This document shows positions 1 through 64,000 of a stretch of 64,000 nt of DNA, piece by piece. Source of the DNA: Sphaerisporangium cinnabarinum (lineage in GTDB: Bacteria; Actinomycetota; Actinomycetes; Actinomycetales; Cellulomonadaceae); NCBI GenBank assembly GCA_003052455.1, contig QAPD01000045.1, positions 1 through 64,000 of the forward strand, in the 5' to 3' direction. Positions within the stretch are counted from its first letter, which is position 1. Each line of letters starts with the position of its first letter. The notes below the pieces were generated by a model. It was not told the origin of the DNA. It saw only the letters and a program-made list of their open reading frames with translations, and searched no databases. The translations under genes and the position numbers were made by a program.

Positions 1-38
1 CCCGCGCCGGCCAGGCGGCGGGCCGGCCGCGCCGTCCC

Positions 39-806
39 GTGCGCGGGCAGCCCAGCGAGCCCCAGCGCGACGTCCATGTCGAGGACGGCGTGCGCCTGCA
101 GAAGGTGCTCGCGTCGGCCGGGCTCGGGTCGCGCCGCGCGTGCGAGGACCTCATCGCGCAGGGCCGCGTCGAGGTGGACGGCGTGCGGGTGACCGAGCTG
201 GGGGTGCGGGTCGACCCGGCCCGCGCCGTCGTGCACGTGGACGGGATGAGCCTGCAGCTCGACTCCTCGCGCGTGACCCTCGCCCTCAACAAGCCGCGCG
301 GCGTCGTGTCGACCATGCACGACCCGGACGGGCGCCCGTCCATCGCGGAGCTCGTCGCCGACCGGCCCGAGCGGCTGTTCCACGTGGGCCGCCTCGACGC
401 GGACAGCGAGGGCCTGCTGCTCCTCACGAACGACGGCGAGCTCGCGAACCACCTGGCGCACCCCTCGCACGAGGTCGCCAAGACCTACCTCGTCACGGTG
501 CGCGGCAAGGTCGCGGGGAACGTCGCGAACAAGTTCCTGCACGGGATCGAGCTCGAGGACGGCGTCGTGCGGGCGGACGCGTACCGCGTCGTCGACCAGG
601 TCGCGGACCAGACGATGATCGAGGTCGTGCTGCACTCGGGGCGCAACCGCGTCGTGCGACGCATGTTCGAGGAGGTCGGCTACCCCGTGACGCGCCTCGT
701 GCGCACGCGCATCGGCCCGATCGCGCTCGGCAACCTGCGCCCCGGCACGACGCGCGTGCTCGGTCGCACCGAGCTCGGCACGCTCATGGCGGGCGTCGGG
801 CTCTAG
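39..806 (+). CDS. rluB: 23S rRNA pseudouridine synthase, RsuA/RluB family
   Basis: Converts a specific uridine of 23S rRNA to pseudouridine in the cytoplasm. An N-terminal S4 RNA-binding domain (RLQKVLASAGLGSRRACEDLI, about residues 18-65) is followed by the RsuA-type catalytic domain, with the GRLDADSEGLLLLTNDG motif that carries the catalytic Asp and a downstream GRNRVVRRMFEEVGYPV segment. The length of about 255 residues is normal. The frame stays open to the left edge of the window, so GTG at 39 may not be the true start and a few residues could be missing. In actinobacteria this gene usually follows scpA-scpB, which would lie just outside. The family is certain; the exact target uridine is inferred. 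Confidence 0.9.
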   Translation: MRGQPSEPQRDVHVEDGVRLQKVLASAGLGSRRACEDLIAQGRVEVDGVRVTELGVRVDPARAVVHVDGMSLQLDSSRVTLALNKPRGVVSTMHDPDGRPSIAELVADRPERLFHVGRLDADSEGLLLLTNDGELANHLAHPSHEVAKTYLVTVRGKVAGNVANKFLHGIELEDGVVRADAYRVVDQVADQTMIEVVLHSGRNRVVRRMFEEVGYPVTRLVRTRIGPIALGNLRPGTTRVLGRTELGTLMAGVGL

Positions 807-883
807 GCCCGGTCCGCGCGTCCCGCACCACTACCCGACGGACCGCCGCGAGGCGGGCCGTCCCGCACGAAGGAGCACCAGCC

Positions 884-1246
884 ATGCCGGTCCGGGCGAT
901 CCGGGGCGCGACCCAGCTCGACGTCGACGAGCGCGAGCACCTGTTCGAGCGCACGCGCGAGCTCGTCCAGGAGGTGCTCGACGCGAACGCCGTCGACGCC
1001 GGCGCGCTCATCTCGATCCTCTTCACGTGCACGCCCGACCTGGTGGCCGACTTCCCGGCCGCCGCGGCGCGTGAGATGGGCCTCGGCGACGTGCCGCTCA
1101 TGTGCGCGACGGAGATCGCGGTGCCCGGCGCGCTGCCGCGCGTGGTGCGCCTCATGGCGCACGCGGAGCTCGACGTGGACCGTGCTGCGGTGCAGCACGT
1201 GTACCTGCACGGGGCGACGGCGCTGCGCAAGGACCTGGCCCAGTGA
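884..1246 (+). CDS. aroH: chorismate mutase, AroH type
   Basis: Rearranges chorismate to prephenate, the branch point to phenylalanine and tyrosine. The 120-residue product matches the trimeric AroH fold: the VRAIRGAT start, an ISILFTCTPDL block, FPAAAAREMGL, the VPLMCATEIAVPGALPRVVR stretch with the active-site Cys and Arg, and the HVYLHGA end. The start ATG has a good AAGGAG 10 nt upstream at 869-874. The stop overlaps the cmk start by 4 bp (GTGA), so the two are probably translationally coupled. Most actinobacteria use AroQ-type mutases, but a small AroH next to cmk is seen in this group. Confidence 0.93.
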   Translation: MPVRAIRGATQLDVDEREHLFERTRELVQEVLDANAVDAGALISILFTCTPDLVADFPAAAAREMGLGDVPLMCATEIAVPGALPRVVRLMAHAELDVDRAAVQHVYLHGATALRKDLAQ

Positions 1247-1989
1247 GCCCGGGGACGCCGGGAGACGGCGCGCTGACGGTCGCGATCGACGGACCCTCGG
1301 GGTCCGGCAAGTCGAGCGTGTCCAAGGGCGTCGCGCGCCGCCTCGGCCTCGCGTACCTCGACACGGGCGCGATGTACCGCGCCGCCACCTGGTGGTGCCT
1401 CCACCGCGGCGAGGACCTCGCCGACCAGGACGCCGTCGCGCACGCCGTGCGCGTCATGCCGCTCGCCATGGGCCTCGACCCGTCCGGGCCGACGGTCCAC
1501 GTGGACGGGACGGACGTCGGGGAGGCGATCCGCTCGACCGCGATCTCGACGGCCGTCAGCGCCGTCGCGACGAACCTCGCGGTGCGCGCCGAGCTGCGGC
1601 GCCTCCAGCGCGCGGTCATCGAGGCCGAGCGCACGCCCGACGGCTTCGCGGGCGGGCGCGGCGTCGTCGCGGAGGGCCGGGACATCACGACGGTCGTCGC
1701 CCCCGACGCCGACGTGCGCGTGCTCCTCACCGCGAGCGAGGAGGCCCGCCTCGCGCGGCGCTCGCTCGACGTGCACGGGACGGCCGACGCGGCCGCCGTC
1801 GAGGCGACGAAGGACCAGGTGCTGCGGCGCGACCGCGACGACGCGACGGTCTCGCAGTTCCAGGTCGCGGCCGACGGCGTCGTGACCGTCGACTCGTCGG
1901 AGCTCGACCTCGAGCAGACGATCGACGCGGTGCTCTCCGTGGTCGAGCAGGTCACCGGGCGGGTGGTCGGTCCGCGCCAGGGCTCGTGA
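1243..1989 (+). CDS. cmk: cytidylate kinase
   Basis: Phosphorylates CMP and dCMP with ATP. The 248-residue protein has a P-loop (GPSGSGKSS, about residues 12-20), LDTGAMYRA for nucleotide binding, GRDITTVV in the NMP-binding region and the lid-type RRSLDVHG segment. The GTG start lies inside the aroH stop (GTGA overlap) and the stop overlaps the plsC start in the same way. This gives a tightly coupled aroH-cmk-plsC-permease run. Upstream in-frame sequence belongs to the aroH region, so GTG 1243 is the natural start. Confidence 0.93.
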   Translation: MSPGTPGDGALTVAIDGPSGSGKSSVSKGVARRLGLAYLDTGAMYRAATWWCLHRGEDLADQDAVAHAVRVMPLAMGLDPSGPTVHVDGTDVGEAIRSTAISTAVSAVATNLAVRAELRRLQRAVIEAERTPDGFAGGRGVVAEGRDITTVVAPDADVRVLLTASEEARLARRSLDVHGTADAAAVEATKDQVLRRDRDDATVSQFQVAADGVVTVDSSELDLEQTIDAVLSVVEQVTGRVVGPRQGS

Positions 1990-2690
1990 GCCGGGTGCGC
2001 GGTCCGCGCGACGGCGTGCCGTCGCCCGCCGGGCCGGCCTGGTCGCGCTGGGTGGGCCGCTTCCTCGCCCGTGTCGTGTGGGCGACCGAGGTCATCGGGG
2101 CGGAGCACGTCCCGGCGGACGGCCCGGTCGTGCTCGCCGCGAACCACACCGGCGTCGTCGACGGGCCGCTCGTGCTCGGGGTCGCGCCCCGCCCGCTGCA
2201 CGTCCTCGTCAAGGAGGAGATGTTCACCGGGCCGGTCGGCTGGGTGCTGCGCGCCGCCGGGCAGATCCCCGTGGACCGCACCGGCGGACGCCCGGCGCTC
2301 GCGGCCGGGCTCGGCGTGCTCCGGCGCGGCGGGGCGGTCGGCCTCTTCCCCGAGGGCGCCCGGGGGCGCGGCGACGCGACGTCGGCGCGCGCCGGGGCCG
2401 CGTGGCTCGCGCTCAACGGCCACGCGCACGTGGTGCCTGTGGCCGTGCTGGGCACGCGCCGCGCGGGCGAGGGCGTCAACCGGGTCCCCGGGCTGCGCCG
2501 TCGGCTCGTCGTCCGCTTCGGCGCGCCCCTCGCCGTCGAGCGCGTGCCCGGGGTGAGCGGCAAGCAGGCGCTCGAGGACGCGAACGAGCGCATCCGCACC
2601 GCGCTCGCCGAGCTGGTCGCCGACACCGTCGCGCTGACCGGTGTGGCGCTGCCGCTGGACGACCCGCGCGGGGACCGGCCGAGGCCATGA
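1986..2690 (+). CDS. plsC: 1-acyl-glycerol-3-phosphate acyltransferase (PlsC-like)
   Basis: A membrane-associated acyltransferase of the phosphatidic acid pathway. The 234-residue protein has the acyltransferase signatures in order: NHTGVVDG (the NHx4D-type catalytic His/Asp block, about residue 48), the IPVDRTGG motif that contacts glycerol phosphate, and FPEGARGRG (the EGTR block). The GTG start overlaps the cmk stop and the stop overlaps the next gene by ATGA. Pairing with cmk and der is a recurring actinobacterial arrangement. The family is certain; lysophosphatidate as substrate is inferred. Confidence 0.88.
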   Translation: MSRVRGPRDGVPSPAGPAWSRWVGRFLARVVWATEVIGAEHVPADGPVVLAANHTGVVDGPLVLGVAPRPLHVLVKEEMFTGPVGWVLRAAGQIPVDRTGGRPALAAGLGVLRRGGAVGLFPEGARGRGDATSARAGAAWLALNGHAHVVPVAVLGTRRAGEGVNRVPGLRRRLVVRFGAPLAVERVPGVSGKQALEDANERIRTALAELVADTVALTGVALPLDDPRGDRPRP

Positions 2691-3625
2691 GGACGGACCG
2701 CCCGGTGGCGCACGTGGTGGGCGACCGCCCGGGCACCGGTCTGCTCGTCGGGCTCGCGTCGGCCCTCGCGTTCGGCGCGAGCGGCCCGTTCGTCAAGCCG
2801 CTCCTCGAGGCGGGCTGGACGCCCGGCGCCGCTGTCTTCGCGCGCGCCCTGTGCTCGGCGCTCGTCCTCGCCCCGGTCGCGGCGGTCGCCCTGCGCGGCA
2901 GCCACCGGCTCCTGCGCGAGGAGTGGCGGCTGGTCCTCGGGTTCGGCCTCGTCGCCGTCGCGGGGACCCAGCTGTGCTACTTCGCGGCGGTCGCGCGCAT
3001 GCCCGTCGGGATCGCGCTCCTCATCGAGTACCTCGCGCCCGTCCTGCTCGTCGGCCTCGCCTGGGCCCGCACGCGCCACGTGCCGCCGCGGCTCACGCTC
3101 GCGGGCTGCGCCGTCGCGGTCCTCGGCCTCGTGCTCGTCGTCGACCCGGGCGGCGCCCGGCCCGACCTCGTCGGCGTCCTGTTCGCGCTCGGCGCGGCGG
3201 GCGGGCTGGGCGCCTACTTCGTGCTGGCCGCGCGCCCGACGCGGCTGCCTCCCGTCGCGCTCGCCGCGAGCGGGCTCGGCGTCGGGGCGCTCGCGCTCGG
3301 CGCGACGGCGGTCGTGGGCGTGCTGCCGTTCGCCGCCCCGCTGGTCGACGTCACGCTCCTCGGCTCGACCGCGCCCTGGTACGTCCCGCTCGCGGTCGTC
3401 GTGCTCGTCGCGACCGCGTTCGCGTACGTGTCCGGGGTCGCCGCGACCGTCCGCATGGGCGAGCGCCTCGCGTCGTTCGTCGGGCTGTCGGAGGTGCTGT
3501 TCACCGTGGTCATCGCGTGGCTCCTGCTCGGCGAGGTGCCGGGACTCGTGCAGGCCGCGGGTGGCGTGCTCGTCGTCGCCGGGGTCGTCCTCGTGCGCCT
3601 CGCGGGCACGTCCGCCGCGCGGTAG
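2687..3625 (+). CDS. EamA/RhaT-family permease
   Basis: An integral membrane transporter of the drug/metabolite (DMT) superfamily. The 312 residues contain about ten hydrophobic segments arranged as two EamA repeats (roughly residues 18-150 and 165-305), ending in a short Arg-containing tail. The ATG start overlaps the plsC stop (ATGA), so it is probably translated with the upstream enzymes. The substrate cannot be read from the sequence; the family exports amino acids and other small metabolites. TAGGTT at 3622-3627 could be a -10 for the next gene. Confidence 0.85.
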   Translation: MRTDRPVAHVVGDRPGTGLLVGLASALAFGASGPFVKPLLEAGWTPGAAVFARALCSALVLAPVAAVALRGSHRLLREEWRLVLGFGLVAVAGTQLCYFAAVARMPVGIALLIEYLAPVLLVGLAWARTRHVPPRLTLAGCAVAVLGLVLVVDPGGARPDLVGVLFALGAAGGLGAYFVLAARPTRLPPVALAASGLGVGALALGATAVVGVLPFAAPLVDVTLLGSTAPWYVPLAVVVLVATAFAYVSGVAATVRMGERLASFVGLSEVLFTVVIAWLLLGEVPGLVQAAGGVLVVAGVVLVRLAGTSAAR

Positions 3626-3694
3626 GTTCGCGCTCAGGCGCCGGCGCCCCGTCGCGGGACCGGGCAGGCGCCGCCCGCGGGGGAGGGAGCACGC

Positions 3695-4066
3695 ATGGCC
3701 GAGCCGCCCGGCAAGCCCACGACCGTCGACGAGTACCTCGCGACGCTCGCCCCGGACGCGCGCGACGTCGTCGCGCACCTGCGCGCCGTGGTGCACGACA
3801 CCGTGCCCGGCCTGGGCGAGCGCATCAGCTACGGCATCCCGACCTTCACGCGCGACGGCCGGTACGTCGTCTACCTCGCGGGCTGGGCGCACCACGTCTC
3901 GCTCTATCCCGTCCCCGAGGTCGACGATGCGCTCGCGCGGCGCATCGCGCGCTACCAGGACGGCAAGGGCACGCTGCGGTTCCCGCTCGCGGAGCCCGTG
4001 CCCGACGACGTCGTGCGGGCCGTCGTCGCGCGGCTCGCCGCCCGCCGGGACGGCCCCGCGGGCTGA
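3695..4066 (+). CDS. DUF1801 / YdhG-like protein
   Basis: A small soluble protein of 123 residues with the DUF1801 fold: a TVDEYLATL helix, LRAVVHDTVPGLGERISYGIPTF, a YVVYLAGWAHHVSLYPVP strand region and KGTLRFPLAEPVPDDVV near the end. The family also contains the Fra/YdhG 'iron chaperone-like' proteins, but a biochemical role is not established for this branch. A purine-rich GGGAGGGAG precedes ATG by about 6 nt. It stands alone between the permease and der. Confidence 0.8.
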   Translation: MAEPPGKPTTVDEYLATLAPDARDVVAHLRAVVHDTVPGLGERISYGIPTFTRDGRYVVYLAGWAHHVSLYPVPEVDDALARRIARYQDGKGTLRFPLAEPVPDDVVRAVVARLAARRDGPAG

Positions 4067-4150
4067 CACCGGGCCTGCCGAGAGGCCGCCCGCGCGACGC
4101 GCCCGTGGCCCGGTTCGGAGCCTGGCCCGCGGCCTGGGAGAATGGACCCC

Positions 4151-5677
4151 ATGACCACACCCGACCCCGCCCAGCCCGGCACGCCCGGACCGACCGACGC
4201 CGTCGGGCAGGCCGAGGAGCCCCTGGCGCACGCGGACTCCGCGGACGACGAGGCGCGCGAGCGCGCGCTGCGCGCCGGGCTCGACGACTACGAGCTCGAG
4301 GACGCCGACCTCGCGCTGCTCGACGCCGACGAGGACGCGCTCGACGGCGCGGAGCCCGAGTCGCCCCTGCCCGTGCTCGCCGTGGTCGGGCGCCCGAACG
4401 TCGGCAAGTCGACCCTCGTCAACCGCATCCTCGGCCGCCGTGAGGCCGTCGTCGAGGACAAGCCGGGCGTCACGCGCGACCGCGTGAGCTACCCGGCCGA
4501 CTGGGCCGGGCGCCGGTTCACGCTCGTCGACACCGGTGGCTGGGAGGTCGACGTCGCGGGCATCGAGTCCAAGGTCGCCGAGCAGGCCGAGGTCGCGATC
4601 TCCCTCGCCGACGCGGTGCTCTTCGTCGTGGACGCGACGGTCGGCGCCACCGCGACGGACGAGCGCGTCGTGCGCCTCCTGCGCGAGTCGGGCAAGCCCG
4701 TCGTGCTGTGCGCCAACAAGGTCGACGGGCAGTCGGGCGAGGCGGACGCCGCCTACCTGTGGAGCCTCGGCCTCGGCGAGCCGCACCCCGTGTCCGCGCT
4801 GCACGGCCGCGGGACGGGCGACCTGCTGGACGCCGCGATGGCGGCGCTCCCGACCGAGTCCGAGCACGGCGAGGTGCGCCCGACCGGGCCGCGCCGCGTC
4901 GCGCTCGTCGGGCGTCCGAACGTCGGCAAGTCCTCGCTGCTCAACAAGCTCGCGGGCGCCGACCGCGTCGTCGTCGACGAGATCGCGGGCACGACGCGCG
5001 ACCCGGTCGACGAGCTCGTGACCATCAAGGACGTCCCGTACGTCCTCGTCGACACCGCCGGCATCCGTCGCCGGGTGCACCAGACGAAGGGCGCCGACTT
5101 CTACGCGTCGCTGCGCACGCAGGCCGCGATCGAGAAGGCGGAGCTCGCCGTCGTGCTCGTGGACGCGTCGGTGCCGCTCACCGAGCAGGACACGCGCGTC
5201 ATCTCCCAGGTCGTGGACGCGGGCCGTGCGCTCGTCATCGCGTACAACAAGTGGGACCTCATGGACGACGACCGTCGCCCGTACCTCGAGCGCGAGATCG
5301 AGAAGGACCTCGTGCAGGTGCAGTGGGCGCCGCGCGTCAACGTGTCGGCCCGCACCGGCTGGCACACCGACCGTCTCGCCCCGGCGATGGAGCGCGCGCT
5401 CGACTCCTGGGACACGCGCATCCCGACGGGCCGCCTCAACGCGTTCCTCGGCGAGCTCGTGGCCGCCCACCCGCACCCGCTGCGCGGCGGCAAGCAGCCT
5501 CGCATCCTCTTCGCGACGCAGGCCTCCACGCGCCCGCCGCGGTTCGTCGTCTTCGCGACCGGGTTCCTCGAGGCGGGCTACCGCCGGTTCATCGAGCGCC
5601 GCCTGCGCGAGACGTTCGGGTTCGAGGGCTCGCCCATCGAGATCAGCGTCCGCGTGCGGGAGAAGCGCAAGCGGTGA
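4151..5677 (+). CDS. der: ribosome biogenesis GTPase Der (EngA)
   Basis: An essential double-GTPase that helps mature the 50S subunit. An acidic N-terminal extension of about 75 residues is followed by G domain 1 ([18 protein letters not shown]), G domain 2 ([21 protein letters not shown]) and a KH-like C-terminal domain ending in a basic tail (REKRKR). Two ATGs are possible: 4142 and 4151. GGGAG at 4136-4140 is correctly spaced for 4151 and too close for 4142, so 4151 is preferred. The stop overlaps the next start by GTGA. Confidence 0.95.
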
Positions 5678-6741
5678 GCACGGGCACGGGGCGCGGCTCC
5701 GCCGGGACGTCCCGGCGGGGCCGCGCCCTGCGCCTCGGCGCGGCCCGGGACACCGCGGCCGTGCGGCACGTCGTCACGTTCCTCGTGGTCGCCGTCGCGA
5801 CGGTGCTCGTGACGCGGTTCTTCCTCGCGGCGTCGGGGTACCCGCAGGTCGGCGGGGGAGACCTGCACGTCGCGCACGTGCTGTGGGGCGGTCTCGGCAT
5901 GGCGCTCTCCCTCGTGCTGCTGCTGTCCTTCGTGGGCCCGGCGCCGCGCTCGCTCGGCGCGTTCGTGGGCGGCATCGGGTTCGGGCTGTTCGTCGACGAG
6001 ATCGGCAAGTTCGTCACCGCGGACAACGACTACTTCTACGAGCCGACGGCGGCGCTCATCTACGCGACGGTCGTCGTGCTCGTCCTCGTCGTCGAGGCCC
6101 TGCACGGGTGGCGGCGCCACCACCCGGCCGAGTACCTCGCGGTCGCGACCGACCGCGCCGTCGCGGGCGTCGCCGGCGGGTTCACGGACGAGGCGCGCGA
6201 CGAGGCCCGCGCGCTCGTCGCCCTGGGCCGCGGCGAGCCGACGGCCGACGAGGTCGCGGCGCTCGTCGAGGCCGTGCCGCGCGACGACGTGGACGTGCCC
6301 GACCCGGTGCGCGCCCTCGTGCGGCGCTCGTCGGTCTGGTTCGCGCAGACGCTCCAGCGCCGCTGGGCCGCCGTCGTGGTGGTCGTGCTCGTGCTCGGGA
6401 CGGCTCTCGGCTCGCTGCTCGCGGGGCTGCGCGTGCTCGTCGGCGACGTCGACGTGCCCGCCTGGGTCGGGGTCGGCATCGTCGCGGGCGTCACGGCGAC
6501 GGTCGCGTGCGTCGTCGTCGGCATGGTGGCGTCCCGCCGCGGACAGCCCGAGGACCGCCGCGCCGGTGCGGTCTGGGTCCGGCGCGGCGTGCTGGTCTCG
6601 CTCCTGCTCACGCAGCTCCTCGTGTTCCGCGCGCTGCAGTGGGTCGGCGTCGCCGGGCTCGTCGTGGACCTGCTCGTGCTCGCGGCGCTCGGCGCCGCCC
6701 TCGGTGGCGACGACGAGCGTCGGCGGACACCGCGACGCTGA
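5674..6741 (+). CDS. polytopic membrane protein of unknown function
   Basis: The 355-residue product is not recognised at family level. Visible features are a short basic N-terminus, about four hydrophobic segments in the first third (including the conserved-looking [21 protein letters not shown] stretch between membrane segments), a soluble acidic middle (about residues 150-215) and three or four further hydrophobic segments. The C-terminus is charged. GTG overlaps the der stop (GTGA), so it is probably co-translated with der; the link to ribosome assembly may only be positional. A strong hairpin follows the stop. Confidence 0.75.
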
Positions 6742-6778
6742 CGCGTCGTCGCCGGGGTGGGCGACCTCTCCTGACGCA

Positions 6779-6817
6779 CGACGGCGGCCGCCCCCGAGGA
6801 GGGGACGGCCGCCGTCG
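6779..6817. terminator. bidirectional hairpin terminator
   Basis: A 12-bp GC-rich inverted repeat (6779-6790 with 6806-6817) plus four more inner pairs separated by one mismatch. It sits between the convergent membrane-protein gene and the dockerin amidase and can serve both strands. No long U tract follows, as is usual in actinobacteria. Confidence 0.75.
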
Positions 6818-6832
6818 GCGGTGGTGGACCGC

Positions 6833-8689
6833 TCAGCCGAGCGGGCCGTAGAGCGCGGGGGAGGTGCGGGCCTGCGTGGCCTGCTCGAGCGCGTACGCGA
6901 GGCCGAGCAGCGGACCCTCGTCGAAGTCGCGGCCGAGCAGCTCGAGGTTGACGCCGCCGCCGGTGACGGTGCCGTCGGTCGCGACCGCCTGGCCGACCGG
7001 GACGGTCACGGCGGGCAGCCCGGTGTTCGGGCTGAGCCGCAGGTTGGTGCCGATCGTCCCGTACGGGTTGGCGCTCGGGTAGACGAGCGCGTCGAGGTCG
7101 GCGTCGTCGAGCATCGCGGTGACGAGCACCTTGCCCTCGGCGAGGACCTTCGTGTGCGACCCCTCGGGGCCTGCCCACGCCTGGTACGTCTCCTCGGTGA
7201 CCGCGTCGCGCGAGACGTACGTGCTGCGGCGGGACGGCACGTAGCGGCCCGAGTCGACGATCCCCTGGAGCGTGCGGGCCTCGACCTGCGGGGCGAGGTG
7301 GGTCGCGACGTACGCGTCGAGGTCGTGCTTGAACTCGTTCGTCGAGCCCGACCCCTCGGAGAGGACGCTCGCGAAGCCGTTCGGCAGGACCGGCGACCAC
7401 GTGGTGGGCGGCGTGACCTCGACGACCGTCGCGCCGAGCGACTCGAGCGTCGTGCGGGTCTGGGCCCACAGGCGCAGCGTCGCCGCGTTGGAGCCGAGCA
7501 TCGACGGCACGTAGCCGATGCGGGCACCGTCGAGCGCGCCCTCGTCCAGGTACTGCGTGTACGACGCCGGGACCTCGCCCTCCTGGCGCGACGTCACCGG
7601 GTCGGCGGCGTCGACCCCGGCGACGGCGTCGAGCGCGACCGCCGCGTCGAGGACGCTCCGCGCCATCGGGCCGCCCGTGTCCTGGCTCAGCGCGAGCGGG
7701 ATGATGCCGTCGCGGCTCGCGAGACCGACCGTCGGGCGCACGCCGACGAGCTGGTTGTACGACGACGGGACGCGGATCGACCCGCCCGTGTCCGTGCCGA
7801 GGCCGAGCCCGGCGAGGTTCGCCGCGACGGCCGCCCCCGTGCCGCCGCTGGACCCGCCGGCCGTGCGGCTCGTCACGTACGGGCTCGCGACGAGCGTGCT
7901 CGTGCCGGCGTCCTGGAAGGACGAGAACTCCGACGCGAACCCGAACGCGAACTCGTCCAGGCTGGCCTTCGCGAGGATCACCGCGCCGTCGGCGCGCAGG
8001 CCCTCGACCATCGTCGCGTCGGTCGTCGTCCGGTTGTCGTCCCAGCAGCCGCAGCCGCCCGTGGTGGGCATGTCCGTCGTGTCGTAGTTGTCCTTCACCG
8101 CGACGGGCACGCCGAGCAGCAGGCTCGTCATGCCGTCGGTCGCGCGGACGGCGTCAGCGCGCGCGGCGGCGTCCAGCGCGACGTCGCTCGTGCTGATGAT
8201 CGAGTGCAGCGGCCGCCCGCCCGCGCTCGTGTCGACGAGCGTCGTGTCGTACGCCTCGATCCGGTCGAGGTACTCCTGGGTGATCGCGACCGACGTCGTC
8301 GTGCCCGCGTTCATCGCGGCCTGCATGTCGAGCACGGACGCCTCGACGAGCTCGAACGGGCCGTCGTCGTAGACCATGCGCTGCGAGACGGCGGCGAGGT
8401 CGGTCACCGAGATCGTGCCGTCGCCGTCCGTGTCGGCGGGCGCGACGTCGTCCCACGCCGCGTCCGCCGCCGTCGCGCCGAGCGCCGCGGCGACGACCGC
8501 GAGGTCGTCGGTCGTGACCTGCCGGTCGCCCGTGAGGTCGAGCTCGGTCCAGTAGGGGGCGAGGAGCGGCGCGGTCTCCGCGGCGGGCGCGCCGGTCGCG
8601 GCGGGCGCCGTCGTGACGCCGAGGACGAGGCCGCCGATCGTCAGGGCGGCGAGCCCGCCGGTGGCGGCGCGCCGGTGGGTCGTGGTCAC
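6833..8689 (-). CDS. secreted amidase with N-terminal dockerin
   Basis: A 618-residue exported amidase-signature hydrolase. In order: a signal peptide (about residues 1-32, RR then a hydrophobic core ending near ATGAPA), a dockerin-like pair of 12-residue Ca-binding loops (DLTGDRQVTTDD at about 51-62 and DTDGDGTISVTD at about 86-97), then the amidase domain. The Ser-cisSer-Lys triad is visible as Lys199, Ser280 (GGSSGG) and Ser304 (TDTGGSIR), with the family's usual 24-residue gap between the serines. GTG at 8689 is chosen because AAGGAG lies 6 nt upstream. A longer form from ATG 8761 would overlap the cohesin gene stop by ATGA and would bury the signal peptide. Substrate unknown; it presumably docks to the cohesin protein encoded just upstream. 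Confidence 0.85.
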   Translation of the reverse strand: MTTTHRRAATGGLAALTIGGLVLGVTTAPAATGAPAAETAPLLAPYWTELDLTGDRQVTTDDLAVVAAALGATAADAAWDDVAPADTDGDGTISVTDLAAVSQRMVYDDGPFELVEASVLDMQAAMNAGTTTSVAITQEYLDRIEAYDTTLVDTSAGGRPLHSIISTSDVALDAAARADAVRATDGMTSLLLGVPVAVKDNYDTTDMPTTGGCGCWDDNRTTTDATMVEGLRADGAVILAKASLDEFAFGFASEFSSFQDAGTSTLVASPYVTSRTAGGSSGGTGAAVAANLAGLGLGTDTGGSIRVPSSYNQLVGVRPTVGLASRDGIIPLALSQDTGGPMARSVLDAAVALDAVAGVDAADPVTSRQEGEVPASYTQYLDEGALDGARIGYVPSMLGSNAATLRLWAQTRTTLESLGATVVEVTPPTTWSPVLPNGFASVLSEGSGSTNEFKHDLDAYVATHLAPQVEARTLQGIVDSGRYVPSRRSTYVSRDAVTEETYQAWAGPEGSHTKVLAEGKVLVTAMLDDADLDALVYPSANPYGTIGTNLRLSPNTGLPAVTVPVGQAVATDGTVTGGGVNLELLGRDFDEGPLLGLAYALEQATQARTSPALYGPLG

Positions 8690-8757
8690 GGACGGCTCCT
8701 TCGAGGGGACGGGCGCGCAGTGCGCGGGCGAGAGGTCGGGGCGGGGCAGCGGGCCGG

Positions 8758-9507
8758 TCATCGCGTGGCCGCCCGACGCCGCGCGAGCAGGATGCCCGTG
8801 CCGACGGCGACCGCGAGGAGCGCGGCGCCGACGAACCAGGCGACGCTCGCCCCGGTCGACGCGAGCGCGCCGCCCGAGGTGGACCCCGACGGGGACGACG
8901 ACGGGTCGGACGCGCCGTCGTCCCCGGGAGGTGTGGTGCCGCCGTCCTCGACCGGCGGCGTGGTGGCCCCGCCCGTCGGCTCCTGCGTGGGCGGGACGTC
9001 GACCGCGGTGACGGTCGTCGTGGCGCTCGCGGCGTCGGTGAGCGTGGCCGTCTCGGCGTCGGCGCCCACGAGCGTGGCGGTCGGGACGGCGAAGGCCGCC
9101 GCGCCGTCGGACACGGCGGTGAACGTCAGGGTCGCGAGGGTGACGTCGCCCTCGAGACCGGGGGAGGTGCCGAGCCGCGTGTGCGTGACGGCGACCGTCC
9201 CGGCGGCGTCGTCGGTCGCGTCGGCGAAGCCGCCGTCCGGGGTGACGATGGAGCCGTCCACGAGCTCGACGAGGTCGGGGTCGTAGGCGACGGCGAGGTC
9301 GTAGGCGTAGAGGTCGACGGCGCCGGTCGCGGCGACCGTGACGGTGATCTCCGCGCCGACCTCGACCGACGCGGGCGCCGTGAGGGAGAGCTGGGCGACG
9401 GACGGTGCGGCGTGCGCGGGGGCGGCGAGGGCCGCCGCGGCGACCGCGAGACCGCCGACGAGGGCGGCGCGGGCGCGGAGCCGTCTGCGGGGGACGGGAC
9501 GGGTCAT
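8758..9507 (-). CDS. cell-surface cohesin-domain protein with LAxTG sorting signal
   Basis: A 249-residue surface protein. A signal peptide (RRRLRARAALVGG... to AHAAP, about residues 1-33) is followed by one cohesin-like beta-sandwich (about 35-170: PASVEVGAEITVTV, DLYAYDLAVAYDPDLVELV, VTLATLTFTAV). A Pro/Thr/Ser/Gly linker, LASTG, a hydrophobic helix and an RRR tail complete it. LAxTG is the form used by class E sortases, so wall anchoring is likely. ATG 9507 has GGAGGAAGG upstream. The gene ends 4 bp inside a possible long start of the dockerin amidase, so the two are probably expressed together as anchor and client. No sortase gene is in the window. Confidence 0.82.
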   Translation of the reverse strand: MTRPVPRRRLRARAALVGGLAVAAAALAAPAHAAPSVAQLSLTAPASVEVGAEITVTVAATGAVDLYAYDLAVAYDPDLVELVDGSIVTPDGGFADATDDAAGTVAVTHTRLGTSPGLEGDVTLATLTFTAVSDGAAAFAVPTATLVGADAETATLTDAASATTTVTAVDVPPTQEPTGGATTPPVEDGGTTPPGDDGASDPSSSPSGSTSGGALASTGASVAWFVGAALLAVAVGTGILLARRRAATR

Positions 9508-9679
9508 GGGCGAGCGGTCCTTCCTCCGGGCGCGCGGAGGTACGGCGCGACCGGCGGTCGTGTGGTGGGGCCCCCTGCCGTCAGCGATGCTCACAAGTCG
9601 CTGTTACCCCGGCGTTTCGCGACGGTTAGCACGAGCAACGAACCGGGTCTCGGTCCGGTCACGATCCCGACGACGCGGG
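9508..9679 (-). other. spacer upstream of cohesin gene
   Basis: A gene-free 172-bp stretch between two minus-strand genes. It must hold the promoter of the cohesin-amidase unit, but I see no clear -10/-35 pair. GGTTAGC near 9629-9635 is only half of an iron-box-like site. Confidence 0.4.
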
Positions 9680-11275
9680 TCAGCCGAGGACCGGCGGCTC
9701 GCCCTCGCGCACCTCGGGGTCTGGCAGGCGGCGCATGCGCAGCGCCGCGACGACGCCCAGGAGCCCCGCGACGAGCGGCACGAGGAGCGCGACCTGCAGC
9801 GCCCGCGCGCGCACGTCGTCGTTGATGGCCACGACCTCGGCCCGCACCGCGGGCGGCTCGTCCGCGAGGAGCTCGACGAGCTGGGCGTCGCTCATGATCT
9901 CGGCGTCGTCCTCGAGCACCCGGGCGACCTGCTCCTTGTCGTCCGGGGGCAGCACGTCGCTCGCCTCGGCCCGCGCCGTGAACCCCGCCGCGAGCGACGC
10001 GAGCATGACCGCTCCCGCGACGGCGAGGCCGAGCGAGAGGCCGAACGACCCCGCGGCCGAGCTCACGCCCGCGGCCTCGCTCGCGCGCTCCTCGGGCACG
10101 GGGGACAGCGTGTAGGCGTTGAGCTGGGAGACCAGGAGCCCCAGCCCGGCGCCCGCCACGACGAGCGGCAGCGCGAGCCACCAGCCCGACGACGCCCTCG
10201 GCACCACCGCGACGAGCGCCACCATGCCCACGACGAGCAGGAGGAAGCCCGCGAGCACCCGGGTCGCCGGGCGACGTCGGCCAGGGCGCTTGCCCGCCAC
10301 GAGCGCGGCGGCGAACATCGTCAGCGACAGCGGGGCGAGCGAGAGGCCCGCGAGCAGAGCGTCGTACCCGAGCGCCATCTGCAGGAAGATCGGCAGCGCG
10401 ATCATCGCCCCGCCGAGCGCGACCTGCTGCAGGAGCTGCTGCGACACCCCGATCCGGAACGCGGGCGAGCGGAACAGCCCGGGGTCGACGAGCGTCGTCC
10501 GCCCGGCCCGCGCGCGGCGCACGAGCCACCACGCGAGGCCCACGAGGCCCAGCGCGCCGACGAGGACGAGCGCCCCGACGGCCTCGCCGCCCTCCTGCCA
10601 CACGAGCACGCCCAGCACGACGCCGCCCATCCCGACGACGGACAGGACCGTCCCGACGACGTCCACCGCGCGGTCGCCCGTGTACGGGACGTCGCGCACG
10701 AGGCGCACGCCCGCGAGGACGACGACGATCACCACGGCCTCGAGCCCGAACGCCACGCGCCACGACAGCGTCGTCGTGATGACGCCGCCGAGCAGCGGCC
10801 CGACCGCCGCCGCGATCGACGCCGCCGCACCCACGAGCGCGTAGACCGCCTTGCGCGCGGAGCCCTCGAAGTTGCCGTGCACGAGCGACTGCATCGCCGG
10901 CAGCAGCAGCGCGGCCCCGAGCCCCCCGATCACCGACCAGAAGATCACGACCGCCACGAGGCTCTGCGCGAGCGTCATCGCCACCGCGCCCGCCCCGTAC
11001 GCGAGCAGCCCGACGACGTACGCGCGCCGCCGGCCCACGAGGTCGCCGACCTTGCTGCCCACGAGGATGAACGACGCCGACACGAGCGCCTCGAGCGCGA
11101 TCGCCGTCTGGACGCCGCTCACCGTCGTGCCCAGGTCCCGCACGACGGCCGAGATCGACACGTTCATGAACGACGTGTCGACCACGAGCACGAACATCGC
11201 GGCCGCGAGGAGCAGCGCGAGGCGCCGGTCGGCCGCCGTCGGCCGGCCCGCGGTGCGACCCGTGCTCTGCTCCAC
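9680..11275 (-). CDS. MFS exporter, DHA2 (EmrB/QacA) type
   Basis: A proton-driven multidrug-type efflux permease of 531 residues with about 14 hydrophobic segments. The first is followed by the family's DTSFMNVSISAV motif. The GSKVGDLVGRRR loop is motif A and GPLLGGVI with the following WRVAF matches motif C. An extracytoplasmic loop rich in Asp/Glu lies before the last helix (about residues 440-500). GTG 11275 is chosen because the protein then begins just before the basic N-terminal segment and leaves 118 bp to the divergent hydrolase; the longer frame upstream runs through that gene. Substrate unknown. Confidence 0.85.
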   Translation of the reverse strand: MEQSTGRTAGRPTAADRRLALLLAAAMFVLVVDTSFMNVSISAVVRDLGTTVSGVQTAIALEALVSASFILVGSKVGDLVGRRRAYVVGLLAYGAGAVAMTLAQSLVAVVIFWSVIGGLGAALLLPAMQSLVHGNFEGSARKAVYALVGAAASIAAAVGPLLGGVITTTLSWRVAFGLEAVVIVVVLAGVRLVRDVPYTGDRAVDVVGTVLSVVGMGGVVLGVLVWQEGGEAVGALVLVGALGLVGLAWWLVRRARAGRTTLVDPGLFRSPAFRIGVSQQLLQQVALGGAMIALPIFLQMALGYDALLAGLSLAPLSLTMFAAALVAGKRPGRRRPATRVLAGFLLLVVGMVALVAVVPRASSGWWLALPLVVAGAGLGLLVSQLNAYTLSPVPEERASEAAGVSSAAGSFGLSLGLAVAGAVMLASLAAGFTARAEASDVLPPDDKEQVARVLEDDAEIMSDAQLVELLADEPPAVRAEVVAINDDVRARALQVALLVPLVAGLLGVVAALRMRRLPDPEVREGEPPVLG

Positions 11276-11393
11276 GTCGACCCCCGTCCGGCGTCCATGC
11301 TCGCCGTCCGGGTCGTGCCGGCGCCTCACCCGTCGCGGGTGCACCGCCGTCCGTGCCCCCGGGGCCGCTGCGGGGCCCTGGGAGGATCGCGGT

Positions 11394-12230
11394 ATGGCCG
11401 CACAGGGGTGGACGTCGCGCCACGTCACCGTCGAGGGCCGCGAGGTCTTCGTGCGCTCCGGCCCCGAGGTCGCGGGCGCCGTCCCCATCGTGCACGTGCA
11501 CGGCTTCGCCATCTCCGGCACCTACCTCCTCCCGACGGCCGAGCGCCTCGCCCACCGCGCGACCGCCGTCGTGCCGGACCTGCCCGGGTACGGGCGCAGC
11601 GAGGAGTGGGGCCACCCGCTCGGCATCCCCGCCCTCGCCTGGGCGCTCCTGTCGACGCTCGACGCGCTCGGGCTCGACCGCGTCGTCCTGCTGGGCAACT
11701 CCATGGGCGGCCCCGTCAGCCTCGAGGTCGCGCACGCCGCCCCCGACCGCGTCGCCGGCGTCGTGCTCGCCTCGCCCGCCGGGGGCGTGCACAACCAGCC
11801 GTTCGGGCGCGCCCTCACCCAGCTCGCGCGCGACGCCGTGCGCGAGAGCCCGCGCATGGCGCGCGTCGCGGTGCCCGACTACGTGCGCTTCGGGCCGGTC
11901 AACGCGCTCCAGCTCTTCGCCGAGCTCGCCCGGTTCCCCTCGCTCGAACGCGTCCTGCGCGTCCCCGTGCCGACGCTCGCCGTCCTCGGCACGCGCGACC
12001 CGCTCATGCCGCCGCCGTGGCGCGTGCGGGAGGTCGGGGCGCTCGCGCCCCCGCACGTGACCGTCGCCGCGATCGAGGGCGCCCCGCACGCCATGAACTT
12101 CAGCCACCCCGGCGAGCTCGCGCACGTCGTCGGGTGCTGGCTCGACGGGCGCGACATCACCGACGACCCCGACGAGCCCGGCGTCGCCCGGGTGCTCCAG
12201 GTCGCGCGCGGCGCGGGGCCGGTCGTCTGA
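11394..12230 (+). CDS. alpha/beta-fold hydrolase
   Basis: A soluble 278-residue serine hydrolase. The oxyanion block is VHVHGFAISG, the nucleophile elbow is GNSMGG (Ser about residue 103), the acid is likely Asp in GTRDPLMPP and the His is in GAPHAMNFS. GGGAGG lies 9 nt before ATG. It is divergent from the DHA2 exporter. The closest general group is the epoxide-hydrolase/dienelactone-like alpha/beta hydrolases; the substrate cannot be assigned. Confidence 0.85.
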   Translation: MAAQGWTSRHVTVEGREVFVRSGPEVAGAVPIVHVHGFAISGTYLLPTAERLAHRATAVVPDLPGYGRSEEWGHPLGIPALAWALLSTLDALGLDRVVLLGNSMGGPVSLEVAHAAPDRVAGVVLASPAGGVHNQPFGRALTQLARDAVRESPRMARVAVPDYVRFGPVNALQLFAELARFPSLERVLRVPVPTLAVLGTRDPLMPPPWRVREVGALAPPHVTVAAIEGAPHAMNFSHPGELAHVVGCWLDGRDITDDPDEPGVARVLQVARGAGPVV

Positions 12231-12289
12231 GCCGGGTCGTCGCACCGCGGGCCAGGTCGTGAGCGGGGACGTCGACGGCGCCGCCTCGG

Positions 12290-12295
12290 TACGGT
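12290..12295 (+). promoter_or_regulatory. possible -10 box (TACGGT)
   Basis: TACGGT lies 61 bp upstream of the GTG of the Imm-5-like gene, in the only non-coding gap before it. No convincing -35 is visible. Confidence 0.35.
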
Positions 12296-12356
12296 GCTCG
12301 GAGGGCCCCGCGCGTCGGTGCGCGGACGGGGAGCGCACGAGAGCGAGGAGCGAGCG

Positions 12357-12938
12357 GTGACGACGACGGCGGCTGCGGTGGAGCTGAGCATCGAGGACCT
12401 GCGGGCGGTCACCGGGTACGCGGCCCGGTGCGCGGAGCCGGCGCTGGAGCTCGTCGAGGCGGTCCGGCCCGACGACGCGCGCCCTCGCGAGGCGGTCGAC
12501 GCGGCCCGGGCGTTCGCCGACGGCGGCGCGCGCGGCAAGGCGCTGCGCGACACCGCCTGGGCGGCCCTGCGCGCGGCGAAGGAGGCGGGCGACCCCGCGG
12601 CCGCCGAGGCCGCCCGCGCCGCGATGGCGGCGGCCGGTGCCGCGTACCTGCACCCCATCGCCGACGCCCACCAGGTCAAGCACGTCCTGGGCTCCGCCGC
12701 CCACGCGGCGCACGCCGCCGCGCTCGCCGCGGGCGGGGACGGGTCCGGCGAGAGCGTCGCGAGCGCGTGGCTCGACTCCGCGCGGGCGCTCGCGACGCCC
12801 GAGGTCGTCGCCGTGCTGCGCCGCTACCCGCCCGCGCCGGGCGGCGGGGGCCGGGTCGGCGAGCTGGTCCGAAGGCTCGACGTGGCGCTGCGGGACGGCA
12901 CAGAGCCGTCGGAGGGCGTACCGCTCGTCCCGACGTAG
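12357..12938 (+). CDS. Imm-5-like putative immunity protein
   Basis: An all-helical, Ala-rich protein of 193 residues. It resembles the actinobacterial 'putative immunity protein' family: LSIEDLRAVTGYAARCAEPALELVEAV, the PREAVDAARAFADGG repeat and AAYLHPIADAHQVKHVLGSAAHAAHAA. GTG 12357 has GAGGAG 6 nt upstream; a longer frame from 12294 has no ribosome site. No toxin or polymorphic-toxin gene lies nearby, so an immunity role is only a family label. Such proteins are often misnamed exonuclease SbcC. Confidence 0.65.
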   Translation: MTTTAAAVELSIEDLRAVTGYAARCAEPALELVEAVRPDDARPREAVDAARAFADGGARGKALRDTAWAALRAAKEAGDPAAAEAARAAMAAAGAAYLHPIADAHQVKHVLGSAAHAAHAAALAAGGDGSGESVASAWLDSARALATPEVVAVLRRYPPAPGGGGRVGELVRRLDVALRDGTEPSEGVPLVPT

Positions 12939-13028
12939 CCGGACACGGACGAGAGTCGGCCCAGCGGCCCAGCGGCCCGTGCGAGCGCTCGAGGCTCGTC
13001 GGCCGACGAACTGTTCGTCGAGGCCCAG

Positions 13029-13063
13029 CGTTACTTACAGTTTCGCCGAAACTGTAAGTAACG
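13029..13063. promoter_or_regulatory. 35-bp perfect palindrome, probable operator
   Basis: Two 17-nt arms (left arm CGTTACTTACAGTTTCG) flank a single central base and are exact reverse complements. The core is AT-rich in a sequence where almost everything else is G or C, which points to a protein-binding site rather than a terminator. It lies 91 bp after the Imm-5-like gene and 110 bp before the GntR gene. The form suits a TetR-family dimer, but no TetR gene is in the window. Confidence 0.6.
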
Positions 13064-13153
13064 GGCGGCGTCAACTCACACTTGAGGGTTTCGGGCGCGG
13101 TGTGTCGAACAGCACCGCCCCGCAGAGCCGCTACGGTCGATGTCGCGCACACG

Positions 13154-13174
13154 ATAGATGCATCATGTATCTAT
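13154..13174. promoter_or_regulatory. GntR/FadR-type operator over the regulator start codon
   Basis: A 21-bp imperfect palindrome starting ATAGATGCAT and ending ATGTATCTAT, with three non-matching positions, covers the ATG of the GntR gene. AT-rich half sites of this kind are typical of FCD-class GntR regulators. The position would give autorepression. Confidence 0.55.
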
Positions 13175-13817
13175 GCCCCGCATCACCAGCGCTTCTGCCA
13201 CGGAACAGGCGTACCGGCACGTGAAGTCCCTCGTCCTCGACGGGAGCCTGCCCGGCGGCTCGATGACGAGCGAGGGCGAGATCGCCGAACAGCTCGGCGT
13301 GAGCCGCACACCGGTCCGGGAGGCGTTCCTGCGCCTGGAGGCCGAGGGTCTGCTGCGGCTCTACCCGAAACGCGGCGCGCTCGTCGTGCCGGTCGCGCCC
13401 GGCGAGGCCGACGACGTCCTGGACGCACGCCTGCTCGTCGAGACCCACGCCGCCCAGTCCGTCGTCCGCCTGCCCGACGCCGAGCTCGCCACTCTCGTCG
13501 CGCTCCTGCGCGACCTCGTCACGGCCCAGGAGGCCGCCGTCGCCGACGGGGACGTCGCGGAGTACGCGACCCTCGACGCGCGGTTCCACCAGGAGATCGT
13601 CGCGGCCGGCGGCAACGCGCTGCTCACCACGTTCTTCGTGAGCCTGCGCGAGCGCCAGCAGCGGATGGTCGTGCACAGCGTCCGGTGGGACCCGGGCCGC
13701 GCGACGACGTTCGTCGCCGGGCACCGCGCGCTCGTCGACGCGCTCGAGGTGCGCGACACTCGCACCTACAAGCGCCGTATCCAGCGCCACCTCGAGGACG
13801 CGAAGGCCGGCCTGTGA
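13173..13817 (+). CDS. GntR-family (FCD) transcriptional regulator
   Basis: A DNA-binding repressor of 214 residues. The winged HTH is at the N-terminus (SEGEIAEQLGVSRTPVREAFLRLEAEGLL, about 30-60). The C-terminal FCD ligand domain has the metal-binding pattern with Asp/His residues (DARFHQEIVAAGGN and AGHRALVDAL). ATG 13173 is preferred to the one at 13158 because homologues begin near MPR and the operator spans the start. No ribosome site is visible, so the transcript may be leaderless. The stop overlaps the MFS start (GTGA), so the transporter's substrate is probably the inducer. Confidence 0.85.
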   Translation: MPRITSASATEQAYRHVKSLVLDGSLPGGSMTSEGEIAEQLGVSRTPVREAFLRLEAEGLLRLYPKRGALVVPVAPGEADDVLDARLLVETHAAQSVVRLPDAELATLVALLRDLVTAQEAAVADGDVAEYATLDARFHQEIVAAGGNALLTTFFVSLRERQQRMVVHSVRWDPGRATTFVAGHRALVDALEVRDTRTYKRRIQRHLEDAKAGL

Positions 13818-15172
13818 GCACGGCTGCCTCGGGCCCCACGAGCGAGGCCGCCGCGCCCACGCGCGGGGCGAGCGTCGCCGTCGGGCCGCGGGCGTGGCTC
13901 GCCGTCGCGGCCGTGATGTTCGCCGTCGCGTGGGGCGGCAACGAGTTCACGCCCCTGCTCGTCATGTACCGGGAGGTCGGGCACTTCTCCGCGGTGACCG
14001 TCGACGCGCTGCTCGCCGCGTACGTGCTCGGGATCGTCCCCGCGCTCCTGCTCGGCGGCCCGCTCTCCGACCGGTACGGGCGCCGGCCGCTGCTCTTGCC
14101 CGCTGCGCCGATCGCGCTCGTCGGGTCGCTCGTGCTCGCGGCGGGGGAGTCGTCCGCCGCGCTGCTCGCGACGGGGCGCGTCCTGTGCGGCGTCGCGCTC
14201 GGCCTCGTCATGGCCGTCGGCACCACCTGGGTCAAGGAGCTCAGCGACGCGGCCGCCCGCGCGTCCGGCGTGCCCGACGGCGGCTCCGGCGCCCGCCGCG
14301 CCGGCCTCGCCCTCACGCTGGGCTTCCTCGTCGGGGCGGGCGTCGCGGCGGTGCTCGCCCAGTGGGCGCCGTGGCCCACGCACACCGCCTACGTGCTGCA
14401 CGCGGCGCTCGCCGTCGCGACCGGCGTCTGGCTGCTCGGTGTGCCGGAGACGCGCGTCGTGCCCGACGGCGGGGCCCGGGGCCGGCTGCGCGACGACCTG
14501 CGCGTGCCGGCGGTCGCGCACCGGCGGTTCCTGCGCGTCGTCGTGCCCGTGGCGCCCTGGGTGTTCGGGTGCGCAGGCAGCGCCTACGCCGTCCTGCCGG
14601 GCCTCGTGTCCGCCAGCGCGGGCAGCGCACCCATCGCGTTCTCCGGGCTCATGACCGTGCTCGGCCTCGGCTGCGGGGTGGGAATCCAGGTGCTCGGCCG
14701 CCTCATCGACACCAGGCACAGCGCGCGGGCGTCCGTCGTCGCCATGTCCATCGTCGTCGTCGGCATGGGCTTCGGCGCCTACGCCTCCGCGCGGCTCGAC
14801 CTCCCGACGGCGCTCGTCGCCGCGATGGTGCTCGGTGCCGGCTACGGGCTCGCGCTCGTCGCCGGGCTCAGCGAGGTCCAGCGCATCGCGACGCCCGACG
14901 ATCTCGCCGGCCTGACGGCCGTCTACTACTCGCTCACCTACATCGGGTTCTGCGTGCCCGTGGCGCTCGCCGCGCTGTCCGTGCGGTGGACGTACGCGCA
15001 GATGTTCCTCGGCGGTCTGGTCATCGCCGCGGTCTGCCTGGTGATCGTCGCGAGCGCGTGGCGCGCGCACCTGCCGACGGGGGAGCAGGGCGCCGCGGCG
15101 ACCTCCGGCGAGATCGACCGCACAGCCCCGACCGGGGCAAACGGTGCGCTGGAGGCGTCACGGATGGGGTAG
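13814..15172 (+). CDS. MFS transporter in GntR operon
   Basis: A 452-residue major-facilitator permease with about twelve hydrophobic segments. GGPLSDRYGRRPLLL after the second segment is motif A. A central hydrophilic loop (about residues 195-225) separates the two halves. The GTG start overlaps the GntR stop by 4 bp, so both are made from one mRNA and the regulator very likely controls the permease. Substrate unknown. The C-terminal tail is polar and Ala/Thr-rich. The TAG stop lies 57 bp before tRNA-Pro. Confidence 0.85.
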   Translation: MSTAASGPTSEAAAPTRGASVAVGPRAWLAVAAVMFAVAWGGNEFTPLLVMYREVGHFSAVTVDALLAAYVLGIVPALLLGGPLSDRYGRRPLLLPAAPIALVGSLVLAAGESSAALLATGRVLCGVALGLVMAVGTTWVKELSDAAARASGVPDGGSGARRAGLALTLGFLVGAGVAAVLAQWAPWPTHTAYVLHAALAVATGVWLLGVPETRVVPDGGARGRLRDDLRVPAVAHRRFLRVVVPVAPWVFGCAGSAYAVLPGLVSASAGSAPIAFSGLMTVLGLGCGVGIQVLGRLIDTRHSARASVVAMSIVVVGMGFGAYASARLDLPTALVAAMVLGAGYGLALVAGLSEVQRIATPDDLAGLTAVYYSLTYIGFCVPVALAALSVRWTYAQMFLGGLVIAAVCLVIVASAWRAHLPTGEQGAAATSGEIDRTAPTGANGALEASRMG

Positions 15173-15229
15173 AGTATCCGAGGCTTCACGGGGTCCGATC
15201 CGGTCGGATCTGGCTCAGTGATCCAGCCA

Positions 15230-15303
<74 letters not shown>

Positions 15304-15308
15304 CACAC

Positions 15309-15340
15309 GAAGAGGGACCGGCACCTGCCGGTCCCTCTTC
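15309..15340 (+). terminator. terminator after tRNA-Pro
   Basis: A perfect 15-bp stem (15309-15323 with 15326-15340) six bases after the tRNA, followed by TCGTTG. It ends the tRNA transcript before the DUF6153 promoter. Confidence 0.85.
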
Positions 15341-15376
15341 TCGTTGCGTCGTGGGCCGGACCCGATGGTCGCTTGC

Positions 15377-15382
15377 TAGGGT
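15377..15382 (+). promoter_or_regulatory. -10 box TAGGGT before DUF6153
   Basis: TAGGGT lies 9 bp before the ATG of the DUF6153 gene, just after the tRNA terminator. It would give a leader of a few bases at most. No metal-regulator operator is visible here. Confidence 0.5.
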
Positions 15383-15391
15383 GGCGGCGAC

Positions 15392-15814
15392 ATGCACCTC
15401 ATGGCCGCACTCCGTTCGCTGCTCGCCGGGCGCCGGCGAGGGCTTTCGGGTGCCCTGCTGATCGCTGCGCTGCTTCTCGGCGTCGTGACGATGCACGCGA
15501 TGAGCGGGTCGTCGACGGCCCACGTCGGGCCTGCGGCGGTCATCGCCGAGACGAGCCACCCCGCGGGTGCACCGGCGGCCGACGACGGCCCCGGGCACCA
15601 CGAGCAGGGTGGCTGCCTGGACTGCGGCGGGCACGAGATGGCGTCGGCCATGTGCCTCATGGTCCTGGTCGTGCTGCTCGCGCTCGTGCGCCCCGGGCGC
15701 GGCCTCCTGGCGCGCCTCACCCCCGTCTGGTCGCGCCTCGTCGAACCGGGGCGTGCTCAGCCCTTCGTCGGCCTCGCGCCGTCGCTGCACCTTCTCGGCA
15801 TCTCTCGGACGTAG
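15392..15814 (+). CDS. DUF6153 family membrane-associated protein
   Basis: A 140-residue protein with an N-terminal basic stretch and hydrophobic helix (about 18-36), a His/Cys-containing loop (GHHEQGGCLDCGGHEMASAMC, about 68-90) and a second hydrophobic helix. This is the actinobacterial DUF6153 pattern. The His, Cys and Met residues could bind a soft metal. Genes of this family commonly sit next to DUF305 and copper-resistance genes, and DUF305 is the next gene here. A second ATG at 15401 is possible. A copper-related role is inferred from context only. Confidence 0.7.
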   Translation: MHLMAALRSLLAGRRRGLSGALLIAALLLGVVTMHAMSGSSTAHVGPAAVIAETSHPAGAPAADDGPGHHEQGGCLDCGGHEMASAMCLMVLVVLLALVRPGRGLLARLTPVWSRLVEPGRAQPFVGLAPSLHLLGISRT

Positions 15815-15881
15815 GAACCGCACGCCGTCGACGCGCCCTGCGTCGACCGATACGCCCCGCACCGGGGCGCGTGTGGTTCCT
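15813..15881 (+). ncRNA. predicted three-way-junction RNA in the DUF305 leader
   Basis: An outer 13-bp stem (15813-15825 with 15869-15881, one G-U pair) encloses two hairpins: an 8-bp stem GTCGACGC/GCGTCGAC (15827-15834 with 15840-15847, loop GCCCT) and a 5-bp stem (15854-15858 with 15864-15868). The whole element fills the gap between the DUF6153 stop and the DUF305 ribosome site at about 15894-15899. No Rfam class is recognised by eye. It could be a cis-regulatory RNA or a processing structure. Confidence 0.5.
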
Positions 15882-15908
15882 GAGTACCGAGACGAGAGGT
15901 CTGTCCCC

Positions 15909-16535
15909 ATGAAGTTCAAGAGAGTGCTGGTTCCGGCGATCGCGCTGGTGGCCGTCGCGAGCCTCGCGGCGTGCTCGAACGACGACGAGCCCGGGAGCGG
16001 GGCGGCGTCGTCCGCCACGACCGGTGCCGAGGAGCAGGACGGCGCGGCGGAGGGCGCCACGTTCAACGACCAGGACGTGATGTTCGCCCAGATGATGATC
16101 CCCCACCACGAGCAGGCGATCGAGATGTCCGACGTCATCCTGGCCAAGGAGGGCGTCGACCCGGAGATCACGGACCTGGCGAACCAGATCAAGGACGCGC
16201 AGGGGCCCGAGATCGAGCAGCTGACCACGTGGCTGGAGGAGTGGGGCTCCCCGATGGAGGAGTCCGGCGGCATGGACCACGAGGCCATGGGCCACGGGTC
16301 GATGGACGGGATGATGAGCGAGGAAGACATGGAGGCCCTGGACGCCGCGCAGGGCGCGGAGGCGGGGAAGCTCTTCCTCGAGCAGATGATCGTCCACCAC
16401 GAGGGTGCGGTCGAGATGGCGCAGACCGAGGTCGCCGAGGGTGAGAACGAGGACGCGGTCGCGATGGCGCAGGAGATCGTCGAGACCCAGCAGGCCGAGA
16501 TCTCCACCATGGAAGACCTGCTCGCCTCGATGTGA
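15909..16535 (+). CDS. DUF305 lipoprotein
   Basis: An exported lipoprotein of 208 residues. The signal peptide ends in the lipobox LAAC (Cys about 19), then comes an acidic linker and two four-helix DUF305 halves, each with the hallmark motif: MFAQMMIPHHEQAIEMSDVIL and FLEQMIVHHEGAVEMAQTEV. The two are separated by a Met/His-rich stretch (GGMDHEAMGHGSMDGMM) suited to copper or silver binding. ATG 15909 follows GAGAGG by 8 nt. DUF305 proteins are often found in copper-handling loci; a periplasm-side metal-binding role is inferred. Confidence 0.88.
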   Translation: MKFKRVLVPAIALVAVASLAACSNDDEPGSGAASSATTGAEEQDGAAEGATFNDQDVMFAQMMIPHHEQAIEMSDVILAKEGVDPEITDLANQIKDAQGPEIEQLTTWLEEWGSPMEESGGMDHEAMGHGSMDGMMSEEDMEALDAAQGAEAGKLFLEQMIVHHEGAVEMAQTEVAEGENEDAVAMAQEIVETQQAEISTMEDLLASM

Positions 16536-16541
16536 TCCCGC

Positions 16542-16592
16542 CCCGCGGGGCGCGCGCCGTCGCACGCGTCTGACGTGCGCGCGCCCCGCGGG
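16542..16592 (+). terminator. 16-bp GC hairpin after DUF305
   Basis: Arms 16542-16557 and 16577-16592 are exact reverse complements with a 19-nt loop, starting 6 bp after the DUF305 stop. It may end transcription, or act as an attenuator or 3'-end stabiliser, because the next gene lies only 24 bp beyond on the same strand. Confidence 0.65.
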
Positions 16593-16615
16593 CCCAGGCC
16601 GAAGGACCCGACACC

Positions 16616-17557
16616 GTGCTCAACCCTGCCCTCACGAGGCGGGTGACCGGGTGGGCCGCAGCGGGATCCGTGCTGCTGCTGGCTGCCTGCACCCCGACTC
16701 CACCACCGACACCTGCCGCGACGACCCTCGCGAGCCAGAACCTGCCCGACTTCGGGCACGTGCACGACGTCCAGGTCGCGCGCGACGACCACTCCGTCCT
16801 CATCGCCACCCACACCGGGGTCTGGACCCTCGGTGACCCGTCCGAGAGCGACCCGGGCCCGGTCGAGCTGGTCGGCGCGGGCCGCCAGGACACGATGGCC
16901 ATGACCCTCGCTGTCGACGGCACCGTCTACGCCTCGGGCCATCCTGCCCCCGGGGAGCAGCCGGAGCTCGCGACGCCCAACCTCGGGCTGATCCGCAGCA
17001 GCGACGGCGCCGCGACCTGGGAGCAGGTCTCCCTCACCGGGGAGGTCGACTTCCACGCGTTGAGCACAGCGAGCACCGGCGACGGCACCGTGCGCGTCGT
17101 CGGGCTGGACTCGGCGACCTCGGCCGTGATCGTCAGCGACGACTCGGGCGAGACGTGGTCGCGGGGCGCGACCGTGGAGGCCCGCGACGTGCACCTCCTG
17201 GACGCGGACCCGGACACGGTCGTCGCGACCACGCCCACGGGTCTGCAGCTCAGCCGCGACGGCGGCCGGAGCTTCGCCCCGGACCGGGACGCCCCCGCCC
17301 TGGTGCTCGTCGACGACGAGCGGGGCGGGCGGCTGATCGGGATCGACGCCCGGGGGACCTTCTGGACCGGCACGCCGGGCACCGACGCCTGGGACAGCCA
17401 CGGCACCGCGCCCGAGGGTGTCCAGGCCATGACCTACGTGCCCGACGACAGCCCCGGCAACCAGCCGTGGGTCCTCGTCGCCACGGACACCGGGCTGTTC
17501 ACCAGCCGGGACCTCGGCGCGAGCTGGGACCCGGTGCTCGGCGCGGACCGCGGATGA
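16616..17557 (+). CDS. exported lipoprotein with BNR-like repeats (F510_1955-type)
   Basis: A 313-residue beta-propeller-like lipoprotein. The signal peptide ends in LLAAC (Cys about 25), followed by a Pro/Thr-rich linker. The repeated Asp-box patterns SSDGAATWEQV, SDDSGETWSRG, SRDGGRSF and SRDLGASWDPV are spread over residues about 125-310, as in sialidase-fold (BNR) proteins. The HVHDVQVARDD start resembles the F510_1955 family found beside DUF305 and DUF6153. No catalytic residues can be named. GTG 16616 has only a weak upstream purine stretch. Confidence 0.75.
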   Translation: MLNPALTRRVTGWAAAGSVLLLAACTPTPPPTPAATTLASQNLPDFGHVHDVQVARDDHSVLIATHTGVWTLGDPSESDPGPVELVGAGRQDTMAMTLAVDGTVYASGHPAPGEQPELATPNLGLIRSSDGAATWEQVSLTGEVDFHALSTASTGDGTVRVVGLDSATSAVIVSDDSGETWSRGATVEARDVHLLDADPDTVVATTPTGLQLSRDGGRSFAPDRDAPALVLVDDERGGRLIGIDARGTFWTGTPGTDAWDSHGTAPEGVQAMTYVPDDSPGNQPWVLVATDTGLFTSRDLGASWDPVLGADRG

Positions 17558-17588
17558 GACGTCGTCCGCAACCCCATGCTCCTCGCGG

Positions 17589-17780
17589 AACCGTCCGCGA
17601 GGGATCCCGGAGGGTGCCGAGCCCTGTCAGCTCCGGGAGCACACCATCGACGACCACGACAGGGGCGGGGGAACCACTCAGGCGAGCACCGCGGTGCTCT
17701 GGGGGTGAAGCCGGACCGCAGCCACCGGTCCGGCCGGGTCACTCTCCGACCCGAACCCGACAGCTCACCCCGTAGGCACG
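17589..17780 (+). promoter_or_regulatory. ydaO/yuaA-type c-di-AMP riboswitch
   Basis: The leader of the NlpC/P60 gene carries, in order, the conserved blocks of this riboswitch: GGGTGCCGAGCCCTGT, GGGGGAACCAC, GGGGGTGAA, and near the 3' end GACCCGAACCCGACAGCTC followed by ACCCCGTAGGCACG. The AAGGAG ribosome site begins right after it at 17781. In actinobacteria this class controls cell-wall hydrolases, normally switching them off when c-di-AMP binds. The 5' boundary is approximate. Confidence 0.9.
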
Positions 17781-17792
17781 AAGGAGACCACC

Positions 17793-18590
17793 ATGAATGC
17801 AAGAAACCCGGGACGCCACCGTGCGTCCCACCGACCGATCACGCCGCTGACCTCGATAGCCCGAACGGCGCAGGAGGGGACGGCGAACGCCGCCCGCAGG
17901 GGCGTCCTCCTGGCCGCCGGATCGGGGCTGCTGGTCTCGGGGTTCGCGGCGCCTGCCAGCGCCGCGCCGAGCACGGAGCCCCAGGCGGTGTCCGGGGTCG
18001 ATCTGAGCGCGCTGACCGAGCAGGCCCGCCAGGCGCTCAGCGCCGCACCGGCGGTCACCGTCTCGGCCGACGCGTCGTTCGCGATCGAGCAGGCACCGGT
18101 CACCGTCACCCCCGCCCCCGAGCCGGAACCCGAGCCGGAGCCGGAGCCGGAGGCGGACCGTCAGGAGCGTCCGGCCCGGAGCGGGGAACGGACGAGCACG
18201 TCGGCGGAGGAGGGCACCGAGGAGGCGCCCGCTCCCGTCGCGGTCCCGGCGTCGGCGTCGGGCTCGGCCGTGGTCAGCATCGCGGCCCGCTACCTCGGCG
18301 TGCCGTACCTCTGGGGCGGTACGACGCCGGACGGGTTCGACTGCTCCGGTTTCACGTCCTACGTCTACGCCCAGGTCGGCATCGACCTGCCCCGGACCTC
18401 GTCCCAGCAGCGGTACGCGGGGACGGTGATCTCTCGAGACCAGGCACAACCCGGTGACCTGATCTGGAGCCCGGGGCACATCGGCATCTACGTCGGGGAC
18501 AACCAGCAGATCGAGGCGCCCTCGCCGGGCAAGACCGTCCGGTACGGGGAGATCTGGCAGTCGAACCCCACCTACATCCGGGTGGGCTGA
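17793..18590 (+). CDS. NlpC/P60 cell-wall hydrolase under c-di-AMP riboswitch
   Basis: A secreted peptidoglycan peptidase of 265 residues. A long signal peptide (about 1-58, with RR then a hydrophobic core and PASA) leads to a low-complexity linker with a run of Glu-Pro repeats, then the NlpC/P60 domain (about 155-265). The catalytic Cys184 is in FDCSGF and the His is in GHIGIY; the third polar residue follows. ATG 17793 is 6 nt after AAGGAG. The riboswitch upstream ties its expression to c-di-AMP, as for resuscitation- and division-related hydrolases. A terminator hairpin follows 4 bp after the stop. Confidence 0.92.
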   Translation: MNARNPGRHRASHRPITPLTSIARTAQEGTANAARRGVLLAAGSGLLVSGFAAPASAAPSTEPQAVSGVDLSALTEQARQALSAAPAVTVSADASFAIEQAPVTVTPAPEPEPEPEPEPEADRQERPARSGERTSTSAEEGTEEAPAPVAVPASASGSAVVSIAARYLGVPYLWGGTTPDGFDCSGFTSYVYAQVGIDLPRTSSQQRYAGTVISRDQAQPGDLIWSPGHIGIYVGDNQQIEAPSPGKTVRYGEIWQSNPTYIRVG

Positions 18591-18594
18591 CCGT

Positions 18595-18625
18595 GGAGGG
18601 CCCCACCCGCCGGGTGGGGCCCTCC
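18595..18625 (+). terminator. terminator after NlpC/P60
   Basis: A perfect 14-bp stem (18595-18608 with 18612-18625) with a three-base loop, directly after the stop codon of the hydrolase. Confidence 0.85.
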
Positions 18626-18633
18626 CTGGGGTC

Positions 18634-18654
18634 GATATACCCTTGTGGGGTATC
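18634..18654. promoter_or_regulatory. CsoR-type operator
   Basis: GATATACCC-TTGT-GGGGTATC is a near-symmetric site with the TACCC/GGGGTA halves typical of CsoR-family repressors (copper, or persulfide in CstR). It lies just after the NlpC/P60 terminator and 49 bp upstream of the leader ORF. The regulator itself is not in the window. Copper versus persulfide cannot be told from the site. Confidence 0.6.
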
Positions 18655-18702
18655 ACCCGCGGGCCACCGGCTCGCCACACCACGAGAGGAAGAAGGGCAC
18701 GC

Positions 18703-18771
18703 ATGACCTTCCCGGGACATCGCGGCGAGCGCGGGCCGACGACGGCTCGCCACCAGGTCGTCGGCGCATGA
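18703..18771 (+). CDS. 22-residue leader ORF, coupled to ferredoxin-like gene
   Basis: A short frame (starting MTFPGHRGERG, ending VVGA) with a good AGGAAGAAGG ribosome site about 7 nt before its ATG. Its TGA overlaps the ATG of the next gene (ATGA), whereas that ATG has no good ribosome site of its own. It therefore looks like a translated leader that carries ribosomes to the downstream start. No similarity is recognised. Confidence 0.5.
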   Translation: MTFPGHRGERGPTTARHQVVGA

Positions 18772-19187
18772 CGGCGTCGCCCGACACCGAGGAGCGGGAA
18801 CGGCGGCCCCGCCCCGTGCGCACGGTCCCCGGTATCACCGCGTGCGGGCTCTGCGCGGGGGAGACGCTGGCCGCGACCGACACCCGTCCGGGCGGCCAGC
18901 TCGACCGTCTGCGCCGGATCGCCGAGACCGGGGACGCGCGCCTGACCGTCGTGGACTGCCTCGACGAGTGCGAGCGCGGGGACGTCGTCGTGATCAGGCC
19001 GGTGCCTGCCGCCCGTGCCGCCGGCCCCACGTGGTTCGAGCAGCTCGCGGGCGACGAGCTCACCGACGCCCTGCACTGCTGGATCCGCGCGGGCGGACCC
19101 GGCCTGGCGCCCCTGCCCGACCGGCTCGTCCCGCGGGTCATCCAGACCCAGGACACGGCGTCCGCGGACGCCGCAGCGGCGAGCTGA
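18768..19187 (+). CDS. (2Fe-2S) ferredoxin-like domain protein
   Basis: A soluble 139-residue protein with the thioredoxin-like 2Fe-2S pattern: CGLC in an ITACGLCAGE block (about residues 25-28) and CLDEC in VDCLDECERGDVVVIRP (about 65-69), giving four cysteines for one cluster. A C-terminal region with GPTWFEQLAGDELTDAL follows. Expression is probably under the CsoR-type operator and coupled to the short leader ORF. Proteins of this sort are found near metal or cobalamin genes; a role in metal or sulfur stress is inferred from the operator. A longer in-frame start at 18645 would lie inside the operator and is not used. Confidence 0.7.
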   Translation: MTASPDTEERERRPRPVRTVPGITACGLCAGETLAATDTRPGGQLDRLRRIAETGDARLTVVDCLDECERGDVVVIRPVPAARAAGPTWFEQLAGDELTDALHCWIRAGGPGLAPLPDRLVPRVIQTQDTASADAAAAS

Positions 19188-19202
19188 GAGCCGGCGGTCA
19201 CC

Positions 19203-19208
19203 TACGCT
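19203..19208 (+). promoter_or_regulatory. leaderless -10 box (TACGCT)
   Basis: TACGCT followed by 6 bp and the ATG of the histidine phosphatase. There is no Shine-Dalgarno sequence, so transcription probably starts at or next to the A of ATG. Confidence 0.55.
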
Positions 19209-19214
19209 CGGGGC

Positions 19215-19919
19215 ATGCCGACCGTCCTGCTCGTCCGTCATGGCCGCACCACCGCGAACGCGGGCGGCATCCTCGCCGGGCGGGCCGACGGCGTCGCGCT
19301 CGACGCGGTCGGGCGCGACCAGGCGGCCCGGGCGGCCGAGCGCGTCGCGGGCGTCCCGCTGGCGCGCGTCGTCACCAGCCCGCTGGAGCGGTGCCGACAG
19401 ACCGCGAGCGCCCTGCTCGACCACCAGGCGGGTGCGCCGGACTCCGTGACCGAGCACGGGATCACCGAGTGCGACTACGGGCAGTGGCAGGGTCGTGCGC
19501 TGAAGGACCTCGCGCAGGAGCCGCTGTGGTCGGTCGTGCAGACGCAGCCGTCGGCAGCCGTCTTCCCGGGCGGCGAGTCACTGGCCGCGATGCAGGCCCG
19601 GGGCGTCGAGGCGGTCCGGCGGCACGACGCGGAGGTCGCCGCCCGCCACGGCGCGGACGCGGTGTGGGTGGCGGTCTCGCACGGCGACGTCATCAAGTCC
19701 GTGCTCGCCGACGCGCTGGGGGTGCACCTGGACCTCTTCCAGCGCATCGTCGTCGGCCCGGCGTCGATCTCCGTCGTCCGGTACGGGCCGCGCCGCCCGG
19801 AGGTCGTGGCGGTGAACACCGACGCGGGCGACCTCTCCTGGCTGCGCAGCGCCGCGCCCGTGGGGGAGGCGCCCGTCGGCGGTGGGGCCGGGCCCGGCCA
19901 GGCCGACGCCGCGCGGTAG
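19215..19919 (+). CDS. histidine phosphatase, MSMEG_4193 family
   Basis: A phosphoglycerate-mutase-like phosphatase of 234 residues. RHG with the catalytic His8 opens the domain (VLLVRHGRTTANAGG), followed by TSPLERCRQTA (substrate-phosphate Arg), ECDYGQWQGRAL (acid region) and VSHGDVIKS with the second His. It is the first gene of the conserved actinobacterial trio with DUF3090 and the SCO1664-type protein, which both follow here. The physiological substrate is unknown; the trio often lies near mycothiol ligase mshC, which is not in this window. Confidence 0.88.
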   Translation: MPTVLLVRHGRTTANAGGILAGRADGVALDAVGRDQAARAAERVAGVPLARVVTSPLERCRQTASALLDHQAGAPDSVTEHGITECDYGQWQGRALKDLAQEPLWSVVQTQPSAAVFPGGESLAAMQARGVEAVRRHDAEVAARHGADAVWVAVSHGDVIKSVLADALGVHLDLFQRIVVGPASISVVRYGPRRPEVVAVNTDAGDLSWLRSAAPVGEAPVGGGAGPGQADAAR

Positions 19920-19975
19920 CCGGAGCGTCCGGCGTCCGACCCGTGGCCGTCCCGTGCGGACGGGCCGTGCGCTCG

Positions 19976-19981
19976 TAGAGT
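19976..19981 (+). promoter_or_regulatory. leaderless -10 box (TAGAGT)
   Basis: TAGAGT, then GAGGGC, then the ATG of the DUF3090 gene. The 6-bp gap suggests a leaderless mRNA; GAGGG could also act as a weak ribosome site on read-through transcripts. Confidence 0.5.
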
Positions 19982-19987
19982 GAGGGC

Positions 19988-20536
19988 ATGCCCACTCTCG
20001 TCCACGAGTACGACTGGCCGGACCGCGTCGTCGTGGGGACCGTCGGGTCGCCCGGCTCCCGCACGTTCTACCTGCAGGCGCGCGAAGGCACCCGGACGAC
20101 GAGCGTCGCGCTCGAGAAGGAGCAGTCCGCCGTCCTGGCGGACACGATCCAGCGCCTGCTGGACGAGCTCATGGAGGAGCCCGACAACCGGTACAGCGTC
20201 CCCGCCGACGTCCCGGCCGAGCTCGTCGACGACGACCCCCTGGACCTCCCGGTCGAGGAGGAGTTCCGCACGGGCGCGATGCGCCTCGCGTGGGACCCTC
20301 GCACGGCGCAGGTCATCGTCGAGGCGTTCCCGCTCGTGGACGACGACGACCTCGACCCCGAGGAGGACGAGCCGGAGCCTGCGGAGTCGCTCCTCGTCAA
20401 GATGCCCGTGGGGACGGCGCGCGCGTTCGCGCAGCGCACCCGCGCCGTCGTGAGCGCGGGGCGCCCCCTGTGCCCGCTGTGCGGCCGGCCGGTCGACCCC
20501 GACGGGCACGAGTGCGCGCTGCCCGACGAGGCGTGA
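19988..20536 (+). CDS. DUF3090 family protein
   Basis: A 182-residue actinobacterial protein of unknown biochemistry. Characteristic blocks are VHEYDWPDRVVVGTVGSPGSRTFYLQA at the start, EFRTGAMRLAWDP in the middle and a C-terminal zinc-knuckle-like CPLCGRPVDPDGHEC. An acidic stretch (residues about 118-132) precedes the last third. It forms a fixed trio with the phosphatase and the SCO1664-type gene, whose GTG overlaps its stop by 4 bp, so the products probably act together. Confidence 0.9.
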   Translation: MPTLVHEYDWPDRVVVGTVGSPGSRTFYLQAREGTRTTSVALEKEQSAVLADTIQRLLDELMEEPDNRYSVPADVPAELVDDDPLDLPVEEEFRTGAMRLAWDPRTAQVIVEAFPLVDDDDLDPEEDEPEPAESLLVKMPVGTARAFAQRTRAVVSAGRPLCPLCGRPVDPDGHECALPDEA

Positions 20537-21363
20537 CGACCCCGTACGACGACGCCGTCGCGCCGTCCGGTCTCGACCCTGCCGGCACCCCGCCCGACGC
20601 CGCCCTGACCGCGGTGCCGCTCGACGTCGTCGGGCGCATCCGCACCGCGTCGAACGCGACGTTCCTCGCCCGGCTGGGCGACCTCTCGGTCGTGTACAAG
20701 CCGGTCGCGGGGGAGAAGCCGCTGTGGGACTTCCCGGACGGCACGCTCGCGGGTCGCGAGGTCGCCGCGTACCTCGTGTCGGAGGCGTTCGGCTGGGGGG
20801 TCGTGCCGCGCACGTGGCTGCGCGACGGGCCGCTCGGTCCGGGCATGGTGCAGCTCTGGCAGGACGTCGACGCGACGCAGTCGCCCGTCGACGTCGTGCC
20901 GACGGACGAGGTCCCGCGCGAGGGCGTGCGGACCGTGCTGGAGGGCGTCGACGAGGAGGACCGCCCGGTCAGCGTCGTGCACGAGGACTCGCCGGCGCTG
21001 CGGCGCATGGCCGTGCTCGACGCCGTCGTGAACAACGCCGACCGCAAGGGCGGGCACGTGCTGCCGCTGGCCGACGGGCGGCGCCTCGGCGTCGACCACG
21101 GCGTGACGTTCCACGTCGAGCCCAAGCTCCGCACAGTGCTGTGGGGCTGGCTCGGCGAGCCGCTCGCCGACGACGAGCTCGCGGGCGTCGAGCGCGTGCG
21201 CGCGGGGCTCGGCACCGACGGCGGCCTCGGCCGCGCTCTGCGCGGGCTCCTCGCGCCCGACGAGGTGACCGCCCTCGCGGAGCGCTGCGACCGGCTGCTG
21301 CGCACGGCACGGTTCCCCGGGCCGGAGGGCGACATGCCCGCCGTCCCGTGGCCGCTGTTCTGA
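20533..21363 (+). CDS. SCO1664 family protein (PI3/4-kinase-like fold)
   Basis: A 276-residue protein with a kinase-like architecture. It has VYKPVAGEKPLWDFPDGTLAGREVAAYLVSEAF (nucleotide-binding Lys region), RRMAVLDAVVNNADRKGGHVL (the catalytic-loop-like NNADRKGGH) and GVDHGVTFH (metal-binding Asp). These resemble the PI3/4-kinase catalytic core. GTG 20533 overlaps the DUF3090 stop. What it phosphorylates, if anything, is unknown. Confidence 0.85.
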   Translation: MTTPYDDAVAPSGLDPAGTPPDAALTAVPLDVVGRIRTASNATFLARLGDLSVVYKPVAGEKPLWDFPDGTLAGREVAAYLVSEAFGWGVVPRTWLRDGPLGPGMVQLWQDVDATQSPVDVVPTDEVPREGVRTVLEGVDEEDRPVSVVHEDSPALRRMAVLDAVVNNADRKGGHVLPLADGRRLGVDHGVTFHVEPKLRTVLWGWLGEPLADDELAGVERVRAGLGTDGGLGRALRGLLAPDEVTALAERCDRLLRTARFPGPEGDMPAVPWPLF

Positions 21364-21427
21364 CCGGTCGCCGGCTCCGGACGGTCGCCGGCGCCGCGTC
21401 CGCCGTCCGCCCGGGGGACCGCGCGCA

Positions 21428-21433
21428 TAGACT
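21428..21433 (+). promoter_or_regulatory. leaderless -10 box (TAGACT)
   Basis: TAGACT followed by CGCGCG and the ATG of the NTF2-like gene; there is no ribosome site, so a leaderless mRNA is likely. Confidence 0.55.
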
Positions 21434-21439
21434 CGCGCG

Positions 21440-21805
21440 ATGAGCCTCCTTGCTGCCGAGCACGCTCTCCAGGCCGCCCAGCGTGCGGGCGACGTCGCCG
21501 CGCTCGACGCCCTGCTGCACCCGCGGTGCGTCGGGGCCGGACCGGACGGGTCGGTCTTCTCCAAGGAGGACGACCTCGCGAGCCACCGCTCGGGTGCGCT
21601 GCGGATCACCCGGCTGGAGGAGGAGTCGCTCGTCGTCCAGGAGGACGGCCCGAGCGGGACGACCCGGCTGGTCGCCGCCGTGGACGCGGTCCAGGACGAG
21701 ACCGCGCTGTCCGCACGGCTGGTCTACACGCGCCTGTGGGTGCGTGCGGACGGCGCGTGGCGGGTCCTGGCCGCGACCCTCGCACCGGCGCCGGAACCAG
21801 CCTGA
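21440..21805 (+). CDS. NTF2-like (DUF4440/SnoaL-type) protein
   Basis: A small cone-fold protein of 121 residues. LLAAEHALQAAQRAGDVAALDALLHPRCVGAGPDG is the usual helix-turn start of NTF2-like domains, and YTRLWVRADGAWRVLAATLA is the conserved final strand pair. No catalytic residue can be assigned. It stands alone, convergent with the SDR gene. Confidence 0.75.
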   Translation: MSLLAAEHALQAAQRAGDVAALDALLHPRCVGAGPDGSVFSKEDDLASHRSGALRITRLEEESLVVQEDGPSGTTRLVAAVDAVQDETALSARLVYTRLWVRADGAWRVLAATLAPAPEPA

Positions 21806-21830
21806 CCACGCTGCCGCCGGGCCTGCGTGC

Positions 21831-21846
21831 ACGACCCGCGGGTCGT
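21831..21846. terminator. 16-bp palindrome between convergent genes
   Basis: ACGACCCGCGGGTCGT is a perfect palindrome 26 bp after the NTF2-like stop and 29 bp before the SDR stop. With GGCCGGCGGCC next to it, it probably ends both transcripts. Confidence 0.5.
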
Positions 21847-21874
21847 CGTCGGGCGGGCCGGCGGCCCGGTCGGC

Positions 21875-22639
21875 TCAGCGACCGTGCGGGTCGGACGCGT
21901 TGAGGGTGCGGACGACGTCCTCGTAGTCGCCGCGCGCCTCGCCGAACCGGAGGAGCTTCACGCGCTCGACGAGGATCTCGTGCGCCGCGGGCTGCGTGCG
22001 CAGCAGGTCGACGACCTCGGTGACGAACTCGTCGAGCGGCATGGCGATCGCGCTCTCGCGCTGACCCGGCATGAGATCCGTCGCCACCGACGGCGGGACG
22101 AGCTCGACGACGTCGACGCTCGTGTCGGCGAGCTGGAGCCGCAGCGCCTCGCTGAGCATGTGGATCGCGGCCTTCGACGCGTCGTACGTCGGCGTGGCCG
22201 CGAGCGGCGCGAACGCCAGCCCGGACGACACGGTGACGATCGTCGCGCGCGGCCGGGTCTGCAGGTGCTCGACGAACGCGCCGACGAGCCGGATCGGCCC
22301 GAGCACGTTGGTCGTGATCGTCTCCTCGGCGGTGTCGAGGAAGCCCTCGGGGTGGTGCCAGTCCTCGGTGCGCATGATGCCGGCCATGGTGACGAGGGTG
22401 TCGAGGTCGGGGTGACGGTCGAGCACCTCCTTCGCCGCGGTGGCGATGCTCTCGGGGTCGGTCGTGTCGATGCGCACGGTGTCGAGGCCGGGGTGCTCGG
22501 CGGCGATCCGCTCCAGGAGCTCGGCGCGGCGCCCGCCGACGACGACGGTGCTGCCCTGCTCGTGCAGCGCGACGGCGAGCGCGAGCCCGATGCCGCTCGT
22601 CGCGCCCGGGATGAAGACGGTGCTGTTCGTGATGTCCAT
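21875..22639 (-). CDS. short-chain dehydrogenase/reductase (DltE-like)
   Basis: A soluble NAD(P)-dependent oxidoreductase of 254 residues. The cofactor motif is GATSGIG (about residue 11), followed by the GGRR strand end, the TMAG block, a catalytic Ser in VTVSSGLAF and YDASK (Tyr/Lys). The DltE-type C-terminal half is present. ATG 22639 fits the family start. It is divergent from an HTH regulator with 100 bp between the two starts, a usual SDR/MmyB-type regulator pair. Confidence 0.88.
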   Translation of the reverse strand: MDITNSTVFIPGATSGIGLALAVALHEQGSTVVVGGRRAELLERIAAEHPGLDTVRIDTTDPESIATAAKEVLDRHPDLDTLVTMAGIMRTEDWHHPEGFLDTAEETITTNVLGPIRLVGAFVEHLQTRPRATIVTVSSGLAFAPLAATPTYDASKAAIHMLSEALRLQLADTSVDVVELVPPSVATDLMPGQRESAIAMPLDEFVTEVVDLLRTQPAAHEILVERVKLLRFGEARGDYEDVVRTLNASDPHGR

Positions 22640-22739
22640 GCCTCGATCCTGGGCGCCCGGCACGCGCCGCGGCAGAGTCCGGTGGACGGGGGACCGGCGA
22701 TCCCTGGCACGGGCGGCGCGCACCCCGGACGATGGGCGC

Positions 22740-23606
22740 ATGGACCGCGCCGCGCTCGCCGACTTCCTCCGCCGTCGCCGGGAGACCCTGCAGCCGGGCG
22801 ACGTGGGCCTCCCGGCCGGGCTGCGCCGTCGGGCACCGGGCCTGCGCCGCGAGGAGGTGGCGCAGCTCGCGCTGATGTCGACGGACTACTACACGCGCCT
22901 GGAGCAGCAGCGCGGGCCGCAGCCGAGCACGCAGATGCTCGCGTCGATCGCGCGGGCGCTGCGCCTGTCCGACGACGAGCGCGACTACCTCTACCGGGTC
23001 GCCGGGCACGGGGTCCCCGACCGGGCGACCGATCCCGGGCACGTGGCCCCGGCGTTGCAGCGCGTGCTCGACCGCCTGGGCGACACCCCGGCCCTGATCC
23101 TCGACCCGCTCGCGCAGACGCTCGCGCAGAACGACCTGGCGCGCGCGCTCTACGGCGACGCGTCCGCGTACACAGGGTGGGACCGCAGCGAGATCTACCG
23201 GTGGTTCGCCCACCCGACGACGGCGCGGGCGATCTACCCGGCCGACGACCGGGACCGGCAGGGCCGCGCGCTCGTCGCGAGCCTGCGGTCGGCCGTCGCG
23301 GTGCTGGGCGCGTCGTCGCGCGCGGGCGAGCTGGTGCGCGTCCTGTCGCGCACGAGCCCGGAGTTCGTGGCGCTCTGGGACCGGCAGGAGGTCGCGCGCC
23401 GGTTCGTGGACCACAAGACGCTCGTGCACCCGGTGGTGGGGGAGATCGAGGTCGACTGCCAGGCGCTCGTCACGGAGGACCAGCTCCAGGTGCTCCTCGT
23501 GCTCACGGCAGCGCCGGGTACGCAGGCGGCGGACAGGATCCGGCTGCTCGGGGTCGTGGGCACGCAGGACCTCGCGGTCCGGTCGTCCGGCCCGCAGGAC
23601 GCCTGA
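22740..23606 (+). CDS. HTH transcriptional regulator with MmyB-like sensor domain
   Basis: A 288-residue regulator. The XRE-type HTH is at residues about 5-75 (GLRREEVAQLALMSTDYYTRLEQQRG). The C-terminal MmyB-like ligand domain (about 105-270) starts with TPALILDPLAQTLAQNDLARALYG. Divergent orientation from the SDR gene, with only 100 bp shared, indicates that it controls that gene and itself. The ligand is unknown; MmyB-type domains bind fatty-acid-like molecules in one studied case. Confidence 0.88.
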   Translation: MDRAALADFLRRRRETLQPGDVGLPAGLRRRAPGLRREEVAQLALMSTDYYTRLEQQRGPQPSTQMLASIARALRLSDDERDYLYRVAGHGVPDRATDPGHVAPALQRVLDRLGDTPALILDPLAQTLAQNDLARALYGDASAYTGWDRSEIYRWFAHPTTARAIYPADDRDRQGRALVASLRSAVAVLGASSRAGELVRVLSRTSPEFVALWDRQEVARRFVDHKTLVHPVVGEIEVDCQALVTEDQLQVLLVLTAAPGTQAADRIRLLGVVGTQDLAVRSSGPQDA

Positions 23607-23610
23607 CTGC

Positions 23611-23991
23611 TCAGGGGTCGAGCCGGCGGCGGAGCAGGCAGAACTCGTTCCCCTCGGGGTCGGCGAGGACGTGCCACGGCTCGTCGCCCGTCTGGCCGAC
23701 GTCCGCGGGCCGCGCGCCGAGGCCGAGGAGTCGTTCGAGCTCGGCGTCCTGGTCGCGGTCGGTCGGGTTGACGTCGAGGTGCAGCGGGAGCTTGCCCGCG
23801 CGCGGGTCGGTGCTCGGGCTGAGGATCAGGGTCGGCTGGGGGCCGCCGAACCCGACGCCCGGCGGGCCGATCTCGATCGAGCCGTCCTCCTCGCGGTCGA
23901 GCTCGACGTAGCCGAGGACGTCGCACCAGAACCGCGCGAGCAGCTCCGGGTCGGCGCAGTCGAGGACCAGCTCGCTGATACGGGACGCCAT
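23611..23991 (-). CDS. VOC-family (glyoxalase-like) protein
   Basis: A 126-residue vicinal-oxygen-chelate protein. SELVLDCADPELLARFWCDVLGY starts the fold, LHLDVNP carries a possible metal His, and WHVLADPEGNEFCLL is the closing strand block. ATG 23991 is preferred to GTG 24000 because TAGGGT lies exactly 7 bp before it, the leaderless spacing seen elsewhere here. It ends 4 bp from the convergent regulator. Enzymatic activity is unknown. Confidence 0.8.
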   Translation of the reverse strand: MASRISELVLDCADPELLARFWCDVLGYVELDREEDGSIEIGPPGVGFGGPQPTLILSPSTDPRAGKLPLHLDVNPTDRDQDAELERLLGLGARPADVGQTGDEPWHVLADPEGNEFCLLRRRLDP

Positions 23992-23998
23992 GCCTCGC

Positions 23999-24004
23999 AC
24001 CCTA
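23999..24004 (-). promoter_or_regulatory. leaderless -10 box (TAGGGT)
   Basis: On the minus strand TAGGGT-N7-ATG precedes the VOC gene, which decides its start codon. Confidence 0.5.
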
Positions 24005-24088
24005 CGGGCTGCTCGGCCCCGGCACCCGGCGGGTGACGCCCGATCGTGGCACCCTGGCCGTCACACGTGCGGCGAGAGAGGGAGCGGG

Positions 24089-25348
24089 ATGGGTCTGGGC
24101 AGACGGCGGTCGGGCAAGCGGGCGGACGAGCGCGTCGAGGAGGCACCCGCACCGGAAGGGGTCGCCGTCGCGGAGCGCGCCGCTGCCGCGGACTCGGACG
24201 CCGCTAGGGACCGGGACGACGCCGTCGAGCCTGCGCGCCCGGCGGGAGCGTCCGCGCTCTGGTCGGACGGTCTCGGTCGCGCGGGCACGCGCTCGGTGCA
24301 GGTGCTCGCCCTGGTCGCGCTCGTCGCCGTCGCGGTGTTCGCGGTCACGCGCCTGACCCTCATCGTCATCCCGGTCCTCATCGCGCTCGTGCTCGCCGCG
24401 GCGATCTCGCCGCTCGTCGGCCTGCTGCGGCGCAAGGGCGTGCCGTCCTTCCTCGCGACGGTCGTCGCGCTGCTCGCGCTCGTCGTCGTGCTCGGCGTCG
24501 TGGTGTGGCTCGTCGCGGCGGCCGTCGTCAAGCAGTGGCCGGAGCTGCGCGACCAGGCGGTCGAGGGTTTCGACGAGCTCCAGACGTACGCGCAGAACCT
24601 GCCGTTCGACATCACCGAGGAGCAGATCGCGTCGGTGCGCGACTCGCTCGTCGGCCTGCTCCAGTCCGACGCGGTCGGCGCCGGGGCGCTCGCGGGCGCC
24701 TCCCAGACGGTCGACTTCGTCGCCGGGTTCTTCGTGATGATCGTCGTGCTGTTCTTCTTCCTCAAGGACGGCCCGGCGATCTGGGAGTTCCTGCTGCGCC
24801 CGTTCGAGGGCGCGCGGTACGCGCGCGGGCAGCGCATCGGCGAGACGACGGTCCGCACGCTCGGCGGCTACGTGCGCGGGACGGCGATCGTCGCCGCGGT
24901 CGACGCCGTCGCGATCGGCATCGGCCTCGCGATCGTCGGGGTGCCGCTCGTCCTCCCGCTGTCCGTGCTCGTGTTCCTGCTCGCGTTCATCCCGCTCGTC
25001 GGGGCCACGCTCGCGGGCGTCCTGTGCGCGCTCGTCGCGCTCGTCGCCGTCGGGCCGGTCGAGGCGCTCGTCGTGGTCGCGATCGTCATCGCGGTGAACC
25101 AGCTCGAGGGCGACCTGCTCCAGCCCGTCGTCATGGGCCGCACGCTGCGCCTGCACCCGCTCGTGATCCTCATCGCCCTCACCGCGGGCACCGTGCTCGC
25201 GGGCCTCACGGGCGCCGTGCTCGCCGTGCCCATCGCGGCGTCGATCTGGCGCGCGATCCAGGTCTGGGACGGCGCCGACCTCCCCGCGCGGTTCGCGCGC
25301 CAGAAGCGGCACGAGACCGTGGACGGCGCGCCGGCGTCGTCGTCCTGA
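24089..25348 (+). CDS. AI-2E family transporter
   Basis: A polytopic permease of 419 residues from the AI-2E/PerM-like family. The charged N-terminal tail (about 1-68) is followed by two close hydrophobic segments, a third after KGVPSFLATVVALLAL, a large soluble loop (about 150-205) and four or five C-terminal segments, with the family's FIPLVGATLAGVLCALVAL and NQLEGDLLQPVVMGRTLRLHPLVILIAL motifs. Some family members act as Na+/H+ antiporters or export autoinducer-2. The role here is unknown. GGGAGCGGG precedes ATG. Confidence 0.9.
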   Translation: MGLGRRRSGKRADERVEEAPAPEGVAVAERAAAADSDAARDRDDAVEPARPAGASALWSDGLGRAGTRSVQVLALVALVAVAVFAVTRLTLIVIPVLIALVLAAAISPLVGLLRRKGVPSFLATVVALLALVVVLGVVVWLVAAAVVKQWPELRDQAVEGFDELQTYAQNLPFDITEEQIASVRDSLVGLLQSDAVGAGALAGASQTVDFVAGFFVMIVVLFFFLKDGPAIWEFLLRPFEGARYARGQRIGETTVRTLGGYVRGTAIVAAVDAVAIGIGLAIVGVPLVLPLSVLVFLLAFIPLVGATLAGVLCALVALVAVGPVEALVVVAIVIAVNQLEGDLLQPVVMGRTLRLHPLVILIALTAGTVLAGLTGAVLAVPIAASIWRAIQVWDGADLPARFARQKRHETVDGAPASSS

Positions 25349-25367
25349 CGGCGGGTGCGGGGCGGGC

Positions 25368-25751
25368 TCAGGCCTCGGCGGTCCCCGCGCGCGCCCAGAG
25401 GGCGGCGAACTCCGCCGCGTCGAGCGGGCGGACGTCGCCCGTCCCGGCGAGGTCGGCGTCGTCGAACGGCTGGTCCGTGAGGAACCCTGCGTCGTCCTCG
25501 ACGACCTCGTCGTACGCGTACCGGCGCCAGGACCCGTCCTCCAGCCCCACGACCTGTCGGACGGCGACCACCTCGCCCGCGAGCGGCACGCACGCCCACG
25601 CGTAGGCGCGTCCGTCGAGCTCGCGCCCGCTCGCGAGGTACCACCAGCGGTCCGCGTGCTCGGCCGCGCGGCGGAGCGCCGCGACGCTCCGGGCGAGCGC
25701 CTGCGCTGCGGGGTCCTGGAACGTCTCGTGGTCGCTGTGCTGCACGAGCAC
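25368..25751 (-). CDS. hypothetical protein, 127 residues
   Basis: Not recognised. The readable product starts near VLVQHSDHETFQDPAAQALARSV and has a compact region with WWYLASGRELDGRAYAWACVPLAGEVVAVRQV and a final acidic part (FDDADLAGTGDVRPLDAAEFAALW). No signal peptide or membrane segment is seen. The frame continues upstream without good coding character, so the GTG at 25751 is a best guess. It is convergent with the AI-2E gene and divergent from the DUF4334 gene. Confidence 0.55.
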   Translation of the reverse strand: MLVQHSDHETFQDPAAQALARSVAALRRAAEHADRWWYLASGRELDGRAYAWACVPLAGEVVAVRQVVGLEDGSWRRYAYDEVVEDDAGFLTDQPFDDADLAGTGDVRPLDAAEFAALWARAGTAEA

Positions 25752-25848
25752 CAGTGTGTCAGCGCCGGTGTCGGCGGGACGGGCGTCGTCCCGCGCCGCG
25801 CGGGAGGATCGGGACGACGGCACCGCCCGGACGACCGAGGAGCGACGC

Positions 25849-26454
25849 ATGACCGATCCCGACACCGTGCGGCCGGGGCGCTCGCCGTCCGGCACGCTCG
25901 ACGACCTCGCGAACGGCACGACGACGGACGCTGCGCTCGCGTTCTTCGACACGCTCGCGCCGGTCGACGGCGAGACGCTCCCAGGGTTCTGGTGGGGCTC
26001 CGGGCTGCCGACGGGGCACGTGCTCGACGGCGCGCTCGAGGCCCTGGGCTGGGCGGGCAAGCAGTTCGAGCCCGGCGGCGACGCGCACCCCCTCCTGCTC
26101 GACGGCGCGGGTCGCGGCCTCGTGGACGTCAACCCCGCGCTCGTGCCCCTCCCGCTCGTGCTGCGGGCGGCCCCGGCGCTGCGCCGACCGCCGGTCGCCC
26201 GGGTCGTGCGGGCGCTGCTGCCGCTCACCCGGACGCGCGGTCCGCGGGCTCGGGTGCGCGCCGTCGTGCACCGGGGCGTGGTGACCGCGGCGATGACCTA
26301 CGACGCGCTCCCCGTCGAGGACGCGCTGCGCGCCGTCGACGACGACACGGTCGTGGGCTGCATGGAGGCGCGCGGCATGGGCCGCCCGTTCTTCTTCGTG
26401 CTGCGGCGCGCCGTGGGTCAGGACACCTTGCCCTGGAGCAGCCGCCGCCAGTAG
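25849..26454 (+). CDS. DUF4334 / GXWXG-domain protein
   Basis: A 201-residue soluble protein. The GXWXG motif is visible as LPGFWWGSGLPTGHVLDGAL (about 45-62), followed by KQFEPGGDAHPLLLDGAG. The DUF4334 half follows, with VRAVVHRGVVTAAMTYDALPVEDALRAVDDDTVVGCMEARGM. GAGGAG precedes ATG by about 7 nt. Its last 37 bp overlap the 3' end of the convergent flavoprotein gene. Function unknown; the family is found beside dehydrogenases. Confidence 0.85.
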   Translation: MTDPDTVRPGRSPSGTLDDLANGTTTDAALAFFDTLAPVDGETLPGFWWGSGLPTGHVLDGALEALGWAGKQFEPGGDAHPLLLDGAGRGLVDVNPALVPLPLVLRAAPALRRPPVARVVRALLPLTRTRGPRARVRAVVHRGVVTAAMTYDALPVEDALRAVDDDTVVGCMEARGMGRPFFFVLRRAVGQDTLPWSSRRQ

Positions 26455-27611
26455 ATCGTGGGCTGCAGGTAGCGGTCGAACATCAGCAGGCTGCGGCGCG
26501 GGCGTGCGAGGTCGACGACGCCGAACCCGGGGTCGGGCCGGCGGTCCCGGTCGAACTCCGCGAGGAGCAGGCGGTCGCGCGACGTCGTGACGGGCGCGAC
26601 CGAGTAGCCGTCGTAGCGCTGCATCGGGGTGCCGCGCCGTCGGGCCTGGATGTTGCGCGCCACGACGGGCACCTGCCGGCGCAGGGCGCCGCCCGACGGC
26701 ATCGCGTCGACCGCCGCGGCGTCGCCGAGCCCCCAGACGCGCGGGTGCGCGACGTGCTGGAGGGTCTCGGGGTCGACCGCGACGAACCCGTCGCTCTCCG
26801 AGGTCGCGAGCCCGCTCGCGGCGACCCACGCCGGGGCGCGGTGCGGCGGCGCGACGTAGAGCGCGTCGTAGGAGACCTCGTCGGTCCCGTGCGGCCCGCG
26901 GAGGCGGGCCGTGCGGTGGGTCGCGTCGACGGACACGAGCGAGGTCGCGGTGCGCACGCGCACGCCGTAGCGCCGGGCGGCGGCGCGCAGCGCGGGCTCC
27001 GCGCGCGGGTCGTCCACGAGGCGCGGCGACTCGACCGCGAGCTCGACCCGGATCGCGTCGAGGACGCCGGCACGGCGCCAGTGGTCGGCCGCGACGAACA
27101 GCGGCTTGAGCCCCACGGGGAAGCACGGCACGTGCCGCGCCGAGATCGCGAACACCACCGTGCCGGACGTGAGCGACGACAGCAGCTCCCACGTCTTCGC
27201 CGCGAGGTCGGGCAGGTAGCTCGTCGCGGCGTACGGCGTGCCCATCGCCTGCTCGGCGCCGGGCACCGCGTCCCAGTCGACCTCCGACCCCGGGCACACC
27301 GCGAGGTCCCCGTAGCCGAGGGCGCGCCCGCCCGCGAGGTGCACGAGCGAGCGCTCCGGGTCGACGCCGACGACACGGTCGGGGTAGACGCGCACGCCGT
27401 CGGGCACGACGTCCTCCTGCGGCCGCGTGAGGTCGTCGAGGGTCGCCATGCCCGACGCGACGTAGGAGAGCAGCGGCCGGTACTGGTGCGTGGTCCGCGG
27501 GTCGACGACGGCCACGTCGGGGCAGCCGTCGCGGCGCAGGCGCCCGGCGAGCGAGATCCCGGCGTTGCCGCCGCCGAGGACGAGCACGTCGTGGCGTGCC
27601 GGTGCGGTCAT
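26418..27611 (-). CDS. FAD/NAD(P)-dependent oxidoreductase (SQR/NDH-2-like)
   Basis: A two-dinucleotide-domain flavoprotein of 397 residues. VLVLGGGNAGISLA binds FAD, VWGLGDAAAVDAMPSGGALRRQVPVVARNI is the second FAD site, and the C-terminal part (LQPTIYWRRLLQGK) is amphipathic as in sulfide:quinone reductases. A single Cys appears in the ISARHVPCFPVGLKPLF segment, where SQR has one of its redox cysteines. The second catalytic Cys of true SQRs is not seen, so sulfide oxidation is doubtful. It is divergent from the SDR remnant, with two matching operators in between. Confidence 0.8.
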   Translation of the reverse strand: MTAPARHDVLVLGGGNAGISLAGRLRRDGCPDVAVVDPRTTHQYRPLLSYVASGMATLDDLTRPQEDVVPDGVRVYPDRVVGVDPERSLVHLAGGRALGYGDLAVCPGSEVDWDAVPGAEQAMGTPYAATSYLPDLAAKTWELLSSLTSGTVVFAISARHVPCFPVGLKPLFVAADHWRRAGVLDAIRVELAVESPRLVDDPRAEPALRAAARRYGVRVRTATSLVSVDATHRTARLRGPHGTDEVSYDALYVAPPHRAPAWVAASGLATSESDGFVAVDPETLQHVAHPRVWGLGDAAAVDAMPSGGALRRQVPVVARNIQARRRGTPMQRYDGYSVAPVTTSRDRLLLAEFDRDRRPDPGFGVVDLARPRRSLLMFDRYLQPTIYWRRLLQGKVS

Positions 27612-27684
27612 GGCGGGTCCGATCTGCCGGGGGCGGGTCGCTCCACGCTACGGCGAGGGCCGTCCGCACGCCCTGTCAGCAGGA

Positions 27685-27702
27685 TGCAACCAGGGGGTTG
27701 CA
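27685..27702. promoter_or_regulatory. operator copy 1 (TGCAAC-N6-GTTGCA)
   Basis: A perfect 6+6 inverted repeat with a 6-bp spacer (CAGGGG). Its centre is 33 bp from copy 2, three helical turns, between the divergent flavoprotein and SDR genes. Confidence 0.6.
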
Positions 27703-27717
27703 CTGGCCTCGGCAACG

Positions 27718-27735
27718 TGCAACTCTGAGGTTGCA
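27718..27735. promoter_or_regulatory. operator copy 2 (TGCAAC-N6-GTTGCA)
   Basis: Same arms and spacing as copy 1, with spacer TCTGAG. Two exact copies make chance unlikely. The cognate regulator is not identifiable in the window. Confidence 0.6.
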
Positions 27736-27808
27736 TGACGAGCGCCGGTCGCGGGTCGCGCCGGCGGGACCGAGACCCGTTCGACACGGGACGCACCGGG
27801 AGGGCGAC

Positions 27809-28616
27809 ATGACCGGACTGCTGCAGGACAGGGTCGCCGTGGTCTACGGCGGCGCAGGCGCGATCGGCGGGGCCGCGGCCCGGACCTTCGCGCGGGAAGG
27901 GGCGCGCGTCTTCCTCGCGGGCCGCACGCAGGACCACCTCGACGTCGTCGCGCGCGACATCGCCGCGGCGGGCGGCCGCGCCGAGACCGCGCGGCTCGAC
28001 GTGCTCGACGAGCGGGCGGTCGAGGCCCATGCCGCGGCCGTCGCATCGACTGCGGGCGGGATCGACGTCGTGCTCGACGCGGTGAGCGTCCCGCACGACC
28101 AGGGCACCGCGCTCGCGGACCTCTCGTACGAAGAGTTCTGGCGCCCGGTCGAGGGGTTCCTGCGCGGCCTGTTCCTGACGAGCCGGGCCGTGGCCCCGTA
28201 CCTCGCGCGTGACCGACCCGGGGTGCTCCTCACCCTGTCCGAGCCGGGCGCGGCTCGTCGTGCCGGGGATCCTCGGGCACGGCGTGAGCGCGGCGGACAA
28301 GGAGGTGCTCACCCGGCTCCTCGCGGCGGAGCTCGCGCCGGCCGGCGTGCGGGTCGTCGGGCTGCGGCCCCACGCCGTCGTCGACGGGCCCGCGCACGGC
28401 TCGTACACGCGCGAGCTGTTCGCGCCCGCCGCGGCCGCCGCCGGGCAGACGGTCCAGGAGCTGCTCGACGACGGCCCCCTGGCTGCGGGGACGCTGCGGG
28501 GACGCCTCCCGACGGTCCAGGAGGTGGCCGAGGCTGCCGCCTTCCTCGCGTCCGGCCGCGCCGCGGCGATGACGGGGACGATCGTCAACCTCACGGGCGG
28601 CGCGGTGCCCGACTGA
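27809..28616 (+). pseudogene. SDR-family oxidoreductase, frameshifted
   Basis: The N-terminal part (MTGLLQDRVAVVYGGAGAIGGA, Rossmann motif, then GRTQDHLDVVARDIAAAGG and VSVPHDQG) is in one frame to about 28248. The rest (ARLVVPGILGHGVSAADKEVLTRLL ... AAMTGTIVNLTGGAVPD) continues in the next frame to the stop at 28616. Joined, they give a complete SDR of about 268 residues. The break is in a GGGCGCGGCTC run at 28246-28256 and fits loss of one CG unit. It could be a real mutation or a sequencing error in a GC repeat. The usual Tyr-x-x-x-Lys is replaced around HGVSAADK. GGGAGGG precedes ATG. Confidence 0.75.
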
Positions 28617-28622
28617 CCGTCG

Positions 28623-29849
28623 TCAGATCCCGGCGACCGCGCCGAGGCGCCCGGCGACGGCGTCGCACGCGGCGACGAGCTCGGCCGGGCCCGCGGAGAG
28701 CACGTCGGCGTCGAAGGCCGCGACCCGGGCCGCGAGCGCCACCCACGACCACGACCCGAGCGTCACCCGGCAGCGCTCCGCGCCCGCGGCCTCGACCGTG
28801 CCGTCCTCGACGAACGGCGCGACCGCGCGCGTCGGGGCGGCGAGCTCGGCCCAGCCCTCGCACGGCCACCGCATGGCCGGGGCCTCCCGGGCCCCTGGGT
28901 TGCTGGACGTCGCCGCCGTGCCCGAGGCCCGGTGCGCTGTGCTACCCGTCGCCGTGCTGCCTGTCGTCGTGCTGCCTGTCGTCGTGCTGCCCGTCGCCGT
29001 GCCGCCTGTCGCCGTGCTGCCTGCGGGCGGCACGGGGCCCGCGACGGCGCCCGTGAAGCGCGCCGCGACGAACGCGCCGACGTCGCCGCCGGGCACCTCG
29101 CGCGCGACGAACCGTGGTCCGGTCGGAGCGCGCGGCGTCATCCGGTCGAGCCGGAAGGTGCGCCAGTCGTCGCGGTCGACGTCCCACGCCACGGCGTACC
29201 AGCGCCCGTCGTGCACGACGACGTGGTGCACCTCGGCGCGGCGCGGCGGCCGGACGCCGGTGCGCGGGTCGTCGGGCTGCGCCGTCCCGGATGTCGCGCC
29301 GCGGCTCGCGTCCGGGTTCGCGTCGGGGTTCGCCTCCGGTGGCGCGTCGAGCGCCACGATCGCGTAGTCGAAGCGCAGCACCTCCCGGCGGCGCGCCGCC
29401 GCGCTCACGGCGAGCAGGACGTCGAGGTCGACCCGGACGGCCGGGCGCCCAGGTGTCGGGACGACGGTCGTGACGTCGACCGCGTCGACGCGGTGCCGCA
29501 GCCGGGCGGGCAGCACCTGCCGGACCGTCGTCAGCGCCCGGACGGACGCCTCCGCGAGGTCGTCGCCGACGCCGCTCGCGGTGACCGTCCGCAGCGCGAC
29601 GGCCAGGGCGACGACCTGCTCGTCGTCGAACAGGAGCGGCGGGAGCTCGGCGCCCGCGTCGAGGCGGTAGCCGCCCACGCGCCCGCGCGTCGCCACGACC
29701 TGGTAGCCGAGCTCGCGCAGGCGGTCGACGTCGCGCCGGACCGTGCGGGCGTCGACGCCGAGACGCGCGGCCAGCTCGGGTCCGGTCCGGTCCGGGCGCG
29801 ACTGGAGCAGCGCGAGCAGCAGGAGGGTGCGGCGCGACGTCTCGGTCAT
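28623..29849 (-). CDS. WYL-domain transcriptional regulator with repeat-bearing insert
   Basis: A DeoR/YafY-type regulator of 408 residues. The HTH_11 domain (about 5-60: GPELAARLGVDARTVRRDVDRLRELGYQV) is followed by the WYL domain (VHDGRWYAVAWDVDRDDWRTFRLDRM, about 215-240) and a C-terminal WCX region. Two low-complexity inserts interrupt it: ANPDANPDAS (about 170-185) and a Gly-Ser-Thr-Ala tract (about 275-305) encoded by 15-bp repeats. It is divergent from a PhnB-like VOC gene 135 bp away and probably regulates it. Confidence 0.88.
   Translation of the reverse strand: MTETSRRTLLLLALLQSRPDRTGPELAARLGVDARTVRRDVDRLRELGYQVVATRGRVGGYRLDAGAELPPLLFDDEQVVALAVALRTVTASGVGDDLAEASVRALTTVRQVLPARLRHRVDAVDVTTVVPTPGRPAVRVDLDVLLAVSAAARRREVLRFDYAIVALDAPPEANPDANPDASRGATSGTAQPDDPRTGVRPPRRAEVHHVVVHDGRWYAVAWDVDRDDWRTFRLDRMTPRAPTGPRFVAREVPGGDVGAFVAARFTGAVAGPVPPAGSTATGGTATGSTTTGSTTTGSTATGSTAHRASGTAATSSNPGAREAPAMRWPCEGWAELAAPTRAVAPFVEDGTVEAAGAERCRVTLGSWSWVALAARVAAFDADVLSAGPAELVAACDAVAGRLGAVAGI
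28938..29030. repeat. 15-bp tandem repeats inside the WYL gene
   Basis: About six units resembling GTGCTGCCTGTCGTC on the plus strand encode repeated GST(A/T)TG on the minus strand. Copy-number change by slippage would keep the frame and lengthen or shorten the insert. Confidence 0.7.
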
Positions 29850-29984
29850 GGCTCCATGCTCCCGCAGAATGCGGACACGAATCGTCCTGATGGAGCGCGA
29901 GAGTCGTGGGGTGCGCCCGGGTCGTCGGCCCGGCGCGCGGCCCGCGGCGACCGTCGCGGGTCACGAGCCTCCCGAGGAGACCTC

Positions 29985-30401
29985 ATGTCCGTCCAGACCA
30001 CCCCGCACCTCAACTTCCGCGGCGACGCCCGCGCCGCGCTCGAGCTCTACCGGTCGGTGTTCGGGGGAGAGCTCGTCGTCACGACGTGCGGCGACCTCGG
30101 CCAGGCTGCCGACCCGGCGGCGGGCGCCCTCGTCGTCTGGGGCCAGGTCAGCGCCCCGAGCGGGTTCCGCGTCATGGCCTACGACGTCCCCGCCGACCGA
30201 CCCTGGAGCCCGGGCGAGGCGCCGTTCTTCGTGTCCGTGCGCGGCGACGACGTCGAGGAGGTCCGCCGCTGCTGGGACGCGCTCGTCGACGGCTCGACCG
30301 TCGTCGCGCCGCTCGCGTCGTCCGACTGGGCGCCCGCGTACGGCATGCTCACCGACCGGTTCGGCGTGACCTGGGTGCTGGACGTCGCCGCGCCCCGCTG
30401 A
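29985..30401 (+). CDS. PhnB-like VOC family protein
   Basis: A 138-residue VOC protein of the PhnB/DUF1338-like glyoxalase type. It has PHLNFRGDARAALELYRSVFGGELVVTT at the start, APFFVSVRGDDVEEVRRCWDALVDG in the middle and YGMLTDRFGVTWVLDV at the end. GAGGAGA lies 6 nt before ATG 29985. The divergent WYL regulator probably controls it, a very common pairing. The small-molecule substrate is unknown. Confidence 0.88.
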   Translation: MSVQTTPHLNFRGDARAALELYRSVFGGELVVTTCGDLGQAADPAAGALVVWGQVSAPSGFRVMAYDVPADRPWSPGEAPFFVSVRGDDVEEVRRCWDALVDGSTVVAPLASSDWAPAYGMLTDRFGVTWVLDVAAPR

Positions 30402-30416
30402 CCGGGACGTCGACCG

Positions 30417-30474
30417 GCGAGCACGGGACCGGCGACCGGATCGGAGGCGATCCGGTCGCCGGTCCCGTGCTCGC
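30417..30474. terminator. 26-bp perfect inverted repeat, bidirectional terminator
   Basis: Arms 30417-30442 and 30449-30474 match exactly around a GGAGGC loop. It fills the gap between the VOC gene and the convergent thioester-protein gene, so it serves both. Confidence 0.85.
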
Positions 30475-30493
30475 GCACCGGGAGGTGTCAGGC

Positions 30494-32314
30494 TCAGGCG
30501 CGGCGGCGCACCAGCGCGACCGTCGCGAGCCCGCCGAGCACGAGCAGGAGCGCGAGCACCAGGGCGGACGCCGTGTCAGCACCGGTCGAGGCGAGCCCCG
30601 CGGACCCGGGGGCGGACGTCGGGCCGGCAGTCGGTCCGGGCGTCGGGGTCGGCGTCGGGGTGGGTGCCTGGTCGTAGGTGTTCGTCACGACGAGCTCCGC
30701 CGTCTCGTCCTCCGCGACCGTCACGCTCTCGGGCGTCACGACGGTCTGGGTGAGGAGCGTGGTCGCGGTGCTGCCGTCGACGGTCTCGGTGACCGTGCAG
30801 GTCGTGCCGGCGGGGATGCCGTCGAGCTCGAGGGCCACGTTGTCCCCGCCCGTCAGCCCGCCCGGGAGCTCGACCTCCTGGTCGAACGCGCCGTCCGGGT
30901 CGTCGCACGTCAGGGCGAGGGTGATCGGTCCCTGAGCGCCTGCGGCGGGACCGTCGACGGCCTTGCGCACGAGCAGGCCGCCCGTGGCGACGTCGTACGT
31001 GTTCGTCACGGTGACCGTGGCGGTGTCGCCGTTGCTGATGACGACGGACTCGGGGGCGATGTCGGTCCCCGTGACGACGACGCTGCCGTTGTCACCGTCG
31101 TCGGTCTCGGTGACCACGCAGGTCCACTCGGCGGGCAGCCCGCTCACGACCTCCGTGTGCTCGCCCGCGGCGGCTCCGGCGGGGATCGTGACCGTCCGCT
31201 CGACCGTCTCCCCACCCTCCGGCGCGGTGCACACGATGTCGAGCACCACGTCGGACTGCAGCCCGGCGCCGTCACCGGTCACGACCTTGGTGACCTCGAG
31301 GCTGCCCGCGGCGAACGGTTCGAGCAGCGCCCCGGCCCGCCGTGTCAGCTGGGCCGGCTGCGCGAGGACGAGCTTCTGCGCCTCGGTGCGGCCCGCGTTC
31401 GAGCCGTCGTAGAGGTAGACCGTGCTCTCGAGGACCGAGACCTGTCTGTCGAGCACGAAGCCGCGGGGCGGGGTGTCCCCGGCGAGGCGCGCCCAGAGGG
31501 TCGCTCCCGGCTCGACCGTGTCCCCGTCGGCGAGGAGGTTGGTGCCCTCGGGGTCGGTGAACACCTCGGCGCCGAACGACTGGATCGTCGCGGGCCCGTC
31601 GGCCTCGACGGTGAAGGGCCCGACGATGTCGCCCGTCGTCGGTGCGGCGAGGTTCTCGGGCGTCACCTCGAGCAGCGGGGGCGTGGGCTCGGGCGAGGGC
31701 CCGTTCGCGATGGCGTCCGCGACGATCTGCGCGGTGTACGGCCGCACGGGGTCGGTCGTCGAGAGCACGTACTCGTCGGAGAAGAACCAGATCGCGGCCT
31801 GGACCGCGGCGGCGCGCGCGTTCGCCGAGGGGGCGGCCGCGGGCTCACCGGTGACGGGGTAGTAGTTGTGGAGGATGTAGCCGACGTACCCGAGGTTGGG
31901 CACGTTCGCCTCGTCCCAGGTGCCGATCTCGTAGTTGACCCCGGTCCGCGTGTCGGTGAGCAGGTCGATGCAGTAGGTGAACGTCGTCTGGCCGGACACG
32001 GCGTCCGTGACCTGGATCGCCCCGGCGAAAGCCGCGTCGTTGGCGGTCGATCCGGCGGGCACGTCCGCGGGATAGCCGGCGAGCGGGTCGAACCCGGCGG
32101 GCGCGGTGAAGCCCGCGACAGCCTGTCCCGCGCCGAACCCGGTGATCGAGATCTCCGTGAAAGGGCCCCGTGGCCCGGCGCCGACCCCGTCCGGGTCCGG
32201 CTTCGCGTGCGCGGGCGGAGAGCCGAGCACGAGCAGGACGGCGAGGAGGGCGAGCGTGGAGAGCCAGGCCACCGCTCTCGCCGAACCGGTCCGGGACGTC
32301 GTCGCTGCGTGCAC
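30494..32314 (-). CDS. thioester-domain surface adhesin with LAxTG signal
   Basis: A 606-residue wall-anchored protein. In order: signal peptide to AHA (about 37), a thioester domain with Cys115 (TFTYCID) and Gln172 (AVQAAIWFFSDE) placed to form the internal thioester, a linker, two DUF5979-like/Cna-B-like repeats (TKVVTGDGAGLQSDVVLDIVC and RKAVDGPAAGAQGPITLALTC, each with one Cys later), a Pro-Thr-Gly stalk, LASTG, a hydrophobic helix and RRRA. GTG 32314 has GGGGGAACC upstream. Such proteins attach covalently to host or matrix amines in Gram-positive pathogens; the target here is unknown. A class E sortase is expected elsewhere. Confidence 0.88.
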   Translation of the reverse strand: MHAATTSRTGSARAVAWLSTLALLAVLLVLGSPPAHAKPDPDGVGAGPRGPFTEISITGFGAGQAVAGFTAPAGFDPLAGYPADVPAGSTANDAAFAGAIQVTDAVSGQTTFTYCIDLLTDTRTGVNYEIGTWDEANVPNLGYVGYILHNYYPVTGEPAAAPSANARAAAVQAAIWFFSDEYVLSTTDPVRPYTAQIVADAIANGPSPEPTPPLLEVTPENLAAPTTGDIVGPFTVEADGPATIQSFGAEVFTDPEGTNLLADGDTVEPGATLWARLAGDTPPRGFVLDRQVSVLESTVYLYDGSNAGRTEAQKLVLAQPAQLTRRAGALLEPFAAGSLEVTKVVTGDGAGLQSDVVLDIVCTAPEGGETVERTVTIPAGAAAGEHTEVVSGLPAEWTCVVTETDDGDNGSVVVTGTDIAPESVVISNGDTATVTVTNTYDVATGGLLVRKAVDGPAAGAQGPITLALTCDDPDGAFDQEVELPGGLTGGDNVALELDGIPAGTTCTVTETVDGSTATTLLTQTVVTPESVTVAEDETAELVVTNTYDQAPTPTPTPTPGPTAGPTSAPGSAGLASTGADTASALVLALLLVLGGLATVALVRRRA

Positions 32315-32476
32315 GGTTCCCCCTGAGGTGCGTCGAGACGGGCGGTTCTCAGAGTCCCACCATGACGTGACGCGCGCCACACTTTCCCGCATTCGATCGT
32401 CCGGCGTGTCGGCTGTACGTGCCGGGACGCGGGCTCCTCCCTCCAGGTGCAGGGGGACCGAACCGAGGGGGAACCC

Positions 32477-33958
32477 ATGCCCGGAAGCAAGAAGTCGGCA
32501 CCGCGGAAGCCGAGCCGGCGCGAGGTGCCGCAGACGCCCGACACCGTCGACGCGCTCTACCCGCCGCTGCCCGAACGCATCCCGCTGACGCTCGAGTCCA
32601 TCGCGGGCGACGAGCCCACGTACGCGGAGATGCTCGAGTCCATCTGCGGCGCGACCGACGACTCCCAGCCCGTCGAGCAGTACGACGGCACGCTCGGCGT
32701 CACGCGCGCGTACGTGGACGCCCACCAGAAGCAGGCCGTCCAGGTCCAGTGGAACGCGGGCCTCGGCGGCGTCTTCACCAACCCCGGCAACGTCGACGGC
32801 GTGCGCTGGGGGAGCGGCACCCTCATCGCGCCCGACCTGGTCCTCACGTGCGGCCACCTGTTCGACCAGAGCGCGGACGGCTGGGTCCTGCCCCGGCAGA
32901 ACGGGTCGATGCAGGTCATCACGCCGCAGCAGATCGCGACGAGCATGCATATCAACGTGCTGTTCCAGGTGGACCCGTCCGGTGTCCTGCGCACCGAGCA
33001 GAGCTTCCCGATCGTCGCGCTCGTCGAGTACCGGCTCGGCGGCCTCGACATGGCCGTCGTGCGCGTGGGCGGCAACCCGGGGAACACCTACGGGTTCACG
33101 GCCGTCGCCGCGGCCAACCCGGCGGTGGGCGACATGCTCGCGATCATCGGGCACCCCGCCGGGATGCCCAAGCGTGTCGAGGCCGGCCCGGCGACGGTCG
33201 TCACGACGAACCAGGTCCGCTACGACGACATCGACACGCTCGGCGGCAACTCCGGGTCCGGGATCCTCGGGCCCGCGGGCGAGCTCGTCGGCGTGCACAC
33301 GAACGGCGGCTGCAACGCGGCCGGGACCGGGTCGAACTTCGGCACGGCGATCGCGGGCATCCGCGCCGCCTCGCCGACGCTCCAGGCCCTGCCCCACGGG
33401 GCGCGCACCGCGACCGCCGACGACGGCTTCACGTCCCTCGCGCAGGACGTCATCGCGACCGTCAAGGCCGCCGACCAGGTCGGCACGCTCCTGGGCGCCG
33501 ACACCGCCCGCGCCGTCGACGTGCTGACGATCCGGCAGGCCGACTCGCACACGGTCGCCGACCAGATCGGGACCTCGTTCCTCCGGGACCAGGGCGGCAC
33601 GCCGCGCGCCCTCGACTCGGTCTTCCAGGGCGACACCCGCTTCGCCGCGGACAACCCCGTCGGCACCGGGCTCGCGGGCGACGTCGGCACCGGGCCGGGC
33701 GACACGCTCCAGGAGGGCATCTTCGACCCCGGCGACCTCGTCGACCCCGTGGTCAACCCCGCGATCGGGCGGCTCGTGCAGGCCGGTGTGCTCGCCGGGG
33801 CGCGACCCTTCGTCCAGGGCGCGGAGTCGCTCGTGGACGAGGAGGGGCCGGGCGGGGCGGTCGACGTCGTCGGCGCGCTCGTCGAGGCCGTCGCCGAGGC
33901 GCGCGCGACCCTCGAGGCCGTCGAGGCCACGCTCGCCGAGCTCCAGGCCGGGCAGTGA
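32477..33958 (+). CDS. trypsin-like serine protease without signal peptide
   Basis: A 493-residue chymotrypsin-fold protease. After an unusual N-terminal region (about 1-85, basic start, no hydrophobic segment) come GSGTLIAPDLVLTCGH (His127), LGGLDMAVVRV (Asp191) and TLGGNSGSGILG (Ser259). The last 180 residues are not protease. They contain Gly/Asp-rich stretches and an acidic helical tail rich in Glu and Thr. ATG 32477 follows GAGGGGGAACCC. With no export signal it should act in the cytoplasm or leave by another route. The ATP-grasp ligase gene follows after 40 bp, which points to a joint role. Confidence 0.85.
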   Translation: MPGSKKSAPRKPSRREVPQTPDTVDALYPPLPERIPLTLESIAGDEPTYAEMLESICGATDDSQPVEQYDGTLGVTRAYVDAHQKQAVQVQWNAGLGGVFTNPGNVDGVRWGSGTLIAPDLVLTCGHLFDQSADGWVLPRQNGSMQVITPQQIATSMHINVLFQVDPSGVLRTEQSFPIVALVEYRLGGLDMAVVRVGGNPGNTYGFTAVAAANPAVGDMLAIIGHPAGMPKRVEAGPATVVTTNQVRYDDIDTLGGNSGSGILGPAGELVGVHTNGGCNAAGTGSNFGTAIAGIRAASPTLQALPHGARTATADDGFTSLAQDVIATVKAADQVGTLLGADTARAVDVLTIRQADSHTVADQIGTSFLRDQGGTPRALDSVFQGDTRFAADNPVGTGLAGDVGTGPGDTLQEGIFDPGDLVDPVVNPAIGRLVQAGVLAGARPFVQGAESLVDEEGPGGAVDVVGALVEAVAEARATLEAVEATLAELQAGQ

Positions 33959-33998
33959 CCCGGGCGACCTCGCTCACGGACCGGACCGGGAGACCGCG

Positions 33999-35000
33999 AT
34001 GATCGGCATCGTGTCGCACGCGGACGACCTCCACACCACGGAGGTCGTCCGCCACCTGGACGCGCTCGGCGCGCCCCACGCGCTCCTCGACACGGGGCAC
34101 GCGCCCCGCGACGTGGCGCTCACCTCGACGCAGGACGCCGCGGGGTGGCGCGCCGACTGGGTCGACACGAGCGCCGAGGGCGTGAGCGCGGTGGACACCA
34201 CCACGCTGCGCGCCGTGTGGTGGCGCCGCCCGCAGCCGTTCGCGCTGCACGACGACCTGCGCTCCGCCCAGGACCGCGGCTTCGCCCACGGGGAGGTGGC
34301 CGCGGCGGTGTCCGGGCTGTGGTCGTGCCTGCCCGCCACGTGGGTCAACGACCCGGACCGCGACGAGGCCGGGTCCCGCAAGATGTGGCAGCTCCAGGTC
34401 GCCGCGCGCCTGGGGCTGCGCGTGCCGCGCACGTGCATGACGAACGACCCGGCCCGCGCCCGGGAGTTCCTGCACCGGGAACCGGGGCGCGTGATCTTCA
34501 AGCCGTTCAGCGGCACGCCCGCGACGTGGCGCGAGACCCGCCCCGTGCGGGAGGCGGACCTCGCGCTCATCGAGAGCGTGCGCTACGCGCCGGTCATCTT
34601 CCAGGAGGCCGTCACGGGGTCGGACGTGCGCGTGACGATCGTCGGCACGGAGCTGTTCGCGGCCGAGCTGCGCACCGAGGAGTCGGCGTACGCGTACGAC
34701 TTCCGCGTCGACACCCACCACTGCCCGACGTCGGTGCACGACCTTCCCGAGCACGTCGCCACCGCGCTCCTGCGGCTCATGGAGGTGCTCGGCCTCTGGT
34801 ACGGGGCGGTCGACCTGCGCCGCACGCCCGAGGGCGACTACGTGTTCCTGGAGATCAACCCGGCCGGGCAGTGGCTCTTCGTCGAGTACGCGACCGGGCA
34901 GCCGATCGCCGCGGCGCTCGCGGCGCTGCTCGCGCGTCTCGACCGCGAGGAGGCCCCGGGCGCGACGCGGCGGCGCACCTGGCGCGGCAACGCGGACTGA
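33999..35000 (+). CDS. ATP-grasp ligase of the MvdD/graspetide type
   Basis: A 333-residue ATP-grasp enzyme that should form ester or amide bonds between side chains of a peptide or protein. The MvdD-like pre-grasp domain (IGIVSHADDLHTTEVVRHLDALG, AVWWRRPQPF, TWVNDPDRDEAGSRKMWQLQVAARLGLRVPRTCMTNDP) precedes the ATP-grasp fold: VIFKPFSG with the ATP Lys, VIFQEAVTGSDVRVTIVG, and FLEINPAGQWLFVE with the metal-binding Glu/Asn. No small precursor gene is visible. The only neighbour in the operon is the protease, whose C-terminal tail is a possible substrate. A typical graspetide methyltransferase is absent. Confidence 0.82.
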   Translation: MIGIVSHADDLHTTEVVRHLDALGAPHALLDTGHAPRDVALTSTQDAAGWRADWVDTSAEGVSAVDTTTLRAVWWRRPQPFALHDDLRSAQDRGFAHGEVAAAVSGLWSCLPATWVNDPDRDEAGSRKMWQLQVAARLGLRVPRTCMTNDPARAREFLHREPGRVIFKPFSGTPATWRETRPVREADLALIESVRYAPVIFQEAVTGSDVRVTIVGTELFAAELRTEESAYAYDFRVDTHHCPTSVHDLPEHVATALLRLMEVLGLWYGAVDLRRTPEGDYVFLEINPAGQWLFVEYATGQPIAAALAALLARLDREEAPGATRRRTWRGNAD

Positions 35001-35004
35001 GCGT

Positions 35005-35051
35005 GGGTCCGGATCCGGGTCCGGGTCCGGGTGCGGATGCGGATGCGGGCC
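35005..35051. repeat. hexanucleotide repeats between convergent genes
   Basis: GGGTCC and GGATGC units repeat about seven times between the ATP-grasp gene and the GT2 gene. This is simple sequence; no gene is seen in it. Confidence 0.6.
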
Positions 35052-35069
35052 GGGCAGCGCCGGTGCGCG

Positions 35070-35807
35070 TCAGCGCCAGCGGTCGCGCCACCGCTCCCAC
35101 GGTGGCGCGACCGTCCAGTTGAGGCGCAGCGTGCGCCACGCGCGGTCCATGCGGCGACGGCGCTGGCGTCGCCCGCGCAGCGAGCGCGCCGACACCCCGA
35201 CGCGCCACGACCGGTCGAGCACCGTGCGTCGGCCCGGACCGAGGCGGAACGACAGGTCGAGGTCGTCGTGCACCTCGGGGTCGTCGCGCACGACGGCGTC
35301 GCGCACGGCGGTCCACGCCGAGCGGCGCAGGGCCATGCACGAACCCCAGAGCGCGGTGTGGCCGAGCGCGAGGTGGCACAGCACGTAGTACGCGCCGAGA
35401 TAGACGATCGCGACGGCGGCGCGCGCGCCGCGCGGCAGGTCGTCGAACGTGCCGGTGCCGGTCATCGCGTCGAGGGTCGGGTCGGCGGCCATGCGGTCCA
35501 CGACGCGCTGCACCCACCCCGGGTCGGGGAGCGAGTCGGCGTCGAGCCGCGCGATGACGTCGCCGCGCGCGGCGTCGTACCCGGTCGCGGCGGCGGCGGG
35601 GATGCCGACGCGGTCCTCGCGCACGACGACGGCACCCCAGCGCCGCGCGACGAGCGCCGAGTCGTCGCGGGACGCGTTGTCGACGACCACGACCTCGAGC
35701 GGCGCGACGGTCTGCTGCGCGATGCGCGCCAGGCAGCGATCGAGGGCGGCGGCGTCGTCGCGGACGGGGACGACGACCGACACGGTCGGGGCGGTCCGGC
35801 GCGTCAC
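35070..35807 (-). CDS. family 2 glycosyltransferase
   Basis: A GT-A-fold glycosyltransferase of 245 residues. PTVSVVVPVRDDAAALDRCLARI opens the domain, VVVDNASRDDS holds the nucleotide-sugar Asp, ARLDADSLPDPGW is the DxD-type motif, and LWGSCMALRRSAW and VHDDLDLSFRL (acceptor and catalytic Asp region) follow. A central hydrophobic stretch and a very basic C-terminus suggest membrane association. The GTG start overlaps the upstream membrane-protein stop by 4 bp. Donor and acceptor are unknown. Confidence 0.88.
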   Translation of the reverse strand: MTRRTAPTVSVVVPVRDDAAALDRCLARIAQQTVAPLEVVVVDNASRDDSALVARRWGAVVVREDRVGIPAAAATGYDAARGDVIARLDADSLPDPGWVQRVVDRMAADPTLDAMTGTGTFDDLPRGARAAVAIVYLGAYYVLCHLALGHTALWGSCMALRRSAWTAVRDAVVRDDPEVHDDLDLSFRLGPGRRTVLDRSWRVGVSARSLRGRRQRRRRMDRAWRTLRLNWTVAPPWERWRDRWR

Positions 35808-36409
35808 GGTCGGACCTCGCGGACCGCGGTGCCGCGCGCGAGGAGGACCCCGGCGACGGCGGAGCCGAGCAGCCCGGTCGCGAGGTCGGTGACCGTGTCG
35901 CCGTAGCCGACGCCGATCCGGTCGTCGAGGAACGTGTGCCCGGCCCACTCGCCGAGCTCCCACAGGATCGCGAGGACCGCCCCGAGACCCGTGGTCACCA
36001 CGACGACGCCCGTGCGCCACGGCCGGTCGTCGGCGTGCGGGGCGGGCAGCGCCCTGACCCGGACGAGCGTCACCGTCGCGAGCGCCGCGATGAGCCCGGT
36101 GCACACGGCGTGCACCGGCAGGTCGAGCCACGGCACCGCGCGGTACCACTCGAGCTGGGCGGCCCAGGCGGAGGCGAGCAGCGCAGCCCCGTAGCCGACG
36201 TCGAGCACGCCGGTCACCCCGAGGGCGCGCGGCACCATCGTCCCGCCGAGCACGAGCAGGAACAGCGCGACGCCGACGCCGTCGAGCGCCGCGCCGGCCG
36301 CGACGACGCTGAGCGCGGCCGCGGCCCGGACCGCGTCGCCCGCGACGAGCGCGCCGCGTCCCGGGGCGGCGAGGGAGGGGCCCGCCGTGGGGGCGGGGGT
36401 GGCGGGCAT
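35804..36409 (-). CDS. DUF2238-like membrane protein
   Basis: A 201-residue polytopic protein with about six hydrophobic segments. The segment WLDLPVHAVCTGLIAALATV and the pair ILWELGEWAGHTFLDD and GYGDTVTDLATGLLGSAVAGVLLA resemble DUF2238/YjdF proteins, which carry acidic residues in membrane helices. ATG 36409 has AGGAG 7 nt upstream; the longer frame has none. It is translationally coupled to the GT2 gene (GTGA). Confidence 0.75.
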   Translation of the reverse strand: MPATPAPTAGPSLAAPGRGALVAGDAVRAAAALSVVAAGAALDGVGVALFLLVLGGTMVPRALGVTGVLDVGYGAALLASAWAAQLEWYRAVPWLDLPVHAVCTGLIAALATVTLVRVRALPAPHADDRPWRTGVVVVTTGLGAVLAILWELGEWAGHTFLDDRIGVGYGDTVTDLATGLLGSAVAGVLLARGTAVREVRP

Positions 36410-36431
36410 GCGGGGCTCCTGGGAGGGTGGT

Positions 36432-36469
36432 GCGGCGGCGGGGATCACAGCCTCACACCCCGCCGCCGC
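36432..36469. repeat. 12-bp inverted repeat before the DUF2238-like gene
   Basis: GCGGCGGCGGGG and its exact complement are separated by 14 bases. It may be a leader structure or a second terminator for the upstream VOC gene. Confidence 0.45.
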
Positions 36470-36553
36470 GTTCGCACGCCCGTCCGCCGGGAGCGCTCGT
36501 CGCGCCTCCCGAGGCGCCCGGGGGTCGGGTCGGTGGTCACGTGACCCAGCCTC

Positions 36554-36571
36554 CACCGCGGAGCCGCGGTG
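36554..36571 (-). terminator. hairpin after VOC gene
   Basis: CACCGCGG-AG-CCGCGGTG lies directly after the stop codon of the minus-strand VOC gene; 8-bp stem, two-base turn. Confidence 0.5.
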
Positions 36572-36572
36572 C

Positions 36573-37079
36573 TCACGGTGCGGGCGCCTCGATCCCGATG
36601 CCCTCCAGGAACCGGGCGGAGTCGCTCCCGGCGACGAACGGGCGCGCCGCCGTCATGACGACGCGCGCGTTCTCCGGCGTGCGGACCTCGACCTCGACGG
36701 ACCCCCACGGCATCTCGCGCGGGCCCGTCGTGCAGCCGGGCGTCACCGCCTCGCACGCGGCGACGATCGCGTCGACCTGCGACAGGACGCACGAGAAGCT
36801 CACCGTCAGGGCCGGAAGGTCGGGCGCCGGGGTGCCCGGGACGAGGAGCACGTCCTGGAACGCCCAGCGCCGCAGGTGCACCACGCCGCCCGGCACGGAG
36901 AACAGGTCGACGAACCCGAGCCCGCGCGTCCAGAGCTCGACGGACGCCGCGAGGTCGTCCGTCGGGACGGTCACGAGCTGCGGCATGCCGTAGATGCCGC
37001 GGAACGGCTCCGGGGCGACGGCGTCGGGCCCCGGGGCGGGGACGGGGGAGAGGTCGAAGGCGGGGAACGTGTCGGTCAT
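36573..37079 (-). CDS. VOC-family protein
   Basis: A 168-residue glyoxalase/bleomycin-resistance fold protein. PQLVTVPTDDLAASVELWTRGLGFVDLFSVPGGVVHLRR is the N-terminal half, and ALTVSFSCVLSQVDAIVAACEAV and the SVEVEVRTPENARVVMTA block form the C-terminal half. It is longer at the N-terminus than minimal family members. It lies 33 bp after the GNAT gene on the same strand, possibly in one unit. Substrate unknown. Confidence 0.8.
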   Translation of the reverse strand: MTDTFPAFDLSPVPAPGPDAVAPEPFRGIYGMPQLVTVPTDDLAASVELWTRGLGFVDLFSVPGGVVHLRRWAFQDVLLVPGTPAPDLPALTVSFSCVLSQVDAIVAACEAVTPGCTTGPREMPWGSVEVEVRTPENARVVMTAARPFVAGSDSARFLEGIGIEAPAP

Positions 37080-37112
37080 GCGGGCAGCCTGCGCCCTGAC
37101 GTCGCGTCAGGG

Positions 37113-37709
37113 TCAAGCGCCCGCGCGCGCCTCGTCGGCCAGCAGCGCGTACACGACGCCGTCGACCCAGCCCAGGTCCCGGTGCAGGGAGTCGCGCACC
37201 CCCACGCCCTCGCGCCGCATCCCCACGCGCTCCATGAGCCGCCACGACGGCTCGTTCGCGAGGAACGCGTTCGCCACGACGCGCCGCAGCCCCAGGTCCT
37301 CGAAGCACACCCGCAGGAGCGCCCGCACGGCTTCCGTCGCGTAGCCCTGCCCCTGGTGCGCCGGGTCGAGCACCCAGCCGATCTCGGCCTCGTCGTCGTG
37401 CGGACGGTCGACGACGTCGCGCTGCGCCCAGCCGTCGCGCACCGCGAGGTAGAGGTCCCCGACCACGGCGCCCTCGCGCTCCACGACGAGCGTCGTCGCG
37501 AGCCGCCCCGGCTCGACGTGGTGCTCGCGCCACTCCTCGACCGCGGTGAACCGCTGCGTGAGCCACCGGTCCACCTCGGGCAGGCTGCGGTAGGCGAACA
37601 GCGCGTCGGCGTCGTCCGGCCGGGCGCGGCGCAGCGTCAGGCGAGCGGTCCGCACGGGCCACGCGACCCGCTCCAGGGCGTCGGGGCGCACGTCGGTGGC
37701 GTCGGTCAT
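37113..37709 (-). CDS. GNAT-family acetyltransferase (RimJ/RimL-like)
   Basis: A 198-residue N-acetyltransferase. RTARLTLRRARPDDADALFAYRS is the typical RimJ/L start, EIGWVLDPAHQGQGYATEAVRALL holds the acetyl-CoA pyrophosphate loop (QGQGYA), and LRRVVANAFLANEPSWRLMERVGMRREG contains the N-x-x-S motif for CoA. ATG 37709 is chosen over a longer frame lacking a ribosome site. The acceptor is unknown. Confidence 0.88.
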   Translation of the reverse strand: MTDATDVRPDALERVAWPVRTARLTLRRARPDDADALFAYRSLPEVDRWLTQRFTAVEEWREHHVEPGRLATTLVVEREGAVVGDLYLAVRDGWAQRDVVDRPHDDEAEIGWVLDPAHQGQGYATEAVRALLRVCFEDLGLRRVVANAFLANEPSWRLMERVGMRREGVGVRDSLHRDLGWVDGVVYALLADEARAGA

Positions 37710-37827
37710 GCGCCCACCCTGGCACGTGCGCGGCCTGCGCATCGAGGGGATTCCCGCGGCGCGGGACCGTCGGTCCGCACGGCGGCCCCGACGACGGGCG
37801 CGCGCGACGGCACGCCCCGCCCCAGTC

Positions 37828-37833
37828 TAGGGT
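37828..37833 (+). promoter_or_regulatory. leaderless -10 box (TAGGGT)
   Basis: TAGGGT-N7-ATG before the 179-residue hypothetical gene. No ribosome site is present, so the start codon is probably the transcript's 5' end. Confidence 0.6.
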
Positions 37834-37840
37834 CGCCCCC

Positions 37841-38380
37841 ATGACGCTGTTCCTCGACGACCCCGACCAGGGTCTGTCGCCCGCGACGAGCCACCCCGCC
37901 TTCGTGTCCCTCGCGCCGGAGCCGTTCTACGACGAGGGCGAGGACTTCGCGCCGTTCGGCAACGACTCCGGGCACGACGCGCTGCGCGACCTCGAGGAGT
38001 GGTACGCCGCGGACGGGCGCGACGACGCGCTGCCCGCCTTCGTCGACGGCCTCCTCGCCGCGTGGGACCTCGGCGTCCCCGAGGACGTCTGGGCGGCCGG
38101 TCGGCAGGGCGCGGTGGACCGGCTCGGTCGCGGCGACGTCGACGAGGCGGCGCTCGCGGCCGAGGCCCGCGCGCAGATCGCGATCGTGCTCGGTCAGCTG
38201 AAGATCCGCGGCGGCCTCACGCCGCACGCGCGGGCCCTGGGCACCGCGGTGCTGGACGTGCTCGCCGCCCTCAACGACCACGCGCGGGTCGTGAGCCCGG
38301 GCTGGCGGTACGCCGACGCCGACGCCGCGGCGACCGCCGCGATGGCCGCCGTCGTGCGGGCCGCGCCCGACCTGACCTGA
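37841..38380 (+). CDS. hypothetical protein, 179 residues
   Basis: Function not recognised. It is soluble and acidic. Notable stretches are PAFVSLAPEPFYDEGEDFAPFGNDSGHDALRDLEEWYAADGRDDALPAFVDGLLAAWDLGVPEDVW and a C-terminal helical part (LTPHARALGTAVLDVLAALNDH). The FAPFGNDSG-LEEWY pattern resembles uncharacterised proteins loosely named MolR/YfeE-like. No signal peptide or membrane segment. It ends 10 bp from the convergent membrane-protein gene. Confidence 0.7.
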   Translation: MTLFLDDPDQGLSPATSHPAFVSLAPEPFYDEGEDFAPFGNDSGHDALRDLEEWYAADGRDDALPAFVDGLLAAWDLGVPEDVWAAGRQGAVDRLGRGDVDEAALAAEARAQIAIVLGQLKIRGGLTPHARALGTAVLDVLAALNDHARVVSPGWRYADADAAATAAMAAVVRAAPDLT

Positions 38381-38390
38381 CGGCCCTGCC

Positions 38391-39200
38391 CTATGCCGAC
38401 GGCGGGTCGTCGTCGGCCCGGCCGCCGACGAGGTTCCGTACGCGCTCCCTGCGCGCCCGGTAGCGCGCCCCGAAGCGCTCCTGCGCGCGGGCGAGCCGGT
38501 GCGGCCGGCGCCCGTACCGGCGTCGGGCCCAGAACGACGACGGCTTCGCGAGCCGCACCGCGCCCACGAGCGCGACGACCGGGACCACCACGCCGACCAG
38601 GCCCGTCGCGAGCTTGCCCTTGAGGACGCACACGAACGCGAGCGCGAGGTGCACGACGACCGTCACGGTGTACGCGAGCCAGCCGCCGGAGGTGCCGTCC
38701 GAGGTCACGCCGATCGGTGACGCGGACAGGAGCAGCGCCCCGCCGAGCGCCCCGCCGACGAGGATCGCGTCGATCGAGCGCCGACCCTCCTCGGACCAGT
38801 AGACGTCGTCGACGTAGAGCCACAGCGCGAACTCGTCGAGCGCGAGCGCGGCGCCCGCGCCGAACAGCAGCGCGAGCACCTCCGACCACGGGTGCCCGGG
38901 GGAGTAGCGGAACTCGAGCATGCCGGTCAGCAGCACGAGCAGGATGCCCCACACCTGGTGGTGCACGTGGACGCCCCCGATCGACACGTCCCCGAGGAGG
39001 GACCGCCCCGACGGCGGCCGACCGTCGTCCGGGGGCTCGTGCCCGGGCGCCCCCGTGGTCGTCGCTGCGGCGGCCTCGGTGCGGGCGCGGATGCGGCGCG
39101 TGATCGACCGCACGACGACGAACGTCACGACGAACCCGACGAGCGCGAACAGCGCCGGGGCGCGGCCCGTGCCGACGACGTGCTCGGTGTACCAGCCCAC
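38391..39200 (-). CDS. polytopic membrane protein
   Basis: A 269-residue membrane protein of unknown role. A first hydrophobic helix (about 15-32) is followed by a basic, Ala/Pro-rich loop, then about five more hydrophobic segments. A conserved-looking block, IGGVHVHHQVWGILLVLLTGMLEFRY, contains three His residues, and ALALDEFALWLYVDDVYWSEEGRRSIDAI an acidic cluster. The His and Asp/Glu residues could hold a metal. GTG 39200 follows GGGAGGGGGACC. The C-terminus is strongly basic. Confidence 0.75.
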   Translation of the reverse strand: MGWYTEHVVGTGRAPALFALVGFVVTFVVVRSITRRIRARTEAAAATTTGAPGHEPPDDGRPPSGRSLLGDVSIGGVHVHHQVWGILLVLLTGMLEFRYSPGHPWSEVLALLFGAGAALALDEFALWLYVDDVYWSEEGRRSIDAILVGGALGGALLLSASPIGVTSDGTSGGWLAYTVTVVVHLALAFVCVLKGKLATGLVGVVVPVVALVGAVRLAKPSSFWARRRYGRRPHRLARAQERFGARYRARRERVRNLVGGRADDDPPSA

Positions 39201-39283
39201 GGGTCCCCCTCCCGGCCGGTGGTCCCGGCTCCATCGTCCGGGGTCCGGGGCGGCCCGTCGAGCGGGGCGCCCCGGACCGGCGC

Positions 39284-40909
39284 TCAGCGGGCCGGGTCCG
39301 TCATGCCCGCGGGCACCTCGTGGAGCGCGCCGTCCCGGTCGAGCTCGAGCCGCACGTCGACCCCGAGGCGGTCGAGGAACCCGTCGTCGTGGCTCACCAC
39401 GAGCAGCGCGCCCGCGTAGCCCGACAACGCCTCGACGAGCCGCTCGACGCTGCGCACGTCGAGGTCGTTCGTCGGCTCGTCGAGCACGAGGAGGTGCGCG
39501 GGCGGGTCGGCGAGCAGGAGGCGTGCGAGCGCGACCCGGAACCGCTCCCCGCCCGACAGCGTGCCCACCGGGCGGTCCACGGCGGACCCCCGCAGGAGCA
39601 GGCGCGCGAGGTGGTTGCGGACCGTGCCCGGAGCCGTCCCCGGGGCGCCGTCGCGGACGTTGTCGAGCGCGCTGCGCGCGTCGTCGAGCCCGTCGAGCCG
39701 CTGCGAGAGGTACCCGACCCGGTCGGTGAGGAGCGTCCCGCCGGCGCGTCCCGGCTCGGGCGTGCGCCCCGCGAGCAGGTTCTCCAGGAGCGTCGTCTTG
39801 CCGGTGCCGTTGGCCCCCACGAGCGCGACCCGCTCAGGTCCCTGGAGGACGACGGTGCGGTTCGTCCCGTGCAGCTCGGCGAGGCGACGGCCGCGCGGGA
39901 CGTCGGGGTCCGGCAGCACGAGGTGCACGTGCTCGTCGTCGCGCACCCGGGCCGCCGCCGCGTCGAGCGCCTGCTGCGCGGCCTGGACCCTGGCGTCCAG
40001 GCCCTGGCGCATCGAGCCGGCCGAGACCTGGGCCGCGGACGCGCGCAGCCCCATGGAGATGCGCGAGCCGGTGCGGTTGGCCTGGGCGGTCCGCGCCGTC
40101 CGCTCGCGGCGTGCGAGCTTGGTCTCGGCCTCCACGCGCTGGCGCTTCTCGGCGCGCAAGGTCTGCTCGGCGGTCCGCGCCGCCTGCGCCGCCGCGGCCT
40201 GGTCGGCCTCGAGCTGGGCGCGCCACGCGCTGTACGGGCCGCCGAACGTGGTCAGCGTGCCCGCGTGCAGCTCGGCGGTCTCGTCGACGTGCTCGAGGAG
40301 CTCCAGGTCGTGGCTCACGACGACGAGCGTCCCGGGCCAGTCGTCGACGAGCGCGGCGAGCCGGGCGCGCGTACCGCGGTCGAGGTTGTTCGTCGGCTCG
40401 TCGAGCAGCGTGATGGCGCTGCGCCGCACCCGCAGGCCGCTGATCGCGACGAGCATCGCCTCGCCGCCGGACAGCTCGCCGACGCGCCGGTCGAGGCCGA
40501 CGCCGTCGAGCCCGATCTCGGCGAGCGCCTGGGCCGCTCGCGCCTCGACGTCCCAGTCGTCGCCGACGGCGTCGAAGTGCCGCTCGTCGACGTCGCCGGA
40601 CTCGATCGCGCGCAGGGCGTCGAGCGTGCGGTCGATGCCGAGCAGGCGCGCGACGCTCGCGTCGAGGCCGAGCGTGAGCGTCTGCGGGAGGTAGGCGACG
40701 TCGCCGGTGGTCGTCACACGCCCGGACGTCGGCGTGAGCAGGCCGGCGACGAGGCGCAGCAGCGTGGACTTGCCGGCGCCGTTGTCGCCGACGAGGCCCG
40801 TGCGGCCGGTGCCGAACGTGCCGGAGAGGTGGGAGAGCGCGACGGTGCCGTCGGGCCACTCGAACGTGAGGTCGGTCAGCGTCACCGCGGACCGGTGCAG
40901 GGTGGACAT
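39284..40909 (-). CDS. ABC-F family ATPase
   Basis: A soluble 541-residue protein with two ABC domains and no membrane part. First domain: GDNGAGKST, LSGGE, LLDEPTNNLD. The linker (about 230-290, Gln/Ala/Glu/Lys/Arg-rich, coiled) is typical of ABC-F proteins. Second domain: GANGTGKTT, LSGGER, VLDEPTNDLD. ABC-F proteins act on the ribosome; some protect it from antibiotics and are switched on by leader attenuation. GAGGAG lies 7 nt before ATG and one base from a stable hairpin. Which antibiotic, if any, cannot be said. Confidence 0.9.
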   Translation of the reverse strand: MSTLHRSAVTLTDLTFEWPDGTVALSHLSGTFGTGRTGLVGDNGAGKSTLLRLVAGLLTPTSGRVTTTGDVAYLPQTLTLGLDASVARLLGIDRTLDALRAIESGDVDERHFDAVGDDWDVEARAAQALAEIGLDGVGLDRRVGELSGGEAMLVAISGLRVRRSAITLLDEPTNNLDRGTRARLAALVDDWPGTLVVVSHDLELLEHVDETAELHAGTLTTFGGPYSAWRAQLEADQAAAAQAARTAEQTLRAEKRQRVEAETKLARRERTARTAQANRTGSRISMGLRASAAQVSAGSMRQGLDARVQAAQQALDAAAARVRDDEHVHLVLPDPDVPRGRRLAELHGTNRTVVLQGPERVALVGANGTGKTTLLENLLAGRTPEPGRAGGTLLTDRVGYLSQRLDGLDDARSALDNVRDGAPGTAPGTVRNHLARLLLRGSAVDRPVGTLSGGERFRVALARLLLADPPAHLLVLDEPTNDLDVRSVERLVEALSGYAGALLVVSHDDGFLDRLGVDVRLELDRDGALHEVPAGMTDPAR

Positions 40910-40923
40910 GGGTGTGCTCCTCG

Positions 40924-40941
40924 GCCCGCGGTGCCGCGGGC
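40924..40941 (-). promoter_or_regulatory. hairpin abutting the ABC-F ribosome site
   Basis: GCCCGCGG-CA-CCGCGGGC on the minus strand ends one base before GAGGAG (40917-40922). A second 7-bp hairpin sits at 41120-41137, near the start of the leader. Together they could form an attenuator. Confidence 0.4.
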
Positions 40942-41176
40942 GTGGTCGTGCCGGGAAGGACGGGCGGGACGTCGTCGCGCGGGCGCGCGGACGGGCCGCC
41001 GGTGGCGGGAGCGGTGGGGCGTCGTCCAGGCACGCCGGGGCCGCGGCACGAGCCGGGCCAGGGTCGCCGAGGAGGGCTCCGACGGGGCGGAGCGGGGGCG
41101 AGGGGTGCGCTGGGGCGGGCCGCCGACGGCTCGGCGGCTAGAGTCTGTCGACCTCGATGAGCACGCGTCGATGCTA

Positions 41177-42118
41177 TCAGCGCGGCCCGGACGGGTCCGC
41201 GGGCGCGGGGCCCGTCGGTGCCCCCGGAGCCCGCTCCGCCTCCGTGACGAGCGAGGCGACGAGGGACGCGACGAGCGCCGCCGCGGCCGCGCCGGGGTGC
41301 GGTCGCGTGACGAGCCCGAGGGACCACGCCTCCGGTGCGTCGAGCGGCACGGCGACGGCGCCGGGCGCGGGCTCGTACATGTCCGCGGGGACCACCGCCA
41401 CGCCGAACCCGGCGGCGACGAACGCGGGGAGGTCCCCGACGTCGGCCACCTCCGTGTCCGCGCGCGGCGCGACGCCCGCGTGCGCGAACGCCCGCTCGGC
41501 GACCACCCGGTTGCCGAACCCGCGCGGCGTCGTCACCACGTGCTCGTCGGCCAGGTCGCCGGGTGCGACGGACCGCGCCCGGGCCAGCGCGTGGTCGGCG
41601 GGCAGGACCGCGACGAAGGTCGACGACGTCAGGCGCGTGTAGCGCAGGCCGGGATGGTCCTCGGGCCCCAGCCCGGTGAACGCGACGTCCACGACGCCGC
41701 GCCGCACGTCCTCCCCGAGGCCCGTCGACCCGGCGGGCGACGGCGTGAGGCGCAGCACGACGCCGGGGTGCCGGTCGCGGAACGCGGCCAGGGTGCGCGG
41801 CAGCCCGAGGTACCCGAGGTTCGTGAACACCCCGAGCCGCACGGTGCCGCGCACGTGGTGCGGTCCGGGGGCGACGGCGGCGCGGGCCTGGTCGACGGCG
41901 TCGAGCACCGCCCGGGCCCGGGGGAGCAGCGCCTCCCCCTGCGACGTGAGCGCGACCGAGCGCCGCGTGCGCTCGAACAGGCGGGCGCCGAGCTCCGCCT
42001 CCAGCGCGCGCACGCCCGCCGAGACGCTCGACTGGACGGCGAAGACGCGCGCGGCGGCGCGCGTGAAGCTCAGCTCCTCGGCCACGGCGACGAAGTACTC
42101 GAGCTGGCGCGTCTCCAT
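41177..42118 (-). CDS. LysR-family transcriptional regulator
   Basis: A 313-residue LysR regulator. The N-terminal HTH (METRQLEYFVAVAEELSFTRAAARVFAVQSSVSAGVRALEAELGARLFERTRR, about 1-58) is followed by the periplasmic-binding-protein-like effector domain (about 90-295). ATG 42118 has TAGGCT 7 bp upstream and no ribosome site, so the message is probably leaderless. It is divergent from an MFS gene with a 96-bp shared promoter region containing a LysR box. Confidence 0.9.
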   Translation of the reverse strand: METRQLEYFVAVAEELSFTRAAARVFAVQSSVSAGVRALEAELGARLFERTRRSVALTSQGEALLPRARAVLDAVDQARAAVAPGPHHVRGTVRLGVFTNLGYLGLPRTLAAFRDRHPGVVLRLTPSPAGSTGLGEDVRRGVVDVAFTGLGPEDHPGLRYTRLTSSTFVAVLPADHALARARSVAPGDLADEHVVTTPRGFGNRVVAERAFAHAGVAPRADTEVADVGDLPAFVAAGFGVAVVPADMYEPAPGAVAVPLDAPEAWSLGLVTRPHPGAAAAALVASLVASLVTEAERAPGAPTGPAPADPSGPR

Positions 42119-42125
42119 GCCGCTC

Positions 42126-42131
42126 AGCCTA
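42126..42131 (-). promoter_or_regulatory. leaderless -10 box (TAGGCT)
   Basis: TAGGCT-N7-ATG on the minus strand in front of the LysR gene; the box is 10 bp from the LysR operator. Confidence 0.55.
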
Positions 42132-42141
42132 ACGATCATTC

Positions 42142-42156
42142 ATCGCGTAAGACGAT
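42142..42156. promoter_or_regulatory. LysR box (T-N11-A)
   Basis: ATCG-N7-CGAT is symmetric and satisfies T-N11-A. It lies between the divergent LysR and MFS starts, next to the LysR -10. Confidence 0.5.
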
Positions 42157-42214
42157 CAGAAGGATCGGCAGAAGTCGTTGGACACGATCACGGACCCCGG
42201 CGCACCGTGGACGC

Positions 42215-43489
42215 ATGACGACGACCTCGGCACCCCCGACCCGCTCCGCACCCGCGCGACCGGACGACGCGCAGCGGCCCTCCTGGCCACCGCGTGCGCG
42301 GCGCGCGCGGCCGCTCGTCTCGCACGGGTCCGGGTTCCTCGTGGTGGCGCTCGCGTTCGCGACGGCGATGGCGTTCTCGACGGTCCCGACGCCGCTCTAC
42401 CCGCTGTACCAGGCGCGCGACGACCTGCCGACGGTCGCCGTGACCGTCGTCTTCGCCGCGTACGCCGTCGGTGTCGCCGCGAGCCTCTACCTCGTCGGGC
42501 ACCTCAGCGACCGGTTCGGCCGTCGTCGCGTGCTGCTCCTCGGCCTCGCGGCCGAGCTCGTCGCGGCGGTGCTGTTCCTGCTGCTGGACGGCCTGGGCGG
42601 CCTCGTCGTCGCGCGCCTCGTCTCGGGCGTGGGGATCGGGGCCGTCACCGCGACGGCGACCGCGCACCTCGCCGAGCTCCGCGCGGCCGCCCGCCCCGGC
42701 GGCCCGGCGGACACGAGCGCCGTCGCGGGCCTGGCGAACATCGGCGGCCTCGCGCTCGGCCCGCTCGTCGGCGGGCTGCTCGCCCAGGCCGCGCCCGCGC
42801 CGCTCACGACGCCGTACGTCGCCTTCGCCGTCCTGCTGACCGCGGCCGTCCTCGCCGCCGCGCTCGTGCCGGAGACCGTGGCGCCCGCCGCCGCCCCGTA
42901 CCGCTACCGCCCGCAGCGGGTCGCCGTGCCGCGCGCCGGGCGCGGCACGTTCGCCGCCGCGGCCGCCGCCGCGTTCGCGGGGTTCGCGGTCTTCGGCCTC
43001 TTCACGTCCCTCACGCCGAGCGTGCTCGCGACGGTCATGCACGAGGAGTCGCGCCTCGTCGCGGGCCTCGTCTCCGCCGCGGTGTTCGCCATGGCCGCCG
43101 TCGCGCAGCTCGCGACGGGCCGGCTCGCCCGCCGGCGCCAGGTCGCGCTCGCCGTCGCGCTGACCCTCGTGGGGCTCGCCCTGCTCGCCGTCTCCGTCGG
43201 CACGGCGAGCCTGCCCGGGTTCGTGGCGAGCGCCGTCGTCGCGGGCGCGGGCGTGGGCATCCTCTTCCGGGGCGCGCTCGCGACGGCAGGGGCGCTGGCC
43301 GACCCGGGCCGCCGGGGCGAGGTCCTCGCGGGGGTCTTCCTCGTCGCGTACGTGGGGCTCGCCGTCCCCGTCCTGCTCCTCGGGCTGTCGCTCACGGTCG
43401 AGCCGCTGCGCCTCATGGTCGTGGTGTTCGCGGCGGCGACCGCGCTGCTCGTCGCGGCGGCCGCCCCGGGGCTGGCCCGCCGGTCCTGA
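42215..43489 (+). CDS. MFS transporter (sugar/drug efflux type)
   Basis: A 424-residue permease with twelve hydrophobic segments. FSTVPTPLYPLYQ in the first segment, HLSDRFGRRRVLL as motif A and a second-half loop ARRRQVALAV are typical of the drug-H+ antiporter-1 group. The N-terminal 35 residues are polar and Pro/Arg-rich. The divergent LysR regulator very likely controls it. Substrate unknown. A GC hairpin follows the stop. Confidence 0.87.
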   Translation: MTTTSAPPTRSAPARPDDAQRPSWPPRARRARPLVSHGSGFLVVALAFATAMAFSTVPTPLYPLYQARDDLPTVAVTVVFAAYAVGVAASLYLVGHLSDRFGRRRVLLLGLAAELVAAVLFLLLDGLGGLVVARLVSGVGIGAVTATATAHLAELRAAARPGGPADTSAVAGLANIGGLALGPLVGGLLAQAAPAPLTTPYVAFAVLLTAAVLAAALVPETVAPAAAPYRYRPQRVAVPRAGRGTFAAAAAAAFAGFAVFGLFTSLTPSVLATVMHEESRLVAGLVSAAVFAMAAVAQLATGRLARRRQVALAVALTLVGLALLAVSVGTASLPGFVASAVVAGAGVGILFRGALATAGALADPGRRGEVLAGVFLVAYVGLAVPVLLLGLSLTVEPLRLMVVVFAAATALLVAAAAPGLARRS

Positions 43490-43496
43490 GCGCACG

Positions 43497-43529
43497 GGCG
43501 GGGCGGACCGCGGCGCGGCCCGCCCCGCC
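43497..43529. terminator. bidirectional hairpin terminator
   Basis: A 10-bp perfect stem (GGCGGGGCGG with CCGCCCCGCC) between the convergent MFS and siderophore-interacting-protein genes. Confidence 0.6.
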
Positions 43530-43534
43530 GCGGG

Positions 43535-45355
43535 TCAGCGGGCGAGCTCGACCCGCGCGACGCCCCAGCCGAGGGCGTCGTGCCCGACGACGCGCCACCC
43601 GGCGCGTGCGGCGAGCCGCGCCACGTCGGCGGGCGTGCGCGGTCCGGACCCCGTGGTCGCGAGGGACAGCAGCGCGTGCTCGTGCGCGTGCGGGCTCAGG
43701 CCGTCGGGCGTGAGGTCCTCGACGAGCACGGCCCGACGCGCGGCGGCCCGCATCGCGGCGAGGAGCGCGACCACCTCGTCGTCGGTACGGTGCCCGGTGC
43801 CGAGCGCGCACACCGCGAGGTCGGCGACGGGCCACGAACCGGACGAGACGTGGGGCGAGCCCGTGCCGGCCTGCTCGCGCAGGACGGCGAGGGGGACGGG
43901 GTCCTCGACGAGCGTCGTCGTGCGGTCGCCGGGCACGTCTGCGAGCAGGTCGGCCACGACGAGCGCCCCCGGCCCGCCGACGGCCACCGACCGCGCGTCC
44001 GACCACACGGGCCACGTCGGGAGGCCGGTGAGCACGTACGGCAGGACGTCGGCGCCCCCGACGACCTCCGCGGCGAGGTCGGCGTCGGCCTCGACCTCCG
44101 CACGCAGGGTCTGGCCGCGCGAGCGCGCCCACGCCGGGGCACCCTCGCGCAGCGCCGGGGCGAGCGCGGCGAGCGCGAGGACGGCGTCGGCCTCCAGCCC
44201 TTCGTACTCGTCGCGCGCGTGCTCGTCGTCGAGGAGGTCCTCGCCCGCGTCGGCCAGGGCGACCGTCTCTCCGTCCGAGGTCACGACCCCCGACGCCGCG
44301 AGGACGTCCACGAGGACCCGGACCGCCCCGGGCGCGACGCGGGCCGCCTCGGCGAGCGCCGCGACGTCGCGCGGGCCGTCGCCGAGCGCGTCGAGCAGCC
44401 CGAGCTGCAGCGCGGCGCGCGTCGCGAACCACGGCACGGGGGACGGCACGCCCGCGGGCTGCGCCGTGGGGAGGTTGCCGGTCGCGGTGCTGCCCGGGAC
44501 GCCGCCCGAGGTGTCGCCGACGGTGCTGCCCGCCGTGTCGCCCGGCCTCGCGCCCGAGGGCGCCGGTTGCGCGTGCCAGTACCCGGTGACGTCGACGTGC
44601 GTGCGGGGCACGGCGCGCTCGCGCGTGAGGTAGCGGCGCACCGGGAGCAGGGCCCGGCTCTCGCTCGCGGCCCACGCGTAGACGTGCCCGGGCCACCAGG
44701 CGAGGGCGCGCACCGCCTCGCCGAGCGCGGCACGGTCGCCCTCGGGAGCGACGACCCAGCGGACGGTGTCGCCGTCGCGCAGCGCGAGGTCCTGGCGCGC
44801 GGACACGTCGCCGACCGTCACGACCACCTGCACGGGCACGCCCACGGGGCGCTCGTCGAGGAAGCGGCCGATCGCGGGCAGCGCGGTCTCGTCGCCCGCG
44901 AGCAGGGCCCAGTCGACGTCGTCGGGCCACACGGTGGAGGCCTTGGGGCCGACGAACCACAGGACGTCGCCCGGGCGCGCCGCCTCGGCCCACGCGGCGG
45001 CGGGCCCGTCGCCGTGCAGCACGAGGTCGAGGTCGAGCTCGCCCGCCGCCGGGTCCCAGCGGCGCGGCGTGTAGTCGCGCCCCTGCCGGTTCGGCGCGGG
45101 CGGCCAGTCGATGCCGTGCGCACGCTGCACGGGCAGCGCGGACGCGACGTCGCCGTCGGACGCGAGGACGAGCTTCACGTGGTCGTCGAACCACGGCGCG
45201 TCGAACGCCGGCATCGGCATGCCGTCGCGCTCGAACGCGCCGAGCTCCGGGCCGACGAGGGTCACGCGCCGCATGCGGGGCGTCACGTCGACGACGCGCG
45301 CGACCTCGACGCGCCGCAGGACGAGGGGATGCGTGCGCAGCCGGTGCTGGGCCAT
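43535..45355 (-). CDS. siderophore-interacting protein fused to a methyltransferase-like domain
   Basis: A 606-residue fusion. The N-terminal half (about 1-260) is a siderophore-interacting/ferric reductase domain: VTPRMRRVTLVGPEL, DYTPRRWDP with the FAD-contacting Arg/Thr motif, VGPKASTVW, WALLAGDETALPAIGRFL (NAD(P)-binding) and AWAASESRALLPVRRYL. A Thr/Gly/Pro repeat linker (about 275-310) leads to a second half like a small-molecule O-methyltransferase: a winged-helix part (ATRAALQLGLLDALGDGPRDVAALAEAARV) and SVAVGGPGALVVADLLADV. The SAM motif is degenerate. The start overlaps the binding-protein stop by one base (TGATG). It should reduce iron from siderophores; the second domain's role is unknown. 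Confidence 0.85.
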   Translation of the reverse strand: MAQHRLRTHPLVLRRVEVARVVDVTPRMRRVTLVGPELGAFERDGMPMPAFDAPWFDDHVKLVLASDGDVASALPVQRAHGIDWPPAPNRQGRDYTPRRWDPAAGELDLDLVLHGDGPAAAWAEAARPGDVLWFVGPKASTVWPDDVDWALLAGDETALPAIGRFLDERPVGVPVQVVVTVGDVSARQDLALRDGDTVRWVVAPEGDRAALGEAVRALAWWPGHVYAWAASESRALLPVRRYLTRERAVPRTHVDVTGYWHAQPAPSGARPGDTAGSTVGDTSGGVPGSTATGNLPTAQPAGVPSPVPWFATRAALQLGLLDALGDGPRDVAALAEAARVAPGAVRVLVDVLAASGVVTSDGETVALADAGEDLLDDEHARDEYEGLEADAVLALAALAPALREGAPAWARSRGQTLRAEVEADADLAAEVVGGADVLPYVLTGLPTWPVWSDARSVAVGGPGALVVADLLADVPGDRTTTLVEDPVPLAVLREQAGTGSPHVSSGSWPVADLAVCALGTGHRTDDEVVALLAAMRAAARRAVLVEDLTPDGLSPHAHEHALLSLATTGSGPRTPADVARLAARAGWRVVGHDALGWGVARVELAR

Positions 45356-46395
45356 CAGGAGAACTGCTCCTCGACGACGTCGAGCAGGGCCATCGCCTCG
45401 TGGTAGTCGCTGCGGATCGTCCACGTGGGCAGCTCGTGGGCGTTCCCCGCGGCGAACGACGGCAGCCCGGCGAACACCGGGTCGGCGGCGAGCGCGTCGA
45501 GGTCGACCTCCGCGCCGTTGAAGCCGATGACGAACACGTTCGGCGCGGTGACGACCGACGTCACCTGCTCGGCCGACACCTCGAACATGTCACCGCCCGG
45601 CGTGTAGGGCTCGGCGCCGGTCTGCTCCTGGATCGGCTGGACCGCGAACCCGAGCCGCTCGAAGATCGCGGGCAGGCCCTCACCCTCCTGGAGGGCGTAC
45701 GTCGTGCCCTCCGCCGTGCGGGCGAGGAACGCCGTCTCGCCCGCGGGCACGGTGATCGCGTCGCGCACCTCCGCGAGCCGGTCCTCGTACCCGGCGGCGA
45801 GCTCGTCGTACGTCGCCGCGTCGTCGAACACGTCCTCGGCGAGGAACGCGAACTGCTCCTGCCACGTCGTGTACGTGCCGCTCACGAGGACGGTCGGGGC
45901 GATCCGGCTCAGGCCGTCGTAGACGTCGGTCGCCTGCTTGAGCGGGAAGCCCCACCCGCCGCCGACGATGAGGTCCGGCTGGAGCGCGAGGATCGCCTCG
46001 AGGTTGAAGCCGTCCGCGCTCCACTCGAGGAGCTCCGTGCCGTCGTCCTCGGCCTCCTGCGCCCAGAGCGGGGAGAAGGCCGGCTCGGGGTCGTCGGTCA
46101 CCTCGGGCACCGTGGCGAGGACGGGGACGTCGAGGGCGTAGAGGTACCCGGCGAGCGCATGGTTGAGCACGACGACGCGCTGCGGGTCCGTCGGGACGCT
46201 GACCTCGCCCTGGTCGGTCGAGACGACGCGCTCCGCCGCGGTAGCGGACGAGCCGGCGGGCTCGCCGGAGCCCTCGGCCCCGGCGTCGGACGTGGTGGTA
46301 CCGCCCGAGCACGCGGAGAGCGCGAGCGTCGCGGCGGCGACGAGCGCGGCCAGCGCGGTGAGGGGGCGGCGGGCGGGACGGCGGGACGGCAGCAT
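45355..46395 (-). CDS. iron-siderophore-binding lipoprotein (ABC transporter)
   Basis: The substrate-binding component of a siderophore importer; 346 residues. The signal peptide ends in LSAC (Cys about 29). The FecCD-type binding fold has QRVVVLNHALAGYLYALDVPVLA, a helix connecting the lobes, and ILALQPDLIVGGGWG. The ATG is 4-5 nt after a GCGAGG purine stretch. An iron box lies upstream, so the pair is iron-repressed. Permease and ATPase genes are not in the window, so this protein must work with parts encoded elsewhere. Confidence 0.9.
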   Translation of the reverse strand: MLPSRRPARRPLTALAALVAAATLALSACSGGTTTSDAGAEGSGEPAGSSATAAERVVSTDQGEVSVPTDPQRVVVLNHALAGYLYALDVPVLATVPEVTDDPEPAFSPLWAQEAEDDGTELLEWSADGFNLEAILALQPDLIVGGGWGFPLKQATDVYDGLSRIAPTVLVSGTYTTWQEQFAFLAEDVFDDAATYDELAAGYEDRLAEVRDAITVPAGETAFLARTAEGTTYALQEGEGLPAIFERLGFAVQPIQEQTGAEPYTPGGDMFEVSAEQVTSVVTAPNVFVIGFNGAEVDLDALAADPVFAGLPSFAAGNAHELPTWTIRSDYHEAMALLDVVEEQFS

Positions 46396-46456
46396 GGGAC
46401 CTCGCACTCGGGAGCAGGGACGCGGGGGCCGCACGGCGTCACCGGGGCGCACCTCG

Positions 46457-46475
46457 CGAGGTTAGGCTAACCACA
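46457..46475. promoter_or_regulatory. IdeR/DmdR iron box
   Basis: CGAGGTTAGGCTAACCACA matches the 19-bp consensus at 15 positions, including the whole GGTTAGGCTAACC core. It lies 62 bp upstream of the siderophore-binding lipoprotein start and should place that gene and the next under iron repression. Confidence 0.9.
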
Positions 46476-46624
46476 CCTGGGCGCTGTTCCGTGTCCGGAC
46501 GTGACACGGACCGTCCCGGACGCGACACGACGGCACGACCGGCACGACCGACACGTGACGACCGCACGGTGCGTCGCGGACAGGTCGCGGGATCGTCCCG
46601 GCCGGCCGGGGAGAGGAGACCCGC

Positions 46625-47428
46625 ATGACCCCGACCGCGCTGGGCGCCGTCGTCCCCGAGAACGCCGTCCGCTTCCTCGGTCACGACACCCACGCGCACG
46701 ACGAGCCGCACCTGGTCCACGTCGTCGCGGGCACCGCGGAGCTGGTCGCCGACGGCGCGCCCCTGACCCTGCGCACGCACGAGAGCGTGTGGCTCGCCCC
46801 GCGGGTGCCGCACTCCGTGCGGCTGCCGGGCGGGGCGATGGCCCTCGGGCCGGTGCTCTCGCCGGGCGTCGAGCCGCCCGTGCGCGTGCACCGGCTCGGC
46901 GTCGTGCCGGCCGTCACGGACGTCCTGACCGCCGTGCTGTGCGCGGGACCGGCGACCCCGGAGCAGGTCGCGCCGTTCCGCGCGGCCCTCGAGGAGGTGC
47001 TCCGCGGGGTCGCGGGGGACCACTTCGTGCTGACGCTCCCGTCGCACCCGGTCGCGCGCGCCGTGGCCGAGGACGCCCGGCGCGGGGGTGCGACGCTCGA
47101 CGAGCTCGCCGACCGGCGGCGCGCGAGCGCGCGCCACGTGCAGCGGCTCTTCGTCGAGGAGACGGGGCTCCCCTTCGGGCGCTGGCGGACGCGCGCCCAC
47201 CTCAACGTCGCGATCGCGCGGCTGCGTGGCGGTTCGCAGCTCGACGCCGCGGCGCGCGCCGCGGGCTACGCCACCCGCGGCGGCCTGCTGCGCGCCCTCA
47301 GCCGGGAGACCGGGCAGCCGGTCGCCGACCTCGCGCGCGACCCCCTGGCGGTCCTCGGCCGCGCACCGCGCGACGTCGCGCGACTCGGGACCCGGACGGA
47401 TCGCGCCGGTGAGCGCCGGGGCGCCTGA
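46625..47428 (+). CDS. AraC-family transcriptional regulator
   Basis: A 267-residue regulator. A cupin-like N-terminal domain (FLGHDTHAHDEPHLVHVVAGTAELVADG and HESVWLAPRVPHSVRLPG) precedes the AraC double HTH (TLDELADRRRASARHVQRLFVEETGLPFGRWRTRAHLNVAIARL and AARAAGYATRGGLLRALSRETGQPV). GGAGAGGAG precedes ATG. It is divergent from the iron-boxed siderophore operon, with the iron box between them, so it may help control iron uptake or be iron-regulated itself. The ligand is unknown. Confidence 0.88.
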   Translation: MTPTALGAVVPENAVRFLGHDTHAHDEPHLVHVVAGTAELVADGAPLTLRTHESVWLAPRVPHSVRLPGGAMALGPVLSPGVEPPVRVHRLGVVPAVTDVLTAVLCAGPATPEQVAPFRAALEEVLRGVAGDHFVLTLPSHPVARAVAEDARRGGATLDELADRRRASARHVQRLFVEETGLPFGRWRTRAHLNVAIARLRGGSQLDAAARAAGYATRGGLLRALSRETGQPVADLARDPLAVLGRAPRDVARLGTRTDRAGERRGA

Positions 47429-47434
47429 GCGGGA

Positions 47435-47992
47435 TCAGCGGGCGCGCGCGACCCGGTAGCGCAGCGCGGTGCGGACACCCACCTCGTCGACGCTCACCTT
47501 CTCCAGGGTGGCGGGGACGCCGCCGTCGAACAGGCGGACGCCGCCGCCGAGGAGCACCGGCATGACGTCGACGGCGAGCTCGTCGACGAGGTCCGCCGCG
47601 AGGAGCTGGCGGAAGAGGTCCGCGCCGCCCACGAACGTCACGTCGCGACCGCCGGCGGCCTCGACGGCGCGGCGCACCGCCTCCTCGACCCCGTCCGTGA
47701 CGAACTCGATCCACAGCCGCTCGTTGCGGCGCGGCGCGACGGGCAGCGGGTGGTGCGTCACGACGAAGATCGGCGCCTGGAACTCGTAGTCCTCCGCGTA
47801 GCTGTCGGGGTCCTCGGCGCCGTCGAACGTGCGTCGCCCCATGAGCACGGCGCCGGTCTCGTCCTGGAGCCGGCGCATGTAGTCGCTGCCGACGAGCGTG
47901 TCGAAGTCCGCGTAGAGCGCGGCGCTGCTCCCGGCGGCGTCCTGTACGAACCCGTCGAGCGACACCGTCGCCCCGGCGATCACCTTGGCCAT
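47435..47992 (-). CDS. RibD-C/dihydrofolate-reductase-fold protein
   Basis: A 185-residue NADPH-dependent reductase-fold protein. MAKVIAGATVSLDGFVQD is the usual start, GRRTFDGAED carries the cofactor Arg, FVVTHHPLP is central, and VTFVGGADLFRQLLAADLVDELAVDVMPVLLGGGVRLF is the C-terminal signature. GGAGG is 6 nt before ATG. Such proteins are common standalone relatives of RibD; the substrate is unknown. Confidence 0.88.
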   Translation of the reverse strand: MAKVIAGATVSLDGFVQDAAGSSAALYADFDTLVGSDYMRRLQDETGAVLMGRRTFDGAEDPDSYAEDYEFQAPIFVVTHHPLPVAPRRNERLWIEFVTDGVEEAVRRAVEAAGGRDVTFVGGADLFRQLLAADLVDELAVDVMPVLLGGGVRLFDGGVPATLEKVSVDEVGVRTALRYRVARAR

Positions 47993-48133
47993 GGATCCTC
48001 CTCGTCCCTGGTGCGCGGTCGAGGGGGAGACCCGGGGCGCCCCGCGGACTCATCGGTCGGCGGGCGGCCTCCGGCTCGGCCCGCCCCCGCGCGGCGCCTG
48101 CCGTCGGGCCGTTCGGCAGTTCTCATTATCGTG

Positions 48134-48163
48134 TTGACCCTGATCGCGGGCCCTCGTGAGAGT
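48134..48163 (+). promoter_or_regulatory. possible sigma-70 promoter
   Basis: TTGACC with GAGAGT 18 bp further on, 39 bp upstream of the start of the Tat-exported protein gene. This is the only recognisable promoter in the 209-bp gap. Confidence 0.35.
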
Positions 48164-48201
48164 GGCTGCCGTCCCACCCGCTCTCTCACCGTGGAGGCAG
48201 C

Positions 48202-49227
48202 ATGCCGGACGACCCTCGCCCACCCGTCCCTCGTCCCCTGACCCGCCGCGCGCTCCTGCGGGGTGCTGTCGTGCTCGGCGCCGCGACCGCGACCGGCACG
48301 CTCGCCGGCACCGTGGGGGGCATCGCCGCCCCGGCGCCCGCGCACGCGGCCGTGCCCGGCTTCCCGACGTTCCGCTACCTCGGGCAGCCGCTCGACCGGA
48401 GCACGTTGCGGTACAACCCGACGAACGAGCTGATCTTCCCCTCGGTCCGGTACGTCGCCGGGCGCGTCGAGAACCCGCTCGGCCGCTGGTACATGTACTA
48501 CGCCCCGCACGACGCCCCGGGAGGCATCTGCCTGGCGTACGCGGACTCCGTCACCGGCCCGTGGCGCGAGCACCCCGCCAACCCGATCATCCCGCGCACG
48601 TGGGCGGGCTTCGACGTGAGCCACGTGTCGAGCCCCGACGCGTTCTGGAACCCGGCGGACCGCCGGATCTACCTGTTCTTCCACGGCGAGAACCACACGA
48701 CCCGGGTCGCGAGCTCCGCCGACGGCCGCACCTTCACGTACCACAACCGGGTCGTGGGCACGTACATGCTCCCGGGGGTGAGCGAGACGTCGTACGCGCG
48801 CGTCTTCCCCCACCCGACGCAGTCCGGCGTCTACGTCATGCTGCTCATGGGGAACCACGGCGGGACGCGCAAGATCTACGTCGGCTGGTCGCACGCGCTG
48901 ACGTCCGGCTGGCAGGTCAAGCCGGAGCCGCTCATCACGCCCGCCGCGGGGGAGGGCGGGCAGGTGTCGGGGGCGCACTACTGGTCGCGCAACGGCGGGG
49001 GCCACGTCGTGTACCACGCGGGCTCGGGCAACATCCACGTCGCGCGCGTCGGGACGGGCTTCGACCGCGAGGACCACCTCGGCGTCCTGTACGACTCGGG
49101 GTCCGCCGCACCGGACCACGGGCGCGCCGCGGCGCCGTCGTTCGTGGAGGTCGACGGCCGCCTGCACATGTTCTACGAGGCCGGCCAGCGCGGCTCCACG
49201 ACGATCGCCCTCGCGCGCGCGGACTGA
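48202..49227 (+). CDS. Tat-exported beta-propeller (GH43/GH117-like) protein
   Basis: A secreted protein of 341 residues. The Tat signal (TRRALLRGAVVLGAAT, about 14-50, cleaved near AHA) is followed by five-bladed propeller-like repeats: RWYMYYAPHDAPGGICLAYADSVTGPWREH, RRIYLFFHGENHTTRVASSADGRTF, GVYVMLLMGNHGGTRKIYVGWS, HVVYHAGSGNIHVARV and LHMFYEAGQRGSTTIALA. The pattern fits glycoside hydrolase clans with GH43/GH117, but catalytic acids are not certain. GGAGG precedes ATG by 5 nt. A carbohydrate target is inferred. Confidence 0.75.
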   Translation: MPDDPRPPVPRPLTRRALLRGAVVLGAATATGTLAGTVGGIAAPAPAHAAVPGFPTFRYLGQPLDRSTLRYNPTNELIFPSVRYVAGRVENPLGRWYMYYAPHDAPGGICLAYADSVTGPWREHPANPIIPRTWAGFDVSHVSSPDAFWNPADRRIYLFFHGENHTTRVASSADGRTFTYHNRVVGTYMLPGVSETSYARVFPHPTQSGVYVMLLMGNHGGTRKIYVGWSHALTSGWQVKPEPLITPAAGEGGQVSGAHYWSRNGGGHVVYHAGSGNIHVARVGTGFDREDHLGVLYDSGSAAPDHGRAAAPSFVEVDGRLHMFYEAGQRGSTTIALARAD

Positions 49228-49272
49228 CGCCCCGGCCGGGCGCCTACCGCCCCGGGCGCCCGGCCGGGCTCG

Positions 49273-50409
49273 TCACGCGAGGTCGACGTCGGCCCACAGG
49301 GCGGCGTGGTCGGACGCCGCGTGCACCGGTGAGGTCATCGTGTCGTAGTGCGGGAACAGGGTCCCGTCCTTCCCGCCCCACACGCCCCGACGGAAGACGG
49401 ACCCGCCCACGGTGCGCTCGAACAGCGCGGGGGAGAGCAGGACGTAGTCGATCTTCTGGCTCGCGGTCCCGTTGCCGTACGTCCCGGGACGCCCGTCGCC
49501 CCGGAAGTCCCGGTGCACGCTGACGTCGCGCAGGTCGGTCCCCTCGAGGAGCGGGCGCAGCGGCACCGACCCCGGGGTGTCGTTGAGGTCCCCGACGACC
49601 ACGACGTTCTCCTCGCCGCGGGCACGCAGGCCGGCGTAGATCGCCGCGGTGCGGGTCGCCTGGCGGCGCCGGGTCGCGTCCGACTCGGCCTGCGTCCCGT
49701 ACCCCTTGGACTTGAAGTGGTTGACGAGCACGGTGAGCGTGCCGCCGCCGGGCAGCGTGACGACGTACTCGGGGCAGTCGCGGCCGAAGACGAGCCGGCC
49801 GCGCGAGTCCCGGTCGTCGACGTGGGAGCGCACGGTCCCGATCTCGTACGGTCGCCGGGTGAGCAGCCCGACGTCGATCCCGCGGTCGTCGTTGCCGTCG
49901 ATGACCATGACGTGCGGGTAGAGCGCGCGCCCGGCGCGGGTGACGCCCGCGTCGGTGAAGCGCTTGAGCGCGACGCGGCTCTCGGCCTCGACGACCGCGA
50001 GGACGTCCGCGCCGACGTCGGCCACGACGCGCGCCGTGTGCACCATCGCGAGCTCGTCGACCCGGTCCTTGACGAGGTCGACCCAGCCGACCCAGTCGCC
50101 CCGCCCGGTCGCGACCACCTCCGTGCGGGCGGTCCCGGCGGCCTGCGACCCGGTGCGGCGCACGAGCCGTCCCCGCACCTGGCGCAGCAGCGCGAGCGCG
50201 GCGGCGTCGGCGCGCAGCAGGCCGAGCGTCTCCAGGTGCTCCAGGATCTCGGCGCGAACGTCGGGGCCGTACCGCTCCTCGGCGATCAGGGCGTTGACCC
50301 GGGCGTGCGCCGCCAGGACCGCGTTCCCCGCGGTCAAGGGGCCCGCCATCGCGCGCGGCCGCTCGAACAGGTTCTCGACGTTGAACGTCCCGATCCGGAC
50401 CGTCGCCAT
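49273..50409 (-). CDS. endonuclease/exonuclease/phosphatase-family protein
   Basis: A 378-residue metal-dependent hydrolase of the EEP fold. GTFNVENLF (metal Asn), AVVEAESRVAL (metal Glu), DDRGIDVGLLTRRP, VLVNHFKSKGYG, VVGDLNDTPGS (Asp/Asn) and ASDHAALW (catalytic His) are in family order. No signal peptide is seen, unlike many secreted members. ATG 50409 is 5 nt after GGGAGCC. Substrate may be nucleic acid or a phosphoester; not determined. Confidence 0.85.
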   Translation of the reverse strand: MATVRIGTFNVENLFERPRAMAGPLTAGNAVLAAHARVNALIAEERYGPDVRAEILEHLETLGLLRADAAALALLRQVRGRLVRRTGSQAAGTARTEVVATGRGDWVGWVDLVKDRVDELAMVHTARVVADVGADVLAVVEAESRVALKRFTDAGVTRAGRALYPHVMVIDGNDDRGIDVGLLTRRPYEIGTVRSHVDDRDSRGRLVFGRDCPEYVVTLPGGGTLTVLVNHFKSKGYGTQAESDATRRRQATRTAAIYAGLRARGEENVVVVGDLNDTPGSVPLRPLLEGTDLRDVSVHRDFRGDGRPGTYGNGTASQKIDYVLLSPALFERTVGGSVFRRGVWGGKDGTLFPHYDTMTSPVHAASDHAALWADVDLA

Positions 50410-50552
50410 CGTGGGCTCCCTCGCGCGGTCCGGGACCCGAGGTGGGTGCGTGACGCGGACCGGCTCCACCAGGAGGGAGGGGCGCGGCCGGTGTCCCGGA
50501 CGCCGCCGCGCTCGCGGGCGCCGGGGAGCCCGGCCCGCTCGGGCGCGGCCAG

Positions 50553-50613
50553 CCCGGCCGGTGTCACCGCCACCGGCCGGGCAGACCGTGACCGGCCGGG
50601 CGCGCCGGCCGGT
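50553..50613 (-). terminator. two GC hairpins after the HNH gene
   Basis: An 11-bp perfect stem (50553-50563 with 50571-50581) and a 9-bp stem (50591-50599 with 50605-50613) follow the HNH stop on the minus strand and precede the EEP gene. The motif GGCCGGTGTC recurs three times in this 210-bp gap. Confidence 0.6.
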
Positions 50614-50619
50614 GTCCCG

Positions 50620-51093
50620 TCAGCGTCTGCGCGGGGCGGGCGCCGACGGGTAGATGTCGCGGAACGCGGGCTCGAACGGTCTGGACAGGAGCCGCAGTCC
50701 CGCCTGCTCGGGCGTGCGCCCGCCCTTGGCCGCGTTGCACGGCTCGCACGCGGCGACGGCGTTGAGCCACGTCGTCGTGCCGCCCTGGCAGCGCGGGACG
50801 ACGTGGTCCATCGTCGTCGCGGTGCCCCCGCAGTACGCGCAGCGGTAGCGGTCGCGGCGCAGGAGCGCGGCGCGCGAGTACGGGACGCGGCCCTGGCGCT
50901 CGTACACCCAGCGCGCGTGCACGTACCGCACGAGCGCGACCGACCGGGGGCGCTGGTAGGGCCCGAACGTCTCGCCCTCGACGGCCTCCAGCACCTCGGC
51001 GACCTGCCGGTGCAGCATGCGGATCGCGTGGCGCAACGACACGCGGCCGAGCTCCTGGCTGCCGCCGAGGTTGTAGATGACCACCTCGCTCAT
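50620..51093 (-). CDS. HNH endonuclease-domain protein
   Basis: A 157-residue protein of the common actinobacterial HNH type. An N-terminal region (SEVVIYNLGGSQELGRVSLRHAIRMLHRQVAEVLE) precedes the HNH core: CAYCGG, the catalytic TMDHVVPRCQGG and CEPCNAAKG, giving a four-Cys zinc site and the His. ATG 51093 overlaps the stop of a short upstream frame (ATGA) and also has AGGAGGAG in front of it. The biological role is unknown; it is not part of a visible restriction system. Confidence 0.88.
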   Translation of the reverse strand: MSEVVIYNLGGSQELGRVSLRHAIRMLHRQVAEVLEAVEGETFGPYQRPRSVALVRYVHARWVYERQGRVPYSRAALLRRDRYRCAYCGGTATTMDHVVPRCQGGTTTWLNAVAACEPCNAAKGGRTPEQAGLRLLSRPFEPAFRDIYPSAPAPRRR

Positions 51094-51314
51094 CGTCGCT
51101 CCTCCTGTCGTGCGTCGCGTGCCGTGCCCCGGGACGACGAGAGCCGCCCCAGGACGGTGCCCCAGGACGGCTCTGCAGGTGGACGACGCACGTCGTCTAC
51201 CTGAGGAGCGCCCTTCGGGACGGGTCGACGGACCGCTCGTGCGTCACGCGGGTCCACCTGCCCTTCACCGGTCGTCATGGTCGAGCGTCCGGGCGGGTCT
51301 CGACGGGACGCCAT
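51090..51314 (-). CDS. short basic ORF coupled to the HNH gene
   Basis: A 74-codon frame whose stop overlaps the HNH ATG by 4 bp (ATGA). It starts MASRRDPPGRS, is rich in Arg, Pro and Asp, and has no recognisable domain. A second ATG (residue 13) gives 62 codons. It could be a translated leader for HNH, or chance in GC-rich DNA; a CAGGTAGACGACG/CGTCGTCCACCTG near-palindrome lies within it (near 51178-51203). Confidence 0.35.
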   Translation of the reverse strand: MASRRDPPGRSTMTTGEGQVDPRDARAVRRPVPKGAPQVDDVRRPPAEPSWGTVLGRLSSSRGTARDARQEERR

Positions 51315-51365
51315 GAGGCTATGCCCGCGAGCGCGCGACGTCCACGCCTTTGCGCCGGGGAGGAG

Positions 51366-52649
51366 TCAGGTGTCGTCCCGCACGTCCGTCTCCGACCCCG
51401 CGTCGCCCGACGTCGGCCGGTGCGCGCGCCCGGCACGGGAGAGCTGGACGAGCAGCGCGGCCGACAGGACCCACACGAGCCCCGCGGCCGAGACGGACCC
51501 GCCCCCGAACGCGGCGAGCGCCCCGGCGGCCACGACGGGCACGGCGAGCACCAGCGCGGTGCGGACGTCGCGCAGCACGGCGTGCACGCCCGCGGACACC
51601 AGCCCGTGGACGGCGAACGCCCCGACGAGCAGCGCGAGCTCGCTGGGCTCGAGCGCGCGCGCCGGGCGGTCCAGGACGCCCCCGAGCGCGCCCGCGAGCG
51701 TGGCGAGGGCCCCCGTCGTCACGAGGTGCAGGAACCACGCGACGCGCGGCGGCACGCCGGCCGGGCGCAGGAGCGCCACGCCCGCGTAGCCCGAGCGCAC
51801 CGTGACCGCCCACAGGCCGACCAGCAGGGTGAACGCCCCTGCGCCCGCCACGAGCAGGGAGCGGTCCCACTCGGCCTCGCTCGCGGCGTCGATCGCCTGG
51901 ATGAGGCCCTCGCCGTGCACGATGATGACGAACAGCCCGAGCCGCTCGCCGAGATGGGGCACGTCGCTCGCGGCCGCGTCGACCGTCGTCGGGACCTCCA
52001 GGTCGCGCCGCCGCCCGCGGTCCGGCGCGCCGGGCCGCGCACGACGCCCGCCCAGCTCCCGCCCCCGGCCCCGGCGCTCGCGGACCTCGTCGAGGCGCTC
52101 CTGCGCGCGCCGCACGAGCCGCTCGCCCGAGAGCGTGAGGAGCAGCAGGAGGTCGATCGCGAGGCCGACACCCCACAGCACGTAGCGGGTCTGGCCGTCG
52201 GCCCACCACGACACGATCCAGGGCACGACCCCGGCGAGCGCCTGCACGACGGGCAGGTCGACGACGACGGTCGTGCGCCGCCACGGGCGTGCGGCGACGA
52301 GGCGTCCCACGACGTAGGCGACGGCGAACGCCTGGGCGTGCTCGTCGTGGATGCCCGGCACGGCGGCGATCATCACGGCGAGCGCGGCCATGCCCGCGAG
52401 GATCGGCAGGGACCGCGCACCCTCGCCCGCGACGTTGCCGTACGTGGTGAAGCACGCCCACACGAGCCAGAACGCCGTGTACGCCACGACGTACAGCGCG
52501 AGCCCGCCGCCGTCGTGGTCCTCCTGGAGGAGGTGGGCGAGCATGCCGATGCCCGCGACGACGACGAGGTCGAAGAACAGCTCGAGCCAGGAGGCGTGGC
52601 GCTCCTCGCCGACCGGCGACGTCCCCGCCGCCGGGGAGGGGGCCGTCAC
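51366..52649 (-). CDS. ltrA: low-temperature-requirement A (LtrA) membrane protein
   Basis: A 427-residue polytopic protein of the LtrA family. VEERHASWLELFFDLVVVAGIGMLAHLL is the family start, with about ten hydrophobic segments and a basic cytoplasmic loop (about 185-225). The DVPHLGERLGLFVIIVHGEGLIQAI stretch in the second half is the conserved LGERxxLFxIIxxGE motif. The GTG start overlaps the histidine kinase stop (GTGA), so it belongs to the RR-kinase operon. The molecular function of LtrA is not established. Confidence 0.88.
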   Translation of the reverse strand: MTAPSPAAGTSPVGEERHASWLELFFDLVVVAGIGMLAHLLQEDHDGGGLALYVVAYTAFWLVWACFTTYGNVAGEGARSLPILAGMAALAVMIAAVPGIHDEHAQAFAVAYVVGRLVAARPWRRTTVVVDLPVVQALAGVVPWIVSWWADGQTRYVLWGVGLAIDLLLLLTLSGERLVRRAQERLDEVRERRGRGRELGGRRARPGAPDRGRRRDLEVPTTVDAAASDVPHLGERLGLFVIIVHGEGLIQAIDAASEAEWDRSLLVAGAGAFTLLVGLWAVTVRSGYAGVALLRPAGVPPRVAWFLHLVTTGALATLAGALGGVLDRPARALEPSELALLVGAFAVHGLVSAGVHAVLRDVRTALVLAVPVVAAGALAAFGGGSVSAAGLVWVLSAALLVQLSRAGRAHRPTSGDAGSETDVRDDT

Positions 52650-54196
52650 GCGCGCCCGTCGGGCGCGTCGACCGCGGCGGGGGCGGGCGGCGCGGGTTCG
52701 AGCGGGAGCCGCACGACGAACCGCGTGTCGCCCGGCACGGACGTCACGGCGAGGTCGCCGTGGTGCTTGTTCACGACGATGCGCCACGAGATGTCGAGGC
52801 CGAGCCCGGTGCCCTGGCCGACGGGCTTCGTGGTGAAGAACGGCTCGAAGATGCGGGGGCGCACGTCGTCGGGGATCCCGGGGCCGGTGTCGGCGACCTC
52901 GACCTCGGCGTGGTCGTCGACGCGCCGGGTGGTCACGGTGAGGGTGCCGGTGCCGGCCATGGCCTGCGCGGCGTTCTCGACGAGGTTGGTCCACACCTGG
53001 TTGAGCTCGGCGGCGTACACGGGCACGGCGGGCAGGTCGGGGTCGTAGCGGCGCACGACCTCGACGCCGTCGAGGGTGTGGTCGAGCATCGTCAGCGTGG
53101 AGTCGAGCAGCTCGTGCAGGTCCACGGGCCGGAACGGCGCCCGGTCGAGCTGGGAGTACTGGCGGGCGGCCCCGACGAGCGTCGAGATCCGCACCGTGGC
53201 GTCCTCGATCTCGGCCATGAGCTGCTCGGTCTCGATCGTGTACGCGAGCCAGCTCACCGCGCCGGTGAGCGCGCCGGCGTCGACCCGCGCGGCGACGCGG
53301 TCGAGCCACGGCTCGTCGATGCCGGCCTGGACGAGCGCGGGGGAGACCCGCCACCCCTCGGGCAGGCCGTGGTCGTCGAGCCAGTCGGTGAGCCGATCCT
53401 CCAGGTCGGAGGTCTCCAGGGCGCCGACGGCGTCCGCGGTGCGCGTGTCCGCGTACCGCTCGAGCGCCTCCTCCTGGAGCCGGATCAGCTCGGCGAGCGT
53501 GGCGCGGTCGTAGGGGCCGTCGGCGATGAGCGCGAGCTTGTGCCGCATGGCGGCGACGCGCTCGCGCAGCGTGCCGGTGGCGCGCACCGCGGCGGCGGCC
53601 GGATTGTTGAGCTCGTGCGTGAGCCCCGCGGACAGGGACCCGAGGGCGAGCAGCCGCTCGCGCTGCCCGACGAGCTGCTGCGCGTCGCGCGTGCCCCAGA
53701 ACACGCCCTCGAGCAGGTGCACGGCCATGGGGAACCACTCGGTCATGAGCTTGGCGAAGTCGTGGGCCGCGAGGACGAAGAACCGCGAGGGCTCGAGCGC
53801 GCGCGCCGAGTGCAGGTAGGTCTGCGGCAGCCGGTCGCCGAGGTAGGCGTTCCACGCCCCGAGGTAGACCCCGACCTGACGGGTGCGCGAGACCTCCACC
53901 TCGTCCTCGCCGACGCGGCGGAACAGCGCGACGCCGCCGTCGAGCAGGACGTAGAACGCCTCGGCGGGCGAGCCCTCGTGGAAGAGCCAGCCCGCGTCGT
54001 GCCGCTCGACGTGCCCGGTCGCGCACAGCCAGGCGAGCTGGTCGTCGGTGAGGTGCTCGAACAGGAACGTGGCGCGCAGCTCGTCGACGTCGCACGGCAA
54101 CCACCCGCGCGCGGCGGCGGCCGCGGCGGTGGGGTCGGTCGCCGCGGACGCGGCCTCGGTGGGCGGGGTCGTGGTGGGGTCCTCGGTGCTGGTCAC
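52646..54196 (-). CDS. histidine kinase with cyclic-nucleotide-binding domain
   Basis: A cytoplasmic sensor kinase of 516 residues with no membrane segment. A cNMP-binding beta-roll (about 35-150: LFEHLTDDQLAWLCATGHVERHDAGWLFHEGSPAEAFYVLLDGGVALF) is followed by a dimerisation helix with phospho-His (GLTHELNNPAAAAV), a long helical section, and the HATPase domain: NQVWTNLVENAAQAM (N box), DTGPGIPDD (G1) and GTGLGLDISWRIV (G2). GTG 54196 has GGAGG 8 nt upstream. Its partner is the RR fusion 61 bp upstream. Whether it binds a cyclic nucleotide cannot be seen from sequence. Confidence 0.9.
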   Translation of the reverse strand: MTSTEDPTTTPPTEAASAATDPTAAAAAARGWLPCDVDELRATFLFEHLTDDQLAWLCATGHVERHDAGWLFHEGSPAEAFYVLLDGGVALFRRVGEDEVEVSRTRQVGVYLGAWNAYLGDRLPQTYLHSARALEPSRFFVLAAHDFAKLMTEWFPMAVHLLEGVFWGTRDAQQLVGQRERLLALGSLSAGLTHELNNPAAAAVRATGTLRERVAAMRHKLALIADGPYDRATLAELIRLQEEALERYADTRTADAVGALETSDLEDRLTDWLDDHGLPEGWRVSPALVQAGIDEPWLDRVAARVDAGALTGAVSWLAYTIETEQLMAEIEDATVRISTLVGAARQYSQLDRAPFRPVDLHELLDSTLTMLDHTLDGVEVVRRYDPDLPAVPVYAAELNQVWTNLVENAAQAMAGTGTLTVTTRRVDDHAEVEVADTGPGIPDDVRPRIFEPFFTTKPVGQGTGLGLDISWRIVVNKHHGDLAVTSVPGDTRFVVRLPLEPAPPAPAAVDAPDGRA

Positions 54197-54257
54197 GGTG
54201 TCGCCTCCGGGTTCGGTCGGGGCCTGCGTCGTCGGGGCTGTGTCGCGGGGACGAGGG

Positions 54258-55934
54258 TCAGAGCTGTTCGAGGTAGCGGTGGACGAGCATGACGGCCATG
54301 GCGCCCTCGCCGACCGCGGACGCGACGCGCTTGGCCGACTCCGCGCGCACGTCCCCGGCGGCGAACACGCCGGGCACGGACGTCTCCAGGTGGTAGGGCG
54401 GGCGGTCGAGCGTCCACCCGGCGGGCGGGGCGCCGTCGTGCAGGAGGTCGGGGCCCGCGAGAACGAACCCGCGGGGGTCGCGCGCGACGACGCCGTCGAG
54501 CCAGTCGGTGCGGGGCGCGGCGCCGATGAACACGAACGCCCACCCGCACTCGACGCGCGTGGTGGTGGCGGCGTCGAGGTCGCGCAGCTCGAGGTGCTCC
54601 AGGTGGTCGTCGCCCGACGCCGCGACGACCTCCGTGCGGGTGAGGACCCGCACGCGCGGGTGGGCCTCGACCTGCTCGACGAGGTAGGACGACATGGACC
54701 GGGCGAGCGAGTCGCCCCGCACGACGAGCGTGACCTGCTTGGCCTCGCGCGCGAGGTACAGCGCCGCCTGCCCGGCGGAGTTCGCGCCCCCGACGACGTA
54801 CACCTCCTGGTCCTGGCACGCGGACGCCTCGGTGAGCGCCGAGCCGTAGAACACGCCGCGGCCCACGAGGTCGGCGAGGCCCGGGCCGTCGAGCAGCCGG
54901 TAGGAGACGCCGGACGCGAGGATGACGGTGTGCGCGTCGATCGACGTGCCGTCGGGGAACCGCACCGAGCGGGCCGGGCCGTCGACGTCGAGCTCGACGG
55001 CGTCGCGCGTCGTGACGATCTCGGCACCGAACCGCACGGCCTGGCGGCGCGCGCGCTCGGCGAGCTGGGCGCCCGAGATCCCGTCGGGGAACCCGAGGTA
55101 GTTGTCGATGCGGGAGCTCTGCCCGGCCTGTCCGCCGGTCGCGGTGCGCTCGACGAGCACCGTCCGCAGCCCTTCCGACGCCCCGTAGAGCGCCGCGCTG
55201 AGCCCCGCGGGCCCGCCGCCCACGACGACGAGGTCGTAGAAGTCGGCCGCGGGTCGCGTGGCGAGCCCGACGCGCTCGGCGAGCGTCGCGTCGTCGGGCG
55301 CGACGAGGGGCTCGCCCTCGGGCGTGACGACGAGGGGGAGGGTCTCGCCGTCGGCCTGCGCGGCCGTGAGCAGGCGCGCCCCCTCGGCGGACTCCGACGG
55401 GTACCACCGGTAGGGCACGCGGTTGCGCGCGAGGAACTCGCGCACCTGCGAGGAGCGTGCCGACCACCGATGCCCGACGACGACGGTCTCGGCCGGGCGG
55501 CGCCGGTCGGTCGCGGACCACGCCTCGAGCTGGGCGTCCACGACGGGGTAGAGCTTCTCCTCGGGCGGGTCCCACGGCTTGAGCAGGTAGTAGTCGAGGT
55601 CGACGACGTTGATCGCCTCGATCGCGGCCTCGGTGTCCGCGTAGGCGGTGAGCAGGACGCGCCGCGCCGCGGGGAAGAGGTCCATCGCCTGCTCGAGCAG
55701 CTCGACGCCCGTCATGCCGGGCATGCGGTGGTCGGCGAGGACGACGGCGACGTCCTCGCCCCGCAGCGCCAGCTCGCGCAGCGCGGAGAGCGTCTCCGCA
55801 CCCGACTCGGCGCGCACGATCCGGTAGCGGTCGCCGTAGCGGCGGCGCAGGTCGCGCGCGACCGCGCGCGAGACCCCGGGGTCGTCGTCCACGGTGACGA
55901 TCGCAGGACGGGTCGTCGCGACGGTGGGTTCCAC
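54258..55934 (-). CDS. response regulator fused to a thioredoxin-reductase-like domain
   Basis: A 558-residue fusion. The receiver domain (about 8-130) has the acidic pocket TVDDDPGVS, the phospho-Asp in VVLADHRMPG and the Lys in LLKPW. A thioredoxin/glutaredoxin-like linker region (about 145-225) follows, then a TrxR-like FAD/NADPH module (VVVGGGPAGLSAALYGASEG, TGGQAGQSSRIDNYLGFPDG, VYVVGGANSAGQAALYLA, GVFAAGDV). The CxxC redox pair of TrxR is absent: the aligned stretch reads ALTEASACQ, with one Cys. GTG 55934 has AGGAGG 4 nt upstream; ATG 55970 is an alternative with a closer, poorer site. No DNA-binding domain is present. Confidence 0.88.
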   Translation of the reverse strand: MEPTVATTRPAIVTVDDDPGVSRAVARDLRRRYGDRYRIVRAESGAETLSALRELALRGEDVAVVLADHRMPGMTGVELLEQAMDLFPAARRVLLTAYADTEAAIEAINVVDLDYYLLKPWDPPEEKLYPVVDAQLEAWSATDRRRPAETVVVGHRWSARSSQVREFLARNRVPYRWYPSESAEGARLLTAAQADGETLPLVVTPEGEPLVAPDDATLAERVGLATRPAADFYDLVVVGGGPAGLSAALYGASEGLRTVLVERTATGGQAGQSSRIDNYLGFPDGISGAQLAERARRQAVRFGAEIVTTRDAVELDVDGPARSVRFPDGTSIDAHTVILASGVSYRLLDGPGLADLVGRGVFYGSALTEASACQDQEVYVVGGANSAGQAALYLAREAKQVTLVVRGDSLARSMSSYLVEQVEAHPRVRVLTRTEVVAASGDDHLEHLELRDLDAATTTRVECGWAFVFIGAAPRTDWLDGVVARDPRGFVLAGPDLLHDGAPPAGWTLDRPPYHLETSVPGVFAAGDVRAESAKRVASAVGEGAMAVMLVHRYLEQL

Positions 55935-56042
55935 ACGGCCTCCTCGGGCACCAGGACGGGCGACTGCCATCCTCTCCCCAGCGTGGCCACGCGTCCACGG
56001 CGGACGTGGCGCAGGTCACTCTTGACGGGGGATCGCGCTGCG

Positions 56043-56061
56043 CTAGGTTAGGCAAGGCAAA
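56043..56061. promoter_or_regulatory. IdeR/DmdR iron box of the siderophore operon
   Basis: CTAGGTTAGGCAAGGCAAA agrees with the 19-bp consensus at 14 positions, with an intact TAGGTTAGGC half. It sits 57 bp before the PLP decarboxylase start and should repress the whole operon when iron is plentiful. Confidence 0.85.
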
Positions 56062-56117
56062 CCTCAGGTTGCCCCGCCGCGCTCCGCGGCGGTCCTCTCC
56101 CCGTCCTGGAGCCTCGC

Positions 56118-57683
56118 ATGCTCTCAGCACGATCCGTCGCGCCCGCGCACGGTACCCCGACCGCCCCGGCGCTGCTCACCGGCGCGGCCGCGGGCGCCTA
56201 CGCGAGCACCCTGCACGCCGTCGTGGACGACGTCGCCGCGCGCGTGGCCGCCGTCGACCAGCCCTGGTCCGGCGCGAGCCGCGCCCACCTGGCCGCGCTC
56301 GTCGACGCCACCGACCTCGACGGCCCCGGCGTCGGGACCGACGCGGCGCTGCGCGAGGCCGCCGATCTCTACGCGACCCACGCCGTGTGGTTCCACCACC
56401 CGGCCTACGCCGCGCACCTCAACTGCCCGGTCGCGCTGCCCGCGGTCGGTGCCGAGGCCCTGCTCGCCGCGATCAACACGTCCGTCGACACCTACGACCA
56501 GTCGACCGTCGCGACCCTCATGGAGCGTCGCGTCGTCGGCTGGACCGCGGGCCGCGTCGGGTACGTCGCCGGGGACGGCGTCCTCACGTCGGGCGGCACG
56601 CAGTCCAACCTCCACGCGCTCTTCCTCGCCCGCGAGCGCGCCGTCGAGCGCGCCACCCGCGACGGGCTCGGGCGCTCGGCCGTCCTGCCGCGCCTGCGCG
56701 TCCTGGCCGCGGGGTCCAGCCACTTCAGCGTCGCGCGCTCGGCCCTGCTGCTCGGCCTCGCCGACGACGCGGTCGTGCGGGTCGAGGCCGACGCCGACGG
56801 GCGGGTCGTGCCCGCGGCGCTCGCGGCCGCCGTCGACGCGGTGCACGGCGCGGGCGAGGTCGTCATGGCGGTCGTCGCGACCGCCGGCACGACCGACCGC
56901 GGCTGCGTGGACCCGCTCGCCGCGGTCGCGGACGTGTGCGACGCGGCCGACGTGTGGTTGCACGTCGACGCCGCCTACGGGTGCGGGCTCCTGGTGTCCG
57001 CGACGCGCCGGCACCTGATCGACGGCATCGAGCGGTCGCGGTCGGTGACGGTCGACTACCACAAGGCGTTCTTCCAGCCCGTGTCGGCGAGCGCGCTGCT
57101 CGTGCGCGAGCGCGCCGACCTGGAGCGCGTCGCGCACCACGCGGACTACCTCAACCCGCGCGAGAACGCCGAGCCGAACCAGGTCGACGTGTCGCTCCAG
57201 ACCACCCGCCGCTTCGACGCGCTCAAGCTCTGGACGACGCTGCGCGCGCTCGGGCCCGGCGGGGTCGGCGCGATGGTCGACGCCGTGTGCGACCTCGCCG
57301 CGCAGGTGCACGCCGACCTCGCGGACGACCCCGACCTGCGGGTGCTGGGCCGGACGGACCTCTCCACGGTCCTGTTCCGGTACGAGCCGCCCGGGCTGTC
57401 CGCGGCGCACGCGGACCGCCTCGTGCCGCTCGTGCGGCGGGTGCTGTTCGAGTCCGGACGCGCGGTGGTCGCCAAGACCGTGCTCGACGGCGTCCCGTGC
57501 CTCAAGCTCACGCTGCTCAACCCGACCGTCACGCTCGCGGACGTGCGCCACGTGCTCGACCTCGTGCGCACGACCGCCCAGGCGCTCGTCGAGCGCGACG
57601 AACTGCTGCACGACGACGACGTCGCGGCGCACGCCGCGGACCTCGTGGCGTCCCTCGCGACCGCCGGGGCGGTGACCCGATGA
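56118..57683 (+). CDS. desA: PLP-dependent decarboxylase, DesA-like (lysine decarboxylase)
   Basis: The first enzyme of a hydroxamate siderophore pathway, making cadaverine from lysine if DesA-like. The 521-residue group II decarboxylase has HPAYAAHLNCPVALPAVGAEALLAAINTSVDTYDQS, GVLTSGGTQSNLHALFLAR, the PLP-contacting DVWLHVDAAYGCG and the PLP Lys in TVDYHKAFFQPV. GGAGCC precedes ATG 56118. An iron box lies upstream and desB overlaps the stop (ATGA). Relatives use diaminobutyrate or ornithine, so lysine is inferred from the operon. Confidence 0.87.
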   Translation: MLSARSVAPAHGTPTAPALLTGAAAGAYASTLHAVVDDVAARVAAVDQPWSGASRAHLAALVDATDLDGPGVGTDAALREAADLYATHAVWFHHPAYAAHLNCPVALPAVGAEALLAAINTSVDTYDQSTVATLMERRVVGWTAGRVGYVAGDGVLTSGGTQSNLHALFLARERAVERATRDGLGRSAVLPRLRVLAAGSSHFSVARSALLLGLADDAVVRVEADADGRVVPAALAAAVDAVHGAGEVVMAVVATAGTTDRGCVDPLAAVADVCDAADVWLHVDAAYGCGLLVSATRRHLIDGIERSRSVTVDYHKAFFQPVSASALLVRERADLERVAHHADYLNPRENAEPNQVDVSLQTTRRFDALKLWTTLRALGPGGVGAMVDAVCDLAAQVHADLADDPDLRVLGRTDLSTVLFRYEPPGLSAAHADRLVPLVRRVLFESGRAVVAKTVLDGVPCLKLTLLNPTVTLADVRHVLDLVRTTAQALVERDELLHDDDVAAHAADLVASLATAGAVTR

Positions 57684-59248
57684 CCACGACCGCTCCCACG
57701 ACGAGCGCGCCCGTCCCCGCGCCCGCGCCCCACGACCCGGCGCGCGTGCGCGACGTCGTCGGCGTGGGGATCGGGCCGTTCAACCTCGGCCTCGCGGCGC
57801 TGTCCGCGCCCCTCGACGACGTCGACGCCGTGTTCCTCGACGCCGCGCCCGAGTTCCGCTGGCACCCCGGCATGATGATCGAGGGCGCGACGATCCAGGT
57901 CCCGTTCCTCGCCGACCTCGTCACGATGGCGGACCCGACGTCGCCGTACTCGTTCCTCGCGTTCCTCAAGGCCACGGGCCGGCTCTACCCGTTCTACATC
58001 CGCGAGTCGTTCTACCCGCTGCGCGCCGAGTACGACGCGTACTGCCGCTGGGTCGCGGCCCGCCTGGGCTCGCTGCGCTGGTCGCGGCGCGTCGTCGCCG
58101 TCGAGCACGACCCGGCCGCCGACGCGTTCGTCGTGCGGGCCGAGACGCTCGCGTCCGACGGGAGCGTCACCGGCACCGAGGAGCACCGGGGCCGCCACCT
58201 CGTGCTCGGCGTCGGGACCTCTCCGGTGCTGCCGCGCGCGTTGCGGGCGCTCGCGGACGAGGTCGCGCGCGGCGAGCACCCGGGCGCCGGGCCGCTCGTG
58301 CACAGCGCGCAGTACCTGCCGCACCGCGACGCGCTCGGGGCCGCGGGCTCGGTCACGGTCGTGGGCAGCGGCCAGTCGGCCGCCGAGGTCTACCGCGACC
58401 TGCTCGACGGCGTGCACGGCGACGCGCGGCGTCCCGGGTACCGCCTCGACTGGGTGACGCGCTCGCCGCGGTTCTTCCCCATGGAGTACACGAAGCTCAC
58501 GCTCGAGATGACGTCGCCGGAGTACACCGACCACTTCCACGCGCTGCCGCTCGAGCTGCGCCAGCTCCTCGGCCGTGAGCAGCGGGGCCTGTACAAGGGG
58601 ATCAGCGGCGACCTCGTGGACGAGATCTACGACGCGCTGTACCGCCTGAGCCTCGGCCGCCCGGTGCCGACGACGCTGCTCACCGACACCGAGGTCGTCG
58701 CCGCACGCTACGAGCCGACCACCGGCGGGCGCGACGACGAGAGCGTGCCAGGGCAGCCCGGCGCCGCCGCCCCGGCGGGGGAGTACGTGCTGCGGCTGCG
58801 GCACGCGCAGCTCGGGCGGGAGGTCGAGCGCCGCACGCGCGCGCTCGTCGTCGCGACGGGCTACGCCGCCTCGGTCCCGGCGTTCCTCGACCCGGTGCGC
58901 CACCTGCTCCGGTTCGACGAGCTCGGGCGGTTCGACGTCGCACGCGACTACACGGTCGACGACGCGCGCCGGGTCCACGTGCTCAACGGCGAGGAGCACA
59001 CCCACGGCATCACCGCGCCGGACCTCGGGTTCGCCGCGTGGCGCAACGCCGTCGTGCTGCGCACCGTCACGGGGCGCGAGGTGTACCCGGTGGAGGAGCG
59101 CATCGCCTTCCAGACGTTCGGCCTGCCCGACGACGCGGCTCCCGCGGGTTCTCCGTCCCCGGCCACCACTCCTGTGACGACCCCCGCCACGTCGGACGCC
59201 GCGGCGCGCGTCGTGGCGGGCGAGCGCACGGGAGGGGAGGCTCGATGA
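57680..59248 (+). CDS. desB: lysine/cadaverine N-hydroxylase, DesB-like
   Basis: A flavin monooxygenase that N-hydroxylates the diamine of the siderophore; 522 residues. FAD site GIGPFNLGLAAL (about residue 30), NADPH site VVGSGQSAAEVYRDL (about 230), substrate-region motif NPSxxx-like TRSPRFFPMEYTKLTLEM, and the ATGYAASVPAFL second FAD motif. The polar N-terminal and C-terminal tails (last 40 residues rich in Ala/Thr/Pro) are longer than usual. It overlaps the decarboxylase and the next gene by ATGA on each side. Confidence 0.9.
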   Translation: MTTTAPTTSAPVPAPAPHDPARVRDVVGVGIGPFNLGLAALSAPLDDVDAVFLDAAPEFRWHPGMMIEGATIQVPFLADLVTMADPTSPYSFLAFLKATGRLYPFYIRESFYPLRAEYDAYCRWVAARLGSLRWSRRVVAVEHDPAADAFVVRAETLASDGSVTGTEEHRGRHLVLGVGTSPVLPRALRALADEVARGEHPGAGPLVHSAQYLPHRDALGAAGSVTVVGSGQSAAEVYRDLLDGVHGDARRPGYRLDWVTRSPRFFPMEYTKLTLEMTSPEYTDHFHALPLELRQLLGREQRGLYKGISGDLVDEIYDALYRLSLGRPVPTTLLTDTEVVAARYEPTTGGRDDESVPGQPGAAAPAGEYVLRLRHAQLGREVERRTRALVVATGYAASVPAFLDPVRHLLRFDELGRFDVARDYTVDDARRVHVLNGEEHTHGITAPDLGFAAWRNAVVLRTVTGREVYPVEERIAFQTFGLPDDAAPAGSPSPATTPVTTPATSDAAARVVAGERTGGEAR

Positions 59249-61788
59249 GCGCCACCACCACGGCGACGACGGCGTCGGCCGTGCCGTCGCCGGGCCCGAC
59301 GGCGTCAGGTGCTGCGGCGTGGGGCGCGAGCCCGGGCGCCGCCTTCGCGGTGCGGGTCCGGCTCGGCGACGGCCGAGCGGACGTCTCGCTCGAGCCCGTC
59401 GACCCGGTGCGCGACGCCGCGCTCGTGCAGGGCTGGCTCGCGCACCCCCGCTCGGCGTTCTGGCAGCTGGGCCACCTCGACGTCGACGGCGTGCGCGACT
59501 ACCTCGCGGCGGTCCGCGCCGACCCGCACCAGGACGCGTGGCTCGGCCGGGTCGACGGTGCGCCGGCGTTCCTCGTGGAGACGTACGACCCGACGCGCGT
59601 CACGCTCGCAAACGTCCCCGCGGCCGTCGCGCTCCTGGAGCCCGGCGACCTCGGGATGCACCTGCTCGTCGCGCCCCCGGCCGGGCCCCCGCGCGGCGGG
59701 TTCACCTCGGCCGTGATGGGCGCCGTCGTGCGGTTCTGCCTCGACCCCGCGGGCCGTGGCGCCCGCCGTGTCGTCGTCGAGCCGGACGTGCGCAACGCCG
59801 CGATCGCGGCGAAGAACGCCGCGGCCGGGTTCCGCGTGCTGCGCGAGGTGGACCTCCCGGGCAAGACGGCGCACCTCGCCGTCGCGACGCGCGCCGACCT
59901 CGACGCGAGCCCGCTCGGCGACGGTGTCGACCTCGCCCCGCACCTGCGCCCCGACCTCGCCGAGCGCGCGCACCGCCACCTCGTCGCGAAGACGATCGCC
60001 GAGCTCACCCACGAGCGGCTGCTCGCGCCGCGCGCGGAGGTCTGGCCGGTCGAGGCGAACGGGCCGGGGCAGTACGTGCTGCCCGTCGCGGACGGCGCGG
60101 TGGAGTACCGCTTCCGCGCGCGGCGGTACGCGCTCGAGCACTGGGTGCTCGACGAGGCGTCGATCCGGCGCACCGTGAGGGACGGACGCCCCACGCAGGA
60201 CCGGCCGGACCTGCCGGACGACGCGGGCGACCCGGCGGGCGCGGGCCGCGCCGGCGCGCCCCGCGAGCTGCCGGTCGACGCGCTCGACCTCGTCGTCGAG
60301 CTCCAGCCCGACCTGCGCATCCCCGACGACCTGCTCGCCACCTACCTGGAGGAGGTGTCGTCGACGCTCGCGAGCGCGACCGCGAAGCTCGAGCGGTACG
60401 AGCGCACCGGCGGGCCGAGCGCCACCGACCTCCTCGACGCGTCGTTCCAGCAGGTCGAGGCGGCCATGACGGAGGGGCACCCGGGGTTCGTCGCGAACAA
60501 CGGGCGCATCGGGTTCGGCCTGGCGGAGTACCGCGCGTACGCGCCCGAGAACGGTGGCCGCGTGCGCCTGCTGTGGCTCGCCGCGCGGCGCGAGCACACC
60601 CACCTCGCGCTCGGCGCCGGCCTCGACGAGGAGACGCACTACGGGGCCGAGCTCACGCCCGACGAGCGCGCCGCGTTCGCGGACCGGCTCGCCGCGCGCG
60701 GCCTCGACCCGGCCGACTACCTCTACCTCCCCGTGCACCCGTGGCAGTGGGAGCACCGCGTGCCCATCACGTTCGCGGCCGACGTCGCACGCGGCGACCT
60801 CGTCCCGCTCGGGCCGGGCGCCGACGAGTACCAGCCGCAGCAGTCGATCCGCACGCTGTCCAACCTCACGCGGCCCGGCCGCCACTACGTGAAGGTCGCG
60901 CTCGCGATCCAGAACATGGGGTTCCTGCGCGGGCTGTCGCCCGCGTACATGCGGGACACCCCCGCGATCAACGACTGGGTCGCCGACCTCGTCGCCGCCG
61001 ACCCGGAGCTCGGCGGCCGCGGGTTCACCGTGCTGCGCGAGCTCGCCTCGATCGGGTACACCGGCGACGTCTACCACCGCACCGCCACGCCGTCCCCGCA
61101 CCGCAAGATGCTCGCCGCCCTGTGGCGCGAGAGCCCCGTGCCGCGCACCACGCCCGGGGAGCGCCTCGCCACCATGGCCGCGCTCCTGCACCGCGACCCC
61201 GACGGCGCCGCGCACGCGACCGCGCTCGTGCGCGCCTCCGGGCTCGACCCCGCCGACTGGGTGCGCGCCTACCTCGACGCCTACCTGCGCCCGCTCGCCC
61301 ACGCGCTCCTCGCGCACGACCTCGCGTTCATGCCGCACGGCGAGAACCTCATCCTCGTCCTGCGTGACCACGTCGTGGTCCGCGCGGTCATGAAGGACGT
61401 CGGCGAGGAGGTCGCCGTCCTCGGCGGCGCGCCGCTCCCGCCCGGCGTCGAGCGCGTGCGCGCCGTCGTCGACGACGAGGAGAAGGCGCTCGCGATCTTC
61501 ACCGACGTGTTCGACGGCGTCCTGCGCCACCTCGCCGCGATCCTCGCCGGCGACGGCGTGCTGCCCGAGGACCGGTTCTGGCGCCTCGTCGCGGAGTGCC
61601 TCGACGCCCACCGCGCCGCCCACCCCGACCTGCGCGGCGGCGTCGACCTGCGCGCCCCGCGGTTCGCGCACTCGTGCCTCAACCGCCTCCAGCTGCGCAA
61701 CACGCTCCAGATGGTCGACCTCGCCGACCAGTCCGCGTCCCTGCTGTACGCGGGCACGCTCGCCAACCCCGCCGCGTGGGAGGGCTGA
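59245..61788 (+). CDS. fused GNAT acyltransferase / NIS siderophore synthetase (DesC-DesD-like)
   Basis: An 847-residue bifunctional enzyme. The N-terminal acyltransferase (about 35-225: VRDAALVQGWLAHPRSAFWQLG, MGAVVRFCLDPAGRGARRVVVEPDVRNAAIAAKNAAAGFRVLREV) resembles DesC, which acylates the hydroxylated diamine. The IucA/IucC-type synthetase (about 240-847) has TEGHPGFVANNGRIGFG, YLPVHPWQWEH, QPQQSIRTLSN, HYVKVALAIQN and the FMPHGENLIL catalytic block, like DesD, which joins the units with ATP. In Streptomyces these are two genes. ATG 59245 overlaps desB (ATGA) and follows GGAGGGGAGG. Confidence 0.9.
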   Translation: MSATTTATTASAVPSPGPTASGAAAWGASPGAAFAVRVRLGDGRADVSLEPVDPVRDAALVQGWLAHPRSAFWQLGHLDVDGVRDYLAAVRADPHQDAWLGRVDGAPAFLVETYDPTRVTLANVPAAVALLEPGDLGMHLLVAPPAGPPRGGFTSAVMGAVVRFCLDPAGRGARRVVVEPDVRNAAIAAKNAAAGFRVLREVDLPGKTAHLAVATRADLDASPLGDGVDLAPHLRPDLAERAHRHLVAKTIAELTHERLLAPRAEVWPVEANGPGQYVLPVADGAVEYRFRARRYALEHWVLDEASIRRTVRDGRPTQDRPDLPDDAGDPAGAGRAGAPRELPVDALDLVVELQPDLRIPDDLLATYLEEVSSTLASATAKLERYERTGGPSATDLLDASFQQVEAAMTEGHPGFVANNGRIGFGLAEYRAYAPENGGRVRLLWLAARREHTHLALGAGLDEETHYGAELTPDERAAFADRLAARGLDPADYLYLPVHPWQWEHRVPITFAADVARGDLVPLGPGADEYQPQQSIRTLSNLTRPGRHYVKVALAIQNMGFLRGLSPAYMRDTPAINDWVADLVAADPELGGRGFTVLRELASIGYTGDVYHRTATPSPHRKMLAALWRESPVPRTTPGERLATMAALLHRDPDGAAHATALVRASGLDPADWVRAYLDAYLRPLAHALLAHDLAFMPHGENLILVLRDHVVVRAVMKDVGEEVAVLGGAPLPPGVERVRAVVDDEEKALAIFTDVFDGVLRHLAAILAGDGVLPEDRFWRLVAECLDAHRAAHPDLRGGVDLRAPRFAHSCLNRLQLRNTLQMVDLADQSASLLYAGTLANPAAWEG

Positions 61789-61789
61789 C

Positions 61790-64000
61790 GTGACGGCGGG
61801 CCCCGGCGGGTTCGAGGTGCACCGCGACGCGTGGGGCGTCCCGCACGTGCGCGCCACGGACGAGCTCGCGCTCGCGCGCGGCCAGGGGTACGTCACCGCG
61901 CTCGACCGCGGCTGGCAGATCGAGGTCGACCGGTGGCGCGCCGAGGGACGGCTCGTCGAGCGCCTGGGCGAGCCGGGCCTCGCCTGGGACCGGTTCGCCC
62001 ACCGCGTCCGCCTCGCCGACACCGCGCGCCGCGCCTACGCGGCGCTCGCGGACGACGACCGCGCCTGGGTCGACGCGTACACCGCGGGCGTCAATGACGG
62101 ACTCGACCGCGGGCGCGACGTGCCCGAGATGCACGCCCTCGCCGACCCGGCGTGGCCCGGCGGGGGCGACCTGCCCCCGCACGAGCCGTGGCCCGCGTGG
62201 GCGCCCCTCGGCGTCTTCCTCGTCGCGCACGTCCTGTTCTCCGGCTTCCCGCACGTGCTGTGGCGCGACCACGTCGCGCGCACCCTCGGGGCCGCGGTCG
62301 CGCGGTCCCGCCCCGACGTGCCCCGCACGGCGGTGCTCGACCTGCTCGCGGTCGACGGCGGACCCGGCTCGGGGTCGAACGCGTGGGCGCTCGCGGGCAC
62401 CAGGACGCGCGCCGGGGCGCCGCTGCTCGCGGGCGACCCGCACCGCCTCCTGGAGCTGCCGGGCGTCTACCAGCAGGTGCGCCTGGCGTGCGACGCGTAC
62501 GACGTCGTCGGGCTCGCGTTCCCGGGTGTCCCGGGGGTCCCGCACTTCGGGCACGCGGGCGCGGCGGCGTGGGGCGTGACGAACGCGATGGCGCACCACG
62601 TGGACGTCGTCGCGGAAAGGCTGCACCGCTCGGCGGACGGCGGGGTCGTCACGGAGGGCCCGGACGGCCCGGAGCCGGCGGACGTCGTCGTCGCCACGGT
62701 GCGCGTGCGCGCGGCGGGCGGCCCGGTCGAGCACCGGGTGGAGACGATCGAGACGGCGCGCGGCGTCGTCGTCACGGGCGGGCCCGACGACCCGGGCCGG
62801 ACCTTCGCCGTGCGCCTGCCCGCACGTGTGGACGCCGACCTCGGGGTCGCCGCGTGGCGACGGCTCCTGCGGGTCCGGTCGGCGCGCGACGTCACGGACG
62901 CGTTCGCGACCTGGGTCGACCCGGTCGACCGCGTGCTGGCGGCCGACCGCGGGACCGTGCTGTCGGTGACGGCGGGGCGCGTGCCTCGCCGCGACCCGGC
63001 CGAGCGAGCGCTGCCCCTGCCGGGGTGGGCCGACGCCGGGCGCGCCCGCCCGTGGGTCGTGCCGCCCCCGCCCGTCGTCGTCGACGACGTCGCGGTCGAC
63101 GCGAACGAGCGGCCCGCGCAGCCCGACCTCGACCTGGGCCGCACGTACGCCCCGCCGCACCGCGCCCGGCGGATCCGGACGCTGCTCGCGGCCGCGGGCG
63201 ACGACGCGACCGCGGCGGACCAGTCGCGCGTCCACGCGGACACGCTGCTCGGCGGCGCGGACGACCTGCTCGGGTGGCTCGACCGCGACGTCGGCGGCTC
63301 GAGCGGCGGGGCCGGGGCCGAGACCGAGGCCGAGCACGGCACCGGCGCGCGTCCCGACCCCGCGACGGTCCGCGCGGCGGCACGGCTGCGCGCGTGGGAC
63401 CGGCGCATGGACGCGGACAGCGCCGACGCGGCGCTCTTCGCGGCCTGGCGCGGCGCGCTCGTCGGCCGGGTCGTGGCGCACCCCGCGCTCGCGTCCCTGC
63501 ACGCGCCCCACGGCCTCGACCCGGTCTTCGCGCCGTGGCTGTCGGTCACCGCGCGCGTCGCCGACGCGCTGCCCGCGCTGCTCGGTGCCGCGTGGCTCGG
63601 CATCGACGGCGCCGCGCTCGCGTGGGCCGCGCTCGCCGACGTCGTGCGGCAGCGGGACGAGGCGCCGGGCCCGACGCCGGTGTGGGGCGACACCCACCGC
63701 GTGCTGGGGCTGCACGTGCTCCTCGACGTGCCGGGCGCGCCGGTCCCGCGCGTGCCGGACGTGCCGCTCGGGGGCGACACGGACACGGTGCGCTGCACCG
63801 CGAGCGTGCCGGGGGTCAGCGACGTGTGCGTGCGCGGGTCGGTCGCGCGCTGGGTGTGGGACCTCGCCGACCGGGACGCGAGCCGCTGGGGCGTGCCGTT
63901 CGGTGCGAGCGGCGACCCGCGCTCGCCCCACTTCGCCGACCGGCTCGCCGCCTGGGCGGACGCCGAGACCGTGCCCGTCGTGACCGACTGGGCCCTGCTG
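61790..64000 (+). CDS. penicillin acylase family protein, 3' end outside window
   Basis: An Ntn-hydrolase of the penicillin acylase/PvdQ family, open through 737 codons to the window edge, so its end is not seen. FEVHRDAWGVPHVRATDELALARGQGYVTALDRGWQIEVDRWRAEGRLVE is the family start. The autocatalytic site GSG-SNAWALAG has the nucleophile Ser196, the expected place for cleavage into alpha and beta chains, and WGVTNAMAHHVDV carries the oxyanion Asn. No signal peptide is visible, although many relatives are exported. GTG 61790 is 1 bp after the preceding stop, so it belongs to the siderophore operon. Des clusters elsewhere also carry a penicillin-amidase-like gene; acyl-group trimming of the siderophore is inferred. 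Confidence 0.85.
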   Translation, partial: MTAGPGGFEVHRDAWGVPHVRATDELALARGQGYVTALDRGWQIEVDRWRAEGRLVERLGEPGLAWDRFAHRVRLADTARRAYAALADDDRAWVDAYTAGVNDGLDRGRDVPEMHALADPAWPGGGDLPPHEPWPAWAPLGVFLVAHVLFSGFPHVLWRDHVARTLGAAVARSRPDVPRTAVLDLLAVDGGPGSGSNAWALAGTRTRAGAPLLAGDPHRLLELPGVYQQVRLACDAYDVVGLAFPGVPGVPHFGHAGAAAWGVTNAMAHHVDVVAERLHRSADGGVVTEGPDGPEPADVVVATVRVRAAGGPVEHRVETIETARGVVVTGGPDDPGRTFAVRLPARVDADLGVAAWRRLLRVRSARDVTDAFATWVDPVDRVLAADRGTVLSVTAGRVPRRDPAERALPLPGWADAGRARPWVVPPPPVVVDDVAVDANERPAQPDLDLGRTYAPPHRARRIRTLLAAAGDDATAADQSRVHADTLLGGADDLLGWLDRDVGGSSGGAGAETEAEHGTGARPDPATVRAAARLRAWDRRMDADSADAALFAAWRGALVGRVVAHPALASLHAPHGLDPVFAPWLSVTARVADALPALLGAAWLGIDGAALAWAALADVVRQRDEAPGPTPVWGDTHRVLGLHVLLDVPGAPVPRVPDVPLGGDTDTVRCTASVPGVSDVCVRGSVARWVWDLADRDASRWGVPFGASGDPRSPHFADRLAAWADAETVPVVTDWALL

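Follow-up and report, generated by a model that had tools for sequence, protein, structure and literature searches.

The window, a 64,000-nucleotide stretch of contig QAPD01000045.1 from Sphaerisporangium cinnabarinum, carries a protease gene followed after 40 bp by an ATP-grasp gene (Table 1). The protease, P0001, matches Pfam Trypsin_2 (E 9.3e-15), and the top VIA-align match of its structure model is V8 protease (Z 23.0). Both the chymotrypsin-like fold and the His-Asp-Ser triad of glutamyl endopeptidases (V8-like, S1) are found in P0001; the triad, described as intact in an earlier sequence-only reading of the locus, is kept in 17/17 aligned sequences, the window's one included. H274, conserved in relatives, sits in a GVHTNGG motif, as in glutamyl endopeptidases, and we take it to be the pocket histidine tied to Glu-specificity. 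P0001 is thus predicted to be a Glu-specific, V8-like enzyme. V8 protease and the Bacillus intermedius glutamyl endopeptidase, which share the protease fold and the GVH-type pocket motif with P0001, are secreted enzymes, and neither is known to have a tail of the P0001 type. Judged by hydrophobicity, P0001 has no signal peptide, as had been claimed: the highest 15-residue mean within the first 60 residues is 0.27 on the Kyte-Doolittle scale, versus 2.56 in the adjacent gene.

Table 1. Features of the protease-ligase locus, in window coordinates
Feature	Position	Strand	Description
Protease-tail gene P0001	32477..33958	+	493 aa: N-terminal segment, V8-like serine protease domain, T-x4-D tail, follower
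Serine protease domain	32654..33394	+	residues 60-306; triad H127, D191, S259
Predicted cross-linking region	33407..33682	+	residues 311-402, ten T-x4-D units
TLQEG	33704..33718	+	residues 410-414; holds E413, sole Glu of residues 303-442
Predicted follower	33803..33955	+	residues 443-493: RPFVQ motif and C-terminal helix 461-492
MvdC/MvdD-type ATP-grasp ligase P0002	33999..35000	+	333 aa

The repeat tail and the ligase

The tail of P0001 spans residues 303-493, about 190 residues. It had been described as an acidic, Thr/Glu-rich tail of about 180 residues; the length agrees, but the composition had to be rejected in favor of Thr/Asp, as residues 303-442 contain 14 Thr, 17 Asp and a single Glu, and Glu is frequent only across the last 50 residues. 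Ten T-x4-D units lie within residues 303-442, whereas 20,000 shuffles averaged 1.64 and never exceeded 7; after the units come the conserved RPFVQ motif and the C-terminal helix. In the structure model the cross-linking region is predicted to be disordered (pLDDT about 27), and the helix is seen. The tail thus shows the regularly spaced Thr/Ser/Lys and Asp/Glu residues of a graspetide core, but a small precursor with an N-terminal PF-motif leader is not what we found: the repeats belong to the tail of a 493-residue enzyme, with the PF motif C-terminal to them. The TLQEG segment is a possible self-cleavage site or extra ring site. The scarcity of Glu by itself is no argument for protection from a Glu-specific protease, and was rejected as proof of self-protection, because the tails of M43 metalloproteases beside related ligases are equally Glu-poor (0.7%).

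The downstream gene had been called MvdD-like, and P0002 matches Pfam ATPgraspMvdD (PF21068) above the cut-off (E 9.4e-8). It scores too low for the curated thresholds of the NCBIfam graspetide-ligase models nearest to it, TIGR04187 (238 bits, cut-off 350), TIGR04185 (184 bits, cut-off 425) and TIGR04184 (165 bits, cut-off 475), which counts against a graspetide reading. With phmmer, P0002 matches AMdnB, MdnB, PruB, MdnC, CdnC and PsnB. Its structure model (pLDDT 92.8) has MdnC-MdnA (5ig9) as the top Foldseek match (E 3.3e-28) and a fold common to MdnC, CdnC, PruB and PsnB, with RimK structures ranking lower. Pfam, phmmer and fold together place P0002 in the MvdC/MvdD ATP-grasp superfamily. 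In an alignment of 41 ligases, K168 is invariant and D272, E285 and N287 are conserved in more than 90%.

Apart from the window's copy, a search of 394 genomes of the class for unlinked protease domains gave a single weak match (29% identity, E 2.6e-9), too few sequences for a tail-free control set. Searched against a defence-system library, the protease domain gave weak RT-Protease_XI matches (E 2e-4 and 1.9e-3), and the ligase gave none.

Tailed enzymes beside related ligases

The earlier reading's proposal that the protease tail may be the ligase substrate would be weakened by related ligases lying without the protease, by unconserved tails, or by a small precursor gene in relatives. On the first point, among the nearest ligase relatives, the protease pair is kept in 11/11 loci whose contig is long enough; the distant relatives mostly adjoin another enzyme with a like tail, a few adjoin repeat proteins in which no known enzyme domain is seen, and others adjoin neither. 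In the genome scan, the gene directly upstream encodes an enzyme with such a tail in 47/62 ligase loci; together with the repeats and the PF motif, this count lends strong comparative support to the tail as the probable substrate, and the remaining 15/62 loci count against it. The 47 enzymes comprise 29 S1, 13 M12A, 3 M43, 1 S8 and 1 tyrosinase, with 21 of the genes run against Pfam and the others placed by motifs and similarity. Upstream of a Burkholderia ligase, 43% identical to P0002, lies a gene for a metalloprotease of family M43 (Pfam E 7.6e-16) that carries a T-x4-D tail; the stop of this gene overlaps the ligase start. Adding this locus, the PF motif is present in 47/48 enzyme-tail loci, the one missed being a sequence that was not extracted. 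The tail design occurs in bacteria and one archaeon, on several unrelated enzymes.

The spacing between the predicted acceptor and donor is fixed within each enzyme group. In S1-group tails, Thr is followed by Asp or Glu at exactly +5 in 199 cases versus 36.5 expected (z 31, from the 17 tails left after removing redundancy among 26); the corresponding values are 26 versus 4.8 in M43 (4 tails) and 9 versus 1.3 in S8 (1 tail), whereas astacin tails use another fixed spacing, +3, with 86 versus 19.7 (12 tails). These counts cover non-identical tails with a recognisable tail start, leaving aside near-identical tails and seven PF-bearing rows that lack the tail-start pattern (L044, L049, L052, L059, L068, L015 and L016). 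The tyrosinase tail, at +5 and +6, is close to T-x4-D, and the T-D spacing of a Halorubrum S1 tail is weak (3 versus 1.4). K-x3-D repeats occur in the astacin tail of L053, and Lys/Glu repeats in L137, for which the extended sequence L161 reveals an M43 domain, identified by motif. Since acceptor, donor and spacing vary between enzyme groups (T-x4-D, T-x2-E, K-x3-D, Lys/Glu), no single ring rule holds for all. Some astacins also retain the pro-segment motif FEGDI, presumably the aspartate-switch motif. On the point of tail conservation, the separate repeats drift, yet the in-group spacing and the PF motif are kept across unrelated enzymes.

In the ligase tree, the enzyme-tail ligases fall within one clade of 45 rows with support 98/98, namely 39 that carried the enzyme-tail label at tree building, L137 (recognised afterwards as M43), three repeat-only and two other; for this tree, 19 more rows of an earlier set of 78 were dropped as redundant or long-branched. 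Two clade rows, L061 and L070, adjoin no recognisable repeat protein, which counts against the proposal. The earlier quick tree of 78 rows gathered the enzyme-tail rows, less firmly supported (84), in a group of 41 and placed the repeat-only trio outside; it omits 17 rows that are near-copies or partial and a further 27 missed by the extraction pattern, the latter including L091-L095, L097 and L098 as well as several outside ligases with small precursors.

No separate precursor gene had been noticed at the locus, and none was recognised among the 37 stop-to-stop segments of 20-150 residues within 31000-36500; the one segment with a PF motif and acceptor/donor pairs is antisense to a neighbouring gene. 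Across 66 loci, the search for further ORFs of at least 80 residues with the tail signature returned only L033, where the match is its own protease-ligase frame, and L072, where it is one long ORF. Small precursors, with the PF motif before the core, do adjoin some ligases outside the clade, and none was recognised inside it. One scan of viral contigs, run with a lone ligase sequence and therefore limited in reach to close relatives, gave no match.

A predicted ring-stitched tail and its alternatives

We propose, with a probability of roughly 0.74, that the P0001 protease is itself the precursor and that P0002 rings its tail. That the ligase modifies the tail appears very likely from the comparative data; the PF/helix segment is quite likely its docking site, and the bonds are probably Thr(i)-Asp(i+5) esters. 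P0002 would dock onto the C-terminal follower, activate the repeat Asp side chains with ATP and join each to the Thr five residues earlier, and the result would be up to ten six-residue ester rings in a rigid tail fused to the V8-like protease. With E413 in place, a Glu-specific P0001 could remove the follower from its own chain. The literature searched gave no description of single T-x4-D rings in such a form, which counts against the proposal, and no paper naming peptidase tails as graspetide substrates.

The cross-linked tail may be a protease-proof stalk or anchor that carries the enzyme, a first choice that is a guess and ranks, by guess also, ahead of an inhibitor or a released peptide. 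It is rather unlikely that the modified tail is instead a built-in inhibitor, with the enzyme latent until the tail is removed; all graspetides characterised as of 2022 were protease inhibitors (PMC8939145), the partners are nearly all proteases and FEGDI is kept in some astacins, but T-x4-D is alike on S1, M43 and S8 and near-alike on tyrosinase, and is not fitted to each active site. Excision of the modified tail by the protease to give a free cyclic peptide, an idea of the earlier reading, is harder still to credit. E413 does lie between the core and follower of a predicted Glu-specific enzyme, but the corresponding Glu is absent in S1 relatives such as L021-L025, L034, L037 and L038, the tail start has no obvious cut site on a non-systematic search, and the tyrosinase and repeat-only members would require a different protease.

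We consider it very improbable that the protease is a processing enzyme for another protein encoded elsewhere, a precursor-elsewhere scheme put forward by Makarova et al. for branches 7 and 8 of the ATP-grasp ligases (PMC8939145). Known leader-cutting proteases do occur in RiPP clusters (PMC10885120), but such a role accounts neither for the PF motif that the peptidases carry nor for the fixed spacing of their Thr/Asp repeats, and a like tail sits on tyrosinase, an enzyme that cuts no peptides. Even less can be said for an intermolecular cross-link between the tail and another protein or another copy: ThfB can cross-link assembled protein chains (PMC12291112), but the near, fixed acceptor-donor spacing of each unit suits local rings. 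The weakest alternative, RimK-like addition of amino acids to the tail instead of rings, finds RimK-family models matching P0002 below their cut-offs, but the top fold and sequence matches are the ring-forming MdnC, CdnC and PsnB and the related PruB, and the paired spacing would have no role.

Comparison with known graspetide systems

As in the graspetides microviridin, plesiocin, chryseoviridin and fuscimiditide, an MvdC/MvdD-type ligase lies beside its (here predicted) substrate, with Thr/Lys and Asp/Glu pairs and a PF-type recognition motif, and multicore substrates such as AMdnA are known (PMC5934393). Graspetide substrates are, however, small peptides with the PF motif before the core; here the motif follows the core in an enzyme's tail, a predicted natural follower arrangement. 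ThfB works with an engineered C-terminal leader in which RPFG is the key motif, so that a ThfA core placed before an RPF-containing segment is still modified (PMC13003496), an engineered counterpart of the natural order predicted here. In bottromycin, a RiPP of another kind, followers occur naturally (PMC10885120). If our reading is correct, P0001 would hold a natural graspetide recognition segment after the core, for which the graspetide literature searched offers only engineered cases, and side-chain cross-linking would extend from small peptides to the tails of folded enzymes.

Corallotide, with single K-x3-D lactam repeats, likewise has a large precursor with repeated simple rings (PMC13097080), and K-x3-D recurs in the L053 tail; it differs in using Lys and an oxygenase instead of Thr, and no enzyme domain is mentioned for its precursor. 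By description, graspetide group 32 of Carter et al. 2026 also has diverse neighbouring protease families, suggested there to serve maturation or resistance (PMC13097080), whereas here the proteases are the predicted substrates.

In Makarova et al. 2022, ATP-grasp branches 7 and 8 go with peptidases from unrelated families and lack a precursor (PMC8939145); by description our ligases resemble them, adjoining peptidases of unrelated families with no small precursor recognised. Those authors suggested that precursors are cut from other proteins or encoded elsewhere, whereas most simply the missing precursor would be the peptidase tail, predicted here from sequence. This would give a testable answer for these branches and may explain target-less ligases of the 2022 survey. 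More tentatively, and against somewhat longer odds than the stalk, repeats plus C-terminal follower may be a portable module that ring-stitches folded enzymes, the product keeping its tail and yielding no peptide natural product. Within one ligase clade, such a module would have spread to four protease families and a tyrosinase, and next to a second ligase type, further removed, it would also have reached M6 peptidases. The repeat tails could serve as a search signal for more such enzymes and as a tool to staple tails onto proteins.

Among the other neighbours, the divergent upstream surface-protein gene, considered as an adhesin link, probably does not belong to the system, because it matched only the window's own loci among the loci compared; many relatives have short flanks. 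Branch 7 often has a YscW-like gene, and truncated-looking ATP-grasps are a further trait of these branches (PMC8939145). No YscW-like gene was recognised in the window; L162, a same-genus astacin-tail locus, has a weak YscW-like match below Pfam's cut-off (E 0.0039), and L156 and L157 contain a truncated-looking ATP-grasp. Clustering of the neighbours gave mostly shadow frames, its sole use being to point to Marivita neighbours.

The protease–ligase pair and its repeat tail

The protease and ligase genes lie on the same strand with 40 bp between them, and near-identical loci in Cellulosimicrobium genomes (ligase identity 98% with C. funkei) assign the window to that genus. The protease, which has one match in the window genome (E 0.001 or better), contains a catalytic triad (H127/D191/S259), and no signal peptide was found by hydrophobicity. 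In the predicted structure (17 aligned sequences; whole-model pLDDT 60), residues 60-306 are mostly confident, residues 309-464 are modelled as disordered with a pLDDT of about 27 over most of the stretch, and residues 461-492 are modelled as a helix. V8 protease is the top structural match, with Z 23.0 and rmsd 2.5 over 201 residues; glutamyl endopeptidase and Esp are also among the best matches, and the enzyme is predicted to cut after Glu.

The NCBIfam model that scores highest on the ligase, TIGR04187 (238 bits), stays below its own cut-off of 350. The best match of the confident ligase structure model (pLDDT 92.8) is the MdnC-MdnA complex (5ig9; E 3.3e-28, TM 0.82 on query), and CdnC, PruB, AMdnB and PsnB, like MdnC, outrank RimK. 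K168 never varies among 41 aligned sequences, and D272, E285 and N287 are >90% conserved; from the ATP-grasp fold, we take these residues to bind ATP and metal. The surface protein encoded by the divergent neighbour contains a segment resembling a thioester domain, has a sorting-like C-terminus, and matched only the window's own loci among the loci compared.

Features at the window locus and at homologous loci (L-numbers) from other genomes
Stretch	Coordinates	Strand	Feature	Pfam
Window	30494-32310 (start approximate)	-	divergent neighbour gene, secreted-type surface protein	
Window	32477-33958	+	protease-tail gene	Trypsin_2, E 9.3e-15
Window	33999-35000	+	ATP-grasp ligase gene	PF21068, E 9.4e-8
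L033	4840-6936		S1 protease, tail and ligase in a single open frame, 698 aa	
L036	4036-5484		Chloroflexia tyrosinase, PTLKFRDD-type repeat tail, PFVLSTPHH	E 3.1e-41
L038	3-4251		animal haem peroxidase; LCAT-type hydrolase fused to a second Trypsin_2 domain	
L052	5296-5940		repeat protein	no match
L059	2353-3480		repeat protein	no match
L068	5357-5992		repeat protein	no match
L156	1981-5552		M6 peptidase with Lys/Glu repeat tail, truncated-looking ATP-grasp, full ATP-grasp, consecutive (likewise L157)	M6, E 8.8e-25
L158	6146-6499	reverse	small protein, EPFIGGED near start, FEKPEIKE-type repeats	
L161	1803-3533		M43-type enzyme upstream of the L137 ligase	

Ten T-x4-D units occupy tail residues 303-442 (at 311, 319, 328, 337, 343, 351, 366, 375, 387 and 397), against a mean of 1.64 and a maximum of 7 in 20,000 shuffles. 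The sequence-only reading had called this tail Thr/Glu-rich, which is wrong: Asp is abundant, and E413 is the sole Glu. The repeats are followed by a linker containing Pro/Asn, the RPFVQ motif (443-447) and the helix. If Glu-specific, the protease could trim off its own follower, the recognition segment behind the core, as the putative ring region lacks Glu and one Glu stands just behind it. Such self-trimming is only an idea, because that Glu is missing from several S1 relatives and the M43 tails are equally Glu-poor.

Pairing and the same tail on unrelated enzymes

Among 150 genomes of the family, 12 contain the protease, with a ligase homologue directly behind it in 11; the remaining locus (L012) stops at a contig edge. 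The ligase is present in 20 of the 150, partnered by a V8-like enzyme (11), an astacin (6), an M6 peptidase (2) or a small protein with a PFAFSTRD stretch (1, L096). The six astacins (L090-L095; Pfam check on L162, the stretch around L093) have their own repeat tail and PF motif, and the two M6 loci (L097/L157 and L098/L156; Pfam run on L156 only) pair a Lys/Glu repeat tail with a truncated-looking ATP-grasp gene.

A plasmid of Burkholderia stagnalis encodes a ligase with 43% identity to that of the window, and the stop of the upstream gene overlaps the ligase start. The product of that upstream gene is a metalloprotease of family M43 (Pfam E 7.6e-16) with no relation to the V8 fold; the T-x4-D units of the window protein recur in its tail, together with an APFV motif. 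Scanning named genomes yielded 62 ligase loci, and 47 of these have, directly upstream, a gene that ends in a tail of this kind: 29 S1, 13 M12A astacin, 3 M43, 1 S8 subtilase and 1 tyrosinase, assigned by Pfam for 21 and by catalytic motifs and similarity for the rest, with partial evidence at L044 (tail alone) and L077 (M43 domain represented by its end only). Their taxa include Actinomycetota, Pseudomonadota, Chloroflexota, Bacteroidota, Acidobacteriota and the archaeon Halorubrum. The other 15 comprise three repeat proteins without a Pfam domain (L052, L059, L068), an upstream small PF protein (L061), six Nocardia loci sharing one small conserved protein, four loci with nothing recognised upstream of the ligase (L067, L070, L071, L073), and L057, counted without its upstream DNA.

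The L036 tyrosinase, adjoined by a ligase of the clade described below, is the clearest non-protease member. A further member is the L161 enzyme, M43-type by the motifs HEIGHWLNLRH and MNYMDY; its long tail has PKEFPKDGP-type repeats and PFVLATP, with Lys-Glu/Asp in place of Thr/Asp. The single frame of L033 is either a genuine fusion or an assembly artefact. In the Marivita-type loci, the L038 genes lie upstream of the S1-tail/ligase pair.

Acceptor spacing and ligase phylogeny

Non-redundant tails were compared with shuffles, 17 of 26 being kept for the S1 group. Thr to Asp/Glu at exactly +5 occurs 199 times vs 36.5 in the 17 S1 tails, 26 vs 4.8 in four M43 tails and 9 vs 1.3 in the one S8 tail. 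The 12 astacin tails use +3 (86 vs 19.7), and the tyrosinase tail shows +5 (7 vs 2.1) and +6 (9 vs 1.9) along with Lys-to-Asp/Glu spacings of +3 and +4. The Halorubrum tail has little Thr signal (3 vs 1.4), with Lys to Asp/Glu at +4 (6 vs 1.6) and +5 (7 vs 1.7), and the L053 tail has K-x3-D repeats. The enzymatic domain, acceptor and spacing may thus vary while the layout is constant.

In a tree of 59 ligases, from which 19 long-branch or redundant rows of 78 were left out, 45 form one clade (support 98/98; midpoint root, weakly placed): 39 labelled enzyme-tail, L137 as the 40th, three repeat-only and two other. An earlier quick tree of the 78 rows gave a 41-row group (support 84), and the repeat-only trio fell just beyond it. 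Enzyme classes mostly cluster as sub-groups in both trees, which suggests that exchange of enzyme domains happened a few times and not constantly.

Recognition motif and proposed modification

Of 48 enzyme-tail proteins, comprising those of the 47 scan loci and the Burkholderia one, 47 carry PF[V/A/I/S] within their final 170 residues; the uncounted protein, L033, was not extracted. Beyond the gene pairing, motif and distribution, which are observed, the ligase most likely docks on RPFVQ plus the helix; once docked, it would close Thr-Asp ester rings along the tail, the enzyme domain remaining attached to the ring-bearing tail. We infer this ring chemistry, and any purpose of the modified tail would be a guess.

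Of 13 Bacteroidota locus records outside the clade (L143-L155), 10, at six distinct places, include small precursors in which the core comes after a PFFA-FLE motif near the start. Fuscimiditide has RPFG as its recognition motif, and its leader, the segment before the core, still functions when relocated to the C-terminus (PMC13003496). The enzyme-tail proteins appear to be a natural form of this design.

Makarova et al. 2022 describe ATP-grasp branches 7 and 8 as having no predictable precursor and peptidases "of several unrelated families", propose that precursors derive from other proteins or regions, and give a YscW-like gene and a truncated ATP-grasp as the respective hallmarks (PMC8939145). 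We found a YscW-like match in L162, below Pfam's cut-off, and truncated ATP-grasp genes in L156/L157, judged by eye and without a Pfam match; the gene row of L156/L157 resembles branch 8. One graspetide group with diverse protease neighbours, read as maturation or resistance factors, is described by Carter et al. 2026 (PMC13097080). In the open-licence literature, which mostly excludes subscription papers, we found no paper naming peptidase tails as the substrate.

A small N-terminal region looks common to the L052, L059 and L068 repeat proteins; in L052 and L059, repeats flank the PF motif on both sides, and one recognition site may therefore serve cores on either side. In Nocardia (L066, L069, L072, L074, L075, L076), the small protein just upstream of the ligase ends in CCQTRS--GSDDG-ACDSLD in five of six loci, with a variant in L066, and is a candidate precursor of another type. 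The L158 small protein adjoins truncated-looking and full ATP-grasp genes and is a candidate precursor for a branch-8-like ligase.
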